DNA of 64,000 nt, taken from Tsukamurella sp. 1534. GTDB taxonomy: Bacteria > Actinomycetota > Actinomycetes > Mycobacteriales > Mycobacteriaceae. Positions within the stretch are counted from its first letter, which is position 1. Every line of letters starts with the position of its first letter. Under the pieces are notes generated by a model, which saw only the letters and a program-made list of their open reading frames with translations, made no database searches and was not told the origin of the DNA. The translations under genes were made by a program, and so were the position numbers. Below, piece after piece: positions 1 through 64,000 of this stretch. The DNA lies in assembly GCF_000312385.1 (NCBI RefSeq), contig NZ_HE997626.1:421206-485205 (forward strand), read 5' to 3'.

Positions 1-431
1 ACCTCGCGGGTGGCCGGGTCCAGGCTGAGATCCTCGAACCGCAGCACCTCGCTGTCGGCGCCGTTGTCCGGTGCCGTGCGACGCATCAGCGCGCGCATCC
101 GGGCCAGCAACTCCTCCAGCGCGAACGGCTTCGGGAGGTAGTCGTCGGCGCCCGCGTCCAGGCCGCTCACCCGGTCGCTCACCGCGTCGCGGGCGGTGAG
201 AACGAGGATCGGCAGATCGTCGCCGGCGCTGCGCAGCCTGCGGCACACCTCCAGCCCGTCGACGCGCGGCATGTTCAGGTCGAGCACCAGCGCATCCGGC
301 CGGTTCCCCGCCACGTGGTCGAGGGCGTCCTGGCCGTCGACGGCCGTGTCCACCTGGTATCCGTTGAACGTCAGCGAGCGCCGCAGGGACTCCCGCACCG
401 CCCGGTCATCGTCGACCACCAGAATTCGCAT
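1..431 (-). CDS. mprA: Response regulator MprA, N-terminal part (cut by window edge)
   Basis: This is the receiver domain and linker of an OmpR-family response regulator; the DNA-binding C-terminus lies beyond the window edge. The acidic pocket (D7, D8), phospho-acceptor D51 in the run [13 protein letters not shown]79 and K101 are all present, and the sequence from residue 1 to about 105 closely resembles mycobacterial MprA, including the run [22 protein letters not shown]. In mycobacteria MprA works with the sensor kinase MprB on envelope stress and activates sigE and sigB. The kinase gene would lie further left and is not visible. The ATG at 431 is the natural start for MRILVVDDD. The 537 nt upstream, where its promoter should be, contain a palindromic element and a 43-bp tandem array. 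Family assignment is confident; the specific MprA call rests on recalled similarity. Confidence 0.9.
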
Positions 432-659
432 AAGTATCAGTCTTACCGAAGACGCGTAGGAATTCCCTTAACGCCCCCTTTCCGCACGTCGCACCGTCGG
501 GCACCGTCGGGGCGGCGGGGGCGGACCGTCGATGCTGCCGCGGGCGGCGGACCGTCGGGGGCGGCGGGCGGCGGACCGTCGGGCTCGAGGCGGCGGGCGA
601 GGAGGGCCGGCGGGCGGGGCGGACCGTCGATGCTGCCGCGGGGGTGCCGTCTCCGCTGC
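432..659. repeat. GC-rich spacer with repeated GGACCGTCG words and a partial palindrome arm
   Basis: No gene is seen here. The stretch carries the word ACCGTCG at least six times (for example about 497, 519, 549, 573 and 621), mostly as GCGGACCGTCG. A truncated copy of the left arm of the neighbouring 130-bp element (TGCTGCCGCGGGGGTGCCGTCTCC) begins near 631. Open frames across it are low-complexity Arg/Pro/Gly/Ala and look like artefacts of base composition. The mprA promoter must lie in or beyond this stretch; I cannot point to a convincing -10 box. Confidence 0.6.
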
Positions 660-789
660 CGCGGGGGTGCCGTCTCCCAGCCGGGAGAAGGCAACCCCCA
701 CACGATTCGCCCTCCCCCATGAAACTGAGACCGCGACACCCAAAAACAACCGGGACACCTTCCCCCGGCTGGGAGACGGAAACCCCGCG
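660..789. repeat. 130-bp palindromic (MITE/REP-like) element, copy 1
   Basis: The 32-bp arms at 660-691 and 758-789 are inverted copies of each other with a few mismatches; the inner 22 bp (CCGTCTCCCAGCCGGGAGAAGG against CCTTCCCCCGGCTGGGAGACGG) differ at one position. The 66-bp centre is almost identical to that of the copies at 2078 and 5944 and contains an A-rich run (CACCCAAAAACAACCGGG) unlike the GC-rich surroundings. I see no coding capacity. It lies upstream of mprA. Confidence 0.85.
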
Positions 790-979
790 AAGCGACTCCA
801 CGACCCCCCGGCTGGGAGACGAAGCCCCGCGAAGCGACTCCACGATCACCTCGGCTGGGAGGCGGAACCCCGCGAAGCGACTCCACGATCACCTCGGCTG
901 CGAGACGGAGCCCCGCGAAGCGATTCCGCGATCAATCCGAAGACAGCCCCGGCGAAGCCGCTCCCCGATCATCCCGGGA
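766..979. repeat. 43-bp tandem repeat, about five copies
   Basis: Units begin with CGGCTG at 766, 809, 852 and 895, exactly 43 bp apart. A fifth, degenerate unit runs from about 938 to 979. The unit is CGGCTGGGAGACGGAACCCCGCGAAGCGACTCCACGATCACCT-like, with later copies more diverged. The first unit is the right arm of the 130-bp element, so the array looks like a tandem expansion of that arm. It reaches the stop codon of the gene ending at 969. Confidence 0.85.
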
Positions 980-1898
980 AGGGAGGGACGTGGGGGATGA
1001 CGCCCGCGCGGTCCATCGCGTTGGTCAGGATCTTGAAGAAGCGGAGGCGGTCGTTCAGGTCCTCCCAGCTCCAATGGCAGACCGTCATACCGATGGTTCC
1101 GAAATCGCTGTCGCGTCGCTTCTCGTACGCCCGACGGTCCGCGTCGGACCGGTACTTGTCGTCACCGTCGAACTCGCCCACGAGATTCCCCCAGAGGAAG
1201 TCCGCGTAGTAGGTGCGCCCATCGATGTGGAACGGGCGCTGGAGCAGCGGCATCGGCAGCTTCCACTGGATCATTCGCGCGCGGGACCACGACTCGCCCA
1301 CGGATTCGCTGTTGTCGACCGAATCCCGCAGCGCGCGGAGCACCACCCGGCGTCCGCGGCGGCGGCCGAGCGCCTCGACCACCGCCTCGAGTTCGGGGAG
1401 CGGCACCGGCGGTGGATCGGTCGGTTTCGGGAACCGTCGTCGCAGCCGGGCGCCGTCGATCACGGCCAGCGCCTGCTCGTACGTTCCCGCCATCGCCACG
1501 TCGATCGCGGTGCGCCCGCGCGCCGTCACCGTCATCCCGTCGACGACGCCCGTCTCGTTCGCGTGGAGCGGCCGCGGGTGCACGTGGCGGCGCCGGCTGA
1601 TGACACCTCCGCCGTGCGTGCCGTCGACCGTCGTGTGCACGCGCGCGTAGTCGGGGCGGAGCATCGGCAGCCCGTGCAGGGCCGCGGCGCTCTGATGACT
1701 GATCACCGCGCGATTGCCGTCGGCCAGCGCGGACGCACGCACCGTCGCGACGTACTCCGCCCACGGCGTCCCACGTGGTGCCCGCGTGTACACCCCCGGC
1801 CAGACGCGCCGGAACTCCCCCTTCCTGATCGCGTCGCGGATCCTGTCGTCGTCCCATTCCTGTGCGAGCAGCGTCGCCCGCGTGATCAATGTCGCCAC
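969..1898 (-). CDS. AbiEi-like winged-helix protein with DUF559/PD-(D/E)XK-like C-terminus (paralogue A)
   Basis: This 309-residue protein has an N-terminal helix-turn-helix-like segment (about 1-45) of the kind annotated as a type IV antitoxin AbiEi domain, a middle part with SHQSAAALHG, HGGG and HPRPL motifs, and a C-terminus with a DUF559/Vsr-like nuclease pattern: E202 in ESWSR, D233 in YYADF, and E242, D244 and K248 in GEFDGDDKY. Those spacings suggest a PD-(D/E)XK fold, but activity is untested. A paralogue (about 40% identical by eye) lies at 14545. No AbiEii nucleotidyltransferase partner is adjacent, so a classical AbiE toxin-antitoxin pair is unlikely. The GTG at 1898 is the only good start. 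Two 13-bp boxes lie 60 nt and 90 nt upstream, and palindromic elements lie on both sides. Confidence 0.75.
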   Translation of the reverse strand: MATLITRATLLAQEWDDDRIRDAIRKGEFRRVWPGVYTRAPRGTPWAEYVATVRASALADGNRAVISHQSAAALHGLPMLRPDYARVHTTVDGTHGGGVISRRRHVHPRPLHANETGVVDGMTVTARGRTAIDVAMAGTYEQALAVIDGARLRRRFPKPTDPPPVPLPELEAVVEALGRRRGRRVVLRALRDSVDNSESVGESWSRARMIQWKLPMPLLQRPFHIDGRTYYADFLWGNLVGEFDGDDKYRSDADRRAYEKRRDSDFGTIGMTVCHWSWEDLNDRLRFFKILTNAMDRAGVIPHVPPFPG

Positions 1899-1958
1899 AT
1901 CAGCCCCCCCGGCTATGACCGTGCATCACGACGGGGCGGCGGTCGAGAGCATGTCCGC

Positions 1959-2001
1959 CGGTCATCCACAGGTTTCTCGGCGGCCGCTCGGTCATCCACA
2001 G
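1959..2001 (-). promoter_or_regulatory. Paired CTGTGGATGACCG boxes upstream of paralogue A
   Basis: Read on the minus strand, CTGTGGATGACCG occurs at 1959-1971 and at 1989-2001, 30 bp apart, with the nearer copy ending 60 nt before the start codon at 1898. The same motif (CTGTGGATAACCG and CTGTGGATACCCG) lies 57 nt upstream of the paralogue at 14545. The core resembles a DnaA box (TGTGGATAA), but these pairs look like a family-specific promoter or operator element. Confidence 0.6.
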
Positions 2002-2077
2002 ATCCGCCGCCGCCTCTTGCGCGACGGCCCCGGACGTGCTTCGGTGCCGCCGCGGACCGTCGGGCGTGGCTCGCTGC

Positions 2078-2207
2078 CGCGGGGTTTCCGTCTCCCAGCC
2101 GGGAGAAGGCAGCCCCCACACGATTCGCCCTCCCCCATGAAACTGAGACCGCGACACCCAAAAACAACCGGGACACCTTCCCCCGGCTGGGAGACGGAAA
2201 CCCCGCG
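2078..2207. repeat. 130-bp palindromic (MITE/REP-like) element, copy 2
   Basis: The arms at 2078-2109 and 2176-2207 are 32-bp inverted repeats with a single mismatch, the best preserved of the three copies. The 66-bp centre matches copies 1 and 3 almost base for base. It lies between the 5' end of paralogue A and the 3' end of the TRIC-type gene. The RNA could fold into a long hairpin, so it might also act as a terminator. Confidence 0.88.
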
Positions 2208-2222
2208 ACAACGTCACACCGC

Positions 2223-2272
2223 GAGCCCAAGCCCGACGGTCCGCCCCGAGCCCAAGCCCGACGGTCCGCCCG
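2223..2272. repeat. 25-bp tandem repeat next to element copy 2
   Basis: Two copies of GAGCCCAAGCCCGACGGTCC-GCC follow one another with a 25-bp period (starts 2223 and 2248). The same two-copy unit follows element copy 3 at 6088-6137, so the repeated segment is larger than the palindrome alone (about 195 bp in both places). Confidence 0.8.
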
Positions 2273-2277
2273 ACGGG

Positions 2278-2928
2278 CTAGCGGCCGAGGCGGCGGCAGG
2301 CGCGGAGGAAGCGGCCGACGAGGTCCTCCGGCGCGATGGGCACGCGCCAGCCCTGCCACAGGGCGAGTAGCCGGAAGCCCGAGGCCAGCACCGACCCGAC
2401 CACGAGCGAGCGCGCGTCGGTGGCTCCCCAGGTGGAGGCGAGCACGGTCGCGAAGGCGCCGGTGAGGGCGGGGATGGCGTAGAGGTCGCGTTCCTGGATG
2501 AGCAGCGGCACCTCGTTGACCAGGATGTCGCGGAGCACGCCGCCGCCGAGCGCGGTGGTGATGCCGATGAGCGCCGCGGCGAACGGCGACGCGTCGTTGT
2601 GCAGCGCGGTGAGTGCGCCGGTCGCGGCGAACAGGCCCATGCCGAGGGCGTCGAGCACCAGCACCGAGCGTTTGAGCCGGCCGAACTGCGGGTGGAAGAC
2701 GAACACGACGGCCGCGGCGATCGACGCGACGGCGATGTTCTCCCAGCCCTGGAACGACGCGGGCGGGTGGATGCCCAGCAGCACGTCGCGGGCCACGCCG
2801 CCGCCGACGCCGGTGAGCGCGGCCACGGTCCACACGCCGAACAGGTCGAGCCGCTTACGGACGCCGATGAGCGCGCCGGATGCGGCGAACACCGCGATAC
2901 CCGCGTAGTTCAGCACCTCGAGCAGCAC
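2278..2928 (-). CDS. TRIC-type cation channel family (UPF0126) membrane protein
   Basis: This 216-residue protein is almost entirely hydrophobic and has the internal duplication typical of the bacterial UPF0126/TRIC family: two homologous three-helix halves, each with a glycine-rich GGGV-A/L-RD motif (TGVGGGVARDVLLG near residue 40 and LGGGVLRDILVNE near residue 125). Related bacterial proteins form trimeric monovalent-cation channels in the plasma membrane. The N-terminus (LNYAGIAVFAASGALIG) fits the usual family start. The gene stands alone, with element copy 2 just beyond its 3' end and the rpmF terminator upstream. The family call is firm; the ion carried is not known. Confidence 0.88.
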   Translation of the reverse strand: MLLEVLNYAGIAVFAASGALIGVRKRLDLFGVWTVAALTGVGGGVARDVLLGIHPPASFQGWENIAVASIAAAVVFVFHPQFGRLKRSVLVLDALGMGLFAATGALTALHNDASPFAAALIGITTALGGGVLRDILVNEVPLLIQERDLYAIPALTGAFATVLASTWGATDARSLVVGSVLASGFRLLALWQGWRVPIAPEDLVGRFLRACRRLGR

Positions 2929-2989
2929 GCCGCACCTCGTGACCGTTCAGCGGATCCAGGGCCACAGGATCCGAGTGATCCAGATATAC

Positions 2990-3028
2990 GCGAAAGCGGG
3001 CCGACCTCGAAGGTCGACCCGCTTTCGC
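2990..3028. terminator. Hairpin terminator downstream of rpmF
   Basis: An 18-bp stem with one mismatch (GCGAAAGCGGGCCGACCT at 2990-3007 and AGGTCGACCCGCTTTCGC at 3011-3028) closes a 3-nt loop, 14 nt past the rpmF stop codon on the minus strand. There is no strong T-tract, which is usual in high-GC actinobacteria. Confidence 0.75.
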
Positions 3029-3041
3029 GGTGAAGATTCTT

Positions 3042-3215
3042 TTAGCGGCGGTCCAGATCGACCAGGCCCAGCTTGGCGGCGCGCACGAGGCGACGCGGCA
3101 CGAGGTGGGTCTGACCGCCGACCTGCACGGCCTGCAGCTCCGGGTTGTTCGCCTTCCACTGCGAGCGACGAGCATGCGTGTTCGCCCGCGACATACGACG
3201 CTTCGGTACAGCCAT
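3042..3215 (-). CDS. rpmF: 50S ribosomal protein L32
   Basis: The 57-residue basic protein starts [20 protein letters not shown], the universal L32 N-terminus, and ends in a short basic tail. L32 is a component of the large subunit near the peptidyl-transferase region. No CxxC zinc ribbon is present, as in mycobacterial L32 of this type, which suits its position beside the zinc-independent ribosomal genes. It is transcribed in the same direction as rpmE, 77 nt downstream of it, and is followed by a strong hairpin. The start is fixed by the conserved MAVPK. Confidence 0.93.
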
Positions 3216-3292
3216 GATTCTTCCTTCGGTCTTGACGTAAAAGCTTCTCCGACGCGAGCTCAGAGAGCTTCCAACGTCACAAGCATTGCAGT

Positions 3293-3556
3293 CTACCGGC
3301 TCGACGCGCGCCCGCCAAAACGCGCGTACTTCTCCTGGAACTTCTGCACCCGGCCGGCGGTGTCCACGAGCCGCTGCTTGCCCGTCCACAGGGGGTGAGA
3401 ATCGCTGGTCACGTCCACGACGATCAGCGGGTACGTCGCGCCATCGTGTTCGACGGTGCGCTCCGACGTCGCGGTGCTGCGGGTGATGATCAGCTTCCCG
3501 GTGGACGCGTCCTTGAACGCCACGGGCCGGTACTCGGGGTGGATTCCGTGCTTCAT
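3293..3556 (-). CDS. rpmE: 50S ribosomal protein L31 type B (zinc-independent)
   Basis: The 87-residue protein begins [19 protein letters not shown] and contains the type-B signature [24 protein letters not shown]. It has no cysteines, so it lacks the zinc-binding motif of type-A L31. In bacteria with both forms, the type-B paralogue replaces the zinc form when zinc is scarce and is under Zur control. Its ATG overlaps the stop codon of the upstream Mrf-like gene by 4 nt (ATGA), so the two are translationally coupled. The divergent partners L28, L33, S14 and S18 complete the set. Confidence 0.93.
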
Positions 3557-4788
3557 CTGTTCTCCTTCTGTTCGGTCCCGGCGCCTGCGTCCGAGGGGTC
3601 TGCGGTGTCGGGGTTGAGGTCCTCGCACGGGTCGGCGTGCATCTCGCCGAAGGGGTCGGGCCAGCCGGCCCAGGCCGACGGTCCGCCGGCGAACTCGCGC
3701 TCGTCGAGCTCCGCCCAGCGGAGGGTCTCGAGCACCCGGTCGGGGTCGGCGCCGGCGACGAGCGCGACGAGCGAGGTGGCGCGGTCGCCGTGCTCCTCGT
3801 CCCACGCGGCGTTCGCCATGGCCCACCGCTCGGGCGTGCCCTCGCCGCCTGCGGCGAGCCACCGCCCGGCGGGCCCGACGCGCAGCCCGGAGCCCGCGGA
3901 CTCGAGCCACAGGGCCTCGTCGGGCCTGGTGGCGAGCCAGATCCGGCCCCGGGCGTGGACGACACCGTCGAGCAGCACGTCGATCGCCTCGTGGAACCGG
4001 CCGGGGTGCATGGGCCGGCGGCCGCTGTACTCGACGAGCCGGACGTCCCCGTCGGGCTCGAGGGGCGGGCAGCCGGCGAGCAGCGGGCCGAACGGCTCCA
4101 GGGCCGGCCGGCGGCCGGGGAGCCGCTGCAGGAGGTTCGCCAGCGGGACGCGCTCGCGGGCGATGGGTGCGCCGGGCGCGAGACGGCGGAGCACGGCCCG
4201 CAGACGGGTGGGGTCGGGGCTGTCGCCGCCGACGACGAGCAGGTCGGCGCAGGCGGCGTGCCCGACGGCGAGCTGCGCAACGGTGCGCTCGTCGTCGTCC
4301 GGGACGGCGAAGCGCTCGTGCAGGTCCTCCTCGCCGAGGGCGTCGTCGAGCCAGGTGTGCCCGTCGACGAAGCCGATCACGCCGACGACCTCCACGTCGC
4401 GGGCGGCGGGGCCGGGGACCTCCCCGACCATCTCGACCACGACGTGCTCGATGGCGTGGCACAGGGCCTCGGCCTCGAGGGTGGGGTCGAGCCGGACGAC
4501 GATGCGGCGCACGCCGGCCCGGCGGCGCAGGGCGCGGAGCAGCGGCAACAGGTCTTCGCGGAGGGTGCAGGAGACGCAGCCGTGGGCGAGTTCGAGGAGG
4601 GCGACGCGCTCCTCGGCGGTGCCGTCGGGGCGGACCGTCGCCTCGGTGCGCACGACCATGCCCTCCCGGAGGCCGGACAGGTCGTGGTGGATGACGACGG
4701 TGCCGGGTTCGGCGAGTTCGAGCGCGCGCTCCTGCCCGCCGAACCCGGTCAGGAGCAGGACCGGAGTTCTGTTGGAAATGATTCCCAT
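3553..4788 (-). CDS. mrf: Mrf-like CobW-family protein with a degenerate P-loop
   Basis: This 411-residue protein aligns with the CobW/G3E family throughout (N-terminal PVLLLTGF, a Cys motif [16 protein letters not shown] near residue 70, a C-terminal CobW domain with [14 protein letters not shown]). The Walker A segment expected after LLLTGF reads [10 protein letters not shown] and lacks GKT, so normal GTPase activity is doubtful. The context is that of mycobacterial Mrf (Rv0106/MSMEG_6069), a zinc-starvation factor acting with zinc-free ribosomes during hibernation. It is divergent from rpmB-rpmG-rpsN-rpsR and coupled to L31B. The only usable start (4788) overlaps a Zur-like palindrome. A zinc metallochaperone is the alternative reading. 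Confidence 0.8.
4773..4787. promoter_or_regulatory. Candidate Zur box overlapping the mrf start codon
   Basis: TGGAAATGATTCCCA is a near-perfect 15-bp palindrome (one mismatched pair besides the centre) and resembles the actinobacterial Zur core TGAAAATGATTTTCA. It covers the first codons of the Mrf-like gene, 47 nt before the rpmB start, so one bound repressor could silence both divergent operons. Assignment rests on motif likeness and gene context. Confidence 0.6.
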
Positions 4789-4834
4789 TTCTAGTACGTT
4801 ACCTTATCGACAACTGTTCGCAAGAAGGAGAATC

Positions 4835-5071
4835 ATGTCCGCACACTGCCAGGTGACGGGCCGCGCGCCCGGCTTCGGCAAGCGGGTCTCGCACAGCCAC
4901 GTGCGCACGAACCGCCGCTGGGACCCGAACATCCAGCGCCGCCGCTACTACGTGCCCAGCCTGGGACGCACCGTCACGCTGCGGGTGTCCACCAAGGGCA
5001 TCAAGACCATCGACCGACGCGGCATCGACGCGGTGGTCGCCGAGATCCTGCGCCGAGGGGAGAAGATCTGA
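4835..5071 (+). CDS. rpmB: 50S ribosomal protein L28, zinc-independent paralogue
   Basis: The 78-residue protein starts [22 protein letters not shown] and continues [28 protein letters not shown], typical of L28. It has a single cysteine (C5) and lacks the CxxC pairs of the zinc-binding form. A strong ribosome-binding site (AAGGAG, about 4822-4827) precedes the ATG. It opens a four-gene operon and overlaps rpmG by 1 nt (TGATG). Confidence 0.93.
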
Positions 5072-5235
5072 TGGCCCGCAACGAGATCCGTCCGATCATC
5101 AAACTCAAGTCCACCGCCGGCACCGGGTACACGTACGTGACCCGCAAGAACCGTCGTAACGATCCGGACCGCATGGTGCTGCGCAAGTACGACCCCGTTG
5201 TCCGCAAGCACGTCGACTTCCGGGAGGAGCGCTGA
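5071..5235 (+). CDS. rpmG: 50S ribosomal protein L33, zinc-independent paralogue
   Basis: The 54-residue protein [20 protein letters not shown]... is a complete L33 with the [23 protein letters not shown] core and no cysteines, so it is the zinc-free version. It overlaps the upstream L28 stop and the downstream S14 start by 1 nt each (TGATG), indicating tight translational coupling within the operon. Confidence 0.93.
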
Positions 5236-5540
5236 TGGCCACGAAGGCGAAGATCGCCGCCAACGAGCGGCGCAAGAAGATCGTGGCCCGGCAGGCCGAG
5301 CGCCGCGCCGAGCTCAAGCGGGTCATCGCGCACCCGTCGACCCCGCCCGACGATCGGGCGGCCGCCGTCGCCGCGCTGGCGAAGCTGCCGCGCGACGGCT
5401 CGGCCACGCGCGTGCGCAACCGCGACGCCGCCGACGGCCGTCCGCGCGGGCACCTGCGCAAGTTCGGGCTCTCGCGCGTCCGGGTGCGGCAGATGGCCCA
5501 CGACGGTCAGCTGCCCGGCGTCCGCAAGTCGAGTTGGTAG
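5235..5540 (+). CDS. rpsN: 30S ribosomal protein S14, zinc-independent long form
   Basis: The 101-residue protein is the long, cysteine-free S14 ([20 protein letters not shown] at the start; [20 protein letters not shown] near the C-terminus). The short zinc form, about 61 residues with two CxxC motifs, is normally in the main ribosomal operon. It is the third gene of the operon and overlaps rpmG by 1 nt. Confidence 0.93.
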
Positions 5541-5549
5541 GAGGATCCC

Positions 5550-5816
5550 ATGGCTCAGAAGCCCGCCCGCAAGCCCCTGCGCACCCCGGCCGTCAAACGC
5601 GGTCACGTCCGGGTGCCCGACGGTGCCCTCGACTACAAGGACGTGCAGTTCCTGCGCACCTTCATCAACGAGCGCGGCAAACTGCGCGGCCGCGGCGTGA
5701 CGCGGCTGTCGCCGCAGGACCAGAAGAAGCTGGCGCTCGCGGTGAAGAACGCCCGGGAGATGGCGCTGCTGCCCTACGCCTCGTCGAGCGCCGCGGCCCG
5801 CGCCTCCCGTTCCTGA
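5550..5816 (+). CDS. rpsR: 30S ribosomal protein S18, zinc-independent paralogue
   Basis: The 88-residue protein has the S18 core (IDYKD-like [22 protein letters not shown], then [28 protein letters not shown]) and no cysteine. A Shine-Dalgarno AGGAGG lies about 6 nt before the ATG at 5550. It closes the operon; a GCGGCGCCGC repeat pair follows the stop codon. Confidence 0.93.
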
Positions 5817-5827
5817 CCGCCGGGGAT

Positions 5828-5860
5828 GCGGCGCCGCCTCGTGAGGGTGTGCGGCGCCGC
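5828..5860 (+). terminator. Candidate terminator after rpsR
   Basis: The palindrome GCGGCGCCGC occurs at 5828-5837 and again at 5851-5860 with a 13-nt spacer, so the transcript can form a 10-bp stem starting 12 nt after the rpsR stop. There is no T-run. Confidence 0.45.
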
Positions 5861-5880
5861 ACCCCGTCGCCCCCACCACC

Positions 5881-5934
5881 GTCGCCCGCGCACCGTCGAT
5901 CCACCCCGTCGCCCGCGCACCGTCGATCCACCCC
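5881..5934. repeat. Two perfect 27-bp tandem copies left of element copy 3
   Basis: GTCGCCCGCGCACCGTCGAT-CCACCCC occurs twice in a row (5881-5907 and 5908-5934). Each unit carries the ACCGTCG word seen around the other elements. The unit differs from the flanks of copies 1 and 2. Confidence 0.85.
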
Positions 5935-5943
5935 GTTCGCTCC

Positions 5944-6073
5944 CGCGGGGGTGCCGTCTCCCAGCCGGGAGAAGGCAGCCCCCACACGATTCGCCCTCCC
6001 CCATGAAACTGAGACCGCGACACCCAAAAACAACCGGGACACCTTCCCCCGGCTGGGAGACGGAACCCCCGCG
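5944..6073. repeat. 130-bp palindromic (MITE/REP-like) element, copy 3
   Basis: The 32-bp inverted arms at 5944-5975 and 6042-6073 differ at two positions. The 66-bp centre is nearly identical to copies 1 and 2. It lies between rpsR and the AEC transporter gene. The two-copy 25-bp tandem unit seen after copy 2 follows at 6088-6137. Confidence 0.88.
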
Positions 6074-6087
6074 ACAGCGTCACCCCC

Positions 6088-6137
6088 GAGCCCAAGCCCG
6101 ACGGTCCGCCGCGAGCCCAAGCCCGACGGTCCGCCCG
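6088..6137. repeat. 25-bp tandem repeat next to element copy 3
   Basis: Two units GAGCCCAAGCCCGACGGTCC-GCC (starts 6088 and 6113) repeat the arrangement at 2223-2272, showing that this flank duplicated together with the palindrome. Confidence 0.8.
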
Positions 6138-6171
6138 GGCAGCGGGCGACGGGGCGACTACTTCGAACGCG

Positions 6172-6177
6172 TAATCT
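6172..6177 (+). promoter_or_regulatory. Candidate -10 box for a leaderless AEC transporter transcript
   Basis: TAATCT lies 8 nt before the GTG start at 6186. This matches the actinobacterial TANNNT -10 consensus at the distance expected when transcription begins at or next to the start codon. Confidence 0.45.
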
Positions 6178-6185
6178 CTTCTGGC

Positions 6186-7124
6186 GTGACTTCCGTGCTG
6201 GCCGGGTTCGCCGTGATCGCGATCATCATCGCGGCCGGCTGGCTCGTCGGACGACTGGGGGTGCTGGGCGAGCAGCCGGAGAAGCAGCTGTCGCTGTTGG
6301 TGTTCTACCTGCTCACGCCCGCCCTGCTGCTGCACGCGCTGGCCACGACGGATGTCGCGGTCCTGTTCAGCGAGCGGCTCGCGGTGAGCGCGGGATCGGC
6401 GCTGGCGATCGCGGCGGTCTACTACGTGATCGTCCGGGTGCTGTGGAAGCGGTCGATGAGCGACGCGACGATCGGCGCCCTCGCGTCGAGCTACGTGAAC
6501 TCGTCGAACCTGGGCATCCCCATCGCGGTGTTCGTGCTGCACGACACCTCGTACGTGGCGCCGCTGCTGCTGTTCCAGATCCTCATCTTCTCGACGATCG
6601 CGCTGACCATGCTCGACATCGCGGAGAGCCGCGGGGCCACGGGGCCGCGGCCGCCGCTGTGGCGCACCGTCGCCACTCCCCTGCTCAACCCGATCGTAGT
6701 CGGCGCCCTGGTCGGCCTGGTGATCTCGCTGGTCGGCTGGCACCCGCCGGATTGGCTGATGAGCCCGGTGAAACTGCTCGGCGACGCGTCGGTGCCGATG
6801 GCCCTGCTCGTGTTCGGGCTGTCGCTCGGCGGGGTGCGGGTGATGCAGAAGGGCGAGGCGCCGCGGCGCGACATCGCGCTGGCCGCCGCGCTCAAGATGA
6901 TCGCAATGCCGGTGGTGGCGTGGGCCATGTCGCGCTTCGGTTTCGGCCAGACGGGCCACGCGCTGTTCGCGCAGACCGTGACCGCCGCCCTCCCGACGGC
7001 GCAGAACGTGCTGGTCTACGCGCTGCGATACAACCGCGGCGTGCTCCTGGCCAGGGACGCCGGGCTTATCACGACGGGCCTGTCGATACCCGCGATCATG
7101 CTGATCGCGGTCCTGCTCACCTGA
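6186..7124 (+). CDS. AEC-family (auxin efflux carrier-like) permease
   Basis: The 312-residue protein has about ten hydrophobic segments arranged in two halves of five. It carries the AEC-family pattern of an N-terminal helix followed by LVFYLLTPALLLHAL, a conserved SSYVNSSNLGIPIA (about residues 100-113), and the second-half FGLSLGG and QTVTAALPTAQNVLVYA. AEC transporters move small organic anions such as malate or other metabolites across the plasma membrane; the substrate here cannot be read from sequence. I prefer the GTG at 6186 because the open frame further upstream runs through element copy 3 and its tandem repeats, and because the sequence turns hydrophobic immediately after it. No neighbour suggests a pathway. 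Confidence 0.82.
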   Translation: MTSVLAGFAVIAIIIAAGWLVGRLGVLGEQPEKQLSLLVFYLLTPALLLHALATTDVAVLFSERLAVSAGSALAIAAVYYVIVRVLWKRSMSDATIGALASSYVNSSNLGIPIAVFVLHDTSYVAPLLLFQILIFSTIALTMLDIAESRGATGPRPPLWRTVATPLLNPIVVGALVGLVISLVGWHPPDWLMSPVKLLGDASVPMALLVFGLSLGGVRVMQKGEAPRRDIALAAALKMIAMPVVAWAMSRFGFGQTGHALFAQTVTAALPTAQNVLVYALRYNRGVLLARDAGLITTGLSIPAIMLIAVLLT

Positions 7125-7126
7125 AG

Positions 7127-7152
7127 AATGTGACGGACGACCCGGTCACATT
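7127..7152. promoter_or_regulatory. Inverted repeat AATGTGAC-N10-GTCACATT
   Basis: A perfect 8-bp inverted repeat (7127-7134 and 7145-7152) begins 2 nt after the AEC transporter stop codon and 110 nt before the next start. It could be a terminator stem or a repressor site. The spacing does not fit a Crp site (TGTGA-N6-TCACA). Confidence 0.4.
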
Positions 7153-7261
7153 ACGCCTGTGACGCCCGTTTCGGCTTGGGTCGGCCAAGCTACTCATGGG
7201 TTAATAAGGCCACGAGCGGCGCTCTGCACGGTTCGCCGCGTTGACACTCCAGGAGAGACTC

Positions 7262-8287
7262 ATGGCTCAGACCGCCGCACAGCAGGCCGTCGGCGTGCTC
7301 GTCTCTGCCGTCGAGGCCCGTGGGGGCAAGGCAGAGGTCGAGACGAAGGGCAGCACCACCCTCGTCACCGTGACCGCCAACGGCAAGACCACCGTCCTGC
7401 GCGTCAAGGCCACGACGGGTGATTCGTGGCAGGCCCGCAAGTCCGAGGGCACCGCGAAGGCCCCCGTCACGGCGTGGGCGCTCGTCGACCTGTCCGACGG
7501 TGCGCCGATCGCGCTGGTCTCGGCCGAGGATTACGCCGCGCACGTGACCAAGCTCGCCGCCGCCTGGGAGGGCAAGAACCCCGGCAAGACCCTCACCGCG
7601 AACACGAACCTCACCGTCACGGCCGACGCCGTGGCCGAGTGGGAGGACGCGTGGGCGCTGCTCGGGCTCGACGGTGCCGGCACGTCCGGCCCGGCGGCGA
7701 AGGCCGCGGAGAAGCCGGCCGCCAAGCCCGCGGAGAAGAAACCCGCGGCGGCCGCGAAGGCGCCCGCCAAGAAGTCTCCGGCGAAGAAGGCCCCCGCCAA
7801 GTCGGCCGCCACCAAGGCGCCGGCGAAGAAGGCCCCCGCCAAGACCGCCGCGAAGTCCGAGGCGAAGCCGGCGGCGAAGAGCACGACCGCGAAGCCGGCC
7901 ACGAAGGCCGCGCCCGCGAAGAAGGCCGCCGCCAAGAAGCCCGTGAAGGCGTCGGAGGCCAAGATCACCCCGATCGCCGCCCAGCGCGACGCCGCGGACC
8001 AGGGCAAGGCCCCCGCGACCATCGGCAACGGTTCGGCGAAGCCGGCCAAGGACGCCCCGAAGGCGAAGCCCGGCTCCGGCGCGAAGGCCGACACCAAGGC
8101 CAAGGACGCCAAGGCCCCGGCCAAGGATGCGAAGGCCGCGTCCTCGCAGGCGGCCGCCAAGGCCAAGGACGCCAAGGACGCCGCGAAGTCCGCGGGGACC
8201 AACGGCCAGTCGAAGAAGAGCAAGAGCGAGCCCACGGGACTCGCCGCGGTCCTCAAGCGCGTCCCGGTGGTCGGCCGCCTCATCTGA
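7262..8287 (+). CDS. Histone-H1-like Lys/Ala/Pro-rich protein with unknown N-terminal domain
   Basis: This 341-residue protein is in two parts. Residues 1 to about 135 are a folded-looking, mixed-composition domain with no family I recognise (it contains VEARGGKAEVETKG, a run of V/T strands, and WALVDLSDGAPIALV). From about 138 to 325 the chain is almost only A, K, P and S/T in PAKKAPAK-like repeats, as in histone H1 or the tails of mycobacterial HupB; the last 20 residues (LAAVLKRVPVVGRLI) turn hydrophobic and amphipathic. The tail predicts nucleic-acid or polyanion binding; the end could touch membrane. It is not HupB, because the HU fold is absent. The ATG at 7262 follows AGGAGA at good spacing. 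The gene is flanked by an inverted repeat and an unrelated DUF1707 gene. Confidence 0.7.
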   Translation: MAQTAAQQAVGVLVSAVEARGGKAEVETKGSTTLVTVTANGKTTVLRVKATTGDSWQARKSEGTAKAPVTAWALVDLSDGAPIALVSAEDYAAHVTKLAAAWEGKNPGKTLTANTNLTVTADAVAEWEDAWALLGLDGAGTSGPAAKAAEKPAAKPAEKKPAAAAKAPAKKSPAKKAPAKSAATKAPAKKAPAKTAAKSEAKPAAKSTTAKPATKAAPAKKAAAKKPVKASEAKITPIAAQRDAADQGKAPATIGNGSAKPAKDAPKAKPGSGAKADTKAKDAKAPAKDAKAASSQAAAKAKDAKDAAKSAGTNGQSKKSKSEPTGLAAVLKRVPVVGRLI

Positions 8288-8332
8288 GCGGACTCCCTCT
8301 CCGAGGGGCCGCCCTCGCGTGGGCGATTCGCC

Positions 8333-8338
8333 TAGAGT
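8333..8338 (+). promoter_or_regulatory. Candidate -10 box for a leaderless DUF1707 transcript
   Basis: TAGAGT ends 6 nt before the ATG at 8345, and no Shine-Dalgarno sequence precedes the ATG. This spacing is typical of leaderless actinobacterial genes. Confidence 0.5.
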
Positions 8339-8344
8339 GAGGGC

Positions 8345-8938
8345 ATGCCCGACGAGTTGGAGCCCCGCCGCCGCGACGTCCTCCGGGCGTCCGACGGTGA
8401 CCGGAACACCGTGGTGGAGATGCTGTCCCAGGCCCTTGGTCTCGGACAGCTCTCCCTCGACGAGTACGAAGATCGATCCCGGCAGGCGGTCGAGGCGCGA
8501 ACCTTCGCGGACCTCGACCGCCTCGTCGTCGATCTGCCCGCCGTCGCGGACGCGCCGGCCCCGGCGTACCGCGCACCGTCGGTCCCGCCGGCCGGGCTGC
8601 CCCGGGTGAGCGAGACCAAGTGGGCCGTGATGTCCGAGACCAAGGTCCGGGGCCCGGTCGCGGTGGGCGCCGAGCACACGGCGATCGCGTTCTGGGGCGG
8701 TGTCACGCTGGACCTGCGGGAGGCCACGTTCCTCGTCCGCGATGTCACGCTCAACGCCTACGCGGTGATGGGCGGCATCAAGATCATCGCGCCGCCCGGC
8801 GCCCTGGTGCACGTGGAGGGCGTGGGCGTGATGGGCGCGTTCGAGCACAAGAACCCGCAGCTCGGCAGTCCCGACGGTCCGCGGATCACGGTGAAGGGCT
8901 TCGCCTTCTGGGGCGGGGTCGAGGTGCGCCAGCAGTAG
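8345..8938 (+). CDS. DUF1707 domain protein with LiaF-like C-terminus
   Basis: The 197-residue protein starts with a DUF1707 domain (about 8-62: RASDGDRNTVVEMLSQALGLGQLSLDEYEDR followed by RTFADLDRLVVDLP), then has a linker and a beta-rich domain from about 95 (FWGGVTLDLREA, VMGGIKIIAPPG, GVGVMGAFEH, FWGGVEV) that repeats the glycine-turn pattern of LiaF/cell-wall-response proteins. It resembles Rv0966c. DUF1707 proteins are common in actinobacteria and often associate with membrane or envelope stress; no enzymatic motif is present. It converges on the vWA gene, with 15 nt between stop codons. Confidence 0.8.
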   Translation: MPDELEPRRRDVLRASDGDRNTVVEMLSQALGLGQLSLDEYEDRSRQAVEARTFADLDRLVVDLPAVADAPAPAYRAPSVPPAGLPRVSETKWAVMSETKVRGPVAVGAEHTAIAFWGGVTLDLREATFLVRDVTLNAYAVMGGIKIIAPPGALVHVEGVGVMGAFEHKNPQLGSPDGPRITVKGFAFWGGVEVRQQ

Positions 8939-8953
8939 ACGCGGCGCCGGGCG

Positions 8954-10945
8954 TCAGCCGCGCGTGCGCCTGCTGCGCAGGTAGTCGCTGACCACGGCGG
9001 CGCCCAGCCCGTCGAGATCGGGCGACACCAGCCGCCCGCCCGCGCGCCGCACCAGCGCGTCGAGGAACCGGGTGAGGCCCGGGTCGTCGCCCAGCTGGAA
9101 CACGGTGATCTGCGCGCCGGCCGCCGCGGCCGCGTCCATCCCGCGCACGGTGAGCGCGAGGGTCCGCGGATGCGGCGGGTAGTCGAAGAACGGCTCGCCG
9201 TTGCGCTCCAGGTGCGCCGTGGGCTCGCCGTCCGTGACCACCAGGAGAACGGGCTGCGCGGTCGGGTGCGCACGGAAGTGCTGCTGCGCCAACATGAGCG
9301 CATGATGCAGGTTGGTGCCCTGCTCGTACACCCCGTCCAGCCCGGTCAGCTCTCCCACGGTGAGCGTGCGCGCGTGCCGGCCGAATCCGATGAGCGCCAG
9401 CTTGTCCCCGCGGAACCGCGTGGAGATCAGTTGGTGCAGCGCGAGAGCGGTGCGCTTCATGGGCAGCCAGCGGCCCTCCATCACCATGGAGAAGCTGGTG
9501 TCCACGAGCAGCGCGACAGCGGCGTGGCTGCGCGCCTCGGTCTCGGTCACCTCGATGTCCCCGGCGTCCAGGACGACCGGCCCGGTGCGTCCCTCCCCCG
9601 CTTGGCGGAGAACACCGTTGAGTACGGTGCGGGTGGTGTCCCACGGCTCCGTGTCGCCGAAGCGCCACTCCCGGCTGGCGCCGGTGGCCTCGCCCGTCGC
9701 GCCGGCCCGGGCGGTGTTGCGTTCGCCGCCGCGGGAGGTCAGGCGGTGCGCCACGTCCCGCAGGATGGACTGGCCGAGCTGCCGGATCGCCTTGGGCGAC
9801 AACCGGAGCGCGCCGTCCGGGTCGCGGGCGAAGTACCCCTGGTCCTTGAGCGCCTTCTCCAGTTCGGCGAGGGTCCGGGCGTCGGCCACCGCCTCGTCGC
9901 CGAGCTGCCGCTGCAGCGCATCCAGGTCGATGTCGTCGAGCGCCGCGCCCGCGTGCTGCTGGCTGAGCTGTTCGGCGAGGGATTCCAGGTCGGCGATGTC
10001 CTGCATCGCCTGGGTGGCGTCGCCGAGCCCCATGCCCTCGTCGCCCTCGAATTCCTGGCTGCCGGACCAGTCCTCGCCGGGCCGGGCCTGCTGCAGCTTG
10101 CCGGTGAGGTCGCCCAGGGCCTGCGACAGCTGCGGCGATCCGAACGCGGCCCGGGAGAGTTCCTCCAGCTCGGCCCGCTGCTCCGGGGTGAGGCTGTTGT
10201 ACAGCCGCTGCGCGGCGGCGCTGCGGCGGGCGAGCGCGTCGATCAGCTCGTCGATGTTCCGCGGATTCTCCGGGAAGTACTGGCCGTGTTCGGCCATGAA
10301 CTCCTCGAAGTCGTCCTGCGTGGCCTCGCCCGCGTTGTGCTTGTCCAGCAACGCGTTCAGGTCGTCGAGCATCTTCTGGATCGCGGCGCGATCCTCGTCG
10401 GTCGCGTTCTCCAGCGCCTGCTTGATGCCGGAGAACTGCTGGTCCAACAGTTCCCGGCCGAGGAGGTCGCGGATCTGCTCGTACTTCTGCGCCGCCTCGG
10501 GCGAACGCCACGGGTAGTCCGCGAGCTCGCGGACGGCCTGCGCGGGCGACGGCGGCAGGTCGGCGATCTGCATCTCCTGGAACCGGGCGTCGTCGTCGAG
10601 CGCCCGCGCCAGCTCCTTGCGCTCCGCGAGCACGGCATCGTCGAGCAGCTGCCGCACGTCCTCGAAGGTCTTGCCGAGGTTGTTGCGCTGCAACAGTTCC
10701 TGTCGGCGGCGGTTGGCCAGCTCGGCGAGCTTGTCCAGGCCGCGGCGGTTCTCGCCGCCGCGCCGGAGGTACTCCTGCAGGGCCCGGCGCGGCGACATCC
10801 CCGCCATGACGTCCTGCCCGATCTCGTCCAGCGCGTCGCGCAGGTCCACCGGCGGGGCCAGCGGATCCGGCCCACCGGTGTACCGCCGGTACCGCGCGAG
10901 GTGCCGGTTGCGGCGGCCCGCGTGGTCGCCGGACCTCCTAGCCAT
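8954..10945 (-). CDS. vWA (MIDAS) domain protein, Rv0959-like
   Basis: The 663-residue protein has a long charged, helical N-terminal region (about 30-400, rich in E, D, Q and A) and a C-terminal von Willebrand A domain from about 460 with the MIDAS residues DTSFS (LLVDTSFSMVMEGRW) and a second metal-site loop VTDGEPTAH. It resembles Rv0959. Such proteins pair with MoxR-type AAA+ ATPases, and the ATPase gene lies directly upstream with an 8-nt overlap. The pair is likely to act as a chaperone or metal-insertion machine similar to the magnesium-chelatase I/D subunits; the client is unknown. Its ATG lies inside the overlap ATGGCTAG. Confidence 0.85.
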   Translation of the reverse strand: MARRSGDHAGRRNRHLARYRRYTGGPDPLAPPVDLRDALDEIGQDVMAGMSPRRALQEYLRRGGENRRGLDKLAELANRRRQELLQRNNLGKTFEDVRQLLDDAVLAERKELARALDDDARFQEMQIADLPPSPAQAVRELADYPWRSPEAAQKYEQIRDLLGRELLDQQFSGIKQALENATDEDRAAIQKMLDDLNALLDKHNAGEATQDDFEEFMAEHGQYFPENPRNIDELIDALARRSAAAQRLYNSLTPEQRAELEELSRAAFGSPQLSQALGDLTGKLQQARPGEDWSGSQEFEGDEGMGLGDATQAMQDIADLESLAEQLSQQHAGAALDDIDLDALQRQLGDEAVADARTLAELEKALKDQGYFARDPDGALRLSPKAIRQLGQSILRDVAHRLTSRGGERNTARAGATGEATGASREWRFGDTEPWDTTRTVLNGVLRQAGEGRTGPVVLDAGDIEVTETEARSHAAVALLVDTSFSMVMEGRWLPMKRTALALHQLISTRFRGDKLALIGFGRHARTLTVGELTGLDGVYEQGTNLHHALMLAQQHFRAHPTAQPVLLVVTDGEPTAHLERNGEPFFDYPPHPRTLALTVRGMDAAAAAGAQITVFQLGDDPGLTRFLDALVRRAGGRLVSPDLDGLGAAVVSDYLRSRRTRG

Positions 10946-12350
10946 AGACGGTCTGCCCCTCGTCGTCGGCCTCCTTGCCGATGCGGCGCGCGAGATACAG
11001 TCCCTCCAGGGCGAATTCGGCGGCGGCGGCGCGCTCGCCCGGGGACTCGGCCTCGAGCCGACGGTAGACCTCGGCGAGCACGGGCACCTCGGGCAGGTCC
11101 TCCAGCAGCTCCGCGGCGGTCACGTCGTCGCCGGTCACGACGGGGCCGCCCGCCTCGATGGCCTCGACCAGCGGCCCCAGGTCCACGCCCAGCAGGTATT
11201 CGGAGATGGTCTCGGCGGTGGCGCGGCGCAGCAGGTGCACGAGCGTCGCCAGCTCGCGGCCCTCCTCCCCGGCCTCGAACTCCACCTTGCCGCGCAGCAC
11301 GTCGGGCACCGTCGTCAGGTCCACGACGCGGGCCACGGGCAGCTCCTCGCCCCCGACGGCCGCGCGGTGCAGCGCACCCGCGGCCACCGTCTCCTGCGCG
11401 GCGATCGCGAACCGCGCCGAGACGCCGGAACGCTGGTCCACGGCGGAGGATTCGCGCAGCGCGCGGGTGAACCGGGCCAGCACCTCGGTGAGGTACTGCG
11501 GCACCGACGCCACCACGTCGGCCTCCTGCTCGATCACGGCCACCTCGTCCTCGAGGTCCAGCGGGTAGTGCGTGCGGATCTCGGCGCCGAAGCGGTCCTT
11601 GAGCGGGGTGATGATGCGGCCGCGGTTGGTGTAGTCCTCGGGGTTGGCGGAGGCCAGCAGCAGCACGTCCAGCGGGAGTCGCAGCGTGTAGCCGCGCACC
11701 TGGATGTCGCGCTCCTCCATCACGTTGAGCATGGCCACCTGGATGCGCTCGGCGAGGTCGGGCAGCTCGTTGACGGCCACGATGCCGCGGTGCGCGCGCG
11801 GGATGAGGCCGTAGTGGATGGTCTCCGGGTCGCCCAGGCTGCGGCCCTGCGCCACCTTGACCGGGTCCACGTCGCCCACCAGGTCGCCGACCGAGGTGTC
11901 CGGCGTGGCCAGCTTCTCCGAGTAGCGCTCGTCGCGGTGCTTCCAGGCGACGGGCAGCTCGTCGCCCAGCTCCCGGGCGCGGCGGATCGAGGCGGGGGTG
12001 ATCGGGTGGTACGGGTGCTCGCCGAGCTCGGCACCGTCGATCACGGGGGTCCACTCGTCGAGCAGGCCGACGATGGTGCGGATCAGCCGGGTCTTGCCCT
12101 GGCCGCGCTCACCGAGCAGCACCACGTCGTGACCGGCCAGGAGAGCGCGCTCGAGCTGCGGGATGACGGTGTCGTCGAAGCCCTGGATGCCGTCCCACGG
12201 GTCGGTGTCGGCACGCAGCGCCGCGAGCAGGTTGTTGCGGAGCTCGTCCTTGATCCCTCGGTAGACGTGGCCGGAGGCCCGGAGTCCGCCGAGCGTAGCG
12301 GGGAGATCAGTGGGGAGATCGGAACGTACATCAGCGCGTGCGGAAGTCAC
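10938..12350 (-). CDS. MoxR/Mg-chelatase-type AAA+ ATPase, Rv0958-like
   Basis: This ATPase of about 470 residues has a clear Walker A (LLGERGQGKTRL, G80-T87 from the start used here). Its Walker B region reads IVAVNELPDL, with N in place of the usual D before E. The sensor-1 type LLLASANPEDYTNRGRIITPLKDRF is well conserved and matches the chelatase/MoxR group. It belongs with the vWA protein encoded immediately downstream (8-nt overlap). The start is GTG, either at 12350 (MTSARADVRS) or at 12359, 9 nt further out; I used 12350. A substrate cannot be inferred. Confidence 0.85.
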   Translation of the reverse strand: MTSARADVRSDLPTDLPATLGGLRASGHVYRGIKDELRNNLLAALRADTDPWDGIQGFDDTVIPQLERALLAGHDVVLLGERGQGKTRLIRTIVGLLDEWTPVIDGAELGEHPYHPITPASIRRARELGDELPVAWKHRDERYSEKLATPDTSVGDLVGDVDPVKVAQGRSLGDPETIHYGLIPRAHRGIVAVNELPDLAERIQVAMLNVMEERDIQVRGYTLRLPLDVLLLASANPEDYTNRGRIITPLKDRFGAEIRTHYPLDLEDEVAVIEQEADVVASVPQYLTEVLARFTRALRESSAVDQRSGVSARFAIAAQETVAAGALHRAAVGGEELPVARVVDLTTVPDVLRGKVEFEAGEEGRELATLVHLLRRATAETISEYLLGVDLGPLVEAIEAGGPVVTGDDVTAAELLEDLPEVPVLAEVYRRLEAESPGERAAAAEFALEGLYLARRIGKEADDEGQTVYG

Positions 12351-12414
12351 GCCGTCCACGCTACGCCGATTCGCCGGGGGCGCCCTACCGACTACGCCCG
12401 CAGCGAAATCCGGG

Positions 12415-12469
12415 CCCGGCCGGGAATACGGCCCGGCCCGTTCCGGGTTTCCGACGGTGCCCGGCCGGG
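12415..12469 (-). terminator. GC-rich inverted repeat after the SCO6745-like gene
   Basis: CCCGGCCGGG occurs at about 12415-12424 and again at 12460-12469, directly past the stop codon at 12470 on the minus strand. Each copy is itself palindromic, so several stems can form. This is a plausible factor-independent stop without a T-tract. Confidence 0.4.
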
Positions 12470-13333
12470 CTACTTCTTCCCGGTTCCGGGGATCACGCCC
12501 GCGTCGATCACGGCCTTGGTGAGCGGGCGCACGCGGTCGATGAGTCCCGCGGCGTCGTCGCCGAAGGCAGCGGCGCTGACGGCGTCGGTACCGGCCTCGA
12601 TGTCGAGGTACAGGCTCATGCCCTCGCCGGTGAGGCGGTGCTCCTCGGGCTCGCCCTCGACGAGGCCCCGCGCGGTCATCGAGGCCACGGCCTCGCCCCA
12701 CTGCTCCTCGCTCCAGCCGCGGGTGATCCGGAAGAACCGGCGGCCCATGACCCGGCGGCGGACCGTCGGATCGGGGAGGTCCGCCTCGTGCAGGACGCCG
12801 GCCTCGAGGCCCGTGAGCCCGTGCCGGACGAGCTCGGCGAGGTGGTTGTCGCCGCGCCACTCGCGCAGCACCGACAGGTGGCGCCACAGCGCGAGTGCGG
12901 GGGCGTCCGGGACCGGGGACGACGCCCAGGCCGCGGCGAGGGCGCGGCCGGACAGCGGCAGACCGTCGACCAGGCGGCCGAAGCCCTCGGCGATGCGCTC
13001 GACCTCGGTGGGGTCGATGCCCGCCAGGATCGTGCCGTACTGCTCGGCGAGCATCGCGTAGCGGCGGTCGTCGATCTCGGCGAGGCCCGCGTTCAGCGCC
13101 TGCGACCAGCCGTTCTCGATGACGGTGGGCGAGAAGTTGTAGAAGGCGGCGGTCACCACGGACGCGTGCGCCTCCCCCATCGGCGCCGCGCGGGCACCGA
13201 CGTAGAACGCGTGCTGATCGATCCCGAGGTCGCGCACCGCATCCCGGATGCCCGGGTTGAAGTAGGCGACCACGTGGTACGGCTCGGTGGTCTCGTAGGC
13301 GCGGCGGGCGAGGGCGACGGCGGTGTCGGACAT
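12470..13333 (-). CDS. SCO6745 family protein (SalK-like)
   Basis: The 287-residue protein resembles the actinobacterial SCO6745/SalK family: an N-terminal RRAYETTEPYHVVAYFNPGIRDAVRDLGID, a conserved YVGARAAPMGEAHASVVTAAFYNFSP (about 43-68), then a helical middle and a C-terminal winged-helix-like segment (FFRITRGWSEEQWGEAVASMTARGLVEG). The family's biochemical role is not established; members occur singly or near secondary-metabolite genes. No signal peptide or catalytic triad is visible. The ATG at 13333 is the first start before the conserved N-terminus. Confidence 0.75.
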   Translation of the reverse strand: MSDTAVALARRAYETTEPYHVVAYFNPGIRDAVRDLGIDQHAFYVGARAAPMGEAHASVVTAAFYNFSPTVIENGWSQALNAGLAEIDDRRYAMLAEQYGTILAGIDPTEVERIAEGFGRLVDGLPLSGRALAAAWASSPVPDAPALALWRHLSVLREWRGDNHLAELVRHGLTGLEAGVLHEADLPDPTVRRRVMGRRFFRITRGWSEEQWGEAVASMTARGLVEGEPEEHRLTGEGMSLYLDIEAGTDAVSAAAFGDDAAGLIDRVRPLTKAVIDAGVIPGTGKK

Positions 13334-13375
13334 GCCTTCACAGTGTCAGGGCGCGCGCCGGATGTCGACGGCGGG

Positions 13376-13843
13376 CTACTTGTAGAAGCCCTCGCGCAGG
13401 TTGATGCCGTGCTCGACCCAGGCCTTCATCGCGGCCAGCATGCCGGTCCAGCCCATGCAGTTGCCGAACGCGCTCTTCGCGCCGGCCTCCGTGGCGGCCC
13501 ACGAGGACTCGGTGATGGTGACCAGGGTGCGGGCGTCGTCGTCGACGGGCTCGAACTCGAAGGTCGTGGTGGTGTGACCGTCGGCGGCGGAGGCCTCTGC
13601 CGCGTCCCAGCGGATGACGATCTTCGAGTGCGGCGTCGCCTCGACCACCTGCACGGGGAAGGCGCCGGGGAAGTCGGCGAAGTCCCAGGTGACCTCGGTG
13701 TTCGACTCCAGCCGGCCGCGGGCGCCGCCGGTGGTGAAGTACTTCGAGAGCTGCTCCGGGTCGGCGACGGCCTCGTAGACCTGCGCCGTGGGACGCGCCA
13801 CGTAGCCGGAGACGGTGAAAGTGAGTTCGTTGAGTGCTGACAT
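13376..13843 (-). CDS. SRPBCC/AHSA1-family protein
   Basis: The 155-residue protein fits the Aha1/START-like SRPBCC fold, a single hydrophobic-cavity domain: N-terminal VSGYVARPTAQVYEAVADPEQLSKYFTTG, then WDFADFPGAFPVQVVEATPHSKIVIRWD, strands ending in TLVTITESSW, and a long C-terminal helix containing GWTGMLAAMKAWVEHG. Such proteins bind small hydrophobic ligands. They are often encoded next to an ArsR regulator, as here: the ArsR gene is divergent with a 16-nt gap, and a 26-bp inverted repeat covers both start codons. The ligand is unknown. Confidence 0.85.
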   Translation of the reverse strand: MSALNELTFTVSGYVARPTAQVYEAVADPEQLSKYFTTGGARGRLESNTEVTWDFADFPGAFPVQVVEATPHSKIVIRWDAAEASAADGHTTTTFEFEPVDDDARTLVTITESSWAATEAGAKSAFGNCMGWTGMLAAMKAWVEHGINLREGFYK

Positions 13844-13864
13844 GTGATAAAACTACAACATGTC
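13839..13864. promoter_or_regulatory. Operator candidate spanning both start codons of the SRPBCC/ArsR pair
   Basis: GACATGT (13839-13845) and ACATGTC (13858-13864) are perfect inverted copies with a 12-nt spacer. Each arm contains one of the two divergent ATG codons. Binding of the ArsR protein here would block both genes, including itself. Confidence 0.6.
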
Positions 13865-14306
13865 TAGGAAGGGCCGCAAGGGCGGCGAGGAGACGCCCGC
13901 CGCGGACGACCGTGCGCCGTCGTCCGCGGGTGGAGCGGCGGCGGCGGGCGGCGCGGAACCGGCGGGCGGGACCATGGAAACAGCGGGCGGCGGGGTCGAG
14001 GACGACGCCGACGACGCGGTTTTCAAGGCGCTCGCGAACGCGACCCGTCGACGGATGCTGGACGTGCTCAAGGAGTCGCCGCGCACCACCGGCGACCTCT
14101 GCGCCCACTTCCCCGGACTGGACCGCACCACGGTGCTGCAGCACCTGCGCGTGCTCGAGCGCGCGGAGTTGGTGATCGGCCGCAAGGTGGGCCGCGAGCG
14201 ACACCTCACCCTGGCGCCGGTGCCGATCAAGCGGATCCACGACCGCTGGATCGGCGAGTACGCCCGCGCCGCCGTCTCCCTCCTCGACGACCTCACCCGC
14301 GACTGA
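13860..14306 (+). CDS. ArsR/SmtB-family transcriptional regulator
   Basis: The 148-residue protein has an Ala/Gly/Glu-rich tail of about 50 residues followed by a winged helix (FKALANATRRRMLDVLKESPRTTGDLCAHFPGLDRTTVLQHLRVLERAELVIGRKVGRERHLTL). It belongs to the non-metal ArsR group linked to SRPBCC genes: there is no CxC metal motif. The start at 13860 lies in the operator; a second in-frame ATG at 13974 would remove most of the low-complexity tail and is possible. It likely represses itself and the SRPBCC gene until a ligand or signal releases it. Confidence 0.85.
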   Translation: MSRKGRKGGEETPAADDRAPSSAGGAAAAGGAEPAGGTMETAGGGVEDDADDAVFKALANATRRRMLDVLKESPRTTGDLCAHFPGLDRTTVLQHLRVLERAELVIGRKVGRERHLTLAPVPIKRIHDRWIGEYARAAVSLLDDLTRD

Positions 14307-14316
14307 TCCCGTCTGC

Positions 14317-14342
14317 TCTCCCCTCCGCCACGTTCCCTCCCC
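14317..14342. repeat. Half copy of the 65-bp palindromic element
   Basis: TCTCCCCTCCGCCACGTTCC-CTCCCC repeats the left arm of the full element that begins 49 bp later at 14366. There is no matching right arm, so this is a solo arm or a decayed copy. It begins 10 nt after the ArsR stop codon. Confidence 0.75.
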
Positions 14343-14365
14343 ACCGCAGAGCACACCCCGCCTGC

Positions 14366-14430
14366 TCTCCCCTCCGCCACGTTCCCTCCCCTCGGCGTAG
14401 AACGTGGGAGTGAACGTGGCGGAGGGGAGA
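14366..14430. repeat. 65-bp palindromic element, left of paralogue B
   Basis: The arms TCTCCCCTCCGCCACGTTC-C (from 14366) and G-GAACGTGGCGGAGGGGAGA-like (ending 14430) pair over about 26 bp with one or two mismatches around a short GGCGTAGAAC-type loop. A second copy of identical length lies at 15496-15560, on the other side of the nuclease-like gene. It may double as a terminator for the ArsR gene. Confidence 0.8.
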
Positions 14431-14456
14431 ACGGGTGACGCCGCGGAGCACGTCTC

Positions 14457-14487
14457 CTGTGGATAACCGGGATTCTGTGGATACCCG
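14457..14487 (+). promoter_or_regulatory. Paired CTGTGGAT-type boxes upstream of paralogue B
   Basis: CTGTGGATAACCG (14457-14469) and CTGTGGATACCCG (14475-14487) lie 18 bp apart, the nearer one ending 57 nt before the ATG at 14545. The first contains a perfect DnaA-box core TGTGGATAA. The same duplicated motif lies at nearly the same distance upstream of paralogue A at 1959-2001. Confidence 0.6.
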
Positions 14488-14544
14488 CCGGCAGCCCCCG
14501 CTACAGCGGCGAGCGCCGTCCGCCCCGCGCGGTTCAATCGACGC

Positions 14545-15477
14545 ATGGGGGACGTCGTGCGGCGCGGGTACCTGCTGGCCACCGGAATGAGCAGCGCAGC
14601 CATCTCGCGCGCCGTCGATTCCGGGCGACTGGAACGCCTGGCGCGCGGCGCGTACGCCGTTCCCGCACCTCCGGGACACGAGGAGCCGCCGTGGGAGCGC
14701 TATCGCACGACGGTGCTGGCCACGGCACCGGCCTTCAACGCGGTGGTCAGCCATGAGAGCGCGGCCGTCCTGCACGGCATACCGTTCCTGCGGCCCGCCC
14801 GCTCGCTCGTGCACTTCACCGTCGACCGGCGGCACGGAGGAGGCGTCCGACGGGGCGCGCACATCCATCCGCGTCCGCTGGGCCGGCACGAGATCGTGCT
14901 GGTCGACGGTGCCCGTGCGACCTCCCGCGTCCGCACCGCGATCGACGTGGCGACGACGGGGGACCTCGAGCGCGCGGTCTGCGCGATCGATGCGGTACGG
15001 CTCCGCCGGCGCTACCCGTCGCCGGACGATCCGGCGCCCGTGACCGTGGCCGAGTTGGAGGAGTGTCTCTCCGGCCTGGGCCGGCGACGGGGTGTCGCCG
15101 TCGCGCGCCGGGCGATCGAGCTGTCCGTCGACTGCAGCGCATCGGCGGGCGAATCCTGGTCGCGGATGCAGATGCTGTCGGCGGGGATACCCCTGCCACG
15201 GCTGCAGCGGGAACACGTTCTCGAGGGCCGTCAGTACTTCGCCGACTTCGACTGGGGCCCGCTGATCGGCGAGTTCGACGGCCTGGACAAGTACGGCACC
15301 ACGTCGCGGGCGGTCACCGGCGCCCTCGCCGAGGAGAAGGCCCGCGAGGAGACGTTCGCCGCGGCCGGGATCGAGGTGGTGCGCTGGGGCTGGCGGACGC
15401 TCCGCGCCCCGGGGCGGCTGCCGCTGCTCCTCACCACGGCCCTGGCGCGCAACGGCCTGATCGAGGTCTCGAGATGA
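14545..15477 (+). CDS. AbiEi-like winged-helix protein with DUF559/PD-(D/E)XK-like C-terminus (paralogue B)
   Basis: This 310-residue paralogue of the protein at 969 shares the same plan: an N-terminal helix-turn-helix with SSAAISRAVDSGRLERLARGAYAV, motifs SHESAAVLHG, HGGG, HPRPL and RTAIDVA, then the nuclease-like set E203 (ESWSR), D234 (YFADF), E243, D245 and K249 (GEFDGLDKY). By analogy with DUF559/Vsr-type folds these would be metal-binding and catalytic positions. No toxin partner lies beside it. It sits between two 65-bp palindromes (14366 and 15496), and the duplicated box lies 57 nt upstream. The ATG at 14545 precedes VRRGYLLATGMSSAAI, as expected for the family. Its function is unproven; genome maintenance, defence or a repeat-linked role are all open. 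Confidence 0.75.
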   Translation: MGDVVRRGYLLATGMSSAAISRAVDSGRLERLARGAYAVPAPPGHEEPPWERYRTTVLATAPAFNAVVSHESAAVLHGIPFLRPARSLVHFTVDRRHGGGVRRGAHIHPRPLGRHEIVLVDGARATSRVRTAIDVATTGDLERAVCAIDAVRLRRRYPSPDDPAPVTVAELEECLSGLGRRRGVAVARRAIELSVDCSASAGESWSRMQMLSAGIPLPRLQREHVLEGRQYFADFDWGPLIGEFDGLDKYGTTSRAVTGALAEEKAREETFAAAGIEVVRWGWRTLRAPGRLPLLLTTALARNGLIEVSR

Positions 15478-15495
15478 CACCGAGCACCGCCGCCC

Positions 15496-15560
15496 TCTCC
15501 CCTCCGCCACGTTCACTCCCCGCGGCGTGGAACAGGGGACCGAACGCAGCGGAGGGGAGA
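15496..15560. repeat. 65-bp palindromic element, right of paralogue B
   Basis: The arms TCTCCCCTCCGCCACGTTCA-CTCCCC and GGGGACCGAACGCAGCGGAG-GGGAGA are imperfect inverted repeats around CGCGGCGTGGAACA. The element begins 19 nt after the stop codon of paralogue B and ends 15 nt before that of the convergent aldolase gene, so it may also act as a two-way terminator. Confidence 0.8.
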
Positions 15561-15575
15561 ACCGCGGGAGACGCG

Positions 15576-16391
15576 TCAGTCGAACACGTCGGGCGACGCG
15601 GCGACGGTCTGCTCCCACAGCGGCCGGAACTGGAACCAGCCCGCGAGGTCGCTCCCCACCTGGGAGTGGGTCAACCGAGCGGTGTCGGGGTCGATCTCCT
15701 GCGGCGTGCCGGCGGCCATGGCCGCGAGCTGCGCCTGGCAGGAGCGCTCCATGGTGACGAACCACCACGCGGCGGCGGATACGGATCCGCCGACGGTGAT
15801 CAGGCCGTGGTTCTTGAGGATCGCCGCCTTGTGGTCGCCGACCGCGGCGGCCACCCGTTTGCCCTCGACGGTCTCGTTGACCACGCCGGCGTAGTCGTCG
15901 TAGATCCCGTGGTCCTCGTAGAACGCGCAGGCGTCCTGGGTGAGCGGCGCGAGCGGGATGCCGAGCGAGGAGAACGCCTTGCCGTAGACGGAGTGCGCGT
16001 GCGCGGCGGCGACGGCGTCGGGGCGGGCGTCGTGCACCTGGGCGTGGATGACGAAGGCGGCCCTGTTCACCGGCCGCCGCCCGTGCACGACGACGCCGTT
16101 GTGGTCGACGCAGATGAGGTCCGAGACGCGGATCTGGTTGAAGCTCATACCGAACGGATTCACCCAGAACAGGCCGGAGTCCCCGGGGTCGCGGGCGGTG
16201 ATGTGGCCGGCGACGCCCTCGGAGAAGCCGAGCCGGCCGAACACGCGGAACGCGACGGCGAGGTCGCGCTTGCGCTGTTCCCGCTCCTCGTCGACGGGAA
16301 GTCCCATCGGCGGCAGGGGCATGTCCGCGTCCTCGGGCATGGGTCCGACGGCGGCCTCCAGCAGCGGTCGGACTTCGGGTGGAACCTGCAT
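15576..16391 (-). CDS. Class II aldolase/adducin-family protein
   Basis: The 271-residue protein has the class II aldolase (L-fuculose-phosphate aldolase-like) domain: GFSEGVAGHITARDP (about 66-80), the zinc-ligand region AAAHAHSVYGKAFSSLG with two histidines, and a third histidine in ILKNHGLITVG. Many actinobacterial members of this length are annotated only by domain and may not be aldolases. The start at 16391 is chosen because CAGGAGGAGA precedes it at proper spacing; an open frame continues upstream into the purH terminator and is not credible. It lies downstream of purH on the same strand but beyond a strong terminator, so it is probably transcribed separately. Confidence 0.82.
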   Translation of the reverse strand: MQVPPEVRPLLEAAVGPMPEDADMPLPPMGLPVDEEREQRKRDLAVAFRVFGRLGFSEGVAGHITARDPGDSGLFWVNPFGMSFNQIRVSDLICVDHNGVVVHGRRPVNRAAFVIHAQVHDARPDAVAAAHAHSVYGKAFSSLGIPLAPLTQDACAFYEDHGIYDDYAGVVNETVEGKRVAAAVGDHKAAILKNHGLITVGGSVSAAAWWFVTMERSCQAQLAAMAAGTPQEIDPDTARLTHSQVGSDLAGWFQFRPLWEQTVAASPDVFD

Positions 16392-16449
16392 CGACGTCTC
16401 CTCCTGTGGTCCGTCGCGATCGCCCGGGCGGCGACGCGGGGCGCGAACG

Positions 16450-16491
16450 GCGAACGCCCCCGAGGCCATGATTCTCCTCGGGGGCGTTCGC
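16450..16491 (-). terminator. Strong hairpin terminator after purH
   Basis: A perfect 16-bp stem (GCGAACGCCCCCGAGG at 16450-16465 and CCTCGGGGGCGTTCGC at 16476-16491) with a 10-nt loop lies 9 nt beyond the purH stop codon on the minus strand. Confidence 0.8.
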
Positions 16492-16500
16492 TACGCGGGA

Positions 16501-18041
<1,541 letters not shown>

Positions 18042-18045
<4 letters not shown>

Positions 18046-18680
18046 GAAATCGTGACCTTTCGTCCATCCGTGCGGTAGCCGCCCAGGGCGACGGCGGCGA
18101 CGACCTCGGTGAGAAGCCGGCGCTCTACGACCTTGATCCGTTCGTGCAGGGTCTCCTCGGTGTCCCCCGGCTCCACGGCGACGGCCTCCTGCGCCAGGAT
18201 CGGCCCGGTGTCCAGCCCGGCGTCCACGAGGTGCACCGTCGAGCCCGTGAGCTTGACTCCGTGCTCCAGGGCGGCGGGCACGGCGTGGGCGCCCGGGAAG
18301 GCGGGCAGCAGGGCGGGGTGCGCGTTGATCACGCGCCCCCCGAAGGCCGCGAGGAACGCGGGCCCGAGGATCTTCATGAAACCGGCCGCCACCACCAGGT
18401 GGGGCCGCAGCTCGGCGACCGCGGCGGTGAGGGCGGCGTCCCAGGCGGCGCGGTCGCCGTAGGCCGAGAGCGGCACCTCGGCGGCGGGCACGCCCGCGCC
18501 GGAGGCCAGCTCCACGGCGCGGCACGGCCGGTCGGCGACCACGCCCACGACGGCGCCGGGGTAGCCCTCCCCCGCCGCGGCGGCCAGCATGGCCTCCAGC
18601 AGGGATCCCGTGCCGGACGCCAGGACGACGATCCGCGCGGGCGCGCACGGCGGCAGCGCGACATCACTGGGCGTGCTCAG
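18042..18680 (-). CDS. purN: Phosphoribosylglycinamide formyltransferase PurN (probable CTG start)
   Basis: PurN transfers a formyl group from 10-formyl-THF to GAR in purine synthesis. The sequence has the nucleotide loop [15 protein letters not shown], the catalytic block [16 protein letters not shown] and the D motif [17 protein letters not shown], and ends in GRKVTIS. Homology to the mycobacterial enzyme begins about ten residues before IVVLASG. In the reading frame there is no ATG, GTG or TTG between the end of the upstream DUF6350 gene and that point. The best start is CTG at 18680, preceded by GAGGAGA, giving 212 residues, the usual length. It is coupled to purH downstream. Confidence 0.93.
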
Positions 18681-18736
18681 GATTCTCTCCTCGGGAGTGG
18701 GCCGATACGCGATCAGCCTAACGCCGCCGGTTCGGG

Positions 18737-20209
18737 CTACTGCCCGAAGGTGTAGCTGTCGAGCTCCTCGATGTCCGCTATGGACCGATCGCGGTGCGGC
18801 CCGGTGCGGCGCTGGACGGGCCGCACCTCCTGGGTGGGCTCGTCGGCGAGCGCGTCGAAATCGCCGGTGTCGGCGTGCGGATCGTCCTCCGCGGGAGCGT
18901 CTTCCACACCCTCCGCGGCGTCCGGGTGGCCCGTGCCCTCCCGGTCGACGGGGTCGAACTCCACCGTCGGGGCGGTGGCGACCTCCTCGTCCACCGCGTC
19001 GGCCTCGTCGGCGTACGTGGTGTAGCCCGACGGTGCCTGCTCCTCGGCCCGGCGGGCGGCGCGGACCGCGCTGGAGTCGCCGAACTGCTGGATCACGAGG
19101 GCGGCGAGGACCCCGACGAGGCCGATCCACGCGAGAGTGAACAGGAACAGCTGCGGGATGTCGGCGCCGGCGTAGCCGAAGCCGCCGAGGGCGCCGCCGG
19201 CGATCCACGCCGCCGCGGTGAACCCGGCCGCGGTGAGCAGCGCGGTGACGCCCACCTCCCGGACGGTGGGGCCGAGGTCGAGGGAGCGGGCGGCGCACCG
19301 TCGGCCCACCTGGACGGCCACGACGGCCGGCACGGCGAGCAGCGGCAGCAGGTACCACGGGGACGCGCCCTGCGGGAGCACCGCGAGGATCGGGACGGCC
19401 GGGGCGCGGCCGGGGGCCGCGGAGAACAGGCTCGCCGAGATGGGGCCCAGCTGCACGCCCACACCGAGCGGGAGGGCGGCGGCGCCGATCGCCACGTTGG
19501 GCAGGTAGAGCAGCGACAGGACCACCAGCGAGATCATGCCGACGGCGTCGTTGCCGGAGCGGATCAGTTCCAGGACGGTCTGCCACTGCCAGGCCAGCCG
19601 CACCACGACGATGGCGAGGCCCACGGCCCCGAACGCGAGAAGGGCGCGGCCGGCGAGCTTCGCGCAGTCGTCGACCCAGGTGGGGATGCGCAGGAAGTGG
19701 GCGGCGTCGCCCCAGTACGCAGGCGCGAGCCCGAGGAGGGCGCCGCCGAGGTGCACCGCCACGGTGCACAGGAAGGCGGTGAGCGGCGGCGGGGTGCCGA
19801 TGGTGAACCGGCCGGCCGCGTCGTTGACGACGGCGAGGGCGATCGCGGTGACGAGCGCCGGACCGGCGATGGCGCAGAGCAGCACGGACCGGAGTTCTGC
19901 GAAGCTCCTGCCGGTGCCGCCCGCCCGGCGGGCGGCCCGGGCGACGCCCGCGACCAGCGCGACGGTGGGCACGAGCGGCAGGACGCCGAGGGTGATGTCG
20001 CTGACGGTGACCGGCACCTGGTGCACGGCGAGCCAGAGCCCCGCGACGGTGGGGGTGATGGCGGAGAAGCCGGTGGCCGAGGTGCCGAGCACGATCGCGC
20101 TCAGCACCAGCGCCGTGGCCAGCGTGATCAGCGCCGGCCCGAAGGCCATGACGAACAGTGGCCGGGTCTCGCTCGAGCCCGGCCCGGCGGCGCGCGCTGA
20201 GTCACTCAT
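18737..20209 (-). CDS. DUF6350 multi-pass membrane protein, Rv0955-like
   Basis: The 490-residue protein has a short polar N-terminus, then about ten hydrophobic segments between residues 20 and 370, and an acidic, proline- and glutamate-rich cytoplasmic-looking tail (about 375-490, with EEVATAPTVEFDPVDREGTG and a final DIEELDSYTFGQ). It matches the actinobacterial DUF6350 family, whose M. tuberculosis member Rv0955 lies directly upstream of purN-purH, as here. The function is not established. There is no transport signature. The acidic tail might bind a cytoplasmic partner. It is separated from purN by only 56 nt and is probably cotranscribed with it. Confidence 0.82.
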   Translation of the reverse strand: MSDSARAAGPGSSETRPLFVMAFGPALITLATALVLSAIVLGTSATGFSAITPTVAGLWLAVHQVPVTVSDITLGVLPLVPTVALVAGVARAARRAGGTGRSFAELRSVLLCAIAGPALVTAIALAVVNDAAGRFTIGTPPPLTAFLCTVAVHLGGALLGLAPAYWGDAAHFLRIPTWVDDCAKLAGRALLAFGAVGLAIVVVRLAWQWQTVLELIRSGNDAVGMISLVVLSLLYLPNVAIGAAALPLGVGVQLGPISASLFSAAPGRAPAVPILAVLPQGASPWYLLPLLAVPAVVAVQVGRRCAARSLDLGPTVREVGVTALLTAAGFTAAAWIAGGALGGFGYAGADIPQLFLFTLAWIGLVGVLAALVIQQFGDSSAVRAARRAEEQAPSGYTTYADEADAVDEEVATAPTVEFDPVDREGTGHPDAAEGVEDAPAEDDPHADTGDFDALADEPTQEVRPVQRRTGPHRDRSIADIEELDSYTFGQ

Positions 20210-20264
20210 CTAGACCACTGTGCATGTTCAGCGGGTGATAGTGGATCAGGCGCGCCGCGCGGGA

Positions 20265-21461
20265 TCAGTTCTGCTGCGGCTTGTCGCCCTCGTCGGCCGA
20301 GTGCGCGCCGTGCACCGGGTTCGACGGTGCGCCGAACGCCTGGGTGCTCGGGGCGTTGCCGAACGCAGTGGTCACCTCGTCGCCCGACGCCGAGGCGCCC
20401 GGGTTCGACGGTGCGTTCGCCGGGGTGGACGGGACGCCGGGGGTCGAGTAGCCCGGGGTGGACGGCGCCGACGGGGTCGAGGGCACCGACGGTGCGCTCG
20501 GCGTGGACGGCGTGTAGCCGCCGTAGCTCGGCCACTGCGACTGGGCCGACGGGTTGGACGGCGACGACGTGGACGCCGGGTCCTGCTGCGCGGCCGGGGC
20601 CTGCGCGACCTCGGTGGCGCCGGCGACGGGGGCCTGCGGGGTGTCGGTGGCCGGGGTGGCGGCGGCACCCGCCGCGGCGGTGGCGGTCGCGTCCGCGGTG
20701 TCGGCTTGGTCGGCGGGGTTGGCGATGACGCCCGAGTCCACGAGGACCAATGCGATGGCCGCGGCGGCGGTCAGCAGCGCGAAGACCAGCGCGATCCAGA
20801 AGCCGTAGGCGAGGTTCTCCCAGGCGAAGAGCCCGGCCAGCAGCGTGAGGAAGCCCGCGGTCGCGAGGGCCGCGGCCGGGGTCCGGCCGGTGTTGCCCTT
20901 GGAGATGAGGCTCAGGCCCGCGGCGATGCCGGCGGCCAGGGCCAGGGTCAGCGAGAACAGCGCCTGATGCTCGAAGCCGTCGGCGGTGCGGGTGATGGAG
21001 CCGCTGCCCAGCGGGGAGGTCACGGTGATGGACGCGAAGTCCAGGAACGCGAGGAGGAAGGTGATCACGCCGAGGGCGGCGGTGGCGATGGACAGCACGA
21101 GCGCCAGGTCCAGAGGCTTCGACGGTGCCGCGGGCGCCTGCTGCTGGTAGCCGCCGTACTGCTGCTGGCCGTAGCCCTGCTGCGGGTAGCCCTGGTACTG
21201 CTGCTGCGGGTAGCCCTGGCCGTAGCCCGGCTGGCCGTACCCCTGCTGGCCCTGCTGGCCGTAATCGGGCTGGGCCTGCTGCGGCGGCTGGCCGTAGGGC
21301 TGCTGGCCGAAGCCCGGCTGACCGCCCGGCTGACCGACCGGCTGGCCGTATCCCTGCTGGCTGTAGTCCGGCTGGCCCTGCTGCGCGGGCTGGCCGTAGC
21401 CCTGCTGGCCGTAGCCCCCCTGGCCCGGCTGCTGGCCGTAGCCTCCACCTGAGTAGGTCAT
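20265..21461 (-). CDS. DUF5336/Rv0954-like membrane protein with Gly-Tyr-Gln-rich N-terminus
   Basis: The 398-residue protein starts with about 115 residues of repeats of GYGQQ, GQPGYGQ and PQQGQPDY type, then has four transmembrane helices (about 120-260: [24 protein letters not shown], then three more) and a long Ser/Pro/Thr-rich tail (about 285-398, [21 protein letters not shown]). This matches the mycobacterial Rv0954 family (34-kDa antigen, DUF5336), linked to the cell-division machinery in mycobacteria. The low-complexity ends are far longer than the helical core. It lies upstream of DUF6350 in the same direction, as in M. tuberculosis. The low-complexity arm is the kind of sequence that can form condensates, but that is conjecture. 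Confidence 0.82.
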
Positions 21462-21518
21462 GTCCGTCTCTCCCCGAAATGTCGACTCGGTCCCCGCGGG
21501 GACCAGTACCTCACCACC

Positions 21519-22418
21519 CTATACACCCGAACCTGCGAATCCGCTGTTCACCTCAGGAAGAACGCTGTCCACGACGGTCAACAAAGCCCTGGCAGCGGGG
21601 CTGGGGAGCGTCGCGTGCGCGAGCAACTGGATGCGGGTGGGACCGTCGACGAGGGGCACCGTCGCGAGGCCGGCACCGTCGGGCACGGTGGCGGGGGCGG
21701 CGACGCCGACGCACAGCCCGGCCGCGACGAGGTCGAGCATGGTCTCGGACCGGTCCACCTCGAACGCGACGGTGCGCCGCACCCCGGCCCGCTCGAAGGC
21801 GACATCGGACTCCGCGCGGCCGGCGCCGCCCACGGGGTAGTCGGCGAACGGATGCTCGGCGGCCTCGGCCAGGGTGAGCGGACCGTCGACCGCACGGGCT
21901 GCGGGCACGACGAGCGCGAGCTCGTCGAAGGCGAGGCGGCGCGCGACCACACCCGCGGTGGAGAACCCTTCGGGGACGCCGAGCAGCGCCACGTCGAGGC
22001 AGCCCCGCCGCACGTCGTCGATGAGCACCTCACTGGCGCCGGAGCGCATCCGCACCACCGCGTCGGGATACGCGCCGCGGTACCGGCGAAGCACGTCGAC
22101 CACGCCGAAGGCGGTGAACGTGGGGATGGTGCCGACGGTGACGGTGCCCCGGACGTCGCCGAGGGTCGCGGCCACCTCGTCGACGGCGCGGTCGGCGGCC
22201 GCGAGGGCGGCGCGGGCCTGCGGGAGGAACGCCTCGCCGGCGGCGGTGAGCCGGACCGAGCGGTTGGTGCGGTCGAAGAGGCGGGCGCCGAGTTCGCGTT
22301 CGAGCGCCGCGACCTGGTGGCTCAGCGCGGACTGCACCACGTGACAGCGCTGTGCGGCGCGGGTGAAGTTGAGCGTCTCCGCGACCGCGATCACGGAGCG
22401 CAGCTGCCGGAGCTCCAT
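21519..22418 (-). CDS. LysR-family transcriptional regulator
   Basis: The 299-residue protein has the LysR winged helix (1-62: MELRQLRSVIAVAETLNFTRAAQRCHVVQSALSHQVAALERELGARLFDRTNRSVRLTAAG) and a periplasmic-binding-like effector domain (about 90-295). It is divergent from an MFS transporter with a 73-nt gap that carries an inverted repeat, so it most likely controls that transporter. The effector is unknown. The start at 22418 gives the canonical LysR N-terminus. Confidence 0.93.
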   Translation of the reverse strand: MELRQLRSVIAVAETLNFTRAAQRCHVVQSALSHQVAALERELGARLFDRTNRSVRLTAAGEAFLPQARAALAAADRAVDEVAATLGDVRGTVTVGTIPTFTAFGVVDVLRRYRGAYPDAVVRMRSGASEVLIDDVRRGCLDVALLGVPEGFSTAGVVARRLAFDELALVVPAARAVDGPLTLAEAAEHPFADYPVGGAGRAESDVAFERAGVRRTVAFEVDRSETMLDLVAAGLCVGVAAPATVPDGAGLATVPLVDGPTRIQLLAHATLPSPAARALLTVVDSVLPEVNSGFAGSGV

Positions 22419-22430
22419 GCATCTCCCTCA

Positions 22431-22471
22431 TCGATCATTCCATCGAAACAATACGTTGTACTCATGATCGA
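22431..22471. promoter_or_regulatory. Inverted repeat between the LysR and MFS genes
   Basis: TCGATCAT (22431-22438) and ATGATCGA (22464-22471) are perfect inverted copies 25 nt apart in the divergent promoter region. They may be outer half-sites of the LysR operator. Confidence 0.45.
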
Positions 22472-22491
22472 CGGGCGGCGATCATCGAGGG

Positions 22492-23730
22492 ATGACGATG
22501 ACCGCCACGCCGCCCACGGTGCGCCCCGGCCTGCTCCGCCTGATGGCGCTGGCGACGGGGCTGTCGGTGGCCGGGAACTATCTGGCCCACCCGATCCTCG
22601 GGCTGCTGCAGGAGCGGCTGGCGATGTCCGAGACCGCCGCGGGGATGCTGGTCACCGCGGCGCAGGCGGGATACGCCGTCGGCCTGGTGCTGCTGGTCCC
22701 CCTGGCCGATGCGGTCCGCCGCCGGCCGCTCGCGCTGGCGCTGCTGCTGGTGACGGCGCTCGCGCTGATCGCTGCGGGCTCGGCGCCCGCCGGCCCGGTT
22801 CTGCTCGCGGCATCCACGCTGGCAGCCGTGACCTCGGTGGGCGCGCAGGTGATCGTGCCGTACGCGGCGGAGCTGGCGGGGCCGCGCGAGCAGGCGCACG
22901 CGGTGGGCGTGGTGATGAGCGGGCTGGTGCTGGGGACGATCGTGAGCCGCTTCGCCTCCGGCGTCCTCTCCGATCTGGCGGGGTGGCGCGCGCCCTACTT
23001 CGCGCTCGCCGCGATGCTCGTCCTCGTCGCAGCGGCCCTGTCCCGGTCGCTCCCCCGGCACGATCCTGGCCGTGAGGGCATCGACGCGGCGGGGTACCGG
23101 AGGCTGCTGGGGTCGATGGCGGGGCTGATCCGGGAGCTGCCGGTGCTGCGGCTGCGGTCGGTGCTCGTCGGGCTGGCTCTCGCGTCGTTCATGGTGCAGG
23201 GCGCGGCGGTGACGTTCCTCCTGGCGGGCCCGCGGTACGGCTGGGCGCCGTCGGCGATCGGCGCCATCGGCCTGCTGGGCGCGGTGGGCGCCCTCTCGGC
23301 GTCGCGGATCGGCCGGCTCGTGGACCGCGGCCACGGACCGTCGATGACGATCGGCGGCCTGGCGCTGCAGGCGGCGGGGTGGCTGGTGATGATCCCCGCG
23401 GGCGGCGCCGTCGGACCGCCCGCGCTGATCCTCGGCCTGGTACTGCTCGGCGTGGGCCAGCAGGCCGCGCTGAATTCCTCTCAGGCGGTGGTGTTCTCGC
23501 TGCGACCCGAGGCGCGCGGGCGGATCAACGCGGTGTTCATGGGCACGTTCTTCCTCGGCGGCACACTGGGCTCCGCGGCGACGGCGGCGCTGTGGCCGCT
23601 CGCGGGATGGACCGGCGAGTGCGTGCTGGGCGCGGGCCTCGCGGCCGCGGCGCTCGTGCTGTACCTGGCGTTCCGGGGCCTGGAGGGCGCACAGTCGGGC
23701 CGCTGTCACGGGACGACCCCGCCACCCTGA
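22492..23730 (+). CDS. MFS transporter
   Basis: The 412-residue protein has twelve hydrophobic segments and MFS loop motifs such as GLVLLVPLADAVRRRPLALAL between TM2 and TM3 (equivalent to GxLaDrxGrkxxl). It resembles drug or sugar-like exporters of the DHA1/YdhP class. The direction and substrate cannot be read from sequence. It is divergent from the LysR regulator, which probably controls it. The ATG at 22492 is used; a second ATG lies 6 nt downstream. Confidence 0.88.
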   Translation: MTMTATPPTVRPGLLRLMALATGLSVAGNYLAHPILGLLQERLAMSETAAGMLVTAAQAGYAVGLVLLVPLADAVRRRPLALALLLVTALALIAAGSAPAGPVLLAASTLAAVTSVGAQVIVPYAAELAGPREQAHAVGVVMSGLVLGTIVSRFASGVLSDLAGWRAPYFALAAMLVLVAAALSRSLPRHDPGREGIDAAGYRRLLGSMAGLIRELPVLRLRSVLVGLALASFMVQGAAVTFLLAGPRYGWAPSAIGAIGLLGAVGALSASRIGRLVDRGHGPSMTIGGLALQAAGWLVMIPAGGAVGPPALILGLVLLGVGQQAALNSSQAVVFSLRPEARGRINAVFMGTFFLGGTLGSAATAALWPLAGWTGECVLGAGLAAAALVLYLAFRGLEGAQSGRCHGTTPPP

Positions 23731-23744
23731 GGGCGGCGGGGTCG
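23714..23744. terminator. Hairpin between the convergent MFS and sucD genes
   Basis: CGACCCCGCC (23714-23723) pairs with GGCGGGGTCG (23735-23744), a perfect 10-bp stem that includes the end of the MFS gene and lies 19 nt from the sucD stop, so it can serve both. Confidence 0.65.
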
Positions 23745-23763
23745 CGAACCGAGTTGTGGTGCG

Positions 23764-24666
<903 letters not shown>

Positions 24667-24682
24667 TTTTCTGTTGTCTCCC

Positions 24683-25846
24683 TTACTTGTTCGCCAGCTC
24701 GGCGGCCTTGTCGGCGCCTTCGTCCATGGTCTCGGCCAGCGTCACCAGCGGGTGGTTCGCGTCGGCCAGGATCTTGCGACCCTCCTCGACCTTGTTGCCG
24801 TCGAGGCGCACGACGAGCGGCTTGGAGGCCGTGTCGCCGAGGGTGTTCAGGGCGCCGACGATGCCGTTGGCGACCGCGTCGCAGGCGGTGATGCCGCCGA
24901 AGACGTTCACGAAGACGCTCTTGACCTGTGCGTCGCCGAGGATCACGTCGAGGCCCGCGGCCATGACCTCGGCCGAGGCGCCGCCGCCGATGTCGAGGAA
25001 GTTGGCCGGCTTGACGCCGCCGTGGTTCTCACCGGCGTAGGCGACCACGTCCAGCGTCGACATGACGAGGCCGGCGCCGTTGCCGATGACGCCCACCTGG
25101 CCGTCGAGCTTGACGTAGTTGAGGTCGTTCTCCTTGGCCTTGAGCTCGAGCGGGTCGGTGGACCCGGCGTCGGCGAAGGCCTCGTGATCGGGGTGGCGGA
25201 AGTCCGCGTTCTCGTCGAGCGACACCTTGCCGTCGAGGGCGAGGATCTGGTCGTCGGGGGTGCGGACCAGCGGGTTGACCTCCACCAGGGTGGCGTCCTC
25301 GGCGACGAAGACCTCCCACAGCTTCTGGATGGTCACGGCCGCGGCGTCGAGCACCTCGGCGGGCAGCTTGCCCTTCTCGGCGATCTCGCGGGCCAGCGCG
25401 AGGTCGACGCCCTTGGTGGCGTCCACGGCGACCTTGGCCAGCGCGTCGGGGTTCTCCTCGGCGGTGACCTCGATCTCGACGCCGCCCTCGACGGAGCACA
25501 TCGCGAGGTAGGTGCGGTTCGCGCGGTCGAGCAGGAAGGAGATGTAGTACTCCTCGGCGATGTCGCTCGCCTCGGCGACCAGGAGCTTCTTGACGACGTG
25601 GCCCTTGATGTCCAGGCCCAGGATGTCGTTCGCGTAGCGCTCCGCGTCGTCCGGCGTCGCGGCGTACTTGACGCCACCGGCCTTACCGCGGCCGCCCACC
25701 TTCACCTGCGCCTTGACCATCACCGGCTTGCCGACTTCTTCGGCGATAGCGCGGGCGTCAGCGACGTTGTCCGTCACGCGGCCCGCCGAGGTCGGCACGC
25801 CGTGCTTGACGAACAGTTCCTTCGCTTGGTATTCGAAGAGATCCAT
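24683..25846 (-). CDS. sucC: Succinyl-CoA synthetase beta subunit
   Basis: The 387-residue protein begins [20 protein letters not shown], the canonical SucC start, and contains the ATP-grasp domain ([20 protein letters not shown]) and the C-terminal ligase domain ([23 protein letters not shown]). It binds nucleotide and succinate and pairs with SucD. The start at 25846 was chosen by this homology over a longer frame. A 365-nt spacer with palindromic sequences lies upstream. Confidence 0.97.
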
Positions 25847-25949
25847 CAGCTCACCATCTGTCTGGTTACTCGGTCCAACCCGCTCGACCACGGGTTCGGC
25901 CTCGACTCTATGCCTCCACGCATTCTTTGCTGCGAGGACCCTTGACAAA

Positions 25950-25961
25950 TGACGTATGTCA
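25950..25961. promoter_or_regulatory. TGAC-GTAT-GTCA inverted repeat upstream of sucC
   Basis: A perfect 4-bp inverted repeat, part of TTGACAAATGACGTATGTCA, lies about 105 nt upstream of sucC. It is in the sucCD promoter region and might be a regulator site; on its own it is short. Confidence 0.3.
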
Positions 25962-26025
25962 CGTGATGCGATCCACGCAGCAGGCGCGCAACGGGGTGTG
26001 ACCTGGGGCGATGCCCCGATCTTAC

Positions 26026-26039
26026 CTACTGGTCAGTAG
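26026..26039. promoter_or_regulatory. 14-bp palindrome CTACTGGTCAGTAG in the sucC/lipoprotein spacer
   Basis: CTACTG and CAGTAG surround a 2-bp centre, an operator type common for TetR-family regulators. It lies about equally far from sucC (180 nt) and from the divergent lipoprotein gene (173 nt). The rest of this 365-nt spacer holds two copies of CAGGCCGACGGGGCG (26082 and 26106, 24-bp period) and no gene I can support. Confidence 0.4.
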
Positions 26040-26211
26040 CTTCTGCGGGGCGCGGGGATTCGGGCGACCGAGCCCGGTTGGCAGGCCGACGGGGCGTGCC
26101 CGGCCCAGGCCGACGGGGCGAGGCGGCCCCGGGCGATTCAGGCCGTCGCAAGTCCGGCTTAAGCGCCTTCACCGACTGTTACCGCAGTCCCCAGTGAAGG
26201 AGCCAGTACCC

Positions 26212-26994
26212 ATGAAACCCACCCGCCCCGTGCTCGCCGCCGTGTCCGCGGCAGCGGCCCTCACCGTCGCCCTCACCGGCTGCTCCGACAAGGGCGGTGA
26301 CTCGGCGGACGCGGGTGCCGCCACCGCATCCGCCTCGAACGTCGACGCGCCCGCGCTCGTCACCGCCGCGTCGGAGGCCGCGAAGAAGGTCACCAGCGTC
26401 CACTTCACCGTGGCCGTGGACGGGAAGGTGCCCAACATGCCGGTCACCGCGGTCGACGGTGACCTCAACGTCACGCCCGCCACGCAGGCGAAGGGCACCG
26501 CGACCATCGACATCGGAGGGAAGTCCGAGGGCCGGTTCACCTACCTCGACGGCACGATGTACGCCGCGATCCTGGGCGACAGGTACGTCGACTACGGCGA
26601 CGGTGCGTCGATCTACGACGTGTCCGCGCTGTTCGACGCCGAGAAGGGCGTGCCCAACATCCTCGCGACGATGACCGGCGCGACCGCGGTCGGCGAGGAG
26701 ACGATCGACGGACAGAAGACCACCAAGGTCTCCGGCACCGTGCCCGCCACCGAGATCGCGAGCATCACCGGTTCACGCGTGGCGCCCGATAAGAGCGTCC
26801 CGGTGCCGACGACCGCGTGGATCCAGCCGTCGGGCGATAAGCAGCTGGTTCGTCTGCAGGTGAAGCCCTCCGACGCCGGCTCCATCACGCTCACCTTCTC
26901 GAAATGGGGCGAGAGGGTGACGGTCACCAAGCCCGAGGTCAGCCCCGTCGAGCCGACCGACAAGCCCGGGGCCGGCGAGGCACTCCCGCGCTGA
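26212..26994 (+). CDS. LppX/LprAFG-family lipoprotein
   Basis: The 260-residue protein has a lipoprotein signal (MKPTRPVLAAVSAAAALTVA then LTGCSDKGG; C24 in the lipobox) and a domain of the LppX/LprA/LprF/LprG type (about 50-245): repeated beta strands such as VTSVHFTVAVDGKVPNMPV, KSEGRFTYLDGTMYAAILGDRYVDYG and VSALFDAEKGVPNILATM. These proteins have a hydrophobic cavity that carries acylated glycolipids (LAM, PIM or DIM-type) across the periplasm in mycobacteria. No P55-type exporter lies beside it. The ATG at 26212 is preceded by GAAGGAG. The specific lipid cannot be inferred. Confidence 0.85.
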   Translation: MKPTRPVLAAVSAAAALTVALTGCSDKGGDSADAGAATASASNVDAPALVTAASEAAKKVTSVHFTVAVDGKVPNMPVTAVDGDLNVTPATQAKGTATIDIGGKSEGRFTYLDGTMYAAILGDRYVDYGDGASIYDVSALFDAEKGVPNILATMTGATAVGEETIDGQKTTKVSGTVPATEIASITGSRVAPDKSVPVPTTAWIQPSGDKQLVRLQVKPSDAGSITLTFSKWGERVTVTKPEVSPVEPTDKPGAGEALPR

Positions 26995-27049
26995 CCCTCC
27001 AGTCCTGTTCCTCGTTCCTTCCCTGCTCGTTCCCCTGAAAGGCGTTGTC

Positions 27050-27430
27050 ATGAAGACCATCTCGAAGAAGGCGATCGTCGCCGCCGTCGCCACCGCGAGC
27101 GTCGCGGGCGGCATCCAGATCGCGGCCGCCCCCGCCGCGAACGCCGCCGTCAACTACGGCGCGATCGCCGTCTCCTCGAACGGCGCCACCGGCCGCTCGT
27201 GGGACTACCCCACCGCCGGCGCCGCGCAGCGGGCCGCGCTGGCCTCCTGCGGCTACGGAAGCTGCAAGGTACTGGCCTCGTTCGCCAACGGGTGCGGCGC
27301 CGTGGCGCAGACCCGCTACCGGTTCCAGGGCGGCACCGGCCGCTCGCTCTACGCGGCGCAGCGCAGCGCCATCTCGCTGTCCGGTGGCGGCTCGATCATG
27401 TCCTGGCAGTGCACCTCCGGCCATCTGTGA
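27050..27430 (+). CDS. Secreted DUF4189-domain protein
   Basis: The 126-residue protein has a signal peptide with likely cleavage after ANA near residue 32 (VATASVAGGIQIAAAPAANA-A) and one DUF4189 domain (NYGAIAVSSNGATGRSWDYPTAGAAQRAALASCG...), containing four cysteines that could form two disulfides. The family is found in actinobacteria as small secreted proteins of unknown role. It follows the LppX-like gene by 55 nt in the same direction, so the two may be cotranscribed. Confidence 0.8.
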   Translation: MKTISKKAIVAAVATASVAGGIQIAAAPAANAAVNYGAIAVSSNGATGRSWDYPTAGAAQRAALASCGYGSCKVLASFANGCGAVAQTRYRFQGGTGRSLYAAQRSAISLSGGGSIMSWQCTSGHL

Positions 27431-27503
27431 TCCGTGGCGGAGGGCACGCGCCGCGTCGTGGCCCGGGTGGGTACTTTCCGGCGCCGGCATCGACGGCGGC
27501 CCG

Positions 27504-27672
27504 TTCCCGCGACATCGAGTCCTTCCCGCGATCGTGAGCTGTTCCCGCGCAGCCGCGAGCGGTCTCCCGCGACAGCGAGTTGTTCCCGCGATCGCCATGG
27601 CGATCGCGGGAACGGCGGTGTGTAGCGGGAAGCGGCGGACACGTCGCGGGAAGTGCACCGTGCCGCGGGAGC
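27504..27672. repeat. Array of TTCCCGCGA direct and inverted repeats with a 32-bp perfect palindrome
   Basis: TTCCCGCG or TCTCCCGCG begins at 27504, 27523, 27542, 27563 and 27583, about 20 bp apart. The word then appears inverted (GCGGGAA or GCGGGAG) at about 27606, 27625, 27645 and 27664. At the turning point lies a perfect 32-bp palindrome, GTTCCCGCGATCGCCA-TGGCGATCGCGGGAAC (27582-27613), with nested GCGATCGC sites. The array fills the spacer between convergent genes; no credible gene lies in it. Confidence 0.8.
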
Positions 27673-27686
27673 CGAGTCGATGAACG

Positions 27687-28862
27687 TCAGGCCAAGTCGC
27701 GCAGAAGGAGGTAGCCGGCAGAGGTCACCTGGCGCACCCGCTCCTTCTGTTGGTCGGAGTACTCGGCGACGTAGCGGCCCTGGCTCACGTAACACGTGGC
27801 GCGCGTGACCATCTCGATCGTCCCTTTCACCGCGTAGGTACGGCACTTGGCGGAGGGCAGCCCGTCGATCGAGAACTCGGCGGACTGTTCCTCCTTACTC
27901 AGCAACCTGCTCGCGGCGTCCACGAAGCGCTGGGCGCCGGAATCGTCACGCGCTCGGTACACCGCGTTGCGGCCGATGCCCACCAGGTCGATACCCGAGT
28001 CCTCGAGCAGGCGGGCCGTCGCGAGCGGGTCCGTGTCCCAGTGCAGCGGGGCGCGCCCCTCACGGAACCCGTACTCCAGCGTCAGCTTTCCCTGCTCAAG
28101 GGGGTCCGGAGTCACCGTGTGACTCACGATGTCGTCCTTGTCCGCGGGCAGCGAATCGAGAGTGTCCGCGCCGGGCGACGTGTAGCCGGCCAAGAGGTCA
28201 CGCTGCTTGTCGACCGCGACCACGGCGTGATCGCGGGACTTCGCGGCGTCGGCTACGCCCGAGCGCACCACGATCAGGTGCGGCCCCACGGCCGCCATGA
28301 TCGCGTACACGGTGTTCGGCCGCGACGACGTCGGGTCGCGCTTGGTCGCGACGATGTCGGTGCGGTCCCCGATGCGCTCGGCGCCGGCGCCGACCCTCGT
28401 GCGATGGTCGTCGAGTGCGCCGCGCGCCGCGGCCTCGTCGTTCATGCGGAGCACGGCGACGGACAGCCCCTCGCGCTGCCCCGGCGCGTCGTTGCTTCTA
28501 CCGGAGACGAATCCGTAGAGCATCCCTCGACGTCCGATCGCGTCGGCGTCCGCACCGTCGACGACATCGGACAGGTTCGAGGATTGCGCGGCTGCCCGCA
28601 CGCCGAAGGATTCGAGCTTCACGTAGGTGGGGTCCACATCCCAGGCGTACAGGGTCTTCTCCGCGAGGATGTTGGCCGCGAGCACATCCTGCTGATCCTT
28701 CGAGGTCTCCACCTTCCGAGGCTTCGTCGATATGCCCCCGGCATCCAGGGTGACGAGCGGGTCGTTCGGGTCCGGCACGGCCGTCCCCTCCACGACAGTG
28801 CTGCAACCCGCGGTGAGCGACGCCACCACGGCGATCGTGAGCGCGGCATTCCATCGACCCAT
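27687..28862 (-). CDS. DUF7373-type lipoprotein (first of a tandem pair)
   Basis: The 391-residue protein has a lipobox (VASLTAGCS, C20) and a soluble domain of the actinobacterial DUF7373 type as I recall it: LAANILAEKTLYAWDVDPTYVKLESFGVRAA, MLYGFVSGRSN, an aspartate-rich middle and a C-terminus ending TSAGYLLLRDLA with the CRTYAVKG and CYVSQGRYVAEY motifs, which may pair cysteines. The role is unknown. It is paralogous to, and in tandem with, the next gene (9 nt apart). The two are likely anchored to the outer face of the plasma membrane. Confidence 0.72.
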   Translation of the reverse strand: MGRWNAALTIAVVASLTAGCSTVVEGTAVPDPNDPLVTLDAGGISTKPRKVETSKDQQDVLAANILAEKTLYAWDVDPTYVKLESFGVRAAAQSSNLSDVVDGADADAIGRRGMLYGFVSGRSNDAPGQREGLSVAVLRMNDEAAARGALDDHRTRVGAGAERIGDRTDIVATKRDPTSSRPNTVYAIMAAVGPHLIVVRSGVADAAKSRDHAVVAVDKQRDLLAGYTSPGADTLDSLPADKDDIVSHTVTPDPLEQGKLTLEYGFREGRAPLHWDTDPLATARLLEDSGIDLVGIGRNAVYRARDDSGAQRFVDAASRLLSKEEQSAEFSIDGLPSAKCRTYAVKGTIEMVTRATCYVSQGRYVAEYSDQQKERVRQVTSAGYLLLRDLA

Positions 28863-28871
28863 GTTCTCCTC

Positions 28872-30008
28872 CTATGGATTCCGTGTCAGGATCACCCATT
28901 GTGCGGCCGCGGCCCGACGAGCGAAGTCGAGATCGCCCGCGGGGACCCAGGCGTAATAGCGGCCCACGACCAGTTCGCAGAACGGGTCACCCCCTGCGCG
29001 GGTGTAGCAGCCCACCGCGTCGCCGAGCTGAGGCACGCCCACGGCGGGCGTGATCGACGGGTTCCGCGCCCGATCCGGGCGGAGGCCCCGTGCCGCGGCC
29101 TCGTCGCGCGCGCGGTACACGCGGCCGACGTTCCACCCGACGGCGTCGACGCCGGCCGCGCGCAATCGTTGCACGCCTTCCGGATCCGCGACACGACGTT
29201 CGTACATCGGCACCGTCAACGCCCCGATCCAGCGCAGCACGTCCTCGGGCGCGGTGGTCTCCGCGACGGTCCGACGGAGGACTCCCGCCGGATCCACGGG
29301 AACCCGGCGGAGGGCTCCCTCGGGCGTGGGCGTGAACGCGCGCAACGCAGGCAACTGGCGGGCGAACGTCCTCCCCGCGAGCTCTGCGGCGGCGGCCGTG
29401 TCGCGCGCCCGCGCATGCACGTGCACCACGAGGGACTCGACGGAGACGAACGCGTCGACGACACCCGGCGCGGACTCCACGGCAGCGGCACCGGACACAC
29501 CGGGAACCGTGACGCGCGGGCTCCCCCGCTGTTCGTACCCCTCGGAGTCCAGGACCTGGTCCGCGACGGCCGAATCGTGGAACCGGTAGAGCCCCACACG
29601 AAGTTCGCGAGCGGAACCCGTCGGGCGGTCCGCCCTCGCGACGGATACTCCGACCTTCATCCTGCTCAGCGGCGATCGCAGGCCTTCGGGGACGGCGGTC
29701 ACCTCCAGGCTGTGCAGCGCGGGTGCGGCCTCCTGGCCGGGCACCTCCGCGGCGAGGCCCGGATCCACCTCCGACGGGAGGACGACCTGCTCCAGCATCC
29801 GGTTGCCCTCGACGATCCAGACGGAATCGGCTTCCTGGCCTACGGGCGCGGGATCGGTGCGGAAACCGCTCGTGTCCAAACCCACGGGAACCGGGGGCGC
29901 GGACGAGGATGAGACCGAGGACGGTGCCGTCGCCACGCCTTCGATCGTTGTCCCGCAGGCGGTCACGGCGGCCGCGACCACGGCGATCACAACCAGGGCG
30001 CGTTTCAC
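28872..30008 (-). CDS. DUF7373-type lipoprotein (second of a tandem pair)
   Basis: The 378-residue protein has a short signal (KRALVVIAVVAAAVTAC, lipobox VTAC, C18) and the same overall plan as its downstream neighbour: VWIVEGNRMLEQVVLPSEVD, LRVGLYRFHDSAVADQVLDSEGYEQ, a C-terminal CYTRAGGDPFCELVVGRYYAWVPAGD, and a final AAAQWVILTRN. The closest start is GTG at 30008 (MKRALVVIAV); further upstream starts would add a non-signal segment. It is 9 nt upstream of its paralogue, so the pair looks like a duplication transcribed together. Confidence 0.72.
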   Translation of the reverse strand: MKRALVVIAVVAAAVTACGTTIEGVATAPSSVSSSSAPPVPVGLDTSGFRTDPAPVGQEADSVWIVEGNRMLEQVVLPSEVDPGLAAEVPGQEAAPALHSLEVTAVPEGLRSPLSRMKVGVSVARADRPTGSARELRVGLYRFHDSAVADQVLDSEGYEQRGSPRVTVPGVSGAAAVESAPGVVDAFVSVESLVVHVHARARDTAAAAELAGRTFARQLPALRAFTPTPEGALRRVPVDPAGVLRRTVAETTAPEDVLRWIGALTVPMYERRVADPEGVQRLRAAGVDAVGWNVGRVYRARDEAAARGLRPDRARNPSITPAVGVPQLGDAVGCYTRAGGDPFCELVVGRYYAWVPAGDLDFARRAAAAQWVILTRNP

Positions 30009-30145
30009 ACGTCGTATTGTGCCCGAATCGGCCCTCCCCTGCGACGCTCCGCACCTGCATCCCAATCCCCCGTTAACCGCGCGCCAAGTCGGGGCACCGA
30101 GTTTGTGGCGAGTGAGTTCCGTACGCATCGACCGATAGGAGTGCC

Positions 30146-30481
30146 GTGTCCGCTCATCACCTTCGCGCAGCATCCACCCTCGCCGCGCTGGCCGTGGTGG
30201 CCTGCGGGTGCACCGTGTCAGCAGAGGTCACCTCCGGCACGCCGACCCCGTCGACGGTCCCGGCGTCGAGCATCGCCTCCGACACCGCGAAGCGACTGGC
30301 GGAGAAGTTCGGAGCGGAGCCGGACTCGGTCGTCTGCGCCGGCGGACTCCGCCGCGAGGTCGGCGCCACCCAGCGGTGCACGCTCACCAAGGACGGCGAC
30401 GAGCTCGGCATGACCATCACCGCCACCGCCGTCAACGGCGACGGCTCGGTGGACTACGACGTGAAGGTCGACGAACGCTAG
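30146..30481 (+). CDS. DUF4333-domain lipoprotein
   Basis: The 111-residue protein starts with GTG and has a lipoprotein signal ending in VVACGC, followed by a linker of T, P and S and a DUF4333 domain (about 50-108: AKRLAEKFGAEPDSVVCAGGLRREVGATQRCTL...GMTITATAVNGDGSVDYDVKVDE) with two cysteines. DUF4333 proteins are small secreted or membrane-anchored actinobacterial proteins of unknown role. It is divergent from the DUF7373 lipoprotein pair and converges with the acetoacetyl-CoA synthetase gene. Confidence 0.78.
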   Translation: MSAHHLRAASTLAALAVVACGCTVSAEVTSGTPTPSTVPASSIASDTAKRLAEKFGAEPDSVVCAGGLRREVGATQRCTLTKDGDELGMTITATAVNGDGSVDYDVKVDER

Positions 30482-30496
30482 CGGACCTTCCGTCCC

Positions 30497-32359
30497 CTAC
30501 CAGGCGTGGGAGCGGCCCTGCTCCTCGTACCAGGCGAGCAGGTCCGGGTCGTCGACGGACTTGGGGTCCACGCTCACGTCCCGACCGGCGAGCATGCCGG
30601 TCACGGGGATCTCCAGCTTCTTGCCCGTGCGGGTGTGCGGAATTCCGGGGGCGAGGATCACCTCGTCGGGCACGTGCCGCGGGGAGAGCCGGGTCTTGAC
30701 GTCCGTGCGGATGCGCTGGACCAGATCGTCGGTCATCTCCGCGCCGGGGATCAGGGTGAGGAACAGCGGCATCCAGTACTTGGCGTCGGGCCCGTCGACG
30801 CCCACGACCATCGCCTCGGCGACCTCGTCGACGGCCTCGACCACCTCGTAGATGTCCGCCGAACCCATGCGGATGCCGTTGCGGTTCAACGTCGCATCGC
30901 TGCGGCCGTGGATGGTGACCGAGCCGCGGTCGGTGAGTTCCACCCAGTCCCCGTGCCGCCACAGGTTCTCGGCGATCCCGTCGGTCCACTGGTGCTCGAA
31001 ATAGGCGCCGCGGTACTTCGCCCCGTCGGGATCGTTCCAGAACCGGATCGGCATGGACGGCATGGGCTGCGTGATCACCATCTCGCCCACCTCCCCGACG
31101 AGCGGCGTGCGGTCCGGCGCCCAGGACTCGAGCGCGCAGCCCAGGTACCGGACGGTGAGCTCGCCCGGCACGTGCGGGACGGACGCGGTGCCGCCGCAGA
31201 ACGCGCTGCACACGTCGGTGCCCCCGGACACGGAGCTCACCGGAAGCCCCTGCGCCACATGCTCGTCCACCCACACGAACAGGTCGGGCGCCAGCGGCGA
31301 GCCGGTGCTGCCGATGGTCTTGAGCACCAGGCGGTGATCGGTGCCCGGGTTCAGGCCGGCCTTGCGGGACGCCTGCAGCTGCCCCGGGCTGGTGCCGAAG
31401 AAGGTGACCTCCTCGTCCTCGCAGACCTGCCACAGCCGGTCGGCGGTCGGCGCGAGCGGGTGCCCGGAGAACGTGACCACCGTTGCGCCCACGAGCAGGC
31501 CCGCCACCTGGTAGTTCCACATCATCCAGCTCAGCGCCGTGTGCCAGAAGAACACGTCGCCCGGGCCGATCTCGTTGTGCAGGCCCAGAACCTTCACGTG
31601 CTCGATCAGGATGCCGCCGTGGCCCTGGACGATGCCCTTGGGCTTGCCGGTGGTGCCCGAGCTGAACAGCACCCACAGGGGGTGGTCGAACGGCACCTGT
31701 ACAGGCTGGAGCTCCGGCGTCTCGGCCGTCGGCTCCGGCAGCTCCGTGATCACGTGCGACGCGGGCACGTTCAGCAGACCGGCGAGCTCGGCTGTGTCGG
31801 CGCGCTTGTCCACGTCCTTCTCGCCGAACCGGTATCCGTCGCGGGCGAACAGCACCGTCGGCTCCAGCTGCGCCATGCGGCCCGCGGCACCCTCCGGCGC
31901 GTAGTCCTGCCCGCAGCCCGACCAGATCGCCCCCAGCGACGCGGTCGCGAGGAACGCGATCACGGCGAACGGCTCGTCGGGCAGGTACGCCGCCACGGTG
32001 TCACCCACGCCGACACCCAGCGACCGCAACAGCTCGGCGGTGGCCGACACCCGCGCCGGCAGCTCGGACCACGGGATCTCCACGCGCGTACCGTCGTCCG
32101 AGAGACCGACGATCGCGTTGCCGGGGAGGCCGGCGTACTTCAACACCCGGTCGACGTAGTTCAGGCGCACCTCGGGGAACCACCGGGCGCCGGGCATCCG
32201 CCGCGCCTCCAGCACCGGCCCGGTGCGCTCGCCCAGCTCGAAGAAGTCCCAGACATCGCCCCAGAACGCCTCCGGCTCTTCGACGGAGTACCGGAACACG
32301 GCGTCGTAGTCGCCGGTCGGGACGCCGGCGAACTCGGCGAACCTGTCGATCGAATGCAT
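30497..32359 (-). CDS. Acetoacetyl-CoA synthetase (acetoacetate-CoA ligase)
   Basis: The 620-residue adenylate-forming enzyme has the AMP-binding P-loop (LWVLFSSGTTGKPKGIVQGHGG), the acetoacetate-type N-terminus (FAEFAGVPTGDYDAVFRYSVEEPEAFW) and conserved SVSGGTDVCSAFCGG and GRSDATLNRNGIRMGSADIYEVVE motifs that set this subfamily apart from acetyl-CoA synthetase. It activates acetoacetate to acetoacetyl-CoA. It lies at the end of the leucine-type cluster, where acetoacetate is a product, so it would salvage that product. It is 5 nt downstream of the acyl-CoA synthetase gene. Confidence 0.9.
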   Translation of the reverse strand: MHSIDRFAEFAGVPTGDYDAVFRYSVEEPEAFWGDVWDFFELGERTGPVLEARRMPGARWFPEVRLNYVDRVLKYAGLPGNAIVGLSDDGTRVEIPWSELPARVSATAELLRSLGVGVGDTVAAYLPDEPFAVIAFLATASLGAIWSGCGQDYAPEGAAGRMAQLEPTVLFARDGYRFGEKDVDKRADTAELAGLLNVPASHVITELPEPTAETPELQPVQVPFDHPLWVLFSSGTTGKPKGIVQGHGGILIEHVKVLGLHNEIGPGDVFFWHTALSWMMWNYQVAGLLVGATVVTFSGHPLAPTADRLWQVCEDEEVTFFGTSPGQLQASRKAGLNPGTDHRLVLKTIGSTGSPLAPDLFVWVDEHVAQGLPVSSVSGGTDVCSAFCGGTASVPHVPGELTVRYLGCALESWAPDRTPLVGEVGEMVITQPMPSMPIRFWNDPDGAKYRGAYFEHQWTDGIAENLWRHGDWVELTDRGSVTIHGRSDATLNRNGIRMGSADIYEVVEAVDEVAEAMVVGVDGPDAKYWMPLFLTLIPGAEMTDDLVQRIRTDVKTRLSPRHVPDEVILAPGIPHTRTGKKLEIPVTGMLAGRDVSVDPKSVDDPDLLAWYEEQGRSHAW

Positions 32360-32364
32360 GCCTT

Positions 32365-33990
32365 CTACTCTCCCAATCCCAGCAGGTTCACGGACTCCTC
32401 GCGCATCTGCACCTTACGGATCTTGCCCGACACGGTCATGGGGAACTCGCTGACCACATGGACGTACCGTGGGATCTTGTGCCGGGCGATCTTGCCCTCC
32501 GCGAAGGCCCTGAGGTCGTCGGCGGTGAATCCCTCGACGCCGTCGCGCAACCGGATCCACGCCATGAGTTCCTCGCCGTACTTCTCGTCCGGCACGCCGA
32601 TCACCTGGGCGTCCAGGATGTCCGGGTGGGTGTAGAGGAACTCCTCGATCTCACGGGGGTAGATGTTCTCGCCGCCGCGGATCACCATGTCCTTGATCCT
32701 GCCGGTGATCCGCACGTAGCCGTTCTCGTCCATGGTGGCCAGGTCGCCGGTGTGCATCCAACCGTCGGCGTCGATCGCCTCGGCCGTCTTCTCCGCGTTG
32801 TTCCAGTAGCCCTTCATGACCGAGTAACCGCGCGTGCAGAATTCGCCCACCTCACCGCGCGGCACCTCGGTGCCGTCGATCGGGTCCACCACCTTGACCT
32901 CCAGGTGCGGCCCCACCCGCCCGACGGTGCCGACGCGCAACTCCAGCGCGTCGTCGGTGCGGGTCTGGGTGGACACCGGCGACGTCTCCGTCATGCCGTA
33001 ACAGATCGACACCTCACGCATGCCCATCCGATCGACCACCTTGCGCATGACCTCCTCCGGGCACGGCGATCCCGCCATGATCCCGGTGCGCAGGCTGGAC
33101 AGGTCGTAGTCGTCGAATTCGGCGAGGGCCAGTTCCGCGATGAACATGGTGGGCACGCCGTAGAGGCTGGTGCACTGCTCCGCGGCGACGGCGGCGAGCG
33201 CGTCCTGCGGCACGAACGCCGGGCCGGGGATCACCATCGCGGCGCCGTGCGTGATGGCCGCGAGGTTGCCCATCACCATGCCGAAGCAGTGGTAGAAGGG
33301 CACCGGGATGCAGATCGCGTCCTTCTCCGTGTAGTCCAGCAGCTCGCCCACGAGGTACCCGTTGTTGAGGATGTTGGCGTGGGTGAGCGTGGCGCCCTTC
33401 GGGAATCCGGTCGTGCCCGAGGTGTACTGGATGTTGATCGGGTCGTCGGCGGTCAGCTCGTCGCCCAGGTCGGCGAGCGCGCCGACCTCGTCCTCCGTCG
33501 GGGCGGCGAGGTAGCCCTCCCACGCCTCGGAGCCGAACGTGACCACGTCGCGCAGCTCGGGCGCCTCGGGGCGGGCGGCTTCGACCATCGCCGCGTACTC
33601 GGAGGTCTTGAACGCCGTCATCGTGAACACGGCGACGATCCCCGACTGGTTCAGCGCGTACTCCAGCTCGCGCTGCCGGTACGACGGGTTGAGATTCACC
33701 AGGATCACCCCCGCGAGGGCGGTGCCGAACTGGACGATCACCCACTCCGGGGTGTTGGGCGCCCACACACCCACCCGATCGCCCGGCCGGATCCCGTTGC
33801 GCAGCAGCCCCGCCGCGAACGCGCGCGAGTCGGCGAGCAGTTCCTCGTAGGTCCAGCGGCGGCCGGTGGGCACATCGACGAGCGCGGTACGGTCACCGAA
33901 CCGGTCCGCCGTCATCTCGAGTTGGGCGCCGATGGTGCAGGTGAGCAGCGCGGGTTCGGCGTCCCCGCGGTCGTAGGACGGGCTGGTCAT
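32365..33990 (-). CDS. FadD-type acyl-CoA synthetase, FadD35-like
   Basis: The 541-residue enzyme has AMP-binding motif I ([22 protein letters not shown]), motif II ([20 protein letters not shown]), the hinge and the C-terminal lysine block ([14 protein letters not shown]). It converts a short- to medium-chain carboxylic acid to its CoA ester with ATP. It sits between CitE and the acetoacetyl-CoA synthetase; M. tuberculosis has fadD35 in the matching place beside the Rv2498c-Rv2502c group. The substrate is probably a branched or short acid, perhaps itaconate or isovalerate, but this is inference. The ATG at 33990 gives the usual family N-terminus. Confidence 0.88.
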
Positions 33991-34041
33991 GGCGGGCTCC
34001 TTCGGAAGGCGGGATCGACGGGGTCTGTCGGCGCGGGCGGT

Positions 34042-34884
34042 CTACTCGGCTCTACCGATGATCGCGCGGGCCTGGGCGAGCAGCGGGGCGTCGATCATCC
34101 GACCGCGCACCTGGTAGACGCCGTTGTTCCCGGCCTCCGCCTCGAGCACCTCGCGGGCCCAGGCGATCTCGTCGTCCGTGGGTCGGTAGGCGGCGCGGAT
34201 GACGGCCACCTGCGAGGGGTGGATGCACACGGTGGCGGCGAAGCCGAGGGCCACGGCGTCCTCCGCCTCGGCGGCGAGCCCCTCGGTGTCGGCGATGTCG
34301 ATGTGCACCGCGTCGAACGCCGGCTTGCCGTGCGCTGCGGCAGCGAGCGCGGTCGCCGAGCGCACGTGCCGCGGCACGTCGCGGTACGTGGAATCGGCGA
34401 AGCGGGAGGAGCGGCCGCCCATCGCGGCCACCAGATCCTCGGCGCCCCACATGAGCCCGATGCAGCGCGGGTGCGCCGCGATCTCGGTGACGTTCACCGC
34501 GCCGAGCGGGGTCTCGATGAGCGCGATCACCTGCAGCCCGTCCACCTGGGCCAGCCGGTCCAGCTGGTGCGCCGATTCCGTCTTGGCGAGCATCACCACG
34601 CGGTACGCGGTGCGCCGCAGCGCCTCGATGTCCTCGGCGAAGTCGTGGGTACCGAAGGCGTTGACCCGCACGATGGTCCGCGCCGGATCGAGGTCGTTGT
34701 CGATCAGCGCCTCGCGCGCCGCGGGCCGCGCGTCGGCGGTCACGGCGTCCTCGAGGTCGAGGATCACCGCGTCGGCCCGCTCCGCGGCCTTGGCGTACCG
34801 CTCGGGGCGGTCGGCGGGGCAGAACAGGATCGCCGGGCCCGGCGGCCGCCAGGCCGGGGCGTTCAGGTCCTCATGGTGGTGCAC
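34042..34884 (-). CDS. CitE/HpcH-type beta-hydroxyacyl-CoA lyase, Rv2498c-like
   Basis: The 280-residue protein has the CitE-family TIM-barrel pattern: ILFCPADRPERYAKAAERADAVILDLEDAV, TIVRVNAFGTHDF, VIALIETPLGAVNVTEIA and IGLMWGAEDLVAAMGG, in which the E and D that bind magnesium are visible. The M. tuberculosis homologue Rv2498c is a lyase that serves both leucine and itaconate degradation by cleaving HMG-CoA- and citramalyl-CoA-type substrates. The same role fits here, because the neighbours are MaoC, FadE and MCC genes and no HMG-CoA lyase gene is nearby. It is directly adjacent to the MaoC gene (34885). The substrate stereochemistry is not readable. Confidence 0.88.
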   Translation of the reverse strand: MHHHEDLNAPAWRPPGPAILFCPADRPERYAKAAERADAVILDLEDAVTADARPAAREALIDNDLDPARTIVRVNAFGTHDFAEDIEALRRTAYRVVMLAKTESAHQLDRLAQVDGLQVIALIETPLGAVNVTEIAAHPRCIGLMWGAEDLVAAMGGRSSRFADSTYRDVPRHVRSATALAAAAHGKPAFDAVHIDIADTEGLAAEAEDAVALGFAATVCIHPSQVAVIRAAYRPTDDEIAWAREVLEAEAGNNGVYQVRGRMIDAPLLAQARAIIGRAE

Positions 34885-35388
34885 CTACGCCTCCTCGCCC
34901 GACGGTGCCTTGCGCACCAGGGTGGAGCGCTCCGCGACGGCGACCACGGCGCCGTCCTGGTTGCGCGCCACGTGGCGCAGGTTGACGATGCCCTCCCCCG
35001 GGCGGGACTTCGATTCCCGCTTGCCGGTGCACAGGGTCTCGGCGTACAGCGTGTCGCCGGCGAACACCGGGGCGGGGAAGGCGATCTCGGAGAAGCCGAG
35101 GTTCGCCACCAGGGTCCCCTGGGTGAGCTGGGCGACGGACAGCCCCACGAGGGTGGAGAGCGTGTACATCGAGTTCACCAGGCGCTCGCCGCCGAAGCCC
35201 GGCTGCTGCGACGCCCAGTGCGCGTCGAGGTGCAGCGCCTGGGTGTTCATCGTGAGCTTGGTGAACAGCACGTTGTCGGCCTCGGTGACGGTGACGCCGG
35301 GGCGGTGCTCGTAGAGCACGCCGTCCTCGAACTCGTCGAACCACAGGCCGCGCTGGGTGACGCGCTTCGTGGGCTCGGGCACGTTCAT
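34885..35388 (-). CDS. MaoC-type (hot-dog) enoyl-CoA hydratase, Rv2499c-like
   Basis: The 167-residue protein has a MaoC-like hot-dog fold with the D-x4-H motif region (NTQALHLDAHWASQQPGFGGERLVNSMYTLSTLVGLSVAQ), and a C-terminus RHVARNQDGAVVAVAERSTLVRKA. Rv2499c, the M. tuberculosis homologue, hydrates itaconyl-CoA or methylglutaconyl-CoA-type substrates; the gene order MaoC-CitE is identical here. It converts the carboxylase product into the hydroxyacyl-CoA used by the lyase. Its ATG overlaps the fadE stop by 4 nt, showing coupled translation. Confidence 0.88.
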   Translation of the reverse strand: MNVPEPTKRVTQRGLWFDEFEDGVLYEHRPGVTVTEADNVLFTKLTMNTQALHLDAHWASQQPGFGGERLVNSMYTLSTLVGLSVAQLTQGTLVANLGFSEIAFPAPVFAGDTLYAETLCTGKRESKSRPGEGIVNLRHVARNQDGAVVAVAERSTLVRKAPSGEEA

Positions 35389-36533
35389 GAGTTCAGCCCC
35401 AGCGAGCGCGCGATCAGCATGAGCTGCACCTCGGTGGTGCCCTCGCCGATCTCCAGGATCTTCGAGTCGCGGTAGTGCCGCGCCACGGGGTACTCGTTCA
35501 TGAAGCCGTAGCCGCCGTGGATCTGCGTGGCCATGCGCGCGTTGTCCATCGCCGCCTCGGAGGAGATCATCTTGGCGATGGCCGCCTCCTTCTTGAACGG
35601 CTTTCCGGCCAGCATGAGACGGGCCGCCTCGTAGTAGGCGACGCGGGACGTGTGCGCCCGCGCCTCCATCCGCGCGATCGCGAAGGCGATGGACTGGAAC
35701 TCGCCGATCGGCTTACCGAACGCGTTGCGCTCCTTGGCGTACTTCACCGACTCGTCGACGCAGCCCTGCGCCGCGCCGGTGGCGACGGCGGCGATGGCGA
35801 TGCGGCCCTCGTCGAGGATCGACAGGAAGTTCGCGTAGCCGCGGCCCTCCTCGCCCAGCAGGTTCTCCTGGGGCACGCGCACGTCCGAGAAGCTCAGCGG
35901 GTGGGTGTCGGAGGCGTTCCAGCCGACCTTGTTGTAGGCGGGCTCCACGGTGAAGCCGGGGGTTCCGCTGGGCACGATGATCGTGGAGATCTGCTTGCGG
36001 CCGTCCGGCTTGGTGCCGGTCACCGCGGTCACGGTCACCAGGCTGGTGATGTCCGTGCCGGAGTTGGTGATGAACTGCTTGGAGCCGTTGATCACCCACG
36101 AATCGCCATCGCGCTTGGCCGTGGTGGCGGTGCCCGAGGCGTCGGAACCGCAGCCCGGCTCGGTGAGGCCGAAGCCCGCGAGGTTCTCGCCGGCGGCGAG
36201 GCTGGGCAGGTACTTCTGCTTCTGTTCCTCGGTGCCGAACTTGTAGATCGGCATGGCCCCCAGGCCGACGCCGGCCTCCACCGTCATCGCGACCGACTGG
36301 TCGACGCGGCCCAGCTCCTCAAGCGCGAGGGCCAGGGCGAAGTAGTCGCCGCCCATCCCGCCGTACTCCTCGGGGAAGGGCAGGCCGAACAGGCCCATCT
36401 GGCCCATCTGCTTCACGACCTCGTAGGGGAACGAGTGCTCCTCGTCGTGCTTGGCGGAGACCGGAGCCACCACCTGGTTCGCGAAGTCGCGCACCGTGTC
36501 CCGGAGGTCGGCGTATTCGCTGGTCAGTTCCAT
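35385..36533 (-). CDS. fadE19: Acyl-CoA dehydrogenase, isovaleryl-CoA type (FadE19-like)
   Basis: The 382-residue flavoprotein has the acyl-CoA dehydrogenase blocks: an N-terminal helical domain (SEYADLRDTVRDFANQVVAPVSAKHDEEHSFP), LAGFGLTEPGCGSDASGT, and the C-terminal QIHGGYGFMNEYPVARHYRDSKILEIGEGTTEVQ. Its neighbours indicate isovaleryl-CoA as substrate, the second step of leucine breakdown after transamination and decarboxylation. It precedes the MaoC gene (4-nt overlap) and follows accA by 1 nt, so the genes form one transcriptional unit. Confidence 0.9.
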   Translation of the reverse strand: MELTSEYADLRDTVRDFANQVVAPVSAKHDEEHSFPYEVVKQMGQMGLFGLPFPEEYGGMGGDYFALALALEELGRVDQSVAMTVEAGVGLGAMPIYKFGTEEQKQKYLPSLAAGENLAGFGLTEPGCGSDASGTATTAKRDGDSWVINGSKQFITNSGTDITSLVTVTAVTGTKPDGRKQISTIIVPSGTPGFTVEPAYNKVGWNASDTHPLSFSDVRVPQENLLGEEGRGYANFLSILDEGRIAIAAVATGAAQGCVDESVKYAKERNAFGKPIGEFQSIAFAIARMEARAHTSRVAYYEAARLMLAGKPFKKEAAIAKMISSEAAMDNARMATQIHGGYGFMNEYPVARHYRDSKILEIGEGTTEVQLMLIARSLGLNS

Positions 36534-36534
36534 C

Positions 36535-38508
36535 TCAGTTCTCTCCCGCTTCGTTCACCGTGACCGTGGCCAACACCTGCGCCGCGGTCACCTTGTCTCC
36601 CACACGAACCGCGACCTGCACCGTGCCGTCGTGCGGCGCGGTCAGCGGCTGCTCCATCTTCATCGCCTCGATGATCACCAGGGTGTCCCCCTTCGCGACC
36701 CGCTGACCGTCCTCCACCGGCACAGCGACCACGGCGCCCGGCATGGGGCTGGTCACCTCGTCGTCGTGCTTGCCGTCCCGGTCCTTGGACGCCCACCGCG
36801 CGAGCGTGAGCTCGTGCGTGCCGTCCTCGCCGCTCACCCAGTAGGTCCCGCCGTCCACGGTGACCGTGACGGGGGTGGTGAAGCCGTCCACGGACAGCCG
36901 CTCGCCGTCCAGGCGCGCGCTGCCGGACCACGGCGCACCGTCGCCGCCCTCGACGGTGACGCGGTCCCCCAGGACCGCGACCTCGACTGCGCCGGCGTCC
37001 GGCCCGGCGAACCGGATCACGGTCGGGGCCGCTCCCCCGATGCGCCAGCCGGTCTCGGTCCCCCAGGGGCCCGTGCCCACGGCGTCGGCGACGGCGGTCA
37101 AGGCCGCGGCCGCGTAGGCGCGGACCGTCGGCTCGGGGCGGGTGTAGGTGGGCGCCAAGCGGTCCAGCAGCTCGGTGTCGAGCCTCCCGGTCACCACGTC
37201 GGCGTCCGCGAGCACGAACCGGCAGAAGTCGACGTTGGTGCGCAGGCCCGTGAGCTGAGTCCCCGCGAGCGCCTCGTCGAGCCGGCGCAGGGCCTGCTCG
37301 CGGTCCTCGGCGTGCACGATGACCTTGGCCAGCATGGGGTCGTAATCGCTGCCGACCACGCTGCCCGCGGTGATGCCGGTGTCCACGCGGATCGGGCCGT
37401 TGCGCCGGTGCCGCGGATAGCGCAGCGCCGCAACGGTTCCGCCCGTGGGCAGGAACCCGGCGGCTGGGTCCTCCGCGTACACGCGCGCCTCCACGGCGTG
37501 GCCGGTGAGCGTCACGTCCTCCTGCGCGATCGCGAGCTTCTCGCCGTTGGCGACGCGGATCTGCTGCTCCACCAGGTCCACTCCGGTCACCAGCTCGGTG
37601 ACGGGGTGCTCCACCTGGAGGCGGGTGTTCATCTCCATGAAGAAGAATTCGTCGGGCCTGTGCGCGGAGACGATGAACTCCACCGTGCCCACGCCCGTGT
37701 AGCCGACCGAGCGCGCCGCGTCGCAGGCGGCGCGGCCGATGCTCTGCCGGGTGGCCTCGTCGAGCAATGCCGACGGGGCCTCCTCGATCACCTTCTGGTG
37801 CCGGCGCTGCAGCGAGCACTCGCGCTCACCGAGGTGGATCACGTTGCCGTGCTTGTCCGCCAGCACCTGCACCTCGATGTGGCGCGGGGTGTCCACGAAG
37901 CGCTCCAGGAACAAGGTGTCGTCGCCGAAGGCCGCGGCGGCCTCGCGACGGGCCGCGGCCAGCGCCGCGGGAAGCTCGGCCGGATCGGCCACGCGGTGCA
38001 TGCCCTTGCCGCCTCCGCCCGCGCTGGGCTTGATCAGTACGGGGAAGCCGATGTCGTCCGCCGCCGCGATGAGGTCGGCGTCGGTGAGACCCGGGCGGCT
38101 GATGCCGGGCACCACCGGGACGTCACGCTCGACGACGGCGGCGCGCGCGGTGATCTTGTCGCCCATGGTCTCGATGGATTCGACCGGCGGGCCGAGGAAC
38201 TCGATGCCGGCGTCGGCCAGGCCGCGCGCGAACGCGGCGTTCTCCGAGAGGAATCCGTATCCGGGGTGCACCGCGTCGGCGCCGGTGGCGCGCGCCGCGT
38301 CGATCACCTTCTCGATGCGGAGGTAGCTCTCGGTGGCGGCCGCCGGACCGAGCCGCACCGCCTCGTCGGCCATCCGGACGTGCCGGGCGCCGGCGTCCGC
38401 GTCGGAGTAGACGGCGACGCTGGCGATCCCCTGCTGCTGCAGGGTCTCGATGACCCGGCAGGCGATCTCGCCGCGGTTGGCGATGAGGACTTTCTCGATC
38501 TTGGTCAT
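36535..38508 (-). CDS. accA1: 3-Methylcrotonyl-CoA carboxylase alpha (biotin) subunit
   Basis: The 657-residue protein contains the biotin carboxylase domain ([16 protein letters not shown]-like start [20 protein letters not shown]-grasp with [11 protein letters not shown], and [19 protein letters not shown]), a linker and the biotinyl domain with EAMKMEQP (biotin Lys near residue 617). It carboxylates 3-methylcrotonyl-CoA, with the beta subunit encoded 6 nt away. It corresponds to M. tuberculosis Rv2501c (accA1). The assignment to the methylcrotonyl form rather than acetyl/propionyl comes from the neighbouring IVD, MaoC and lyase genes. Confidence 0.92.
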
Positions 38509-38514
38509 GTCAGC

Positions 38515-40074
<1,560 letters not shown>

Positions 40075-40242
40075 TAACCGAATGCCAGAGTAGCTGTGAC
40101 GCGCGCCACCTGTCCACCCCCTCACAATTGAACACCGTCACGGCGAGCAGAACCGCAGGTCAGAAAAACCGCCACGGCGTTCTATCGCGAGGGGCGGGTG
40201 CGACGAGAGGCACGCAAGGGGTGGGCGCGGCGAGGGGATGGG

Positions 40243-40848
40243 CTAGACGCCGAGAGCGCTGCGGGCCTTCTCGCGGAGGAGGGCGCGCAGACGGGGCTGC
40301 GGCATCGTCGGCAGGCTCGGCGCGGCGTTGAGGAGGCCGAACACGGCGTGCACCGCGGCGCGGTTCTCCACCGGGTCACCGCCGATCCGGGTGAGCTGAT
40401 CGGCCCAGATCTCGACGTACTGGCGCTGCAGCCGGCGTACCTGCTTCGCGGACTCCGGCGCGAGCGACCACAGGTCCCGGTACTGGACGCGGATGAGGTC
40501 CGGTTCGGACGTGGCGAAGTCCACATGGAAGTCGACGAGCTCGCGGAGCGCCTCTCGCGGATCGTCGCCGTGCTCCTCGGCGACCCGGCGGCCACCGTCG
40601 TGCAGGTACTCCGAGATCTCCACCAGGAGCGCGGCCAGGACGTCCTGCTTGCCCGCGAAGTGGCGGTACATCGCCGGACCGGAAACCCCTGCGGCAGCGC
40701 CGATGTCCTCGAGCCGCACGCCCGCGAACCCCCGCTCGGCCATGAGGGTCGCGGCGGCCGCGAGCAGTTCGCGGCGGCGTGCGGCCTTCGCCCGCTCCCG
40801 CGCGGTGCCGGGACCGTTCTCCGGCGCACCGGCCGTACGTACCTCCAT
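40243..40848 (-). CDS. TetR-family regulator of the leucine-type cluster
   Basis: The 201-residue protein has a TetR DNA-binding helix-turn-helix (AARRRELLAAAATLMAERGFAGVRLEDIGAAAGVSGPAMYRHFAGKQDVLAALL) and a helical C-terminal ligand domain (LIRVQYRDLWSLAPESAKQVRRLQRQYVEIW). It is transcribed in the same direction as, and lies 168 nt upstream of, accD1, matching Rv2506, the TetR gene of the mycobacterial cluster. It probably represses the cluster and responds to an acyl-CoA. I used the ATG at 40848; an in-frame ATG 12 nt upstream is possible. Confidence 0.88.
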   Translation of the reverse strand: MEVRTAGAPENGPGTARERAKAARRRELLAAAATLMAERGFAGVRLEDIGAAAGVSGPAMYRHFAGKQDVLAALLVEISEYLHDGGRRVAEEHGDDPREALRELVDFHVDFATSEPDLIRVQYRDLWSLAPESAKQVRRLQRQYVEIWADQLTRIGGDPVENRAAVHAVFGLLNAAPSLPTMPQPRLRALLREKARSALGV

Positions 40849-40975
40849 GGCGGGCCACATTACTCGGCTTGTCGGGCGCGAACCCGCATGTCATGCTGGA
40901 GCACGCAAGGCGCCAATCGTTCGCTGAGGCTCCTTCGCGGAAACAGGCCAGCGACCCCGAACGTCGAGAGACGCC

Positions 40976-41303
40976 CCGGGTCAGGACAGGTTCATCCGGA
41001 TTAAGGGTGAGCCCCGATTGGCTCCCGTCCCCACGGGTTCACGCCGCGAAGTGCTGAAGGTCTGACATGGAGGGGCGCACTTCTTCACTCCCTCCTCCGG
41101 CGCGCGGAAACGAACCGCGGAGGTGATGCACGTGCCCGACGACAGTCGCAGTCGACCGATCGGCGCCCTCCGCCTCACCGCGGACCCGCGCTGAGCCGCA
41201 CCGTGTTCGGCTGATCGCCGAACGACGATCCACCCTTCACGCACGCCTCGCCGCCGCCGTCGCGCCGGCGCGATTCGGCGTGCCCTCGTCCGGAGGCACA
41301 CCC
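40976..41303 (+). promoter_or_regulatory. Structured leader region upstream of mgtC
   Basis: This 5' region has several hairpins. GAGCC and GGCTC pair at 41009-41024, GAAGTGC (41048-41054) pairs with GCACTTC (41077-41083), GGTTC (41036-41040) can pair with GAACC (41112-41116), and a perfect GTTCGGC/GCCGAAC stem lies at 41205-41223 after the small ORF. The layout of small ORF followed by stem and then the mgtC ribosome-binding site suggests attenuation by Mg2+ or a related signal. I could not match it to the M-box consensus. The stretch from 40849 to 40975 holds nothing I recognise. Confidence 0.45.
41126..41194 (+). CDS. Small upstream ORF in the mgtC leader (22 codons)
   Basis: ATG at 41126 follows GGAGGTG at near-overlapping spacing and opens a 22-codon ORF ending in TGA at 41192-41194. 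The peptide is rich in Arg, Pro and Asp (three prolines; starts MHVPDDSRSRP). MgtC-type genes in enterobacteria are controlled by short proline-rich leader peptides, and this ORF occupies the same place, ending 109 nt before the mgtC start with a hairpin between. Translation is not proven. Confidence 0.5.
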   Translation: MHVPDDSRSRPIGALRLTADPR

Positions 41304-42026
41304 ATGAACACGACCACCCACCTCACCACCGTCGACATGGTGCTCCGCATCCTCGCGGGCGTCGGCTTCGGCACCCTGATCGGCCTCGAGCGCCAGTACC
41401 GCGCACGAATGGCCGGACTCCGCACCAACGCCCTCGTCTCGCTCGGGTCGGCGCTGTTCGTCGTCCTGTCCGCGTTCGGCTTCGACGGTGGCGACCCCAC
41501 CCGCGTCGCGGCGCAGATCGTCTCCGGCATAGGTTTTCTCGGCGGCGGCGTGATCCTCCGCGACGGGCTGTCCGTACGCGGACTCAACACCGCGGCCACC
41601 CTGTGGTGCTCCGCCGCGGTCGGCGCGCTCTCCGGTTCGGGGCTGTACCTCGCCGCGGCCGTGGGCACCGTCGCCGTGGTCGCCGTGAACACCGCGCTCC
41701 GCTCCGTCGGACACGTCATGGACAGGGCACCCGACACCGGCAAGGAGGCGCCGAGCCGCTACGAATTCGTCGCCGTCACCCGCGACGAGGACGAGGCCCA
41801 CGTGCGCGTCATGCTCGTGCAGGCGCTCTCCCGCACCGCCTTCCACCTGCAGTCCATCGGCTCCAGCAACACCGCGGGCGGCCAGGTGGAGGTACGCGCC
41901 ACGCTCACGTCCGACGGCCGCGACGACCGCGGCCTCGAGACCGCGATCAGCCAGCTGAGCATGGAACCGTCGGTCACCGCCGTGCGCTGGGACGTGCTCA
42001 CGGCCCGCGACGAGGAGGACCTGTGA
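41304..42026 (+). CDS. mgtC: MgtC/SapB-family membrane protein
   Basis: The 240-residue protein has four or five N-terminal transmembrane helices and the MgtC core (LRILAGVGFGTLIGLERQYRARMAGLRTNALVSLGSALFVVLSAFGF, then VSGIGFLGGGVILRDGLSVRGLNTAATLWCSAAVGALSG), with a soluble C-terminal ACT-like domain (about 160-235). MgtC proteins support growth in low magnesium and survival in macrophages. The ATG at 41304 is preceded by GGAGG. A structured leader with a small ORF lies upstream. It is not part of an operon with the next gene. Confidence 0.88.
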   Translation: MNTTTHLTTVDMVLRILAGVGFGTLIGLERQYRARMAGLRTNALVSLGSALFVVLSAFGFDGGDPTRVAAQIVSGIGFLGGGVILRDGLSVRGLNTAATLWCSAAVGALSGSGLYLAAAVGTVAVVAVNTALRSVGHVMDRAPDTGKEAPSRYEFVAVTRDEDEAHVRVMLVQALSRTAFHLQSIGSSNTAGGQVEVRATLTSDGRDDRGLETAISQLSMEPSVTAVRWDVLTARDEEDL

Positions 42027-42091
42027 CCGCCGCGCGGATTCGGGGCCGACGCCGCCGGGGTCCACGCGTCGATTGCAAACGGTCAGGGACG

Positions 42092-42126
42092 GTGCGGAGC
42101 GCCGGGAACTGCCCGGAGCGCCGCAC
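42092..42126 (+). terminator. Hairpin downstream of mgtC
   Basis: GTGCGG and CCGCAC enclose an AGCG/AGCG internal loop and a CCGGG-AACTG-CCCGG stem, starting 66 nt after the mgtC stop. There is no T-tract. The remainder of the 342-nt spacer to 42368 has no gene I can see; an inverted repeat, CGGACCG (42318) with CGGTCCG (42332), lies near the next start. Confidence 0.5.
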
Positions 42127-42368
42127 CACTACGACGCCGACGACGACCACGTCCGGCGCGATTCCCGCAGTTCACGATGCTCATGATGCCGATGTGGAAT
42201 CTCATTGTGACCCGCCCCACACTTGAACACGCGCGTCTCCTAGAGGTTGTCTCGTCGCAATCATTTCGTTATCGTCGACGGGAGCTGATCACGAAGCGGT
42301 CACGATCGAGACGTCACCGGACCGATTTTCGCGGTCCGAAGTGCGGTTTTACGACTGGAGTAGCGAGT

Positions 42369-43373
42369 ATGACACGGAGTCGCGAGGCTTCCCGCGAGGT
42401 GCGCGCAGACGGCGCCACGCAGGTTCTCGACAATGAGTCGATCACCGCGATCATCCCACTCGATGAGATCGAATCCCGCCTCGAGGAGGCGTACGCCGAG
42501 ACCTGGGCCGACGCGCCCGAGGCCGAGAACGCGCTGGTCTACCGTCCCTCCAAGTCGGAGCTGACGCAGGACCTCATGATCCCCGAGGTGCTGTTCACCG
42601 GCACCCCGCGCTTCGATTCCCCCGTCGAGGACGAGACCGCGCTCCTCGAGTCGCCGGAGATCGCCCCCGAGGTCGCGCCCGAGCCCGTCCGCCGTGGCGG
42701 CAAGCACCGCGTCGCGCCCGCCCCGCACGCCCTCAAGGGCCGCGCCGCGCTCCTCGCGCTCGCCGCGGGGGCCACCGTCGCCGGTGCCGCCGTCGCCAAC
42801 ACCTCCTCGGAGGGCCCGGCCACCTCGCAGCAGCCCGTCGCGCCCCCGTCGGGCCCGGAGGCCAACGCCGGCCGCGCCGCCCCGCTCCCCGCCGCCCAGG
42901 ACATGGACCAGTTCGCCGGCGCGCTCGCCGGCGGCAAGGCCCGCAAGGACGCGGACGACAAGAAGGTCATCGACTCGATGCGCCCGAAGGTCACCGCACC
43001 CGTCAACGGCGCGCAGCTCACCTCGAACTTCGGCACCCGGTGGGGCGCCCAGCACGGCGGCCTCGACCTGGCCGCCCCGCTCGGCACCCCGCTGTTCGCC
43101 GCCGCCGACGGCGTCGTCGAGGAGGCCGGCCCCGCGTCCGGCTTCGGCATCTGGATCAAGGTCAAGCTGACCGACGGCACCACCCTGGTCTACGGCCACA
43201 TGTACAACGTGAACGTCCAGAAGGGCCAGACCGTCAAGGCCGGCGACCTCATCAGCTGGGTCGGTAACAACGGCTACTCGACCGGCCCGCACCTGCACTT
43301 CGAGGTCCACACCCCGGACGGTGCGAAGATCGACCCGCAGGCGTGGCTCTCCGAGCGCGGCGTGCGCGTCTGA
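42369..43373 (+). CDS. Secreted or membrane-anchored M23-family peptidase
   Basis: The 334-residue protein has a charged cytoplasmic N-terminus of about 110 residues, one transmembrane or signal segment near 118-140 (KGRAALLALAAGATVAGAAVA), a linker, and a C-terminal LytM/M23 domain with the zinc motifs HGGLDLA and HLHFEVH. The region between has GxxYGHMYNVNV. Rv0950c is the M. tuberculosis counterpart by position (next to uvrD1). It probably cleaves or binds peptidoglycan crosslinks at the cell surface. A strong terminator follows. The ATG at 42369 gives MTRSREASREV. Confidence 0.87.
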   Translation: MTRSREASREVRADGATQVLDNESITAIIPLDEIESRLEEAYAETWADAPEAENALVYRPSKSELTQDLMIPEVLFTGTPRFDSPVEDETALLESPEIAPEVAPEPVRRGGKHRVAPAPHALKGRAALLALAAGATVAGAAVANTSSEGPATSQQPVAPPSGPEANAGRAAPLPAAQDMDQFAGALAGGKARKDADDKKVIDSMRPKVTAPVNGAQLTSNFGTRWGAQHGGLDLAAPLGTPLFAAADGVVEEAGPASGFGIWIKVKLTDGTTLVYGHMYNVNVQKGQTVKAGDLISWVGNNGYSTGPHLHFEVHTPDGAKIDPQAWLSERGVRV

Positions 43374-43387
43374 CACGGCCTTCACGA

Positions 43388-43416
43388 GAAAGGGCGCCCC
43401 GATGGGGCGCCCTTTC
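43388..43416. terminator. Strong bidirectional terminator between M23 and pcrA genes
   Basis: A perfect 13-bp stem GAAAGGGCGCCCC/GGGGCGCCCTTTC with a 3-nt loop lies 14 nt after the M23 stop, followed by TTGCG. It sits between convergent genes. Confidence 0.88.
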
Positions 43417-43454
43417 TTGCGTTCACGGGCCGGGTGGCCCCACTCCGCCCGCCG

Positions 43455-45863
43455 TCAGAGCTTCTCCATCGGCAGCCCGCCGAACGTCATCAGCGTGACG
43501 GTGCCGGCGGAACCGAAGTCGAACGTCGCCCGCTCCATCGGGCCCGCACCCGTGATCGCGGTGACGGTGCCCAGGCCGAACGAATCGTGCGACACCCTGT
43601 CTCCGACGGACAGCGACAGCTTGTTCGCGCGGCGCGAGGGGCGCGCCTTCTTGGGCTGCCAGCCACCGTCGGCCCCCTGGGACCGGCCCTGACCGCCCCA
43701 CTGCTGGCCGCCCCAGGACTGCCGGTCGTGGCCGAACGCGCCGCGCTGGCCGCCGAACTGCGATCGCTTCGGCTCCAGGCGACGCCAGTCGATGAGGTGC
43801 TGCGGGATCTCCGCGAGGAACCGCGACTCGGGGTTCTGCATGGGGTCGCCCCAGGTGGAGCGGATCATCGCGCGGGAGAGGTAGAGGCGCTCGCGGGCGC
43901 GGGTGATGCCCACGTAGGCGAGGCGACGTTCCTCGGCGAGCTCCGTCTCGTCGCCCAGCGCACGCATGTGCGGGAACTGGCCGTCCTCCCAGCCCGTGAC
44001 GAACACGACGGGGAACTCCAGGCCCTTCGCGGTGTGCAGCGTCATCATGGTGACCACGCCGGCCTCACCGTCCGGGACCTGATCGGCGTCCGCGACCAGC
44101 GAGACCCGCTCCAGGAACGCCGCGAGCGAGCCCGGCTCGGGCGCGCCCTCCTCCGCGACGACATCCGTGAAGTCCTGCGCGGAGAACTCCCGCGCCACGC
44201 TGATCAGCTCCTCGATGTTCTCCAGCCGAGCGCCGTCCTGCGGGTCCGAGGAACCCTCCAACTCCGCGCGGTAGCCCGTCTTCTCGACCACCGCGTCCAG
44301 CAGGTCACCGATATCGGAATCCTCGTCCGCGCCGATCCGCCGCAGCTCCGCCATGAGGCCGGAGAATGCGGCGATCGCGTTGCGCGAGCGCGGATTCAGC
44401 ATGGCGACGCCGCCGTCGACCGCATCCTCGACGGCCTGGCTGAACGTGGTGCCGCGGTTCTCCGCGTGCACCGTGAGGCAGGCCTGGGCGCGGTCGCCGA
44501 TGCCCCGGCGCGGGGTGTTGACGATGCGCTGCAGGCTGACGGTGTCGTTCGGGTTGTCGATGGCACGCAGGTAGGCCACCAGGTCCCGGACCTCCTTGCG
44601 CTCGTAGAAGCGGACGCCGCCGACCACCTTGTAGGGCACGCCGTGGCGGATGAACACCTCCTCCAGCGCGCGGGCGGCCGTGTTGGTGCGGTAGAAGACC
44701 GCGACATCGGAGTACTTGATCCCGTTGTCCGCGAGCGAATCGATCTCGGAGACCACGAAACTCGCCTCATCGTGCTCGTTGTCCGCGACGTAGCCGGTGA
44801 TGAGGGCACCGTCACCCTGATCCGTCCAGAGCTTCTTGTCGCGGCGGCCGGAGTTGCGGGAGATCACCGCGTTCGCGGCCGAGAGGATGGTCTGCGTGGA
44901 GCGGTAGTTCTGTTCCAGCAGAATCGATTCCGCGTTCGGGAAATCCCGCTCGAACTCCTCGATGTTGCGGATGGTGGCGCCGCGGAAGGCGTAGATGGAC
45001 TGATCCGCGTCACCCACCACGCAGAGCTCGCTGGGCGTGACGCCGTCCGCGTCCGTCTCCAGGCCCACCAGCTCACGCACCAGCACGTACTGCGCGTGGT
45101 TGGTGTCCTGGTACTCGTCCACCAGCACGTGCCGGAACCGCCGGCGGTAGTACTGGGCGACGTTGGGGTGCGACTGCAGCAGCGCCACCGTCTCACCGAT
45201 GAGGTCGTCGAAGTCGAAGGCGTTCGCGCCGCGCAGGCGGGCCTGGTACGTCCCGTAGACCTCGGCGACGGTGACCGCGAACGGCTCCCCCGTCTTCGCG
45301 GCGTCCGCCGACGCCTCCTCCGGGCCGATCAGCTCGTTCTTGAGGTTGCTGATCTGCGTGGCCAGCGCGCGCGGCGCGAACTTCTTCGCGTCCAGCCCCA
45401 TGTCCTTGACGATCATGGTGAGCAGGCGGCGCGAATCATCCGCGTCGTAAATGGAGAAGTTGGAGTTCATCCCCGGCAGGAGGCCGGCCTGGGCCCGCAG
45501 GATGCGCACACACGTGGAGTGGAACGTGGAGATCCACATGATCTTGGCGCGCGGACCGATGAGCTGCGCCACGCGCTCACGCATCTCCGCCGCGGCCTTG
45601 TTGGTGAAGGTGATGGCGAGGATCTGGCCCGGGTGCATGCCGCGTGCGGCCAGCAGGTACGCGATGCGGCGGGTGAGCACCGCCGTCTTCCCCGATCCCG
45701 CGCCGGCCACGATGAGCAGCGGTGCCCCCTCGTGCAGCACCGCCGCACGCTGCTGCGGGTTCAGCCCTTCCAGCAGCTCCTGGCCGCGTTCCTGCTTCTC
45801 CGGCGGGCGGGAGAAGGGCGTGCGCTGGCGGAGTCCGGACTGCTGCGGTGCTGCGTTATTCAT
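43455..45863 (-). CDS. pcrA: ATP-dependent DNA helicase PcrA/UvrD1
   Basis: The 802-residue SF1A helicase has all motifs: Walker A VAGAGSGKTAVLTRR, motif Ia TFTNKAAAEMRERV, motif II DEYQDT, motif III GDADQSIYAFRGA, VYYRTNTAARALEE-like motif IV, and VTMMTLHTAKGLEF for V. The C-terminus continues past the helicase core with a basic, Gln-rich linker and a Tudor-like end (VGDRVSHDSFGLGTVTAITGAGPMERATFDFGSAGTVTLM), as in mycobacterial UvrD1, where this end contacts RNA polymerase or Ku. It works in nucleotide-excision repair and in transcription-replication conflict. The start MNNAAPQQSG is the first ATG. Confidence 0.95.
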   Translation of the reverse strand: MNNAAPQQSGLRQRTPFSRPPEKQERGQELLEGLNPQQRAAVLHEGAPLLIVAGAGSGKTAVLTRRIAYLLAARGMHPGQILAITFTNKAAAEMRERVAQLIGPRAKIMWISTFHSTCVRILRAQAGLLPGMNSNFSIYDADDSRRLLTMIVKDMGLDAKKFAPRALATQISNLKNELIGPEEASADAAKTGEPFAVTVAEVYGTYQARLRGANAFDFDDLIGETVALLQSHPNVAQYYRRRFRHVLVDEYQDTNHAQYVLVRELVGLETDADGVTPSELCVVGDADQSIYAFRGATIRNIEEFERDFPNAESILLEQNYRSTQTILSAANAVISRNSGRRDKKLWTDQGDGALITGYVADNEHDEASFVVSEIDSLADNGIKYSDVAVFYRTNTAARALEEVFIRHGVPYKVVGGVRFYERKEVRDLVAYLRAIDNPNDTVSLQRIVNTPRRGIGDRAQACLTVHAENRGTTFSQAVEDAVDGGVAMLNPRSRNAIAAFSGLMAELRRIGADEDSDIGDLLDAVVEKTGYRAELEGSSDPQDGARLENIEELISVAREFSAQDFTDVVAEEGAPEPGSLAAFLERVSLVADADQVPDGEAGVVTMMTLHTAKGLEFPVVFVTGWEDGQFPHMRALGDETELAEERRLAYVGITRARERLYLSRAMIRSTWGDPMQNPESRFLAEIPQHLIDWRRLEPKRSQFGGQRGAFGHDRQSWGGQQWGGQGRSQGADGGWQPKKARPSRRANKLSLSVGDRVSHDSFGLGTVTAITGAGPMERATFDFGSAGTVTLMTFGGLPMEKL

Positions 45864-45936
45864 CTCCCGCCCAGCCTAGCCGCCACCCCTGACAGGTTCG
45901 GGTCACGACTCCACGTCGTCGCGAAAATGCACGGGA

Positions 45937-45973
45937 GAGGCCGGACGCGGCCATAGTGGTCGCGTCCGGCCTC
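45937..45973 (-). terminator. Hairpin terminator after the Ala-rich secreted protein gene
   Basis: A perfect 13-bp stem, GAGGCCGGACGCG (45937-45949) with CGCGTCCGGCCTC (45961-45973), around an 11-nt loop lies 25 nt past the stop codon at 45999 on the minus strand. Confidence 0.8.
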
Positions 45974-45998
45974 TGGAGCGAATATTCGCGAGGGGGGG

Positions 45999-47837
45999 TC
46001 AGGCCGCGGCAGCCTCGGAGCCCGCGCCAGAGCCCGTGTCCTCGGCCTCCGCACTGCCCGAGCCGGCCTCACCCGAGCCCGCGCCGGATTCCTCGGCGGG
46101 AGCCTCGGTGGCCGGCTCCTGCACGTCGGTGGCGGGAGCCTCGGAGGCGGGCTCCTCGGAGGGAGCCTCCGGGGCCTCAGCTGCCGGCTCCTGCACCTCG
46201 GCAGGCGCTTCGGTCGTGGGCGCCTCGGTCGTAGGCGCTTCGGTGACGGGCGCCTGGGGCTCGGCATCCACAACCGGCTGGGCGGTGGGCTGGGTGTCGG
46301 GCCGGGCGGCGGGAGTCTCGGCGGGCGACGAGGAGGAGGTGTCCGAGACCTTCTCCGCCACAGACTCCTTCGCGACGGCGACACTCGCCGCATCGTCGGC
46401 CGGTGCCGGCTCGGCGCGCCCGGTCAGTTGATCGGCGATGTTGCCGCCGATGATCGACAGGGCGGGCAGAAGCCCTGTGCTGTAGGGAGACCCGCCCGGC
46501 GTAACCAGGTTGGTGTTGACGAACGTCGCGACCTTCTCGATGCTCGCGACGAGCGCCGCCACCACCTTCGTCGGATCGCCGGTCGCCATCGCGGTCACCA
46601 CGTCCTGGGCGCCCTTCAGCGCCATGGTCGGGGTGTCGAACAGGAGCATGAGCGCCGCGTTCCCGCCGCCGATGAACGCCGCCTGCGACTCCGGATCGGC
46701 GAGCCCCGCGCCGATCGGGCCGAGGTACGGGTTCACGAAGTCGGCCACGGGCATCCCCAGCCCGAGCAACGAGAGCAGGGTGATGCCCTTGGCCTTCGCT
46801 GCGACGTCGCCGAAGCCGCCGGCCGGATTGCCCGCCGCCACCTTGGCCAGCATGGTGGCGAAGACGTCGCCGACGCTGGGGATCCACGCGCCGTCACCGG
46901 TGAACTGCTCGATCACCGGCCCGAGGCCCGCCTGCAGCTGCTCGAACAGTGCACCGAAGTCCGGGAACGCGGGCAGGCTCGGGACCGCGGTGGGGCTCGC
47001 CGCCGGCGTCGACGCGGAGACCGTCGAGAAGGCGACCCTCGTGCCGTCCTTGGTGGCGAACGGGCCCTGCGAGGCCCAGTCCGATCCGGCGATGCCCGCG
47101 ATGATCGCGGGGAGCAGGCCCGCGGCCCCCGCGATCGCGCCGCTCTCGCCGAACAGCGCGCCGATCACCTTCTCGTTCGCGTCCGACATCGTGCTCAGCA
47201 TCGACGTCATCGCCGCGTCCAGGTTCCCGGCGCGCAGCTCCGTGAAGGCCGCAGCGACGCCGTCCAGGACCAGTCCGGGTACGTCGATGGCGCTGGACAG
47301 CGGCCCGAGCGCCATGAGGATGAGCGGCAACGTCGCCGCCTTGAGACCGTCGGCCAGCGGCCCGAGCTGCCCACCGAGCTCGTCCATCAGCGGCAGCAGG
47401 CCGATCGCCGGGGTGAGGAGCGAACCCGTCACCGTCGTGGCGAGCGTCGTCCACGCCGCGCCGAACTCCCCGTCGGCGATCTGCTGCTGCGCGCGTTCCA
47501 GGTTGGCGACGAGGTGCTCCTCCAGGTACCCGAGGAGCGCCTCGCCGAACTCGCCGCCCGCGCCGACGATCGTGGCGCCGTTCCCGAGCTGATCGGTGAC
47601 GAGCTTCGTGAGTCCCGTGACGGGGTCGGTCACGAACGTCATGCCCGAGGCCAGGGCCCAGTTGGCGAGGGCGCTCGCGGCGCCGGAGACGTCCTGGACG
47701 ATCGGCGGCACGGCGGGGGCGGTGATGCCCGCGGCGGACGCGGTCATCGGCACGGCGACCAGCGTGGCGGCGGTGGCCATCGCGACGCCCGCCCCGGCGT
47801 AGCGATGGGAAGTGAGATGTCGACCTGCAACGTTCAT
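45999..47837 (-). CDS. Large Ala-rich secreted or surface protein of unknown family
   Basis: The 612-residue protein has a signal peptide (MNVAGRHLTSHRYAGAGVAM..., likely cleavage after TASA near 36), a hydrophobic, helix-rich domain of about 420 residues full of A, G, L and V (e.g. MTSMLSTMSDANEKVIGALFGESGAIAGAAGLLPAIIAGIAG), and a disordered acidic tail from about 465 made of A, P, E and T (PVTEAPTTEAPTTEAPAEV and repeats). The middle recalls the helical C-terminal domains of mycobacterial PE/PPE-associated proteins, but PE/PPE motifs are absent. It is single, with its own terminator. The longer upstream frame lacks a signal peptide, so I chose the ATG at 47837. It could be an outer-membrane or capsule protein; unproven. 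Confidence 0.7.
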   Translation of the reverse strand: MNVAGRHLTSHRYAGAGVAMATAATLVAVPMTASAAGITAPAVPPIVQDVSGAASALANWALASGMTFVTDPVTGLTKLVTDQLGNGATIVGAGGEFGEALLGYLEEHLVANLERAQQQIADGEFGAAWTTLATTVTGSLLTPAIGLLPLMDELGGQLGPLADGLKAATLPLILMALGPLSSAIDVPGLVLDGVAAAFTELRAGNLDAAMTSMLSTMSDANEKVIGALFGESGAIAGAAGLLPAIIAGIAGSDWASQGPFATKDGTRVAFSTVSASTPAASPTAVPSLPAFPDFGALFEQLQAGLGPVIEQFTGDGAWIPSVGDVFATMLAKVAAGNPAGGFGDVAAKAKGITLLSLLGLGMPVADFVNPYLGPIGAGLADPESQAAFIGGGNAALMLLFDTPTMALKGAQDVVTAMATGDPTKVVAALVASIEKVATFVNTNLVTPGGSPYSTGLLPALSIIGGNIADQLTGRAEPAPADDAASVAVAKESVAEKVSDTSSSSPAETPAARPDTQPTAQPVVDAEPQAPVTEAPTTEAPTTEAPAEVQEPAAEAPEAPSEEPASEAPATDVQEPATEAPAEESGAGSGEAGSGSAEAEDTGSGAGSEAAAA

Positions 47838-48005
47838 GAACAAGCCCTTCGAGACCCAGAAGTGAGTGAGTCCGATCACAGTCGATTCGGACGGATCGGA
47901 CCATACGCCCACGCCGTGGGCTTTACGACCGATTCTCAGAAGCTTTGAGACACTGAACGCCGCAGTGTCGCAGCATCGTACCCACACCGTGGGTATAGCG
48001 CCAGG

Positions 48006-49823
48006 TCAGCGGGGCGCGGGGTTCGGAGCCGGGTCCGGGATCGAGCGCGGGATCAACAACCCGACTGGGCCACCCGACACGCACGCAAGCAGCCCCTTCG
48101 TCTCGGACTGCGCGACCAGCCCGTCACCGGTCCCGGGCACCCGCACGTACAGGGTGTGCGGGCCGCGCTGGACGGGCACGCGCACCGTCGGACCCGCCCG
48201 GCCCTGGCGCAGCGTGATCACGCCCGGCGCGGACGCGAGGTAGTTGAGCTCGACGACCCACTCCCAGTACGCGAGCGGCCCCTCGTACCGGAGGGTGGCG
48301 GGCGCACCGTCGTCGACGCGGGTGCCGCAACCGGGCATGTCCCCCGCCGGGACCGAGCGCACCCGGGTCACCTTGCCGGGCACGAACCGGCCATCCTCGT
48401 CGACGACGGTGGCCTCGGTCGACGTGGGCCCGAACCGCGGCCGCTCGGGCAGCGTGCCGGTGACGTGGGAGATCAGGTTGTCCGGATAGCGCAGGCGCAC
48501 CAGGACGTCCTGGTAGACCTCCTGCTCCAGGACGGGGCGATCGGCGTACTCGCGGGCGCCGGCGCGCAGGTTCTCCAGATACGCACCCGTCGGGTTGTCC
48601 GCCCAGACGGGGGCGAAGCGCAGCGTCGACACGCTGCTGCTCACCACGAAGAACACGACGACAGCCGTCCACAGCCGGGGCGGCAGCGGCCGGTGCCGGG
48701 TGCGCGCGGTGAGCACCAGCGCGCCGGCCAGGCTGAGCACCCAGCCGAAATCGGCGAAGTAGCGCAGCGACATCGGCAGCAGCGCCGAGGTGTACTCGGA
48801 ACTGCGGAGGAAGAACACCGGCGCCGCCGACAGGCAGAAGTAGCCGGCGGCGAAGCCCCACGGCGCCAGTGCCCGCGGGGTGCGGCGCCACGTGACCCAC
48901 AGGATCGCGGCGATCGCGAGCAGCCCGACGACGGTGATCACGACGTCCGGCACCACGACGGGTGGCCCGGGGTTCTCCCGCCGCCACGTCCACGGGCCGC
49001 CGAGCGCGGCCGGCGCCACCACCGAGTTCACCGATCGGAACAGCGCCTTCGAGGTGAACTGGATCGTGTGCTGGCCCGGCCGCGACGCGGTCATCGCGAA
49101 CCACACCGCGAACCACCCGATCGCGACTGTGCCGTACGCGGCCCACAGCGGCCACCCGCGGCGCAGCACCGGCCGCACCGGGCGCCCGCGCAAGTACGGC
49201 AGCAGGCACACCGTGGCGACCGCGACGATGGGGATCACCAGCGCCTTCTCGAAGAACAACAGCGCGCCGACGAATCCGAGCATCGCCCACAGCAGGGAGA
49301 GCCGGTTGCCGCGCACGTACCGCACCGTCTCGGCCACCGCGATCGCGAGGCCGATCTGCAGCGGCAGCGCGTTGAGTCCCGACGCCCACCACGCCATCGC
49401 GGTGAGCGTGAGCGGCGAGAACAGCACGAACACCAGGGGCACGAGCACCATCGGGCGCCTTCCCGCCACGATCACCAGCGCGCGCAGCGTGGTCAGCGAG
49501 GCGACCGCCTGCAACAGCAGCAGCGAGCCCGCCGCGACCGGCCAGCTCAGCGGCGCCGCCTTGGTCAGGGCGGCCGCGGTGACCAGGGTGCCCGGCATGA
49601 GATGGCCGTCGTAGTCGGTGAACCACGCGTCGAGGTCGCCCAGCGGGCGGGAGGCCCGGCCCAGGAAGGCCACGTCGTCCCAGTAGAAGTTCCCGCGCGC
49701 CAGCACGTAGCCGCGCAGCACGAGCTGGAGCAGGATCAGCAGGGCGGCCCCGCACCACAGGATGCGGCGCGGGGTCAGCGCAGTGGTCGTACCCGGCACG
49801 GTGCTCGATGGTAGGTGCCGCAC
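48006..49823 (-). CDS. GT-C-like polytopic membrane protein
   Basis: The protein of about 605 residues has a first transmembrane segment followed by GNFYWDDVAFLGRAS, the aspartate-bearing loop typical of GT-C glycosyltransferases, then about ten more hydrophobic segments to about residue 400 and a soluble C-terminal domain of about 200 residues rich in beta structure. It resembles mycobacterial lipid- or arabinan/mannan-type polyprenyl-phosphate sugar transferases in outline only. The start is uncertain: GTG 49823 is used, while an ATG at 49844 would overlap the divergent chorismate mutase start, and GTG 49799 is also possible. The sugar and acceptor are unknown. Confidence 0.7.
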   Translation of the reverse strand: MRHLPSSTVPGTTTALTPRRILWCGAALLILLQLVLRGYVLARGNFYWDDVAFLGRASRPLGDLDAWFTDYDGHLMPGTLVTAAALTKAAPLSWPVAAGSLLLLQAVASLTTLRALVIVAGRRPMVLVPLVFVLFSPLTLTAMAWWASGLNALPLQIGLAIAVAETVRYVRGNRLSLLWAMLGFVGALLFFEKALVIPIVAVATVCLLPYLRGRPVRPVLRRGWPLWAAYGTVAIGWFAVWFAMTASRPGQHTIQFTSKALFRSVNSVVAPAALGGPWTWRRENPGPPVVVPDVVITVVGLLAIAAILWVTWRRTPRALAPWGFAAGYFCLSAAPVFFLRSSEYTSALLPMSLRYFADFGWVLSLAGALVLTARTRHRPLPPRLWTAVVVFFVVSSSVSTLRFAPVWADNPTGAYLENLRAGAREYADRPVLEQEVYQDVLVRLRYPDNLISHVTGTLPERPRFGPTSTEATVVDEDGRFVPGKVTRVRSVPAGDMPGCGTRVDDGAPATLRYEGPLAYWEWVVELNYLASAPGVITLRQGRAGPTVRVPVQRGPHTLYVRVPGTGDGLVAQSETKGLLACVSGGPVGLLIPRSIPDPAPNPAPR

Positions 49824-49842
49824 CTGTGGAAAAATTCTCAGC

Positions 49843-50127
49843 ATGAGCACACCTGACGACACCGGCGCGCAGACTCCCCTCGCCGAGGAGGAGATCGCGG
49901 CCCTGCGTGAGGAGATCGACCGCCTCGACGCGGAGATCCTCGCCGCGATCAAGCGCCGCACCGAGGTGTCGCGGATCATCGGCCAGACGCGCATGGCGTC
50001 CGGCGGGCCGCGGCTCGTGCACTCGCGCGAGATGAAGGTGCTCGACCGCTTCTCCGAGCTCGGCCGGGAGGGCCACACCCTCGCGATGCTCCTGCTGCGG
50101 CTGGGCCGGGGCCCGCTCGGGCGGTAA
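49843..50127 (+). CDS. Intracellular chorismate mutase (AroQ delta type)
   Basis: The 94-residue protein closely resembles M. tuberculosis Rv0948c: LREEIDRLDAEILAAIKRRTEVSRIIGQTRMASGGPRLVHSREMKVLDRFSELG and the conserved C-terminus LLLRLGRGPLGR. Chorismate mutase converts chorismate to prephenate for Phe and Tyr synthesis; this subclass is weak alone and is activated by complexing with DAHP synthase through its C-terminal tail. The conserved tail indicates the same here. The divergent GT-C-like gene begins on the opposite strand at or near the same codon. Confidence 0.95.
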   Translation: MSTPDDTGAQTPLAEEEIAALREEIDRLDAEILAAIKRRTEVSRIIGQTRMASGGPRLVHSREMKVLDRFSELGREGHTLAMLLLRLGRGPLGR

Positions 50128-50189
50128 CCCGCGCTCCCCGGGCCCGACGGTCCGCCGCACGCTCCCGCCCGGCCCGACGGGGCGCCGGC

Positions 50190-51290
50190 TCAGCCGGTGA
50201 ACATCGCGACGAACCCGTGCGGCGCGCTCTCCCCCACCACCAGCTCGATCGCCCGCTCCGCCTCGCGCGCGGATTCCGCACTGCGGGCGAACATCTCCGC
50301 CTCGTAGCGCGCGAGCGCGACCTCCGGATCGCCGGGGTTCTCGACGAGGGCCCGGGCGAGCTCGGCACCGTCGAACATGGCGAGGTTCGCGCCCTCCCCG
50401 GCGGGCAGCATGAGGTGCGCGGCGTCGCCGATCAGGGTGACGCCGGGGACGCGGTCCCAGCGGATTCCCACGGGCAGCACGTGCAGCGGGCGCGCGGTGA
50501 ACGGGATCTCCACGTCGGTGATGAGGCGCCGCAGGTCCGGCGACCAGTCCGCGAACTCGGCGGCGAGCTCGTCGCGCGCGGACAGGTCGATCGCCTCGAT
50601 CTCCTCGAGCGGACGCACCAGCTGGATGTAGCTGTGGATCACGTCGAGCGGCTCGCGGTGCGCGCCGAGGCAGGCGCCCGGGGCGAGCGCGAACAGTGCG
50701 CCTCCGCCGACCACCCCGGCGATCTCCGGGTGCCGCCGGTCCACGTCGTAGAGGTAGCCGTCGATGATCGTGTTGCCGCTGTAGACCGGCCTCGCGGCGG
50801 TGAGCAGCGGGCGAACCCTGGACCAGGCACCGTCGGCGCCGACCAGCAGGTCCGTCCTGATCGACGGTGCGCCGGCGAACCGCACCTCGAACCCGCCGCC
50901 CGGGAGGCGGCGCGCGCCGTCGACCTTGTGGCCCCAGCGGATCGCTCCGGCGGGGAGGGAGTCGATGAGCATGCGGCGCAGCTCGCCGCGGAGCACCTCG
51001 GGGCGGCGGCCGGCGCCGTCGTCGGGCTCGTCGAGGAGGACGGTGCCCTCGCGGTCGACGACGCGCATGGCCTCGGCGCCCTCGTGGATGAGGGACCGGA
51101 ACTCGGAGGTGAGCCCCGCGGCGGCGAGCGCGACCTGCCCGTCGTGGTCGTGGATGTCGAGTTGCCCGCCCTGGGCGCGGGCGCCGGGTGAGGCCTCCGC
51201 CTCGTGGACCACGGCCTCGATGCCGTGGACGTGCAGGACGCGGGCCAGCACCAGGCCGCCGAGCCCGGCCCCGATGATCGTGACTGTCAT
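50190..51290 (-). CDS. TetX-like FAD-dependent monooxygenase
   Basis: The 366-residue protein has the GxGxxG dinucleotide fold at the N-terminus (VTIIGAGLGGLVLARVLHVHG), a DG motif in the middle (LLVGADGAWSRVRPLL) and the GD motif (GVTLIGDAAHLMLPAGEGANLAMFDGAELARAL). This is the class A flavoprotein monooxygenase group that includes Tet(X), salicylate- and phenol-type hydroxylases. It is divergent from a TetR gene with two operator copies, a common arrangement for xenobiotic- or antibiotic-responsive oxygenases. The substrate is unknown. The ATG at 51290 immediately precedes the nucleotide-binding motif. Confidence 0.85.
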   Translation of the reverse strand: MTVTIIGAGLGGLVLARVLHVHGIEAVVHEAEASPGARAQGGQLDIHDHDGQVALAAAGLTSEFRSLIHEGAEAMRVVDREGTVLLDEPDDGAGRRPEVLRGELRRMLIDSLPAGAIRWGHKVDGARRLPGGGFEVRFAGAPSIRTDLLVGADGAWSRVRPLLTAARPVYSGNTIIDGYLYDVDRRHPEIAGVVGGGALFALAPGACLGAHREPLDVIHSYIQLVRPLEEIEAIDLSARDELAAEFADWSPDLRRLITDVEIPFTARPLHVLPVGIRWDRVPGVTLIGDAAHLMLPAGEGANLAMFDGAELARALVENPGDPEVALARYEAEMFARSAESAREAERAIELVVGESAPHGFVAMFTG

Positions 51291-51306
51291 CCCGCCCTCC
51301 TCCGTG

Positions 51307-51346
51307 TTTGGAACGTTGTTCCAAAACAGTTTGGAACAACGTTCCA
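51307..51346. promoter_or_regulatory. Two inverted copies of a TetR-type operator
   Basis: TTTGGAACGTTGTTCCAAA (51307-51325) and TTTGGAACAACGTTCCA (51330-51346) are each near-perfect palindromes and are reverse complements of each other. They occupy the divergent promoter region of the monooxygenase and TetR genes, 17 nt from one start and 20 nt from the other. Confidence 0.75.
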
Positions 51347-51366
51347 CCTGTGTCAAGATCGATGCC

Positions 51367-52026
51367 GTGCCCAGCCGTGCCCGGCGCTCCGACGCACTGA
51401 CCAAGGACCGCATCGTGGCCGCGGCGATCGAGATCCTCGACGCCGAGGGCCCCGGCGCGCTGACCTTCCGCGCCCTGGGCGCGCGACTGGAGACCGGCAG
51501 CGGCGCCATCTACCACCACGTCGCCGGCAAGCGGGAACTGCTCGCCGCGGCCGCCGACGCCGTGCTCGGCCCCGTTCTCGCCGCGCCGAAGGACTCCGAC
51601 CCCCGCCAGGCAATCCGCGCGCTCGCGCTGCGCCTCTTCGACACCATCGACGTGCACCCGTGGGTGGCGCCGCAGCTCGGCGCCGACCCGCGCCAGCCCG
51701 CGAACCGGCTCGTCGCCGAGCGCATCGGCGCCGCGGTCATGGCTCTGGACCCACCGGAGAAGGACCTGTTCCACGCCGCGTCCGCGGTGGAGAGCTACAT
51801 CCTGGGATCCGCGAGCGAGAACGCGGCGAACGCCCGCAACCACATCGAGCCCGGCGCGCCCGACCGCGAGCGGTTCCTCGGGGAGATCGCGGCCGAATGG
51901 CGTGCGCTGGACCCCGGCGAGTTCCCGTTCCTGCGGAAGATCGCCGCGAGCATGGCGGACCACGACGACCGCGAGCAGTTCCTCGCCGGCCTGGACCTGA
52001 TCCTCACCGGCATCGCCGCGCTGTGA
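51367..52026 (+). CDS. TetR-family regulator divergent from the FAD monooxygenase
   Basis: The 219-residue protein has the N-terminal helix-turn-helix (TKDRIVAAAIEILDAEGPGALTFRALGARLETGSGAIYHHVAGKRELLAAAADAV) and a helical C-terminal ligand domain of the TetR_C type. It probably represses itself and the monooxygenase through the twin palindromes between them. The start is GTG at 51367. The effector is unknown. Confidence 0.9.
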   Translation: MPSRARRSDALTKDRIVAAAIEILDAEGPGALTFRALGARLETGSGAIYHHVAGKRELLAAAADAVLGPVLAAPKDSDPRQAIRALALRLFDTIDVHPWVAPQLGADPRQPANRLVAERIGAAVMALDPPEKDLFHAASAVESYILGSASENAANARNHIEPGAPDRERFLGEIAAEWRALDPGEFPFLRKIAASMADHDDREQFLAGLDLILTGIAAL

Positions 52027-52041
52027 CCCGCGGCGCCGGCG

Positions 52042-53505
52042 TCACTGCAGGGCGATGTACCGGGTCTCGAGGTACTCCTCGATCCCCTCGCTGCCGCCCT
52101 CGCGACCGAAACCGGACGCCTTCACGCCGCCGAACGGGCCCGCGGGATCGGAGATCACGCCGCGGTTCACGCCCACCATCCCGCTCTCGATCCGGTCCGC
52201 GACGCGCAGCGCCCGGTCCAGGTCGCGGGTGAAGACGTACGCTGCGAGGCCGTACTCGGTGTCGTTGGCCGCGGCCACCCCCGCGTCCTCGTCCGCGAAG
52301 GTGGTGACCGGCGCGACCGGCCCGAAGACCTCCTCGCGCAGGATCCGCGCGTCGGCCGGGACGTCGCCCAGCACCGTCGGGGGGAAGTAGTGGCCCTTGC
52401 CCTCCGGGGCGACCCCGCCGAGCTTGAGCGTCGCGCCCTTGGCGACCGCGTCCTGCACCAGCTCGGACACGATGCCCTGCTGATCGGCCGAGATCAGCGG
52501 ACCGATGGTCACGCCCTCGTCGGCGCCGGGGCCGAGCACGTACTTCTCCATCCCCGCGACGAGCTTCGCGGTGAACTCCTCCGCCAGCGACTCGTGCACG
52601 TGGAACCGGTTGGCCGCGGTGCACGCCTCGCCGCCGTTGCGGAGCTTCGCGAGCAGCGCCTGCGCCACGGCGTGATCCACGTCGGCGTCGTCGAACACCA
52701 CGAACGGGGCGTTCCCGCCCAGCTCCATGGAGGTGCGCAGGATGCCGGGCGCCGACTGCTCGATGAGCTTGCGCCCCACCTCGGTGGAGCCGGTGAAGGT
52801 GAGCTTGCGCAGCCGCGGGTCGGCCAGCAGCGGACCGGTGAGCGCCGACGACTTCGACGTGGGCAGCACCGACACCACCCCGTCGGGCACCCCGGCCTCC
52901 GCGAGCACCTCGGCGAGCAGCAGCATCGTCAGCGGCGTCAGGCCCGCGGGCTTGACCAGCATGGTGGCGCCGGCGGCCAGCGCGGGCCCCAGCTTGCGCG
53001 TGCCCATGGCCAGCGGGAAGTTCCACGGCGTGATCGCGAGGCACGGCCCGACGGGGGCCTTGCTCACCAGGATCCGGCCGGTGCCCGCGGGCGCCGGGGT
53101 GTAGCGGCCGGCGATCCGCACCGCCTCCTCGGAGAACCAGCGGAAGAACTCGGCGCCGTACTTCACCTCGTTCGCCGATTCGGGCAGCGCCTTGCCCATC
53201 TCGAGGGTCATCAGGAGCGCGAAATCGTCGGTGCGGGCGATCAGGCCCTTGTACGCGGCGCGCAGGATCTCGCCGCGCTCGCGGGCGGGCGTCGCGGCCC
53301 ACGCCGGCCCGGCGGCGGCCGCGGCGTCCAGGGCGGCGGCGCCGTCCTCCGCGGTGGCGTCCGCGACCTCGGTCAACACCTCCTCGGTGGCGGGATCGTG
53401 CACCGGAAAGGTTGCCCCCGAAGCGGAGTCACGGAACCGCCCTCCGATGAAGAGCCCCGTCGGGACGCGGTCGAGAAGGTCACGCACACGCTGCTCGGTA
53501 GCCAT
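52042..53505 (-). CDS. NAD(P)-dependent aldehyde dehydrogenase, succinate-semialdehyde type
   Basis: The 487-residue protein has the aldehyde dehydrogenase core: [36 protein letters not shown], the catalytic glutamate in [12 protein letters not shown], and the active-site cysteine in [13 protein letters not shown]. Sequence and length fit the succinate-semialdehyde dehydrogenase (GabD) group, but related aldehyde dehydrogenases cannot be excluded. The ATG at 53505 opens [22 protein letters not shown]. It is divergent from pgi with a 55-nt gap. There is no aminotransferase neighbour. Confidence 0.85.
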
Positions 53506-53547
53506 GCAAGTCACGATAACCGCCCGGCGGAAACCCCCGCAGGACAC

Positions 53548-53553
53548 TAGGCT
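53548..53553 (+). promoter_or_regulatory. Candidate -10 box for a leaderless pgi transcript
   Basis: TAGGCT lies 7 nt before the pgi ATG at 53561, with no Shine-Dalgarno sequence between. Confidence 0.45.
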
Positions 53554-53560
53554 GGACCGC

Positions 53561-55219
53561 ATGAGCGACAACGACATCACCGCTTCCCCCGCCTGGCAGG
53601 ATCTCGTTGCGCATCATCGCGACATCGGCGGCCTCCACCTGCGGGAGCTGTTCGAGAAGGACCCGGCGCGCGGCGGCGAGCTGGTCTTCGAGGTGGGCGA
53701 TCTGTACATCGACTACTCCAAGCACCGCGTCACCCGGGAGACCCTGGGACTGCTCGCCGCGCTCGGCCGCGCCGCAGGCGTCGAGAGCACCCGGGACGCG
53801 ATGCTCACCGGCGCGCACATCAACTCCACCGAGGACCGGGCCGTGCTGCACACGGCCCTGCGCGCCCCGTCAGGCCAGGAGCTGACGGTCGACGGGCAGG
53901 ACGTGACCGGCGACGTGCACGCGGTGCTCGGCCGGATGGGCGCGTTCACCGACCGGGTGCGCAGCGGCGAGTGGCGCGGCGCCACCGGCGAGCGCATCAC
54001 CGACGTGGTGAACATCGGCATCGGCGGCAGCGACCTGGGGCCCGCGATGGTCTACAAGGCGCTGCGCCGGTACACGCAGCCCGGCCTGAACTGCCACTTC
54101 GTCTCCAACGTGGACCCCGCCGACGTGGTGTCCACGCTGTACGGGCTCAACCCCGCCAGCACGCTGTTCATCGTGGCGTCGAAGACCTTCTCCACCCAGG
54201 AGACGCTCACCAACGCGCACGCCGCCAAGCGCTGGCTGCTGGAGGGACTGGGCCGGGGCGAGGAGGCGGTGGCGCAGCACTTCGTGGCCGTGTCCACGAA
54301 CGCGGAGCGGGTCTCGGCGTTCGGCATCGACACCGCGAACATGTTCGGGTTCTGGGACTGGGTGGGCGGCCGCTACTCCGTGGACTCGGCGATCGGCCTC
54401 TCCGTCATGTGCGCGATCGGCAAGGAGCAGTTCGCGGACTTCCTGGGCGGATTCCGCGCCGTCGACGAGCACTTCGCGCAGGCCCCGATCGAGCAGAACG
54501 CGCCGATCATGCTGGGGCTCATCGGCCTCTGGTACTCCGACTTCTTCGGCGCCCAGTCGCGCGCCGTGCTCCCCTACGCGCAGGACCTGGCCCGGTTCCC
54601 CGCCTACCTGCAGCAGCTCACGATGGAGTCGAACGGTAAATCGGTGCGGATCGACGGCACCGCGGTCGGCGTGGACACCGGCGAGATCTTCTGGGGCGAG
54701 CCCGGCACCAACGGCCAGCACGCCTTCTACCAGTTGCTGCACCAGGGCACGCGGCTCGTGCCGGCGGACTTCATCGGCTTCGCCGAGTCCACCGACGACC
54801 TGCCCACCACCGACGGCGTGGGCACCATGCAGGACCTGCTGATGAGCAACCTGTTCGCGCAGACCAAGGTGCTGGCGTTCGGCAAGACCGCGCCCGAGAT
54901 CGCCGCGGAGGGCACCGATCCCGCCGTGGTGCCGCACAAGGTGATGCCGGGCAACCGCCCCACCACCACGATCCTGGCGCCGAAGCTGACGCCGTCGGTC
55001 GTGGGCCAGCTCATCGCGCTCTACGAGCACCAGGTGTTCACCGAGGCCGCGGTCTGGGGCATCAACGCCTTCGACCAGTGGGGCGTCGAACTGGGCAAGG
55101 TGCAGGCCAACGCCCTGCTCCCGGTCATCGCGTCCGACGGTGCGCCCGCCCCCGCCGGGGACTCGTCGACCGACGCCGAGGTGCGCTGGTACCGCGGGCA
55201 CCGCGGCCGCGCGGTCTAG
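53561..55219 (+). CDS. pgi: Glucose-6-phosphate isomerase
   Basis: The 552-residue enzyme has the classical signatures ([15 protein letters not shown] near 265 and [14 protein letters not shown] near 502) as well as [18 protein letters not shown]. It interconverts glucose 6-phosphate and fructose 6-phosphate in the cytoplasm. The length is normal. The position near chorismate mutase and SDR genes matches Rv0946c in M. tuberculosis. The ATG at 53561 is preceded by a -10-like TAGGCT rather than a Shine-Dalgarno sequence. Confidence 0.97.
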
Positions 55220-55222
55220 CCG

Positions 55223-55450
55223 TCACGGCTCGTCGGGGATCTGCCACGTGCCGTTCGACGTGCAGGTGAGGACGAAGCCCTGGGACTGCTCCAGGGCGAG
55301 CGTGCCCACCGGGTAGCTGCACGGCGCGCCGAGCCTGCCGGTCTTGTAGTCGTAGTCGTCGGGGGCCGCGTTGGCCGCCGCAACGCCGCCGAGCGTGAGG
55401 GCCACCGCCGTGAGGACCGCCGCGGTCATGGACTTGCTGAATGTGCGCAT
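55223..55450 (-). CDS. Small secreted protein of unknown family
   Basis: The 75-residue protein starts MRTFSKSMTAAVLTAVALTL and has a signal peptide with likely cleavage after ANA-A near residue 31. The mature part of about 45 residues contains two cysteines (in GAPCSYPVG and LTCTSNG) that may pair. I do not recognise the family. It converges with pgi, with only 3 nt between stop codons. An AT-poor 291-nt spacer lies upstream. Confidence 0.6.
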   Translation of the reverse strand: MRTFSKSMTAAVLTAVALTLGGVAAANAAPDDYDYKTGRLGAPCSYPVGTLALEQSQGFVLTCTSNGTWQIPDEP

Positions 55451-55636
55451 CTCGCACCACCTTTCGTCCCTGCTAACGCTAGGAACTTCGGTGGCCGGGC
55501 ACATCCGGGCCGGGCACCCATCTGCGATCCCATCACCTCAGGGCTGGCCCCCTAGTCCTCCCGGGGGATGCCCCGCGGAGCGGGCCGCGCACCGTCGGAC
55601 CGCGGACCGTCGACCCGGGCGTTCCCTAGGGGGACG

Positions 55637-55690
55637 GCCTCTCCCCACAGCGAGCGCGTTCTCCCCTTGACCGGGGGCATGGGGAGAGGC
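55637..55690. repeat. Inverted repeat in the SDR/small-protein spacer
   Basis: GCCTCTCCCC (55637-55646) and GGGGAGAGGC (55681-55690) are perfect inverted copies with a 34-nt spacer. Next to them is the palindrome CCCTATAGGG (55695-55704). The rest of this 291-nt spacer carries two ACCGTCG words (about 55592 and 55608) and no gene I can support. Confidence 0.5.
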
Positions 55691-55741
55691 GCGGCCCTAT
55701 AGGGAGACGCCCGGCGGGTGGGTGGCGAGGCGCGGGCGCGA

Positions 55742-56479
55742 CTAGATGAGGCGGCGGGTGAGCTCGTCGGGGGCGTGCCGGAGCACGGCGCCGAGCGGGG
55801 TCCAAGGCCACGACGGGACGGCGGCCTCCTTCGGCTCCCGGTCGATGGCCTTGACGAGGGCCTTGACCCCATCGTCGAGGGGCGCCTTCATCGAGGTCTT
55901 CACGTCCTTGTTGATCGCGGTCTCGATGAAGCCCGGCTTGATCACGGTGACGGTGATGTCGCTGCCCGCGAACTCGGCCTGCAGGCCCTCGCCGATCGCG
56001 GTGAGGCCGGCCTTGCTGGCGGAGTAGGCGGTCTGCGCCTTCGGCATTCCGCGCTGGCCGGCGATCGAGGAGATCAGCACCAGGTGGCCGCGGCCCTGCG
56101 CGCGGAACACCTCGAGCACGGCCTCGATCTGGGCGATCGCGCCGGTCAGGTTGGTCTGCACCGTCTCCAGATTGGCGTGGGTCTTGCCCGTGCCGAGCGG
56201 CGCACCCTTGCCGATGCCGGCGTTGATGATCGCGCGATCGAGGCCGCCGAGCCGGGAGACCACGTCGGTGATCGCGCCGGGCACGGCGTCGAAGTCGGTG
56301 ACGTCGAGGCGGCCGATCTCGACGGCCCCGGCGTGCGGCGCGGTGTCGAGCTCGGCCTTGAGCGCCTCCAGCCGCTCGAGCCTGCGGGCCAGCAGCCCTA
56401 CGTCCTCGCCGCGCTCCGCGTACGTGCGCGCCATGCCTTCGCCGAGCCCGGAGCTCGCACCGGTGATGAGGATTCGCAT
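55742..56479 (-). CDS. Short-chain dehydrogenase/reductase, Rv0945-like
   Basis: The 245-residue protein has the SDR signature set: the glycine-rich N-terminus (ILITGASSGLGEGMARTYAERGEDVGLLARR), NAG in IINAGIGKG, the serine in LISSIAGQRG, and YxxxK in AYSASKAG. It most likely acts on a keto or hydroxy substrate with NADP. The neighbour order SDR next to pgi resembles Rv0945-Rv0946c. The start at 56479 matches the glycine motif, although it lies 82 nt inside the end of the upstream YczE-type gene. Confidence 0.88.
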   Translation of the reverse strand: MRILITGASSGLGEGMARTYAERGEDVGLLARRLERLEALKAELDTAPHAGAVEIGRLDVTDFDAVPGAITDVVSRLGGLDRAIINAGIGKGAPLGTGKTHANLETVQTNLTGAIAQIEAVLEVFRAQGRGHLVLISSIAGQRGMPKAQTAYSASKAGLTAIGEGLQAEFAGSDITVTVIKPGFIETAINKDVKTSMKAPLDDGVKALVKAIDREPKEAAVPSWPWTPLGAVLRHAPDELTRRLI

Positions 56480-57084
56480 TCCCCCACCCTATCCGCGCGG
56501 CGCGCGAGATCGGGGCCGCCGAGCCCGGTGCGGGCGAACAGCTGGATCAACGGGCCGACACCGACGGCGTACAGCACCGTGCCGATGCCCAGCGTGCCGC
56601 CCAGCAGGAAACCGATCGCCACCACGACGACCTCCATCGAGGTGCGGACCACCCGCACCGAGCCTCCGGTCTTCGCGACGAGGCCCGTCATCAGCCCGTC
56701 GCGCGGGCCGGGCCCCATGCCGGCACCGATGTAGAGCACGGTCGCGAAGGCGTTGAGCACGATGCCTCCCAGCATCATCGGGACCGCGACCACCAGCGCC
56801 GGGTTCTCGGGGAACAGGGGCGCCATCACGTCGAACGCCACGCCGATCACGATGACGTTGGCCACCGTGCCGAAGCCCGGCTTCTGCCGGATCGGGATCC
56901 ACGCGAGCAGCACCAGCGCACCCACGACGATCGTCACCACGCCCACCGAGATGCCCACCTTCTCCGCGAGCCCCTGGTGCAGCACGTCCCACGGCATGTT
57001 GCCGAGGCCGGCGCGGAGGATCGCGACCATCGCGGTGCCGTACAGCCACAACCCGACGAACAGCTTCAACAGTCGAACCATCAT
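56398..57084 (-). CDS. YczE/YyaS-type membrane protein, overlapping the SDR gene
   Basis: The 228-residue protein has five or six hydrophobic segments in the YczE pattern (RLLKLFVGLWLYGTAMVAILRAGLGNMPWDVLHQGLAEKVGISVG and IGAGMGPGPRDGLMTGL). YczE proteins are membrane proteins of unknown transport function, typically paired with a MocR regulator, as here. The reading frame runs 82 nt into the SDR gene on the same strand; the last 45 residues are polar and unlike the family, so the natural end may be earlier or a frameshift may have extended it. Start ATG at 57084 (a second ATG is 3 nt downstream). Confidence 0.82.
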   Translation of the reverse strand: MMVRLLKLFVGLWLYGTAMVAILRAGLGNMPWDVLHQGLAEKVGISVGVVTIVVGALVLLAWIPIRQKPGFGTVANVIVIGVAFDVMAPLFPENPALVVAVPMMLGGIVLNAFATVLYIGAGMGPGPRDGLMTGLVAKTGGSVRVVRTSMEVVVVAIGFLLGGTLGIGTVLYAVGVGPLIQLFARTGLGGPDLARRADRVGECESSSPVRAPGSAKAWRARTRSAART

Positions 57085-57122
57085 GACGACCACCCTGTCG
57101 TCGATTGGACCTGTAATCCATA

Positions 57123-57142
57123 GCCAGTTCTGAGATACTGGC
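57123..57142. promoter_or_regulatory. Operator candidate between YczE and MocR genes
   Basis: GCCAGT (57123-57128) and ACTGGC (57137-57142) are perfect inverted copies separated by 8 nt, 3 nt before the MocR start. This fits a MocR site controlling itself and the divergent yczE gene. Confidence 0.5.
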
Positions 57143-57145
57143 CTC

Positions 57146-58618
57146 ATGTTCCCCGCAACTGGCACGATCGGCGCGGCCACTCTGACGAAGCAGCTCGGGG
57201 CCTGGAGGCCCGACGGCGGCCCCTGCCCGGCGCGCCGGGCGCCCCGTCCGGCGTACCTCGCGCTCGCCGAGGCGCTCCGGCTCCTGGTGCTCGACGGCCG
57301 CGTCCCCGTCGGGACGGCGCTGCCGAGCGAACGGGCCCTCGCCGCGCATCTGGACGTCAGCAGGACGACGGTGACCGCCGCCTACGCCGAGCTCCGCGAC
57401 AGCGGACACCTGCAGTCCCGGCAGGGCGCGCGCAGCGTGCTCACGCTCCCCCACTCGGTTCCCGCCGAGCCCGCGGACACCGGCGCGGAGGCCGACCTGA
57501 TCCGGCTCAACGTGGCGGCGCCGTCGGCGCCCGACCAGATCGTGCACGACGGCTACCGGCACGCGCTCGAATGCGCGCCGCCGTACCTCGCGGGAATCGG
57601 CCTGTACCCCGGCGGGATTCGCGCGCTGCGCGAGGCGATCGCGCGCCGCTACACCGACCGCGGCATGCCCACCACCGCCGAGCAGGTGCTGGTGACCTCC
57701 GGCGCGCAGCACGCGCTGCGGCTGGTGCTGGACACCCTGGTGCACCCCGGCGACAGGGTGCTGATCGAGCAGCCCACGCACCACGGCACCATCCTCGCGA
57801 TCCGCCGGCACAACGCGCGGCCCGTGGCCGTGGGGCTGCACCCCGAACACGGCTGGGACCTCGATCAGCTGGAAGCCGTGGTGAAGCAACAGAATCCGCG
57901 GATGATCTTCACCATCGCCGATTTCCACAACCCCACGGGGCTGCTGCTCGACGAGGCCGGGCGTGCGCGCCTCTGCGAGATCTCCGCCCGCTACCGGGTG
58001 CCCGTCGTGGTGGACGAGACCATGGCGGAACTGGCCCTGGACCGCCCCGCGCCCCGGCCCCTGGCGTCGTTCGCGCCGCGCGGTGCGCAGATCATCACGA
58101 TCGGATCCGCGAGCAAGACGGTGTGGGCCGGCCTGCGCGTGGGGTGGATCCGCACGGAGACGTCGCCGGATTCCCTCACCGCCGCGCGCCACGACATGGA
58201 CCTGGCCGGCGCCGTCTTCGAGCAGCTCGCCGCCGGCTACGCCCTGGACCATCTGGGCGATTTCCTTCCCGCGCGGCTGGATTCGCTGCGCACCGCGCGT
58301 GCGGTCGCCGCGGACGCGGTCGCGGAGCACCTCCCGGGGGCCACCACGAGCGCCGGGGTCGGCGGGCTGTGCCTGTGGGTGACCCTGCCGCGCCCGGTGG
58401 GGACCGCCACCGCCGCCGCGGCCGCCGGGCTCGGGGTGCGGATCGCAGCGGGCTCGGCGTTCGGGATCGACGGTGCGCTGGAGCGCAACATCCGCATCCC
58501 CTACTCCCTGCCGCCCGATCAGCTCGCGCGCGCGGTGGAGCTGGTGGGGGCCGCGTACCGTCGGGCGACCGGCGGGACCACCGCCTCCCCCGACCTCGCC
58601 GACCAGCTGGTGGTGTGA
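57146..58618 (+). CDS. MocR-type regulator (GntR helix fused to aminotransferase domain)
   Basis: The 490-residue protein is a fusion: an N-terminal GntR winged helix (AYLALAEALRLLVLDGRVPVGTALPSERALAAHLDVSRTTVTAAYAELRDSGHLQSRQGAR, about 31-90) and a fold-type I aminotransferase-like domain (about 115-480) with the PLP lysine in IGSASKTVWAGLRVGWIR. MocR/YczR proteins bind PLP and regulate adjacent genes; members next to yczE are a known subgroup. The divergent yczE gene and the inverted repeat in the gap fit this role. Transamination is not expected to be its function. Confidence 0.9.
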   Translation: MFPATGTIGAATLTKQLGAWRPDGGPCPARRAPRPAYLALAEALRLLVLDGRVPVGTALPSERALAAHLDVSRTTVTAAYAELRDSGHLQSRQGARSVLTLPHSVPAEPADTGAEADLIRLNVAAPSAPDQIVHDGYRHALECAPPYLAGIGLYPGGIRALREAIARRYTDRGMPTTAEQVLVTSGAQHALRLVLDTLVHPGDRVLIEQPTHHGTILAIRRHNARPVAVGLHPEHGWDLDQLEAVVKQQNPRMIFTIADFHNPTGLLLDEAGRARLCEISARYRVPVVVDETMAELALDRPAPRPLASFAPRGAQIITIGSASKTVWAGLRVGWIRTETSPDSLTAARHDMDLAGAVFEQLAAGYALDHLGDFLPARLDSLRTARAVAADAVAEHLPGATTSAGVGGLCLWVTLPRPVGTATAAAAAGLGVRIAAGSAFGIDGALERNIRIPYSLPPDQLARAVELVGAAYRRATGGTTASPDLADQLVV

Positions 58619-58787
58619 ATCAGGTTCCGCACGCGAGCGGGATGGACGGCGGAGGCATAGCCTCGGTGGCGGGCATCGTGCGCCGAGTCCGCGGTGCGCC
58701 GTGAACTGCATCACACACCGGAATCATCAGGACCACGGTCCGGTTGAAGCCCGGTGACACCACGAACTCCGCTGGAAGGACTTCCGC

Positions 58788-59408
58788 ATGGGAAACACCG
58801 ACACCGCACGTGACCTCGGCCTGCTGGCGCTCCGCACCGCCGTCGGCGGCGCGCTCGCCTACCACGGCGCGCAGAAGCTGTTCGGAGCGTTCGGCGGCGG
58901 CGGTCTCGACGCCACCGCGCAGGGCTTCGAATCCATGGGCTTCGCCCCCGGCAAGCCGAACGCGGCCGTCGCCGGCGCCGGCGAACTGGCGGGCGCGGCC
59001 CTCGCGCTGGGCGCGGCCACCCCGCTGGCAGCCGCGGGCGGCGTCGGCGCGATGCTCGTCGCGGCCGAGGTGCACCGCCCGAACGGCTTCGCCGCGCAGG
59101 GCGGCGGCAACGAGTACCCCGTGACGCTCGGCGTCGCAGCGGCCGCGCTCGCCCTGACCGGCCCGGGCAAGTACTCCGTCGACCACCTGCTGGGCGACCG
59201 CCTCAACAAGCCGTGGCTCGCCGCCCTCGCTCTCGGTGGCGCCGTCGCCGGCGGCGCGGTCACGATCGCCCGCCGCAACGCCGCGCTCGCGCAGGCCGAA
59301 GAAGTCTCCGAGGCGATCGAGGACGAGGCCGCGGAGGGCGACTTCCTCCTGGGCGATTACGACCCCGAGACCGGCAAGAACGACGGCGAGGACAAGGTCA
59401 TCAAGTAG
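58788..59408 (+). CDS. DoxX-family membrane protein
   Basis: The 206-residue protein has a DoxX domain with four hydrophobic segments (LGLLALRTAVGGALAYHGAQKLFGAFGGGGL, AGELAGAALALGAATPLAAAGGVGAML, then two more) and a charged, acidic C-terminal tail (EEVSEAIEDEAAEGDFLLGDYDPETG). DoxX proteins in actinobacteria act in membrane-associated redox defence with SodA/SseA partners in mycobacteria, but the partners are not here. It stands alone between an untranslated 169-nt spacer and a convergent terminator. Confidence 0.83.
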   Translation: MGNTDTARDLGLLALRTAVGGALAYHGAQKLFGAFGGGGLDATAQGFESMGFAPGKPNAAVAGAGELAGAALALGAATPLAAAGGVGAMLVAAEVHRPNGFAAQGGGNEYPVTLGVAAAALALTGPGKYSVDHLLGDRLNKPWLAALALGGAVAGGAVTIARRNAALAQAEEVSEAIEDEAAEGDFLLGDYDPETGKNDGEDKVIK

Positions 59409-59451
59409 CCCGTCGCGGCACTCACCTGCCGCGGGAGGCGTGGCCCGACCA

Positions 59452-59490
59452 CATGCCGCCGGCCCCGATCACCCGGGGGCCGGCGGCATG
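59452..59490. terminator. Strong bidirectional hairpin between DoxX and efeB
   Basis: A perfect 15-bp stem (CATGCCGCCGGCCCC at 59452-59466 and GGGGCCGGCGGCATG at 59476-59490) around a 9-nt loop lies between convergent genes. Confidence 0.8.
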
Positions 59491-59563
59491 GTCGTCCTCC
59501 CGGCGCCGCCCCGGGCGCGCGTTTCTCCCAGCGCGACGACGTCTCCCCGCCGAACGCGTCGAG

Positions 59564-60811
59564 CTAGCGGAACAGGCCGGACCCCAGGAAGTCCGAGGAG
59601 TCCCGCACCCCGGGGACGGCGAAGAAGTAGCCGCCGCCGAACGGCGTCACGTAATCGGTGAGCGGCTCGTCGATCAAGCGCTTCTGCACCTCCTCGAACT
59701 GCGCCTCGAGGTCCTGCTGGAAACAGATGAACACGTGTCCGCAGGCCATGTTCCCGTTCATGTCCAGGCCCAGGTCGTAGTTGTAGGACCGGCGCACCAG
59801 CCGCTGCTTCTCCGTGTTCTCGCCCTCGCGCGGATTCGCCAGGCGGATGTGCGAATCCAGCGGGATCACATCGCCCTCGGGGTCCTGGGAGAAGTCGGGA
59901 TCGTCGGTCTCCTGCGCACCGTCGAGCGGCGCCCCGGAGTCCCGCCTGCGGCCGAACATGCCCTCCTGCTCCGCGATCGACACGCGGTCCCAGAACTCGA
60001 CCATCATCCGGATCAGCCGCACCACGAGGTAGCTGCCGCCGCGGGCCCACTCGGGCTCCTCCGATCCGGTCACCCAGATCAGCGATTCCGCCTGCCGCCC
60101 CACCGGATTGGCCGTGCCGTCCTTGAATCCCATGAGGTTCCGGGACGCGCCGCTCGGCCGTGGGGCGGCGCCGTACCCCTGCATCTTCCAGCGCAGCTGC
60201 ATCGCTCCGCGGGTGTGCTTGGCGATGTCGCGCAGCGCGTGGTGCACGGTGTCCGGGTTGTTCGCGCACAGCTGCAGCACCAGATCGCCGTGGCACTGCG
60301 CCGGGTCGGGCTGGTCGTTGGGGAACGTGGTCATCGGCTTGAGCCGCTTCGGTTTCCGCTCGGCGAGCCCGAACCGGCCGTCGAACAGCGACGAGCCCAC
60401 GCCCAGCGTGATGGTGAGGCCGTCGGCCGGGACCACGGGCCCCAGCACGGCGCTGTCCGACGGGGGCTTCCCCACGCCGAGGTCCTTGGGCGTGCCGCCC
60501 TCGGTGAGGAACCGCGCGCGCTCGGTGACGGTGCGCAGCAACGCCTCCAGGCCCGCCCGGTCGGGGGCGACGACGTCGAACGCGGCCACCATGAGCGCGG
60601 CCTGCTTCTCTGCGGGCACCGGCGTCAGGATGCCGGACTGGTGCTCGCCCTCGAACGGGTACGCGTCGCGCACGGTAGGGCCCGATCCCTGGGCGTCGCT
60701 CCGGGCTCCCCCGGCCAGCACGGCGCCGACGGCGGCCACGCCCACGGCCCCGGCGGCCGTGCCCTGCAGGAACTTCCGGCGGTCCGTGCCGCCGCTCTTC
60801 TCATCGCTCAT
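59564..60811 (-). CDS. efeB: Dye-decolourizing peroxidase/deferrochelatase EfeB
   Basis: The 415-residue protein has a twin-arginine signal (DRRKFLQG with R11-R12, followed by a hydrophobic segment ending GGARSDA) and a DyP-type haem peroxidase domain with the motif GFKDGTANP and a C-terminal histidine in AFACGHVF-like NMACGHVFICFQ. It is exported by Tat and works with the EfeUO permease, probably oxidizing or extracting iron at the cell surface. It overlaps the efeUO stop by 11 nt, so the two genes form one operon under the upstream iron box. Confidence 0.92.
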   Translation of the reverse strand: MSDEKSGGTDRRKFLQGTAAGAVGVAAVGAVLAGGARSDAQGSGPTVRDAYPFEGEHQSGILTPVPAEKQAALMVAAFDVVAPDRAGLEALLRTVTERARFLTEGGTPKDLGVGKPPSDSAVLGPVVPADGLTITLGVGSSLFDGRFGLAERKPKRLKPMTTFPNDQPDPAQCHGDLVLQLCANNPDTVHHALRDIAKHTRGAMQLRWKMQGYGAAPRPSGASRNLMGFKDGTANPVGRQAESLIWVTGSEEPEWARGGSYLVVRLIRMMVEFWDRVSIAEQEGMFGRRRDSGAPLDGAQETDDPDFSQDPEGDVIPLDSHIRLANPREGENTEKQRLVRRSYNYDLGLDMNGNMACGHVFICFQQDLEAQFEEVQKRLIDEPLTDYVTPFGGGYFFAVPGVRDSSDFLGSGLFR

Positions 60812-62837
60812 GCTTGGGGATCTCCAGGAGGTTGGGCACGGCGGACAGCGTCTCCAGAGCCTGCCCCACGGTGCCGTTGATCTTCTGCCGCTGGGCGAGC
60901 GGCGGTGCGTCGAGCGGCGGATAGGTGCCGTCGGGTCGCTTGACGGCGTCGAGCGCCCGCGTCACGTCGTCCAATTCCCGACGGGCCGTGGACACCAGGT
61001 CCGGAGCGCGGGGCGCGAGCAGCGGCTCGAGGATGGTGAGCACCGACCGGGTCACGTCGACGTCCGCGGCGGTCGCCGCGTAGCCGCTGTGCGAGCCCTG
61101 GTCGCTGACGCCGGTGAGGTGGTCGCGCAGGGCGTCCTCGAGGATCTCCTGCGCCCGCTTGGTGAGCGTGATCGGGTCGCCGGCGACGTCGTCCGAGCGC
61201 AGGTCGGCGCGCACCTTCCGCAGGCCCTCGACGGTGGTGTCCACCTGGGCGGCGAGCGCACCCGGTGCCTCGCCCGCGGTGAACAGGCCGTACTCGATGC
61301 GCCGGATCCCGGAGAACTCGGGATCCCGCACGCCGCCGGCGAACCCGTCGGGCAGGCCCGCGACCGCGGTGCCCGCGTCGCCGAAGCTGTTGTACGAAGC
61401 GCCCACCCGCTCCCACGCGGTCATGGCGTCGAGCCAGGCGCGCTCGGCCCCGGCCGTGTCGCCGCCGGTGAGCGCGGCCTTCACCCGGCCGAGCGCCGAT
61501 TCGACCCCGGGCAGCACCGAGAGCACGTAGTCCTGGTACTTCGCGTTGGCGGCGTCGAGGTCGTCCTCGGTCACGCGGGAGACCGCCTTGGGAGCCTCAC
61601 CCGCGGCACCGCTCACCGTGAACTGCTCGGACCGCGTGGGCTTCTCCCCCGCCATGTAGCAGACGAACTGGTACGTCCCGTTCCCCAGCGTGGCCGAGAG
61701 GTCGGCGGTGGTGGCCGGGCCGAGGGTCTCGATCTCGCCGACCACCGCGTCGCCGCCGTCGACGAGCGTGACCTCCCCCGACTTCCCCGACTTGTTGGTC
61801 ACCGTGACGCGCTGCGGGCCGGGGCCGGCGCCGGTGAATCCGCGGGCGCACTCCGCCTCGGTCACGGTGACGGCGCCCGCGGCGGCGGGCTTGGACGGGA
61901 GGACCGCGATGATCAGGCCGGCCACGACCAGCGGCACGAGCACCACGACCGCGGCGACCGGCGCCACCCGACGTCCGGCGAGCCGCTCCGCCCAGGCCTC
62001 GAACCGGCCCTTCCCCTCGACGGAGAGCGGCGCGGGCGTGGTGCGGAGGAACACCCACAGCACCACCGCCAGGTACGCCAGCCACGCGAACACCTGCAGC
62101 ACCGTCATCCTGGGCGCCAGGTTGGTGATGCCGCCGATGAGCGCCACCCACCACGAGTCCGGGCTGATCGACCCGGTGAGGTCGAACGCGATCCAGGTGC
62201 GGCCCGGCAGCACGCCGGCGTTCTGCAGGTCGCCGAGGCCGTACGCGAGCACGCCCGCCGCGACCACGATGAGCAGCACGGCGGTGTACGTGAAGAACTT
62301 CCCGAGGTCCAGGCGGACCGCCTGCCGGTACAGCAGCGCACACAGCCCGAACGCCACGAGCAGGCCCAGCGCGGCGCCGACGGCGGGCGCCACGGCGTCG
62401 CCGGAGGCGCGGGCCGCGGTCCACAGGAACAGCGTGGTCTCCAGGCCCTCCCGTGCGACCGCGAAGAACGCGGTGAGCACCAGGGCGCCCGCGCCGAGCG
62501 CCATCGCCGCCTCCACGTTCCCGCGCAGGCTCTTCGACAGCGACGCGGCGGTGCGCCGCATCCAGAAGATCATCACCGTCACCAGCGCGACCGCGAGGAC
62601 GCTCAGCGTGCCCGCGACCACCTCCCGCGCCGTGGCCGACAGCTCCGACGCGGTGAAGGTCAGCACCGCGCCGAAGCTCAGGGACAGCGACGCCGCCCCG
62701 AGAGCGCCCAACCACACCGGCATCCGCGAGCCGCCGGCCTTCTTCACGGCGGCCAGCAGGACGCTCACGATCAGTCCCGCTTCCAGGCCCTCGCGCAGGC
62801 CGATCAGGAAGTTCGGGACGGCATCACCCCAGATCAT
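60801..62837 (-). CDS. EfeU-EfeO fusion: FTR1 iron permease with C-terminal imelysin/M75 domain
   Basis: The 678-residue protein combines an FTR1-type permease (about 1-330, with the two iron-handling motifs REGLE at 15-19 and 129-133 and seven membrane helices) and an EfeO-like cupredoxin/M75 region (about 370-670: cupredoxin-like VTVTNKSGKSGEVTL and imelysin-like ALLDAMTAWERVGASYNSFGD). In most bacteria EfeU and EfeO are separate proteins; here they are one polypeptide, as in some other actinobacteria. With EfeB it imports ferrous or ferric iron. The start at 62837 is close to a second possible GTG at 62855. An IdeR-type box overlaps the leader. Confidence 0.9.
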   Translation of the reverse strand: MIWGDAVPNFLIGLREGLEAGLIVSVLLAAVKKAGGSRMPVWLGALGAASLSLSFGAVLTFTASELSATAREVVAGTLSVLAVALVTVMIFWMRRTAASLSKSLRGNVEAAMALGAGALVLTAFFAVAREGLETTLFLWTAARASGDAVAPAVGAALGLLVAFGLCALLYRQAVRLDLGKFFTYTAVLLIVVAAGVLAYGLGDLQNAGVLPGRTWIAFDLTGSISPDSWWVALIGGITNLAPRMTVLQVFAWLAYLAVVLWVFLRTTPAPLSVEGKGRFEAWAERLAGRRVAPVAAVVVLVPLVVAGLIIAVLPSKPAAAGAVTVTEAECARGFTGAGPGPQRVTVTNKSGKSGEVTLVDGGDAVVGEIETLGPATTADLSATLGNGTYQFVCYMAGEKPTRSEQFTVSGAAGEAPKAVSRVTEDDLDAANAKYQDYVLSVLPGVESALGRVKAALTGGDTAGAERAWLDAMTAWERVGASYNSFGDAGTAVAGLPDGFAGGVRDPEFSGIRRIEYGLFTAGEAPGALAAQVDTTVEGLRKVRADLRSDDVAGDPITLTKRAQEILEDALRDHLTGVSDQGSHSGYAATAADVDVTRSVLTILEPLLAPRAPDLVSTARRELDDVTRALDAVKRPDGTYPPLDAPPLAQRQKINGTVGQALETLSAVPNLLEIPKHER

Positions 62838-62842
62838 GTGTA

Positions 62843-62861
62843 GAAGGTAAGGCACGCCTAT
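62843..62861. promoter_or_regulatory. IdeR/DtxR-like iron box upstream of efeUO
   Basis: GAAGGTAAGGCACGCCTAT resembles the DtxR/IdeR consensus TTAGGTTAGGCTAACCTAA (12 of 19 positions, including AGGT-AGGC and CCTA). It lies 5 nt upstream of the efeUO start at 62837, well placed to block transcription when iron is high. Confidence 0.65.
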
Positions 62862-62903
62862 TCACCGCGCGCAGCCAAACCTCCGTACCCGGGTGTTTTG
62901 GCG

Positions 62904-63779
62904 CTATTTCAGCAGTTTCGACATCCGACGGTCGGCCAGCACCTTGCCGCCGGTCTGGCACGTGGCGCAGTACTGGAACGAGCGGTCGTGGAAGGACACC
63001 TCACGCACCGTGTCCCCGCACACCGGGCAGGGGCTGCCGGTGCGGCCGTGCACCTTCATCCCCGACCGCTTCTCCGCCTTGAGCGTGGCCACGTGCTGTC
63101 CCACGGACCGCTCCACCGCGTCCTGCAGTTCCGCCCGCATCGCCGCGTACAGCGTGTCCACCTGGTCCGCGTCCAGCGACTTCGCGGTGGCGAACGGCGA
63201 GAGCTTCGCCGCGTGCAGGATCTCGTCCGAGTAGGCGTTGCCCACACCGGCCAGCGTGCGCTGATCGCGCAGTACCGTCTTCAGCTGCGCCCGCGAACCC
63301 GCCAGGATCGCGGCGAACTCGTCCCGCGTGACCGCCAGCGCATCCGGCCCCAGGGTGGACACCATCTCGATCTCGTCCGGGTCCCCCACGATCCACACCG
63401 CGAGCCGCTTCTGCGTGCCCGCCTCCGTGAGGTCGAAGCCCTCCCCCTCCGGCCCCACGTGCACGCGCAGCGCGATCGGCGATTTCCCTCCCGGCTTGAG
63501 CGGGGTCGGCGAGAGCTTGTCCGACCAGCGCAGCCACCCGGCGCGCGACAGGTGCGTGACGAGGGCGATGCGCGCACCGTCGGGCTTGCGGGTCCAGAGG
63601 ACGAAGTACTTGCCGATCCGCTCCGTGCCCGTGACGGTGGCGCCCACCAGATCGTGCGGGCCCGGCGCGTACGTCTTGAGGACGGACAACGCGGCGACGT
63701 CCACGCGGCGGACCTGCGTGCCCACGGCCTTCTCGGCCACGTAGTCCGCGATCGCGGTGATCTCGGGAAGCTCCGGCAT
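62904..63779 (-). CDS. Formamidopyrimidine-DNA glycosylase family (Fpg/Nei) protein
   Basis: The 291-residue protein has the catalytic N-terminus MPELPE (P2, E3), the middle ITAIADYVAEKAVGTQVRR, the helix-two-turn-helix (about 155-195) and a C-terminal zinc finger of four cysteines (CPVCGDTVREVSFHDRSFQYCATC). Members excise oxidized bases such as 8-oxoguanine. It corresponds in position to M. tuberculosis Rv0944. The call between Fpg and Nei is not certain. The ATG at 63779 gives the invariant MPELPE. Confidence 0.93.
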   Translation of the reverse strand: MPELPEITAIADYVAEKAVGTQVRRVDVAALSVLKTYAPGPHDLVGATVTGTERIGKYFVLWTRKPDGARIALVTHLSRAGWLRWSDKLSPTPLKPGGKSPIALRVHVGPEGEGFDLTEAGTQKRLAVWIVGDPDEIEMVSTLGPDALAVTRDEFAAILAGSRAQLKTVLRDQRTLAGVGNAYSDEILHAAKLSPFATAKSLDADQVDTLYAAMRAELQDAVERSVGQHVATLKAEKRSGMKVHGRTGSPCPVCGDTVREVSFHDRSFQYCATCQTGGKVLADRRMSKLLK

Positions 63780-63789
63780 GGACCCACTC

Positions 63790-63795
63790 TAGGGT
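63790..63795 (+). promoter_or_regulatory. Candidate -10 box for a leaderless cysQ transcript
   Basis: TAGGGT ends 6 nt before the ATG at 63802 and there is no Shine-Dalgarno sequence, as at 8333 and 53548. Confidence 0.5.
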
Positions 63796-63801
63796 GGGCG
63801 T

Positions 63802-64000
63802 ATGACCTTTTCCGGCCGTTACGACGGTGGCGCTCTGTCCGACATCGAACTCGCGGCCGAGATCGCCGACGGCGCGGGCCGCATCCTGCAGTCCATCCGG
63901 CACGGATCGCTGCTGGAGGACGGCCTGCTCGGCGATACCGGGGACCGCCTCGCGCAGGCGTGGATCGCGCGGGTGCTGCACCGGCACCGCCCGCACGACG
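63802..64000 (+). CDS. cysQ: CysQ-like 3'(2'),5'-bisphosphate nucleotidase, N-terminal part
   Basis: The first 66 codons before the window edge (TFSGRYDGGALSDIELAAEIADGAGRILQSIRHGSLLEDGLLGDTGDRLAQAWIARVLHRHRPHD) match the N-terminus of CysQ of the mycobacterial type, which hydrolyses PAP made during sulfur assimilation. The catalytic magnesium site lies beyond the edge. It is divergent from the Fpg-family gene. Confidence 0.75.
   Translation, partial: MTFSGRYDGGALSDIELAAEIADGAGRILQSIRHGSLLEDGLLGDTGDRLAQAWIARVLHRHRPHD

Follow-up and report, generated by a model that had tools for sequence, protein, structure and literature searches.

The window, that is, the whole 64-kb stretch of Tsukamurella sp. 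1534 DNA analysed here, contains three copies of a palindromic element (element a), two of which lie on either side of a gene (gene a) whose predicted product joins an AbiEi-like N-terminal half to a probable nuclease-like C-terminal half. A second gene of the same kind (gene b) lies between palindromes of its own, and two further, solitary palindromes resemble the flanks of two more such genes (c and d) located elsewhere in the genome. The features are as follows.

660-789, + strand: palindromic element a, copy 1 (102-bp core 674-775 plus outer arms)
764-934, + strand: tandem repeats at 42-43 nt, composed of the right arm of copy 1 and flank (starts 764, 806, 849, 892)
969-1898, - strand: gene a, AbiEi-like N-terminal half and probable PD-(D/E)XK nuclease-like C-terminal half, between copies 1 and 2
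2078-2207, + strand: palindromic element a, copy 2 (core 2092-2193)
5944-6073, + strand: palindromic element a, copy 3 (core 5958-6059), solo, distant from gene a
14317-14342, + strand: partial element b, left arm only
14367-14429, + strand: palindromic element b upstream of gene b, 63 bp, TCCC spacing 19, DNA fold z -9.1
14545-15477, + strand: gene b, second AbiEi/nuclease-like gene, product 48% identical to that of gene a
15497-15559, + strand: palindromic element b downstream of gene b, DNA fold z -4.4
27493-27635, + strand: solo element d, 78-79% identical over 145-147 bp to both flanks of gene d
55622-55706, - strand: solo element c (E 0.0088, DNA fold z -4.2), 70-76% identical to both flanks of gene c
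Outside the window, G000:C2:749205-749891: gene d, bracketed by element d
Outside the window, G000:C1:129273-130185: gene c (interrupted), bracketed by element c

The palindromic elements of the window

The positions and equal 130-bp length of the three copies of element a, as given in the original prediction, are exact, and all three copies are indeed intergenic. The 32-bp inverted arms ascribed to them are found in copy 2 with the single mismatch claimed, and in copy 1 with a computed complementarity of 91% over the 32 bp. Copies 2 and 3 are each 98% identical to copy 1 along the full 130 bp and have identical 102-bp cores, and the resemblance extends slightly past the 130-bp ends (a 150-nt family at 91-100%). 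The earlier view that no further copy occurs in the remaining 58 kb holds for the element a subfamily but not for its sister palindromes, which lie at 14367-14429, 15497-15559, 27493-27635 and 55622-55706.

The core of element a is a 102-bp quasi-palindrome with a 19-bp period. Folding of copies 1-3 with RNA parameters, on either strand, gives z values of -7.3 to -10.8 (reached by none of 200 shuffles in any of the six folds), and folding of the copy 1 core with DNA parameters gives a z of -3.9. In an Rfam covariance-model search of positions 1-7500, at E values up to 1, the elements had no match, on which ground an Rfam RNA identity was rejected; the same search returned a mir-3150 match at 2991-3027 with a score far below the gathering threshold.

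The element family in the genome and genus

It had been considered that the three copies might be the only ones. In fact, this genome holds nine copies of element a, and relatives are present in five of 15 other Tsukamurella genomes. Most of the element sites first collected (31 of 39) are exactly 102 bp long; a form in T. sputi measures 83 bp (19 bp shorter) and a sister form 63 bp (39 bp shorter). The letters that stay invariant in divergent copies are mostly CCC and GGG triplets spaced at 19 bp, such that the conserved centre noticed originally characterises the recent copies of this genome and not the wider family, where the triplets are invariant instead. All 39 sites are intergenic by our own gene calls. 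Where the neighbouring genes are codirectional, 24 of 28 sites lie closer to the 3' end of the upstream gene, and gaps between divergent genes hold two of the 39, which is not significant against background gaps (p 0.07). This repeat family, its structure and its distribution are matters of direct observation, and the reading of the elements as REP/BIME-like is upheld by copies that are dispersed, intergenic, hairpin-forming, near-identical within one genome and linked to a gene that these repeats bracket.

Evidence for the long hairpin comes from covariation, which had been proposed as a means of comparing the copies. The alignment comprises 29 of the 39 sites, namely those of 102 bp after removal of a duplicate and of a site that was out of register. 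Cells with changes on both sides of the long stem number 58, where shuffles average 39.0, and the covariation score is 0.148 against 0.105, neither being reached in any of 500 shuffles; the count of stem pairs with both-side changes (14) is unremarkable, being reached by 46 of 500 shuffles. An alternative fold of three hairpins was rejected on its lower covariation score (0.110; long hairpin, 0.148). The proposal that the elements are transcription terminators or structured RNAs, whose long hairpins would end or stabilise transcripts, draws on this covariation together with the strong folds on both strands and the sites near 3' ends. We regard it as very improbable, since a length of 102 bp at 31 of 39 sites, with invariant triplets every 19 bp, exceeds what a terminator needs, the elements are near-symmetric between strands and have no Rfam match, and the bracketing of one gene family described below is left unexplained.

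The copies at the gene a locus of another genome, G004, are 61-64% identical to copies 1-3 (shuffled sequence, ~51%). Given that copies 1-3 are themselves near-identical, this points to copying or homogenisation within the genome. At orthologous sites (seven pairs), one clear case has 92% identity in the element and 75% in the flanks, the remaining pairs having 58-73% and 53-60%, respectively; with one clear case in seven, conservation of the elements above their flanks is not claimed. Inspection of the element sites by eye revealed no recognisable target-site duplication.

The candidate partner protein

The product of gene a matches AbiEi in PADLOC (8.9e-13) and has no match in a Pfam search, and that of gene b matches PF13338 (1.3e-08). 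In the C-terminal half, six residues (E202, D233, E242, D244, K248 and R262) are invariant among 42 aligned proteins, and the order of the acidic and lysine residues fits a PD-(D/E)XK active site, from which this half is probably nuclease-like. Pfam matches to DUF559 and REase_MTES_1575 are weak (best E 0.03-0.06), each family being matched by two of the 42 members at E <=0.1, and a second Pfam scan matched one of ten proteins, below the curated cut-off. Comparison of the protein with solved structures gave no match, and a search of viral contigs and phages found no relatives. Of the two genes next to gene a, one encodes a response regulator and the other matches PF03458; neither is an AbiEii (DUF1814) toxin gene. 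The original prediction had suggested looking for a matching transposase with the same arms, and this led to a gene that carries them on either side, though its product is of the AbiEi/PD-(D/E)XK type and no known transposase.

AbiEi-like genes occur in all 16 Tsukamurella genomes, meaning that their presence alone is uninformative, and simple co-occurrence of gene and element was rejected as evidence for this reason. At the level of the subfamily, a-type elements are found in all three genomes with gene a and in three of the 13 without it, a weak association (Fisher p 0.036). The relatives of gene a at the same locus in G004 (61% identical) and G010 (58%) also have elements on both sides. Of the six genomes that contain a-type elements, G014, G012 and G009 have no gene a at its locus, which implies that the elements persist or spread without the gene, or arrived otherwise. 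G014 has the most a-type elements of all.

Bracketing of the gene family by matching repeats

The association extends well beyond gene a. Within the genus, 58 merged loci of AbiEi/nuclease-like genes were obtained, with fragmented genes positioned by their best piece, and 54 were scored, the exclusions being G007:C568 (contig end), G007:C613, G001:C34 and G012:C1:2521725 (weak). At a score of 20, a threshold chosen after the scores were seen, upstream and downstream repeats match at 44 of the 54 genes and at none of 127 control genes; at a score of 16 the figures are 46 of 54 and 3 of 127. The Mann-Whitney p for genes against controls is 1.2e-19. By syntenic locus, 11 of 15 have matching flanks, with four loci, and ten of the 54 genes, being without them at score 20. 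Palindromy alone (both flanks >=12) separates the groups less sharply, at 23 of 54 genes against 8 of 127 controls.

At E 1e-15, 103 of 148 class-level genomes contain a match to the family profile; flanks were examined at the best-scoring loci only. Matching flanks are present at 39 of 51 distinct best-scoring loci in other genera: 18 of 27 in the order set (the best-scoring 30 minus three from this genome) and, in the class set, 24 of 27 (the best-scoring 30 minus one that belongs to this genome and two whose flanks were short), three loci being common to both sets and neither set being a random draw. At L212 and L214 the outcome depended on the gene boundary, and the result for the revised boundary was used. 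Outer-flank controls were bracketed at 0 of 26 (order) and 0 of 24 (class) loci. The segments common to the two flanks fold beyond shuffles (z below -2) at 34 of 44 genus, 13 of 18 order and 11 of 21 class loci, compared with 2 of 54 controls. The bracketing, its generality and the syntenic positions that the genes keep within Tsukamurella are likewise direct observations.

The repeats themselves are particular to each locus. Between non-syntenic loci, none of 919 pairs has a repeat in common at score 28, and within two syntenic groups the repeat of one member (G000a; G014a) differs from the others. The idea that genes and repeats co-evolve in a graded manner across loci was considered and set aside: with a Spearman coefficient of 0.14 over the 919 non-syntenic pairs and no common repeats, it is not demonstrated. 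Each of the four AbiEi/nuclease-like loci of this genome has at least one known element copy away from the gene.

These observations bear on the notion that the elements are plain MITE-like repeats, moved by an unrelated and perhaps lost transposase, with the AbiEi/nuclease-like genes lying between them incidentally. The peak of a-type elements in G014, with no gene a at its locus, would fit such an origin. We nevertheless think it quite unlikely, in that bracketing is specific to the gene family and recurs with unrelated repeats in other genera, no repeats are common to non-syntenic loci, and b-type elements are found only in G000, which is the sole genome in the gene b synteny group.

A second possibility is that the repeats are operators, through which the AbiEi-type domain represses its own gene, the flanks being regulatory and the scattered copies forming a regulon or titrating the protein. 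The N-terminal half is AbiEi-like, and autoregulation through binding to inverted repeats in the promoter is described for the AbiEi protein of Streptococcus agalactiae and for M. tuberculosis Rv2827c (PMC7319586). Against this, at the 44 loci a matching copy also lies downstream of the gene, a median of 27.5 bp past the stop codon, and the upstream copy lies a median of 113 bp ahead of the start; moreover, solo copies occur mainly near 3' ends, with few between divergent genes (the non-significant difference given above), and near-identical copies have multiplied within this genome. Such a role is accordingly unlikely.

It is also conceivable, if rather doubtful, that the gene and its two repeats form a transposon-like unit, with the hairpins as terminal inverted repeats and the solo elements as non-autonomous remnants, an account which overlaps with the explanation preferred below. 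In its favour, a GAYCAYGT tag upstream is paired with an inverted tag downstream, near the outer ends of the repeats, at 12 of 26 class-level loci (L253 being doubtful). The Tsukamurella genes, however, keep their syntenic loci, direct repeats are commoner than inverted ones (29 direct, 12 inverted and 3 undecided at the 44 loci), and neither a target-site duplication nor a relative among viral contigs or phages was recognised.

A proposed system of palindromes and partner proteins

On balance we favour, with somewhat more confidence than doubt, a system like that of REPINs and RAYTs in which an AbiEi/nuclease-like protein takes the place of the Y1 transposase; its recognition, cutting and copying of the repeats are what we infer. 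The palindromes would be REPIN-like miniature repeats, quasi-palindromes of ~102 bp with the potential to form long hairpins, that are copied within the genome and retained between genes, mostly close to 3' ends. Each family would have a partner gene, itself mostly immobile, with palindromes of that family on either side. The protein may recognise its cognate palindrome at the DNA level, probably in the form of a hairpin that is extruded or single-stranded, and cut there, whereupon repair or re-insertion would copy the palindrome.

More tentatively, and with confidence a little short of even, the arrangement may be a class-wide actinobacterial one, in which every one of many unrelated palindrome families has a dedicated AbiEi/PD-(D/E)XK protein that makes, spreads and maintains it. 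With equal reserve, this class-wide reading would have the REPIN/RAYT arrangement invented independently, on the basis of a non-HUH nuclease and hence with another copying chemistry. A literature search found no description of such an association between palindromes and AbiEi/nuclease-like genes. To our knowledge, the RAYT transposase is the single known partner of REPs. If the proposal is correct, a second, unrelated family of REP partners would be a candidate maker of the palindromic repeats of actinobacteria, and a role would be given to genes currently annotated as AbiEi antitoxins or hypothetical proteins. Defence-system counts may also be affected, because PADLOC scores both window proteins as AbiEi. 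Pairs of protein and repeat are open to testing, four of them in this genome alone.

Comparison with known systems

The CGTC-tagged REPs are, like the present elements, palindromic repeats outside the RAYT-linked superfamily, and are reportedly without a dedicated transposase (Di Nocera 2013, PMC3733652); they differ in being mainly alphaproteobacterial according to the same source, and the tag here, at some loci, is GAYCAYGT. The partner resembles the DUF559, REase_MTES_1575 and Vsr-like groups of PD-(D/E)XK proteins in its six invariant C-terminal residues and in weak Pfam matches, which are under the cut-off where shown, and an association of these families with cognate palindromes was not found in the literature search. 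As to the AbiE type IV toxin-antitoxin system, the products of genes a and b have an AbiEi-type N-terminal half, and known AbiEi proteins bind inverted repeats (PMC7319586); they differ in the nuclease-like C-terminal half, in the lack of AbiEii among the two neighbours of gene a, and in having repeats that lie on both sides of the gene and are dispersed.

The closest parallel is with REPINs and RAYTs. Actual membership, that is, a REPIN with a RAYT partner, was rejected, since the PF01797 (Y1 transposase) profile matches in none of the 16 Tsukamurella genomes, compared with five of 14 control genomes. In place of a Y1 tyrosine transposase the partner is an AbiEi/PD-(D/E)XK-like protein, the Tsukamurella elements have a 19-bp period, and copies found number 2-14 per genome, against 430 doublets reported for one Pseudomonas genome. 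The likeness to the REPIN/RAYT system, as described by Bertels and Rainey 2011 (PMC3116915) and Di Nocera 2013 (PMC3733652), lies in extragenic, inverted doublets that form a hairpin and have compensatory changes, in a cognate repeat within the flanks of the partner gene, in repeats often situated downstream of genes, and in a partner phylogeny that largely tracks the species.

Anatomy of the a-type palindrome

The three 130-bp palindromes of the original prediction lie at the coordinates proposed for them and are 98% alike. Whichever strand is folded, these a-type copies give long hairpins well outside the range of shuffled sequences. The features of the window that concern us are:

660-789, a-type copy 1
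969-1898 (-), gene a, with an AbiEi-like N-terminal half and a probable nuclease-like C-terminal half
2078-2207, a-type copy 2
5944-6073, a-type copy 3
14545-15477 (+), gene b, a second such gene

The window spans C1 421206-485205 of the 4.5 Mb genome of Tsukamurella sp. 1534 (G000), in which there are nine a-type copies altogether.

Positions of a-type copies in G000, by contig
C1: 308616, 371293, 421879, 423297, 427163, 1426746
C2: 13043, 837220
C3: 368848

A 102-bp core aligns without gaps across these nine copies and one from a second Tsukamurella genome (G004); among 39 sites from five genomes, the element is exactly 102 bp long in 31 and 83-101 bp in the remainder. Moving inward from the paired outer 25 bp, there is an internal loop of 9 by 9, then an inner stem of 10 bp, and the centre spans 14 nt. 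Over 29 aligned sites the long stem is preserved through both-side changes in 58 cells (39.0 in shuffles) and has a covariation score of 0.148 (0.105 for shuffles), values that none of 500 shuffles reached; the number of stem pairs with both-side changes, 14, was equalled in 46 of 500. A three-hairpin alternative structure was set aside, its covariation score of 0.110 lying below that of the long hairpin. Among the invariant letters are the CCC triplets of columns 3-5, 22-24 and 41-43 and the GGG triplets of columns 79-81 and 98-100, which recur with a period of 19 bp; the 83-bp form found in T. sputi (G010) falls 19 bp below 102, and a 63-bp form at gene b 39 bp below.

Between 764 and 934 in the window, copy 1's right arm and its flank stand in tandem, with a repeat unit of 42-43 nt, a duplication that looks as if it had been provoked by the copy 1 hairpin. 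Short tandem repeats, judged by eye, also adjoin the copies at C1 308616 and C2 837220. Short GC-rich intergenic repeats around CGGACCGTCG (window 516-640, 2049-2275 and 6084-6137) adjoin the elements and, again by eye, occur next to some elements in G004 and G014.

Distribution of the elements

Among the 16 Tsukamurella genomes, with the best 150 candidates scored per genome, a covariance model finds a-type elements in five (E 0.001) and a broader model in six (E 0.01), the latter also giving two further matches in G000, one of sister type b and one of sister type c.

a-type elements per genome (broader model, E 0.01)
G014: 14
G004: 10
G000: 9
G012: 5
G010: 2
G009: 2 (one weak)

In an order-wide draw of 200 genomes, under stricter filters by which weak matches are lost, G000 alone gave a match. 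A strict pattern matched 10 stretches in a collection of 84,980 species, every one of them Tsukamurella, and nothing in IMG/VR.

All 39 sites are intergenic by our own codon-usage gene calls: 28 lie in codirectional gaps, 9 in convergent and 2 in divergent ones, against 75, 13 and 14 background gaps of at least 130 bp (Fisher p 0.07 for the shortage in divergent gaps). Within codirectional gaps, 24 of the 28 sites (p 0.00018) are closer to the upstream gene, on its 3' side.

The gene a locus

Gene a has copy 1 on one side and copy 2 on the other. Its relatives in G004 (61%) and G010 (58%) sit at the corresponding locus, with a response regulator gene to one side and a PF03458 gene to the other, and they too lie between elements. 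Eight other genomes have matches to these two neighbours 96-207 bp apart, with gene a absent; in three genomes the interval is taken up by other sequence, and two gave no PF03458 gene at E 1e-50. In G014 a-type elements are abundant, yet there is no gene a at its locus.

Just past the PF03458 gene, a 37-nt hairpin on both strands (window 2991-3027) is perhaps a terminator; a microRNA model match there was discarded, its score being far below threshold. Small ribosomal protein genes clustered with a CobW-like gene follow at 3042-5816, a putative zinc-responsive alternative ribosomal protein set.

Bracketing as a property of the gene family

Gene b in turn lies between copies of another palindrome built on the same plan, and the likeness of the flanks was therefore scored over AbiEi/nuclease-like loci, comparing 350 bp upstream with 350 bp downstream. 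Of 58 loci in the genus 54 were scored, and 44 of these reached a score of at least 20, against none of 127 other genes. The 54 genes represent 15 syntenic loci and are thus not independent cases; at 11 of these loci the median score is at least 20. In other genera the best-scoring loci pass in 18 of 27 cases for the order set (outer-flank controls 0/26) and in 24 of 27 for the class set (0/24); the sets share three loci, such that 39 of 51 distinct loci pass.

Of 83 shared segments, 58 fold distinctly better than shuffles (genus 34/44, order 13/18, class 11/21); among control segments 2 of 54 do. In the genus the repeats lie at a median of 113 bp ahead of the start and 27.5 bp past the stop, and thus probably enclose the gene together with its promoter. 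Of 44 such repeat pairs in Tsukamurella, 29 are direct and 12 inverted, with the orientation of 3 undecided. By eye, many otherwise unrelated repeats of other genera (loci L193-L255) have a CTGCAG or TGCA centre in common.

Non-syntenic loci have no repeat in common (0/919 pairs at score 28). Inside syntenic groups the repeats are mostly alike, the exceptions being that of gene a in G000, unlike those of its G004 and G010 relatives, and that of one G014 gene (G014a), unlike the rest of its own group. For all four G000 loci, copies are also known elsewhere in the genome.

Copies away from each gene in G000
Gene a: seven
Gene b: two, C2 52586 and C1 2051663 (the latter weak)
Gene c (C1:129273-130185): at least two, window 55622-55706 and C1 near 1562440
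Gene d (C2:749205-749891): at least one, window 27493-27635

The b-type repeats were found in G000 alone, and gene b's synteny group likewise has no other genome. A later profile search gave six matches in G000, of which the five listed fall in loci a to d. Gene c (L145) is in two pieces with repeats still on both sides, and its synteny group has a member in six other genomes.

The protein and a possible mechanism

The N-terminal half matches AbiEi in PADLOC for gene a (8.9e-13) and PF13338 for gene b (1.3e-08); the gene a protein has no Pfam match, and PF13338 is matched in 18 of 42 aligned family members (E 0.1). Because E202, D233, E242, D244, K248 and R262 are invariant in the C-terminal half, which also has weak DUF559 and REase_MTES_1575 matches, we infer that this half is a putative PD-(D/E)XK nuclease. 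Three relatives come from a plasmid collection: two are annotated as hypothetical and the third as 'type IV toxin-antitoxin system AbiEi family antitoxin'.

By analogy with RAYT proteins and their REPINs, the AbiEi/nuclease-like protein would recognise its own palindrome, and cutting there would lead to copying of the palindrome. AbiEi proteins bind inverted repeats, according to PMC7319586, which fits such recognition. Against protein-driven copying stand the many G014 elements with no gene a at its locus, the low copy numbers and the absence of any target duplications seen. The palindromes might otherwise be operators, MITE-like repeats, terminators or parts of a transposon-like unit, readings that are compatible with one another and with a REPIN/RAYT-like system. 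Among the PubMed Central matches listed (titles and the start of abstracts), there is no description of a repeat associated with AbiEi-nuclease genes.

At 12 of 26 class-level loci (L253 being doubtful) the tag GAYCAYGT occurs upstream and, inverted, downstream, close to the outer ends of the repeats; a same-strand arrangement occurs at none of the 26, and the outer flanks have 15 matches in 33,180 bp. This inverted pair resembles the ends of a transposon.
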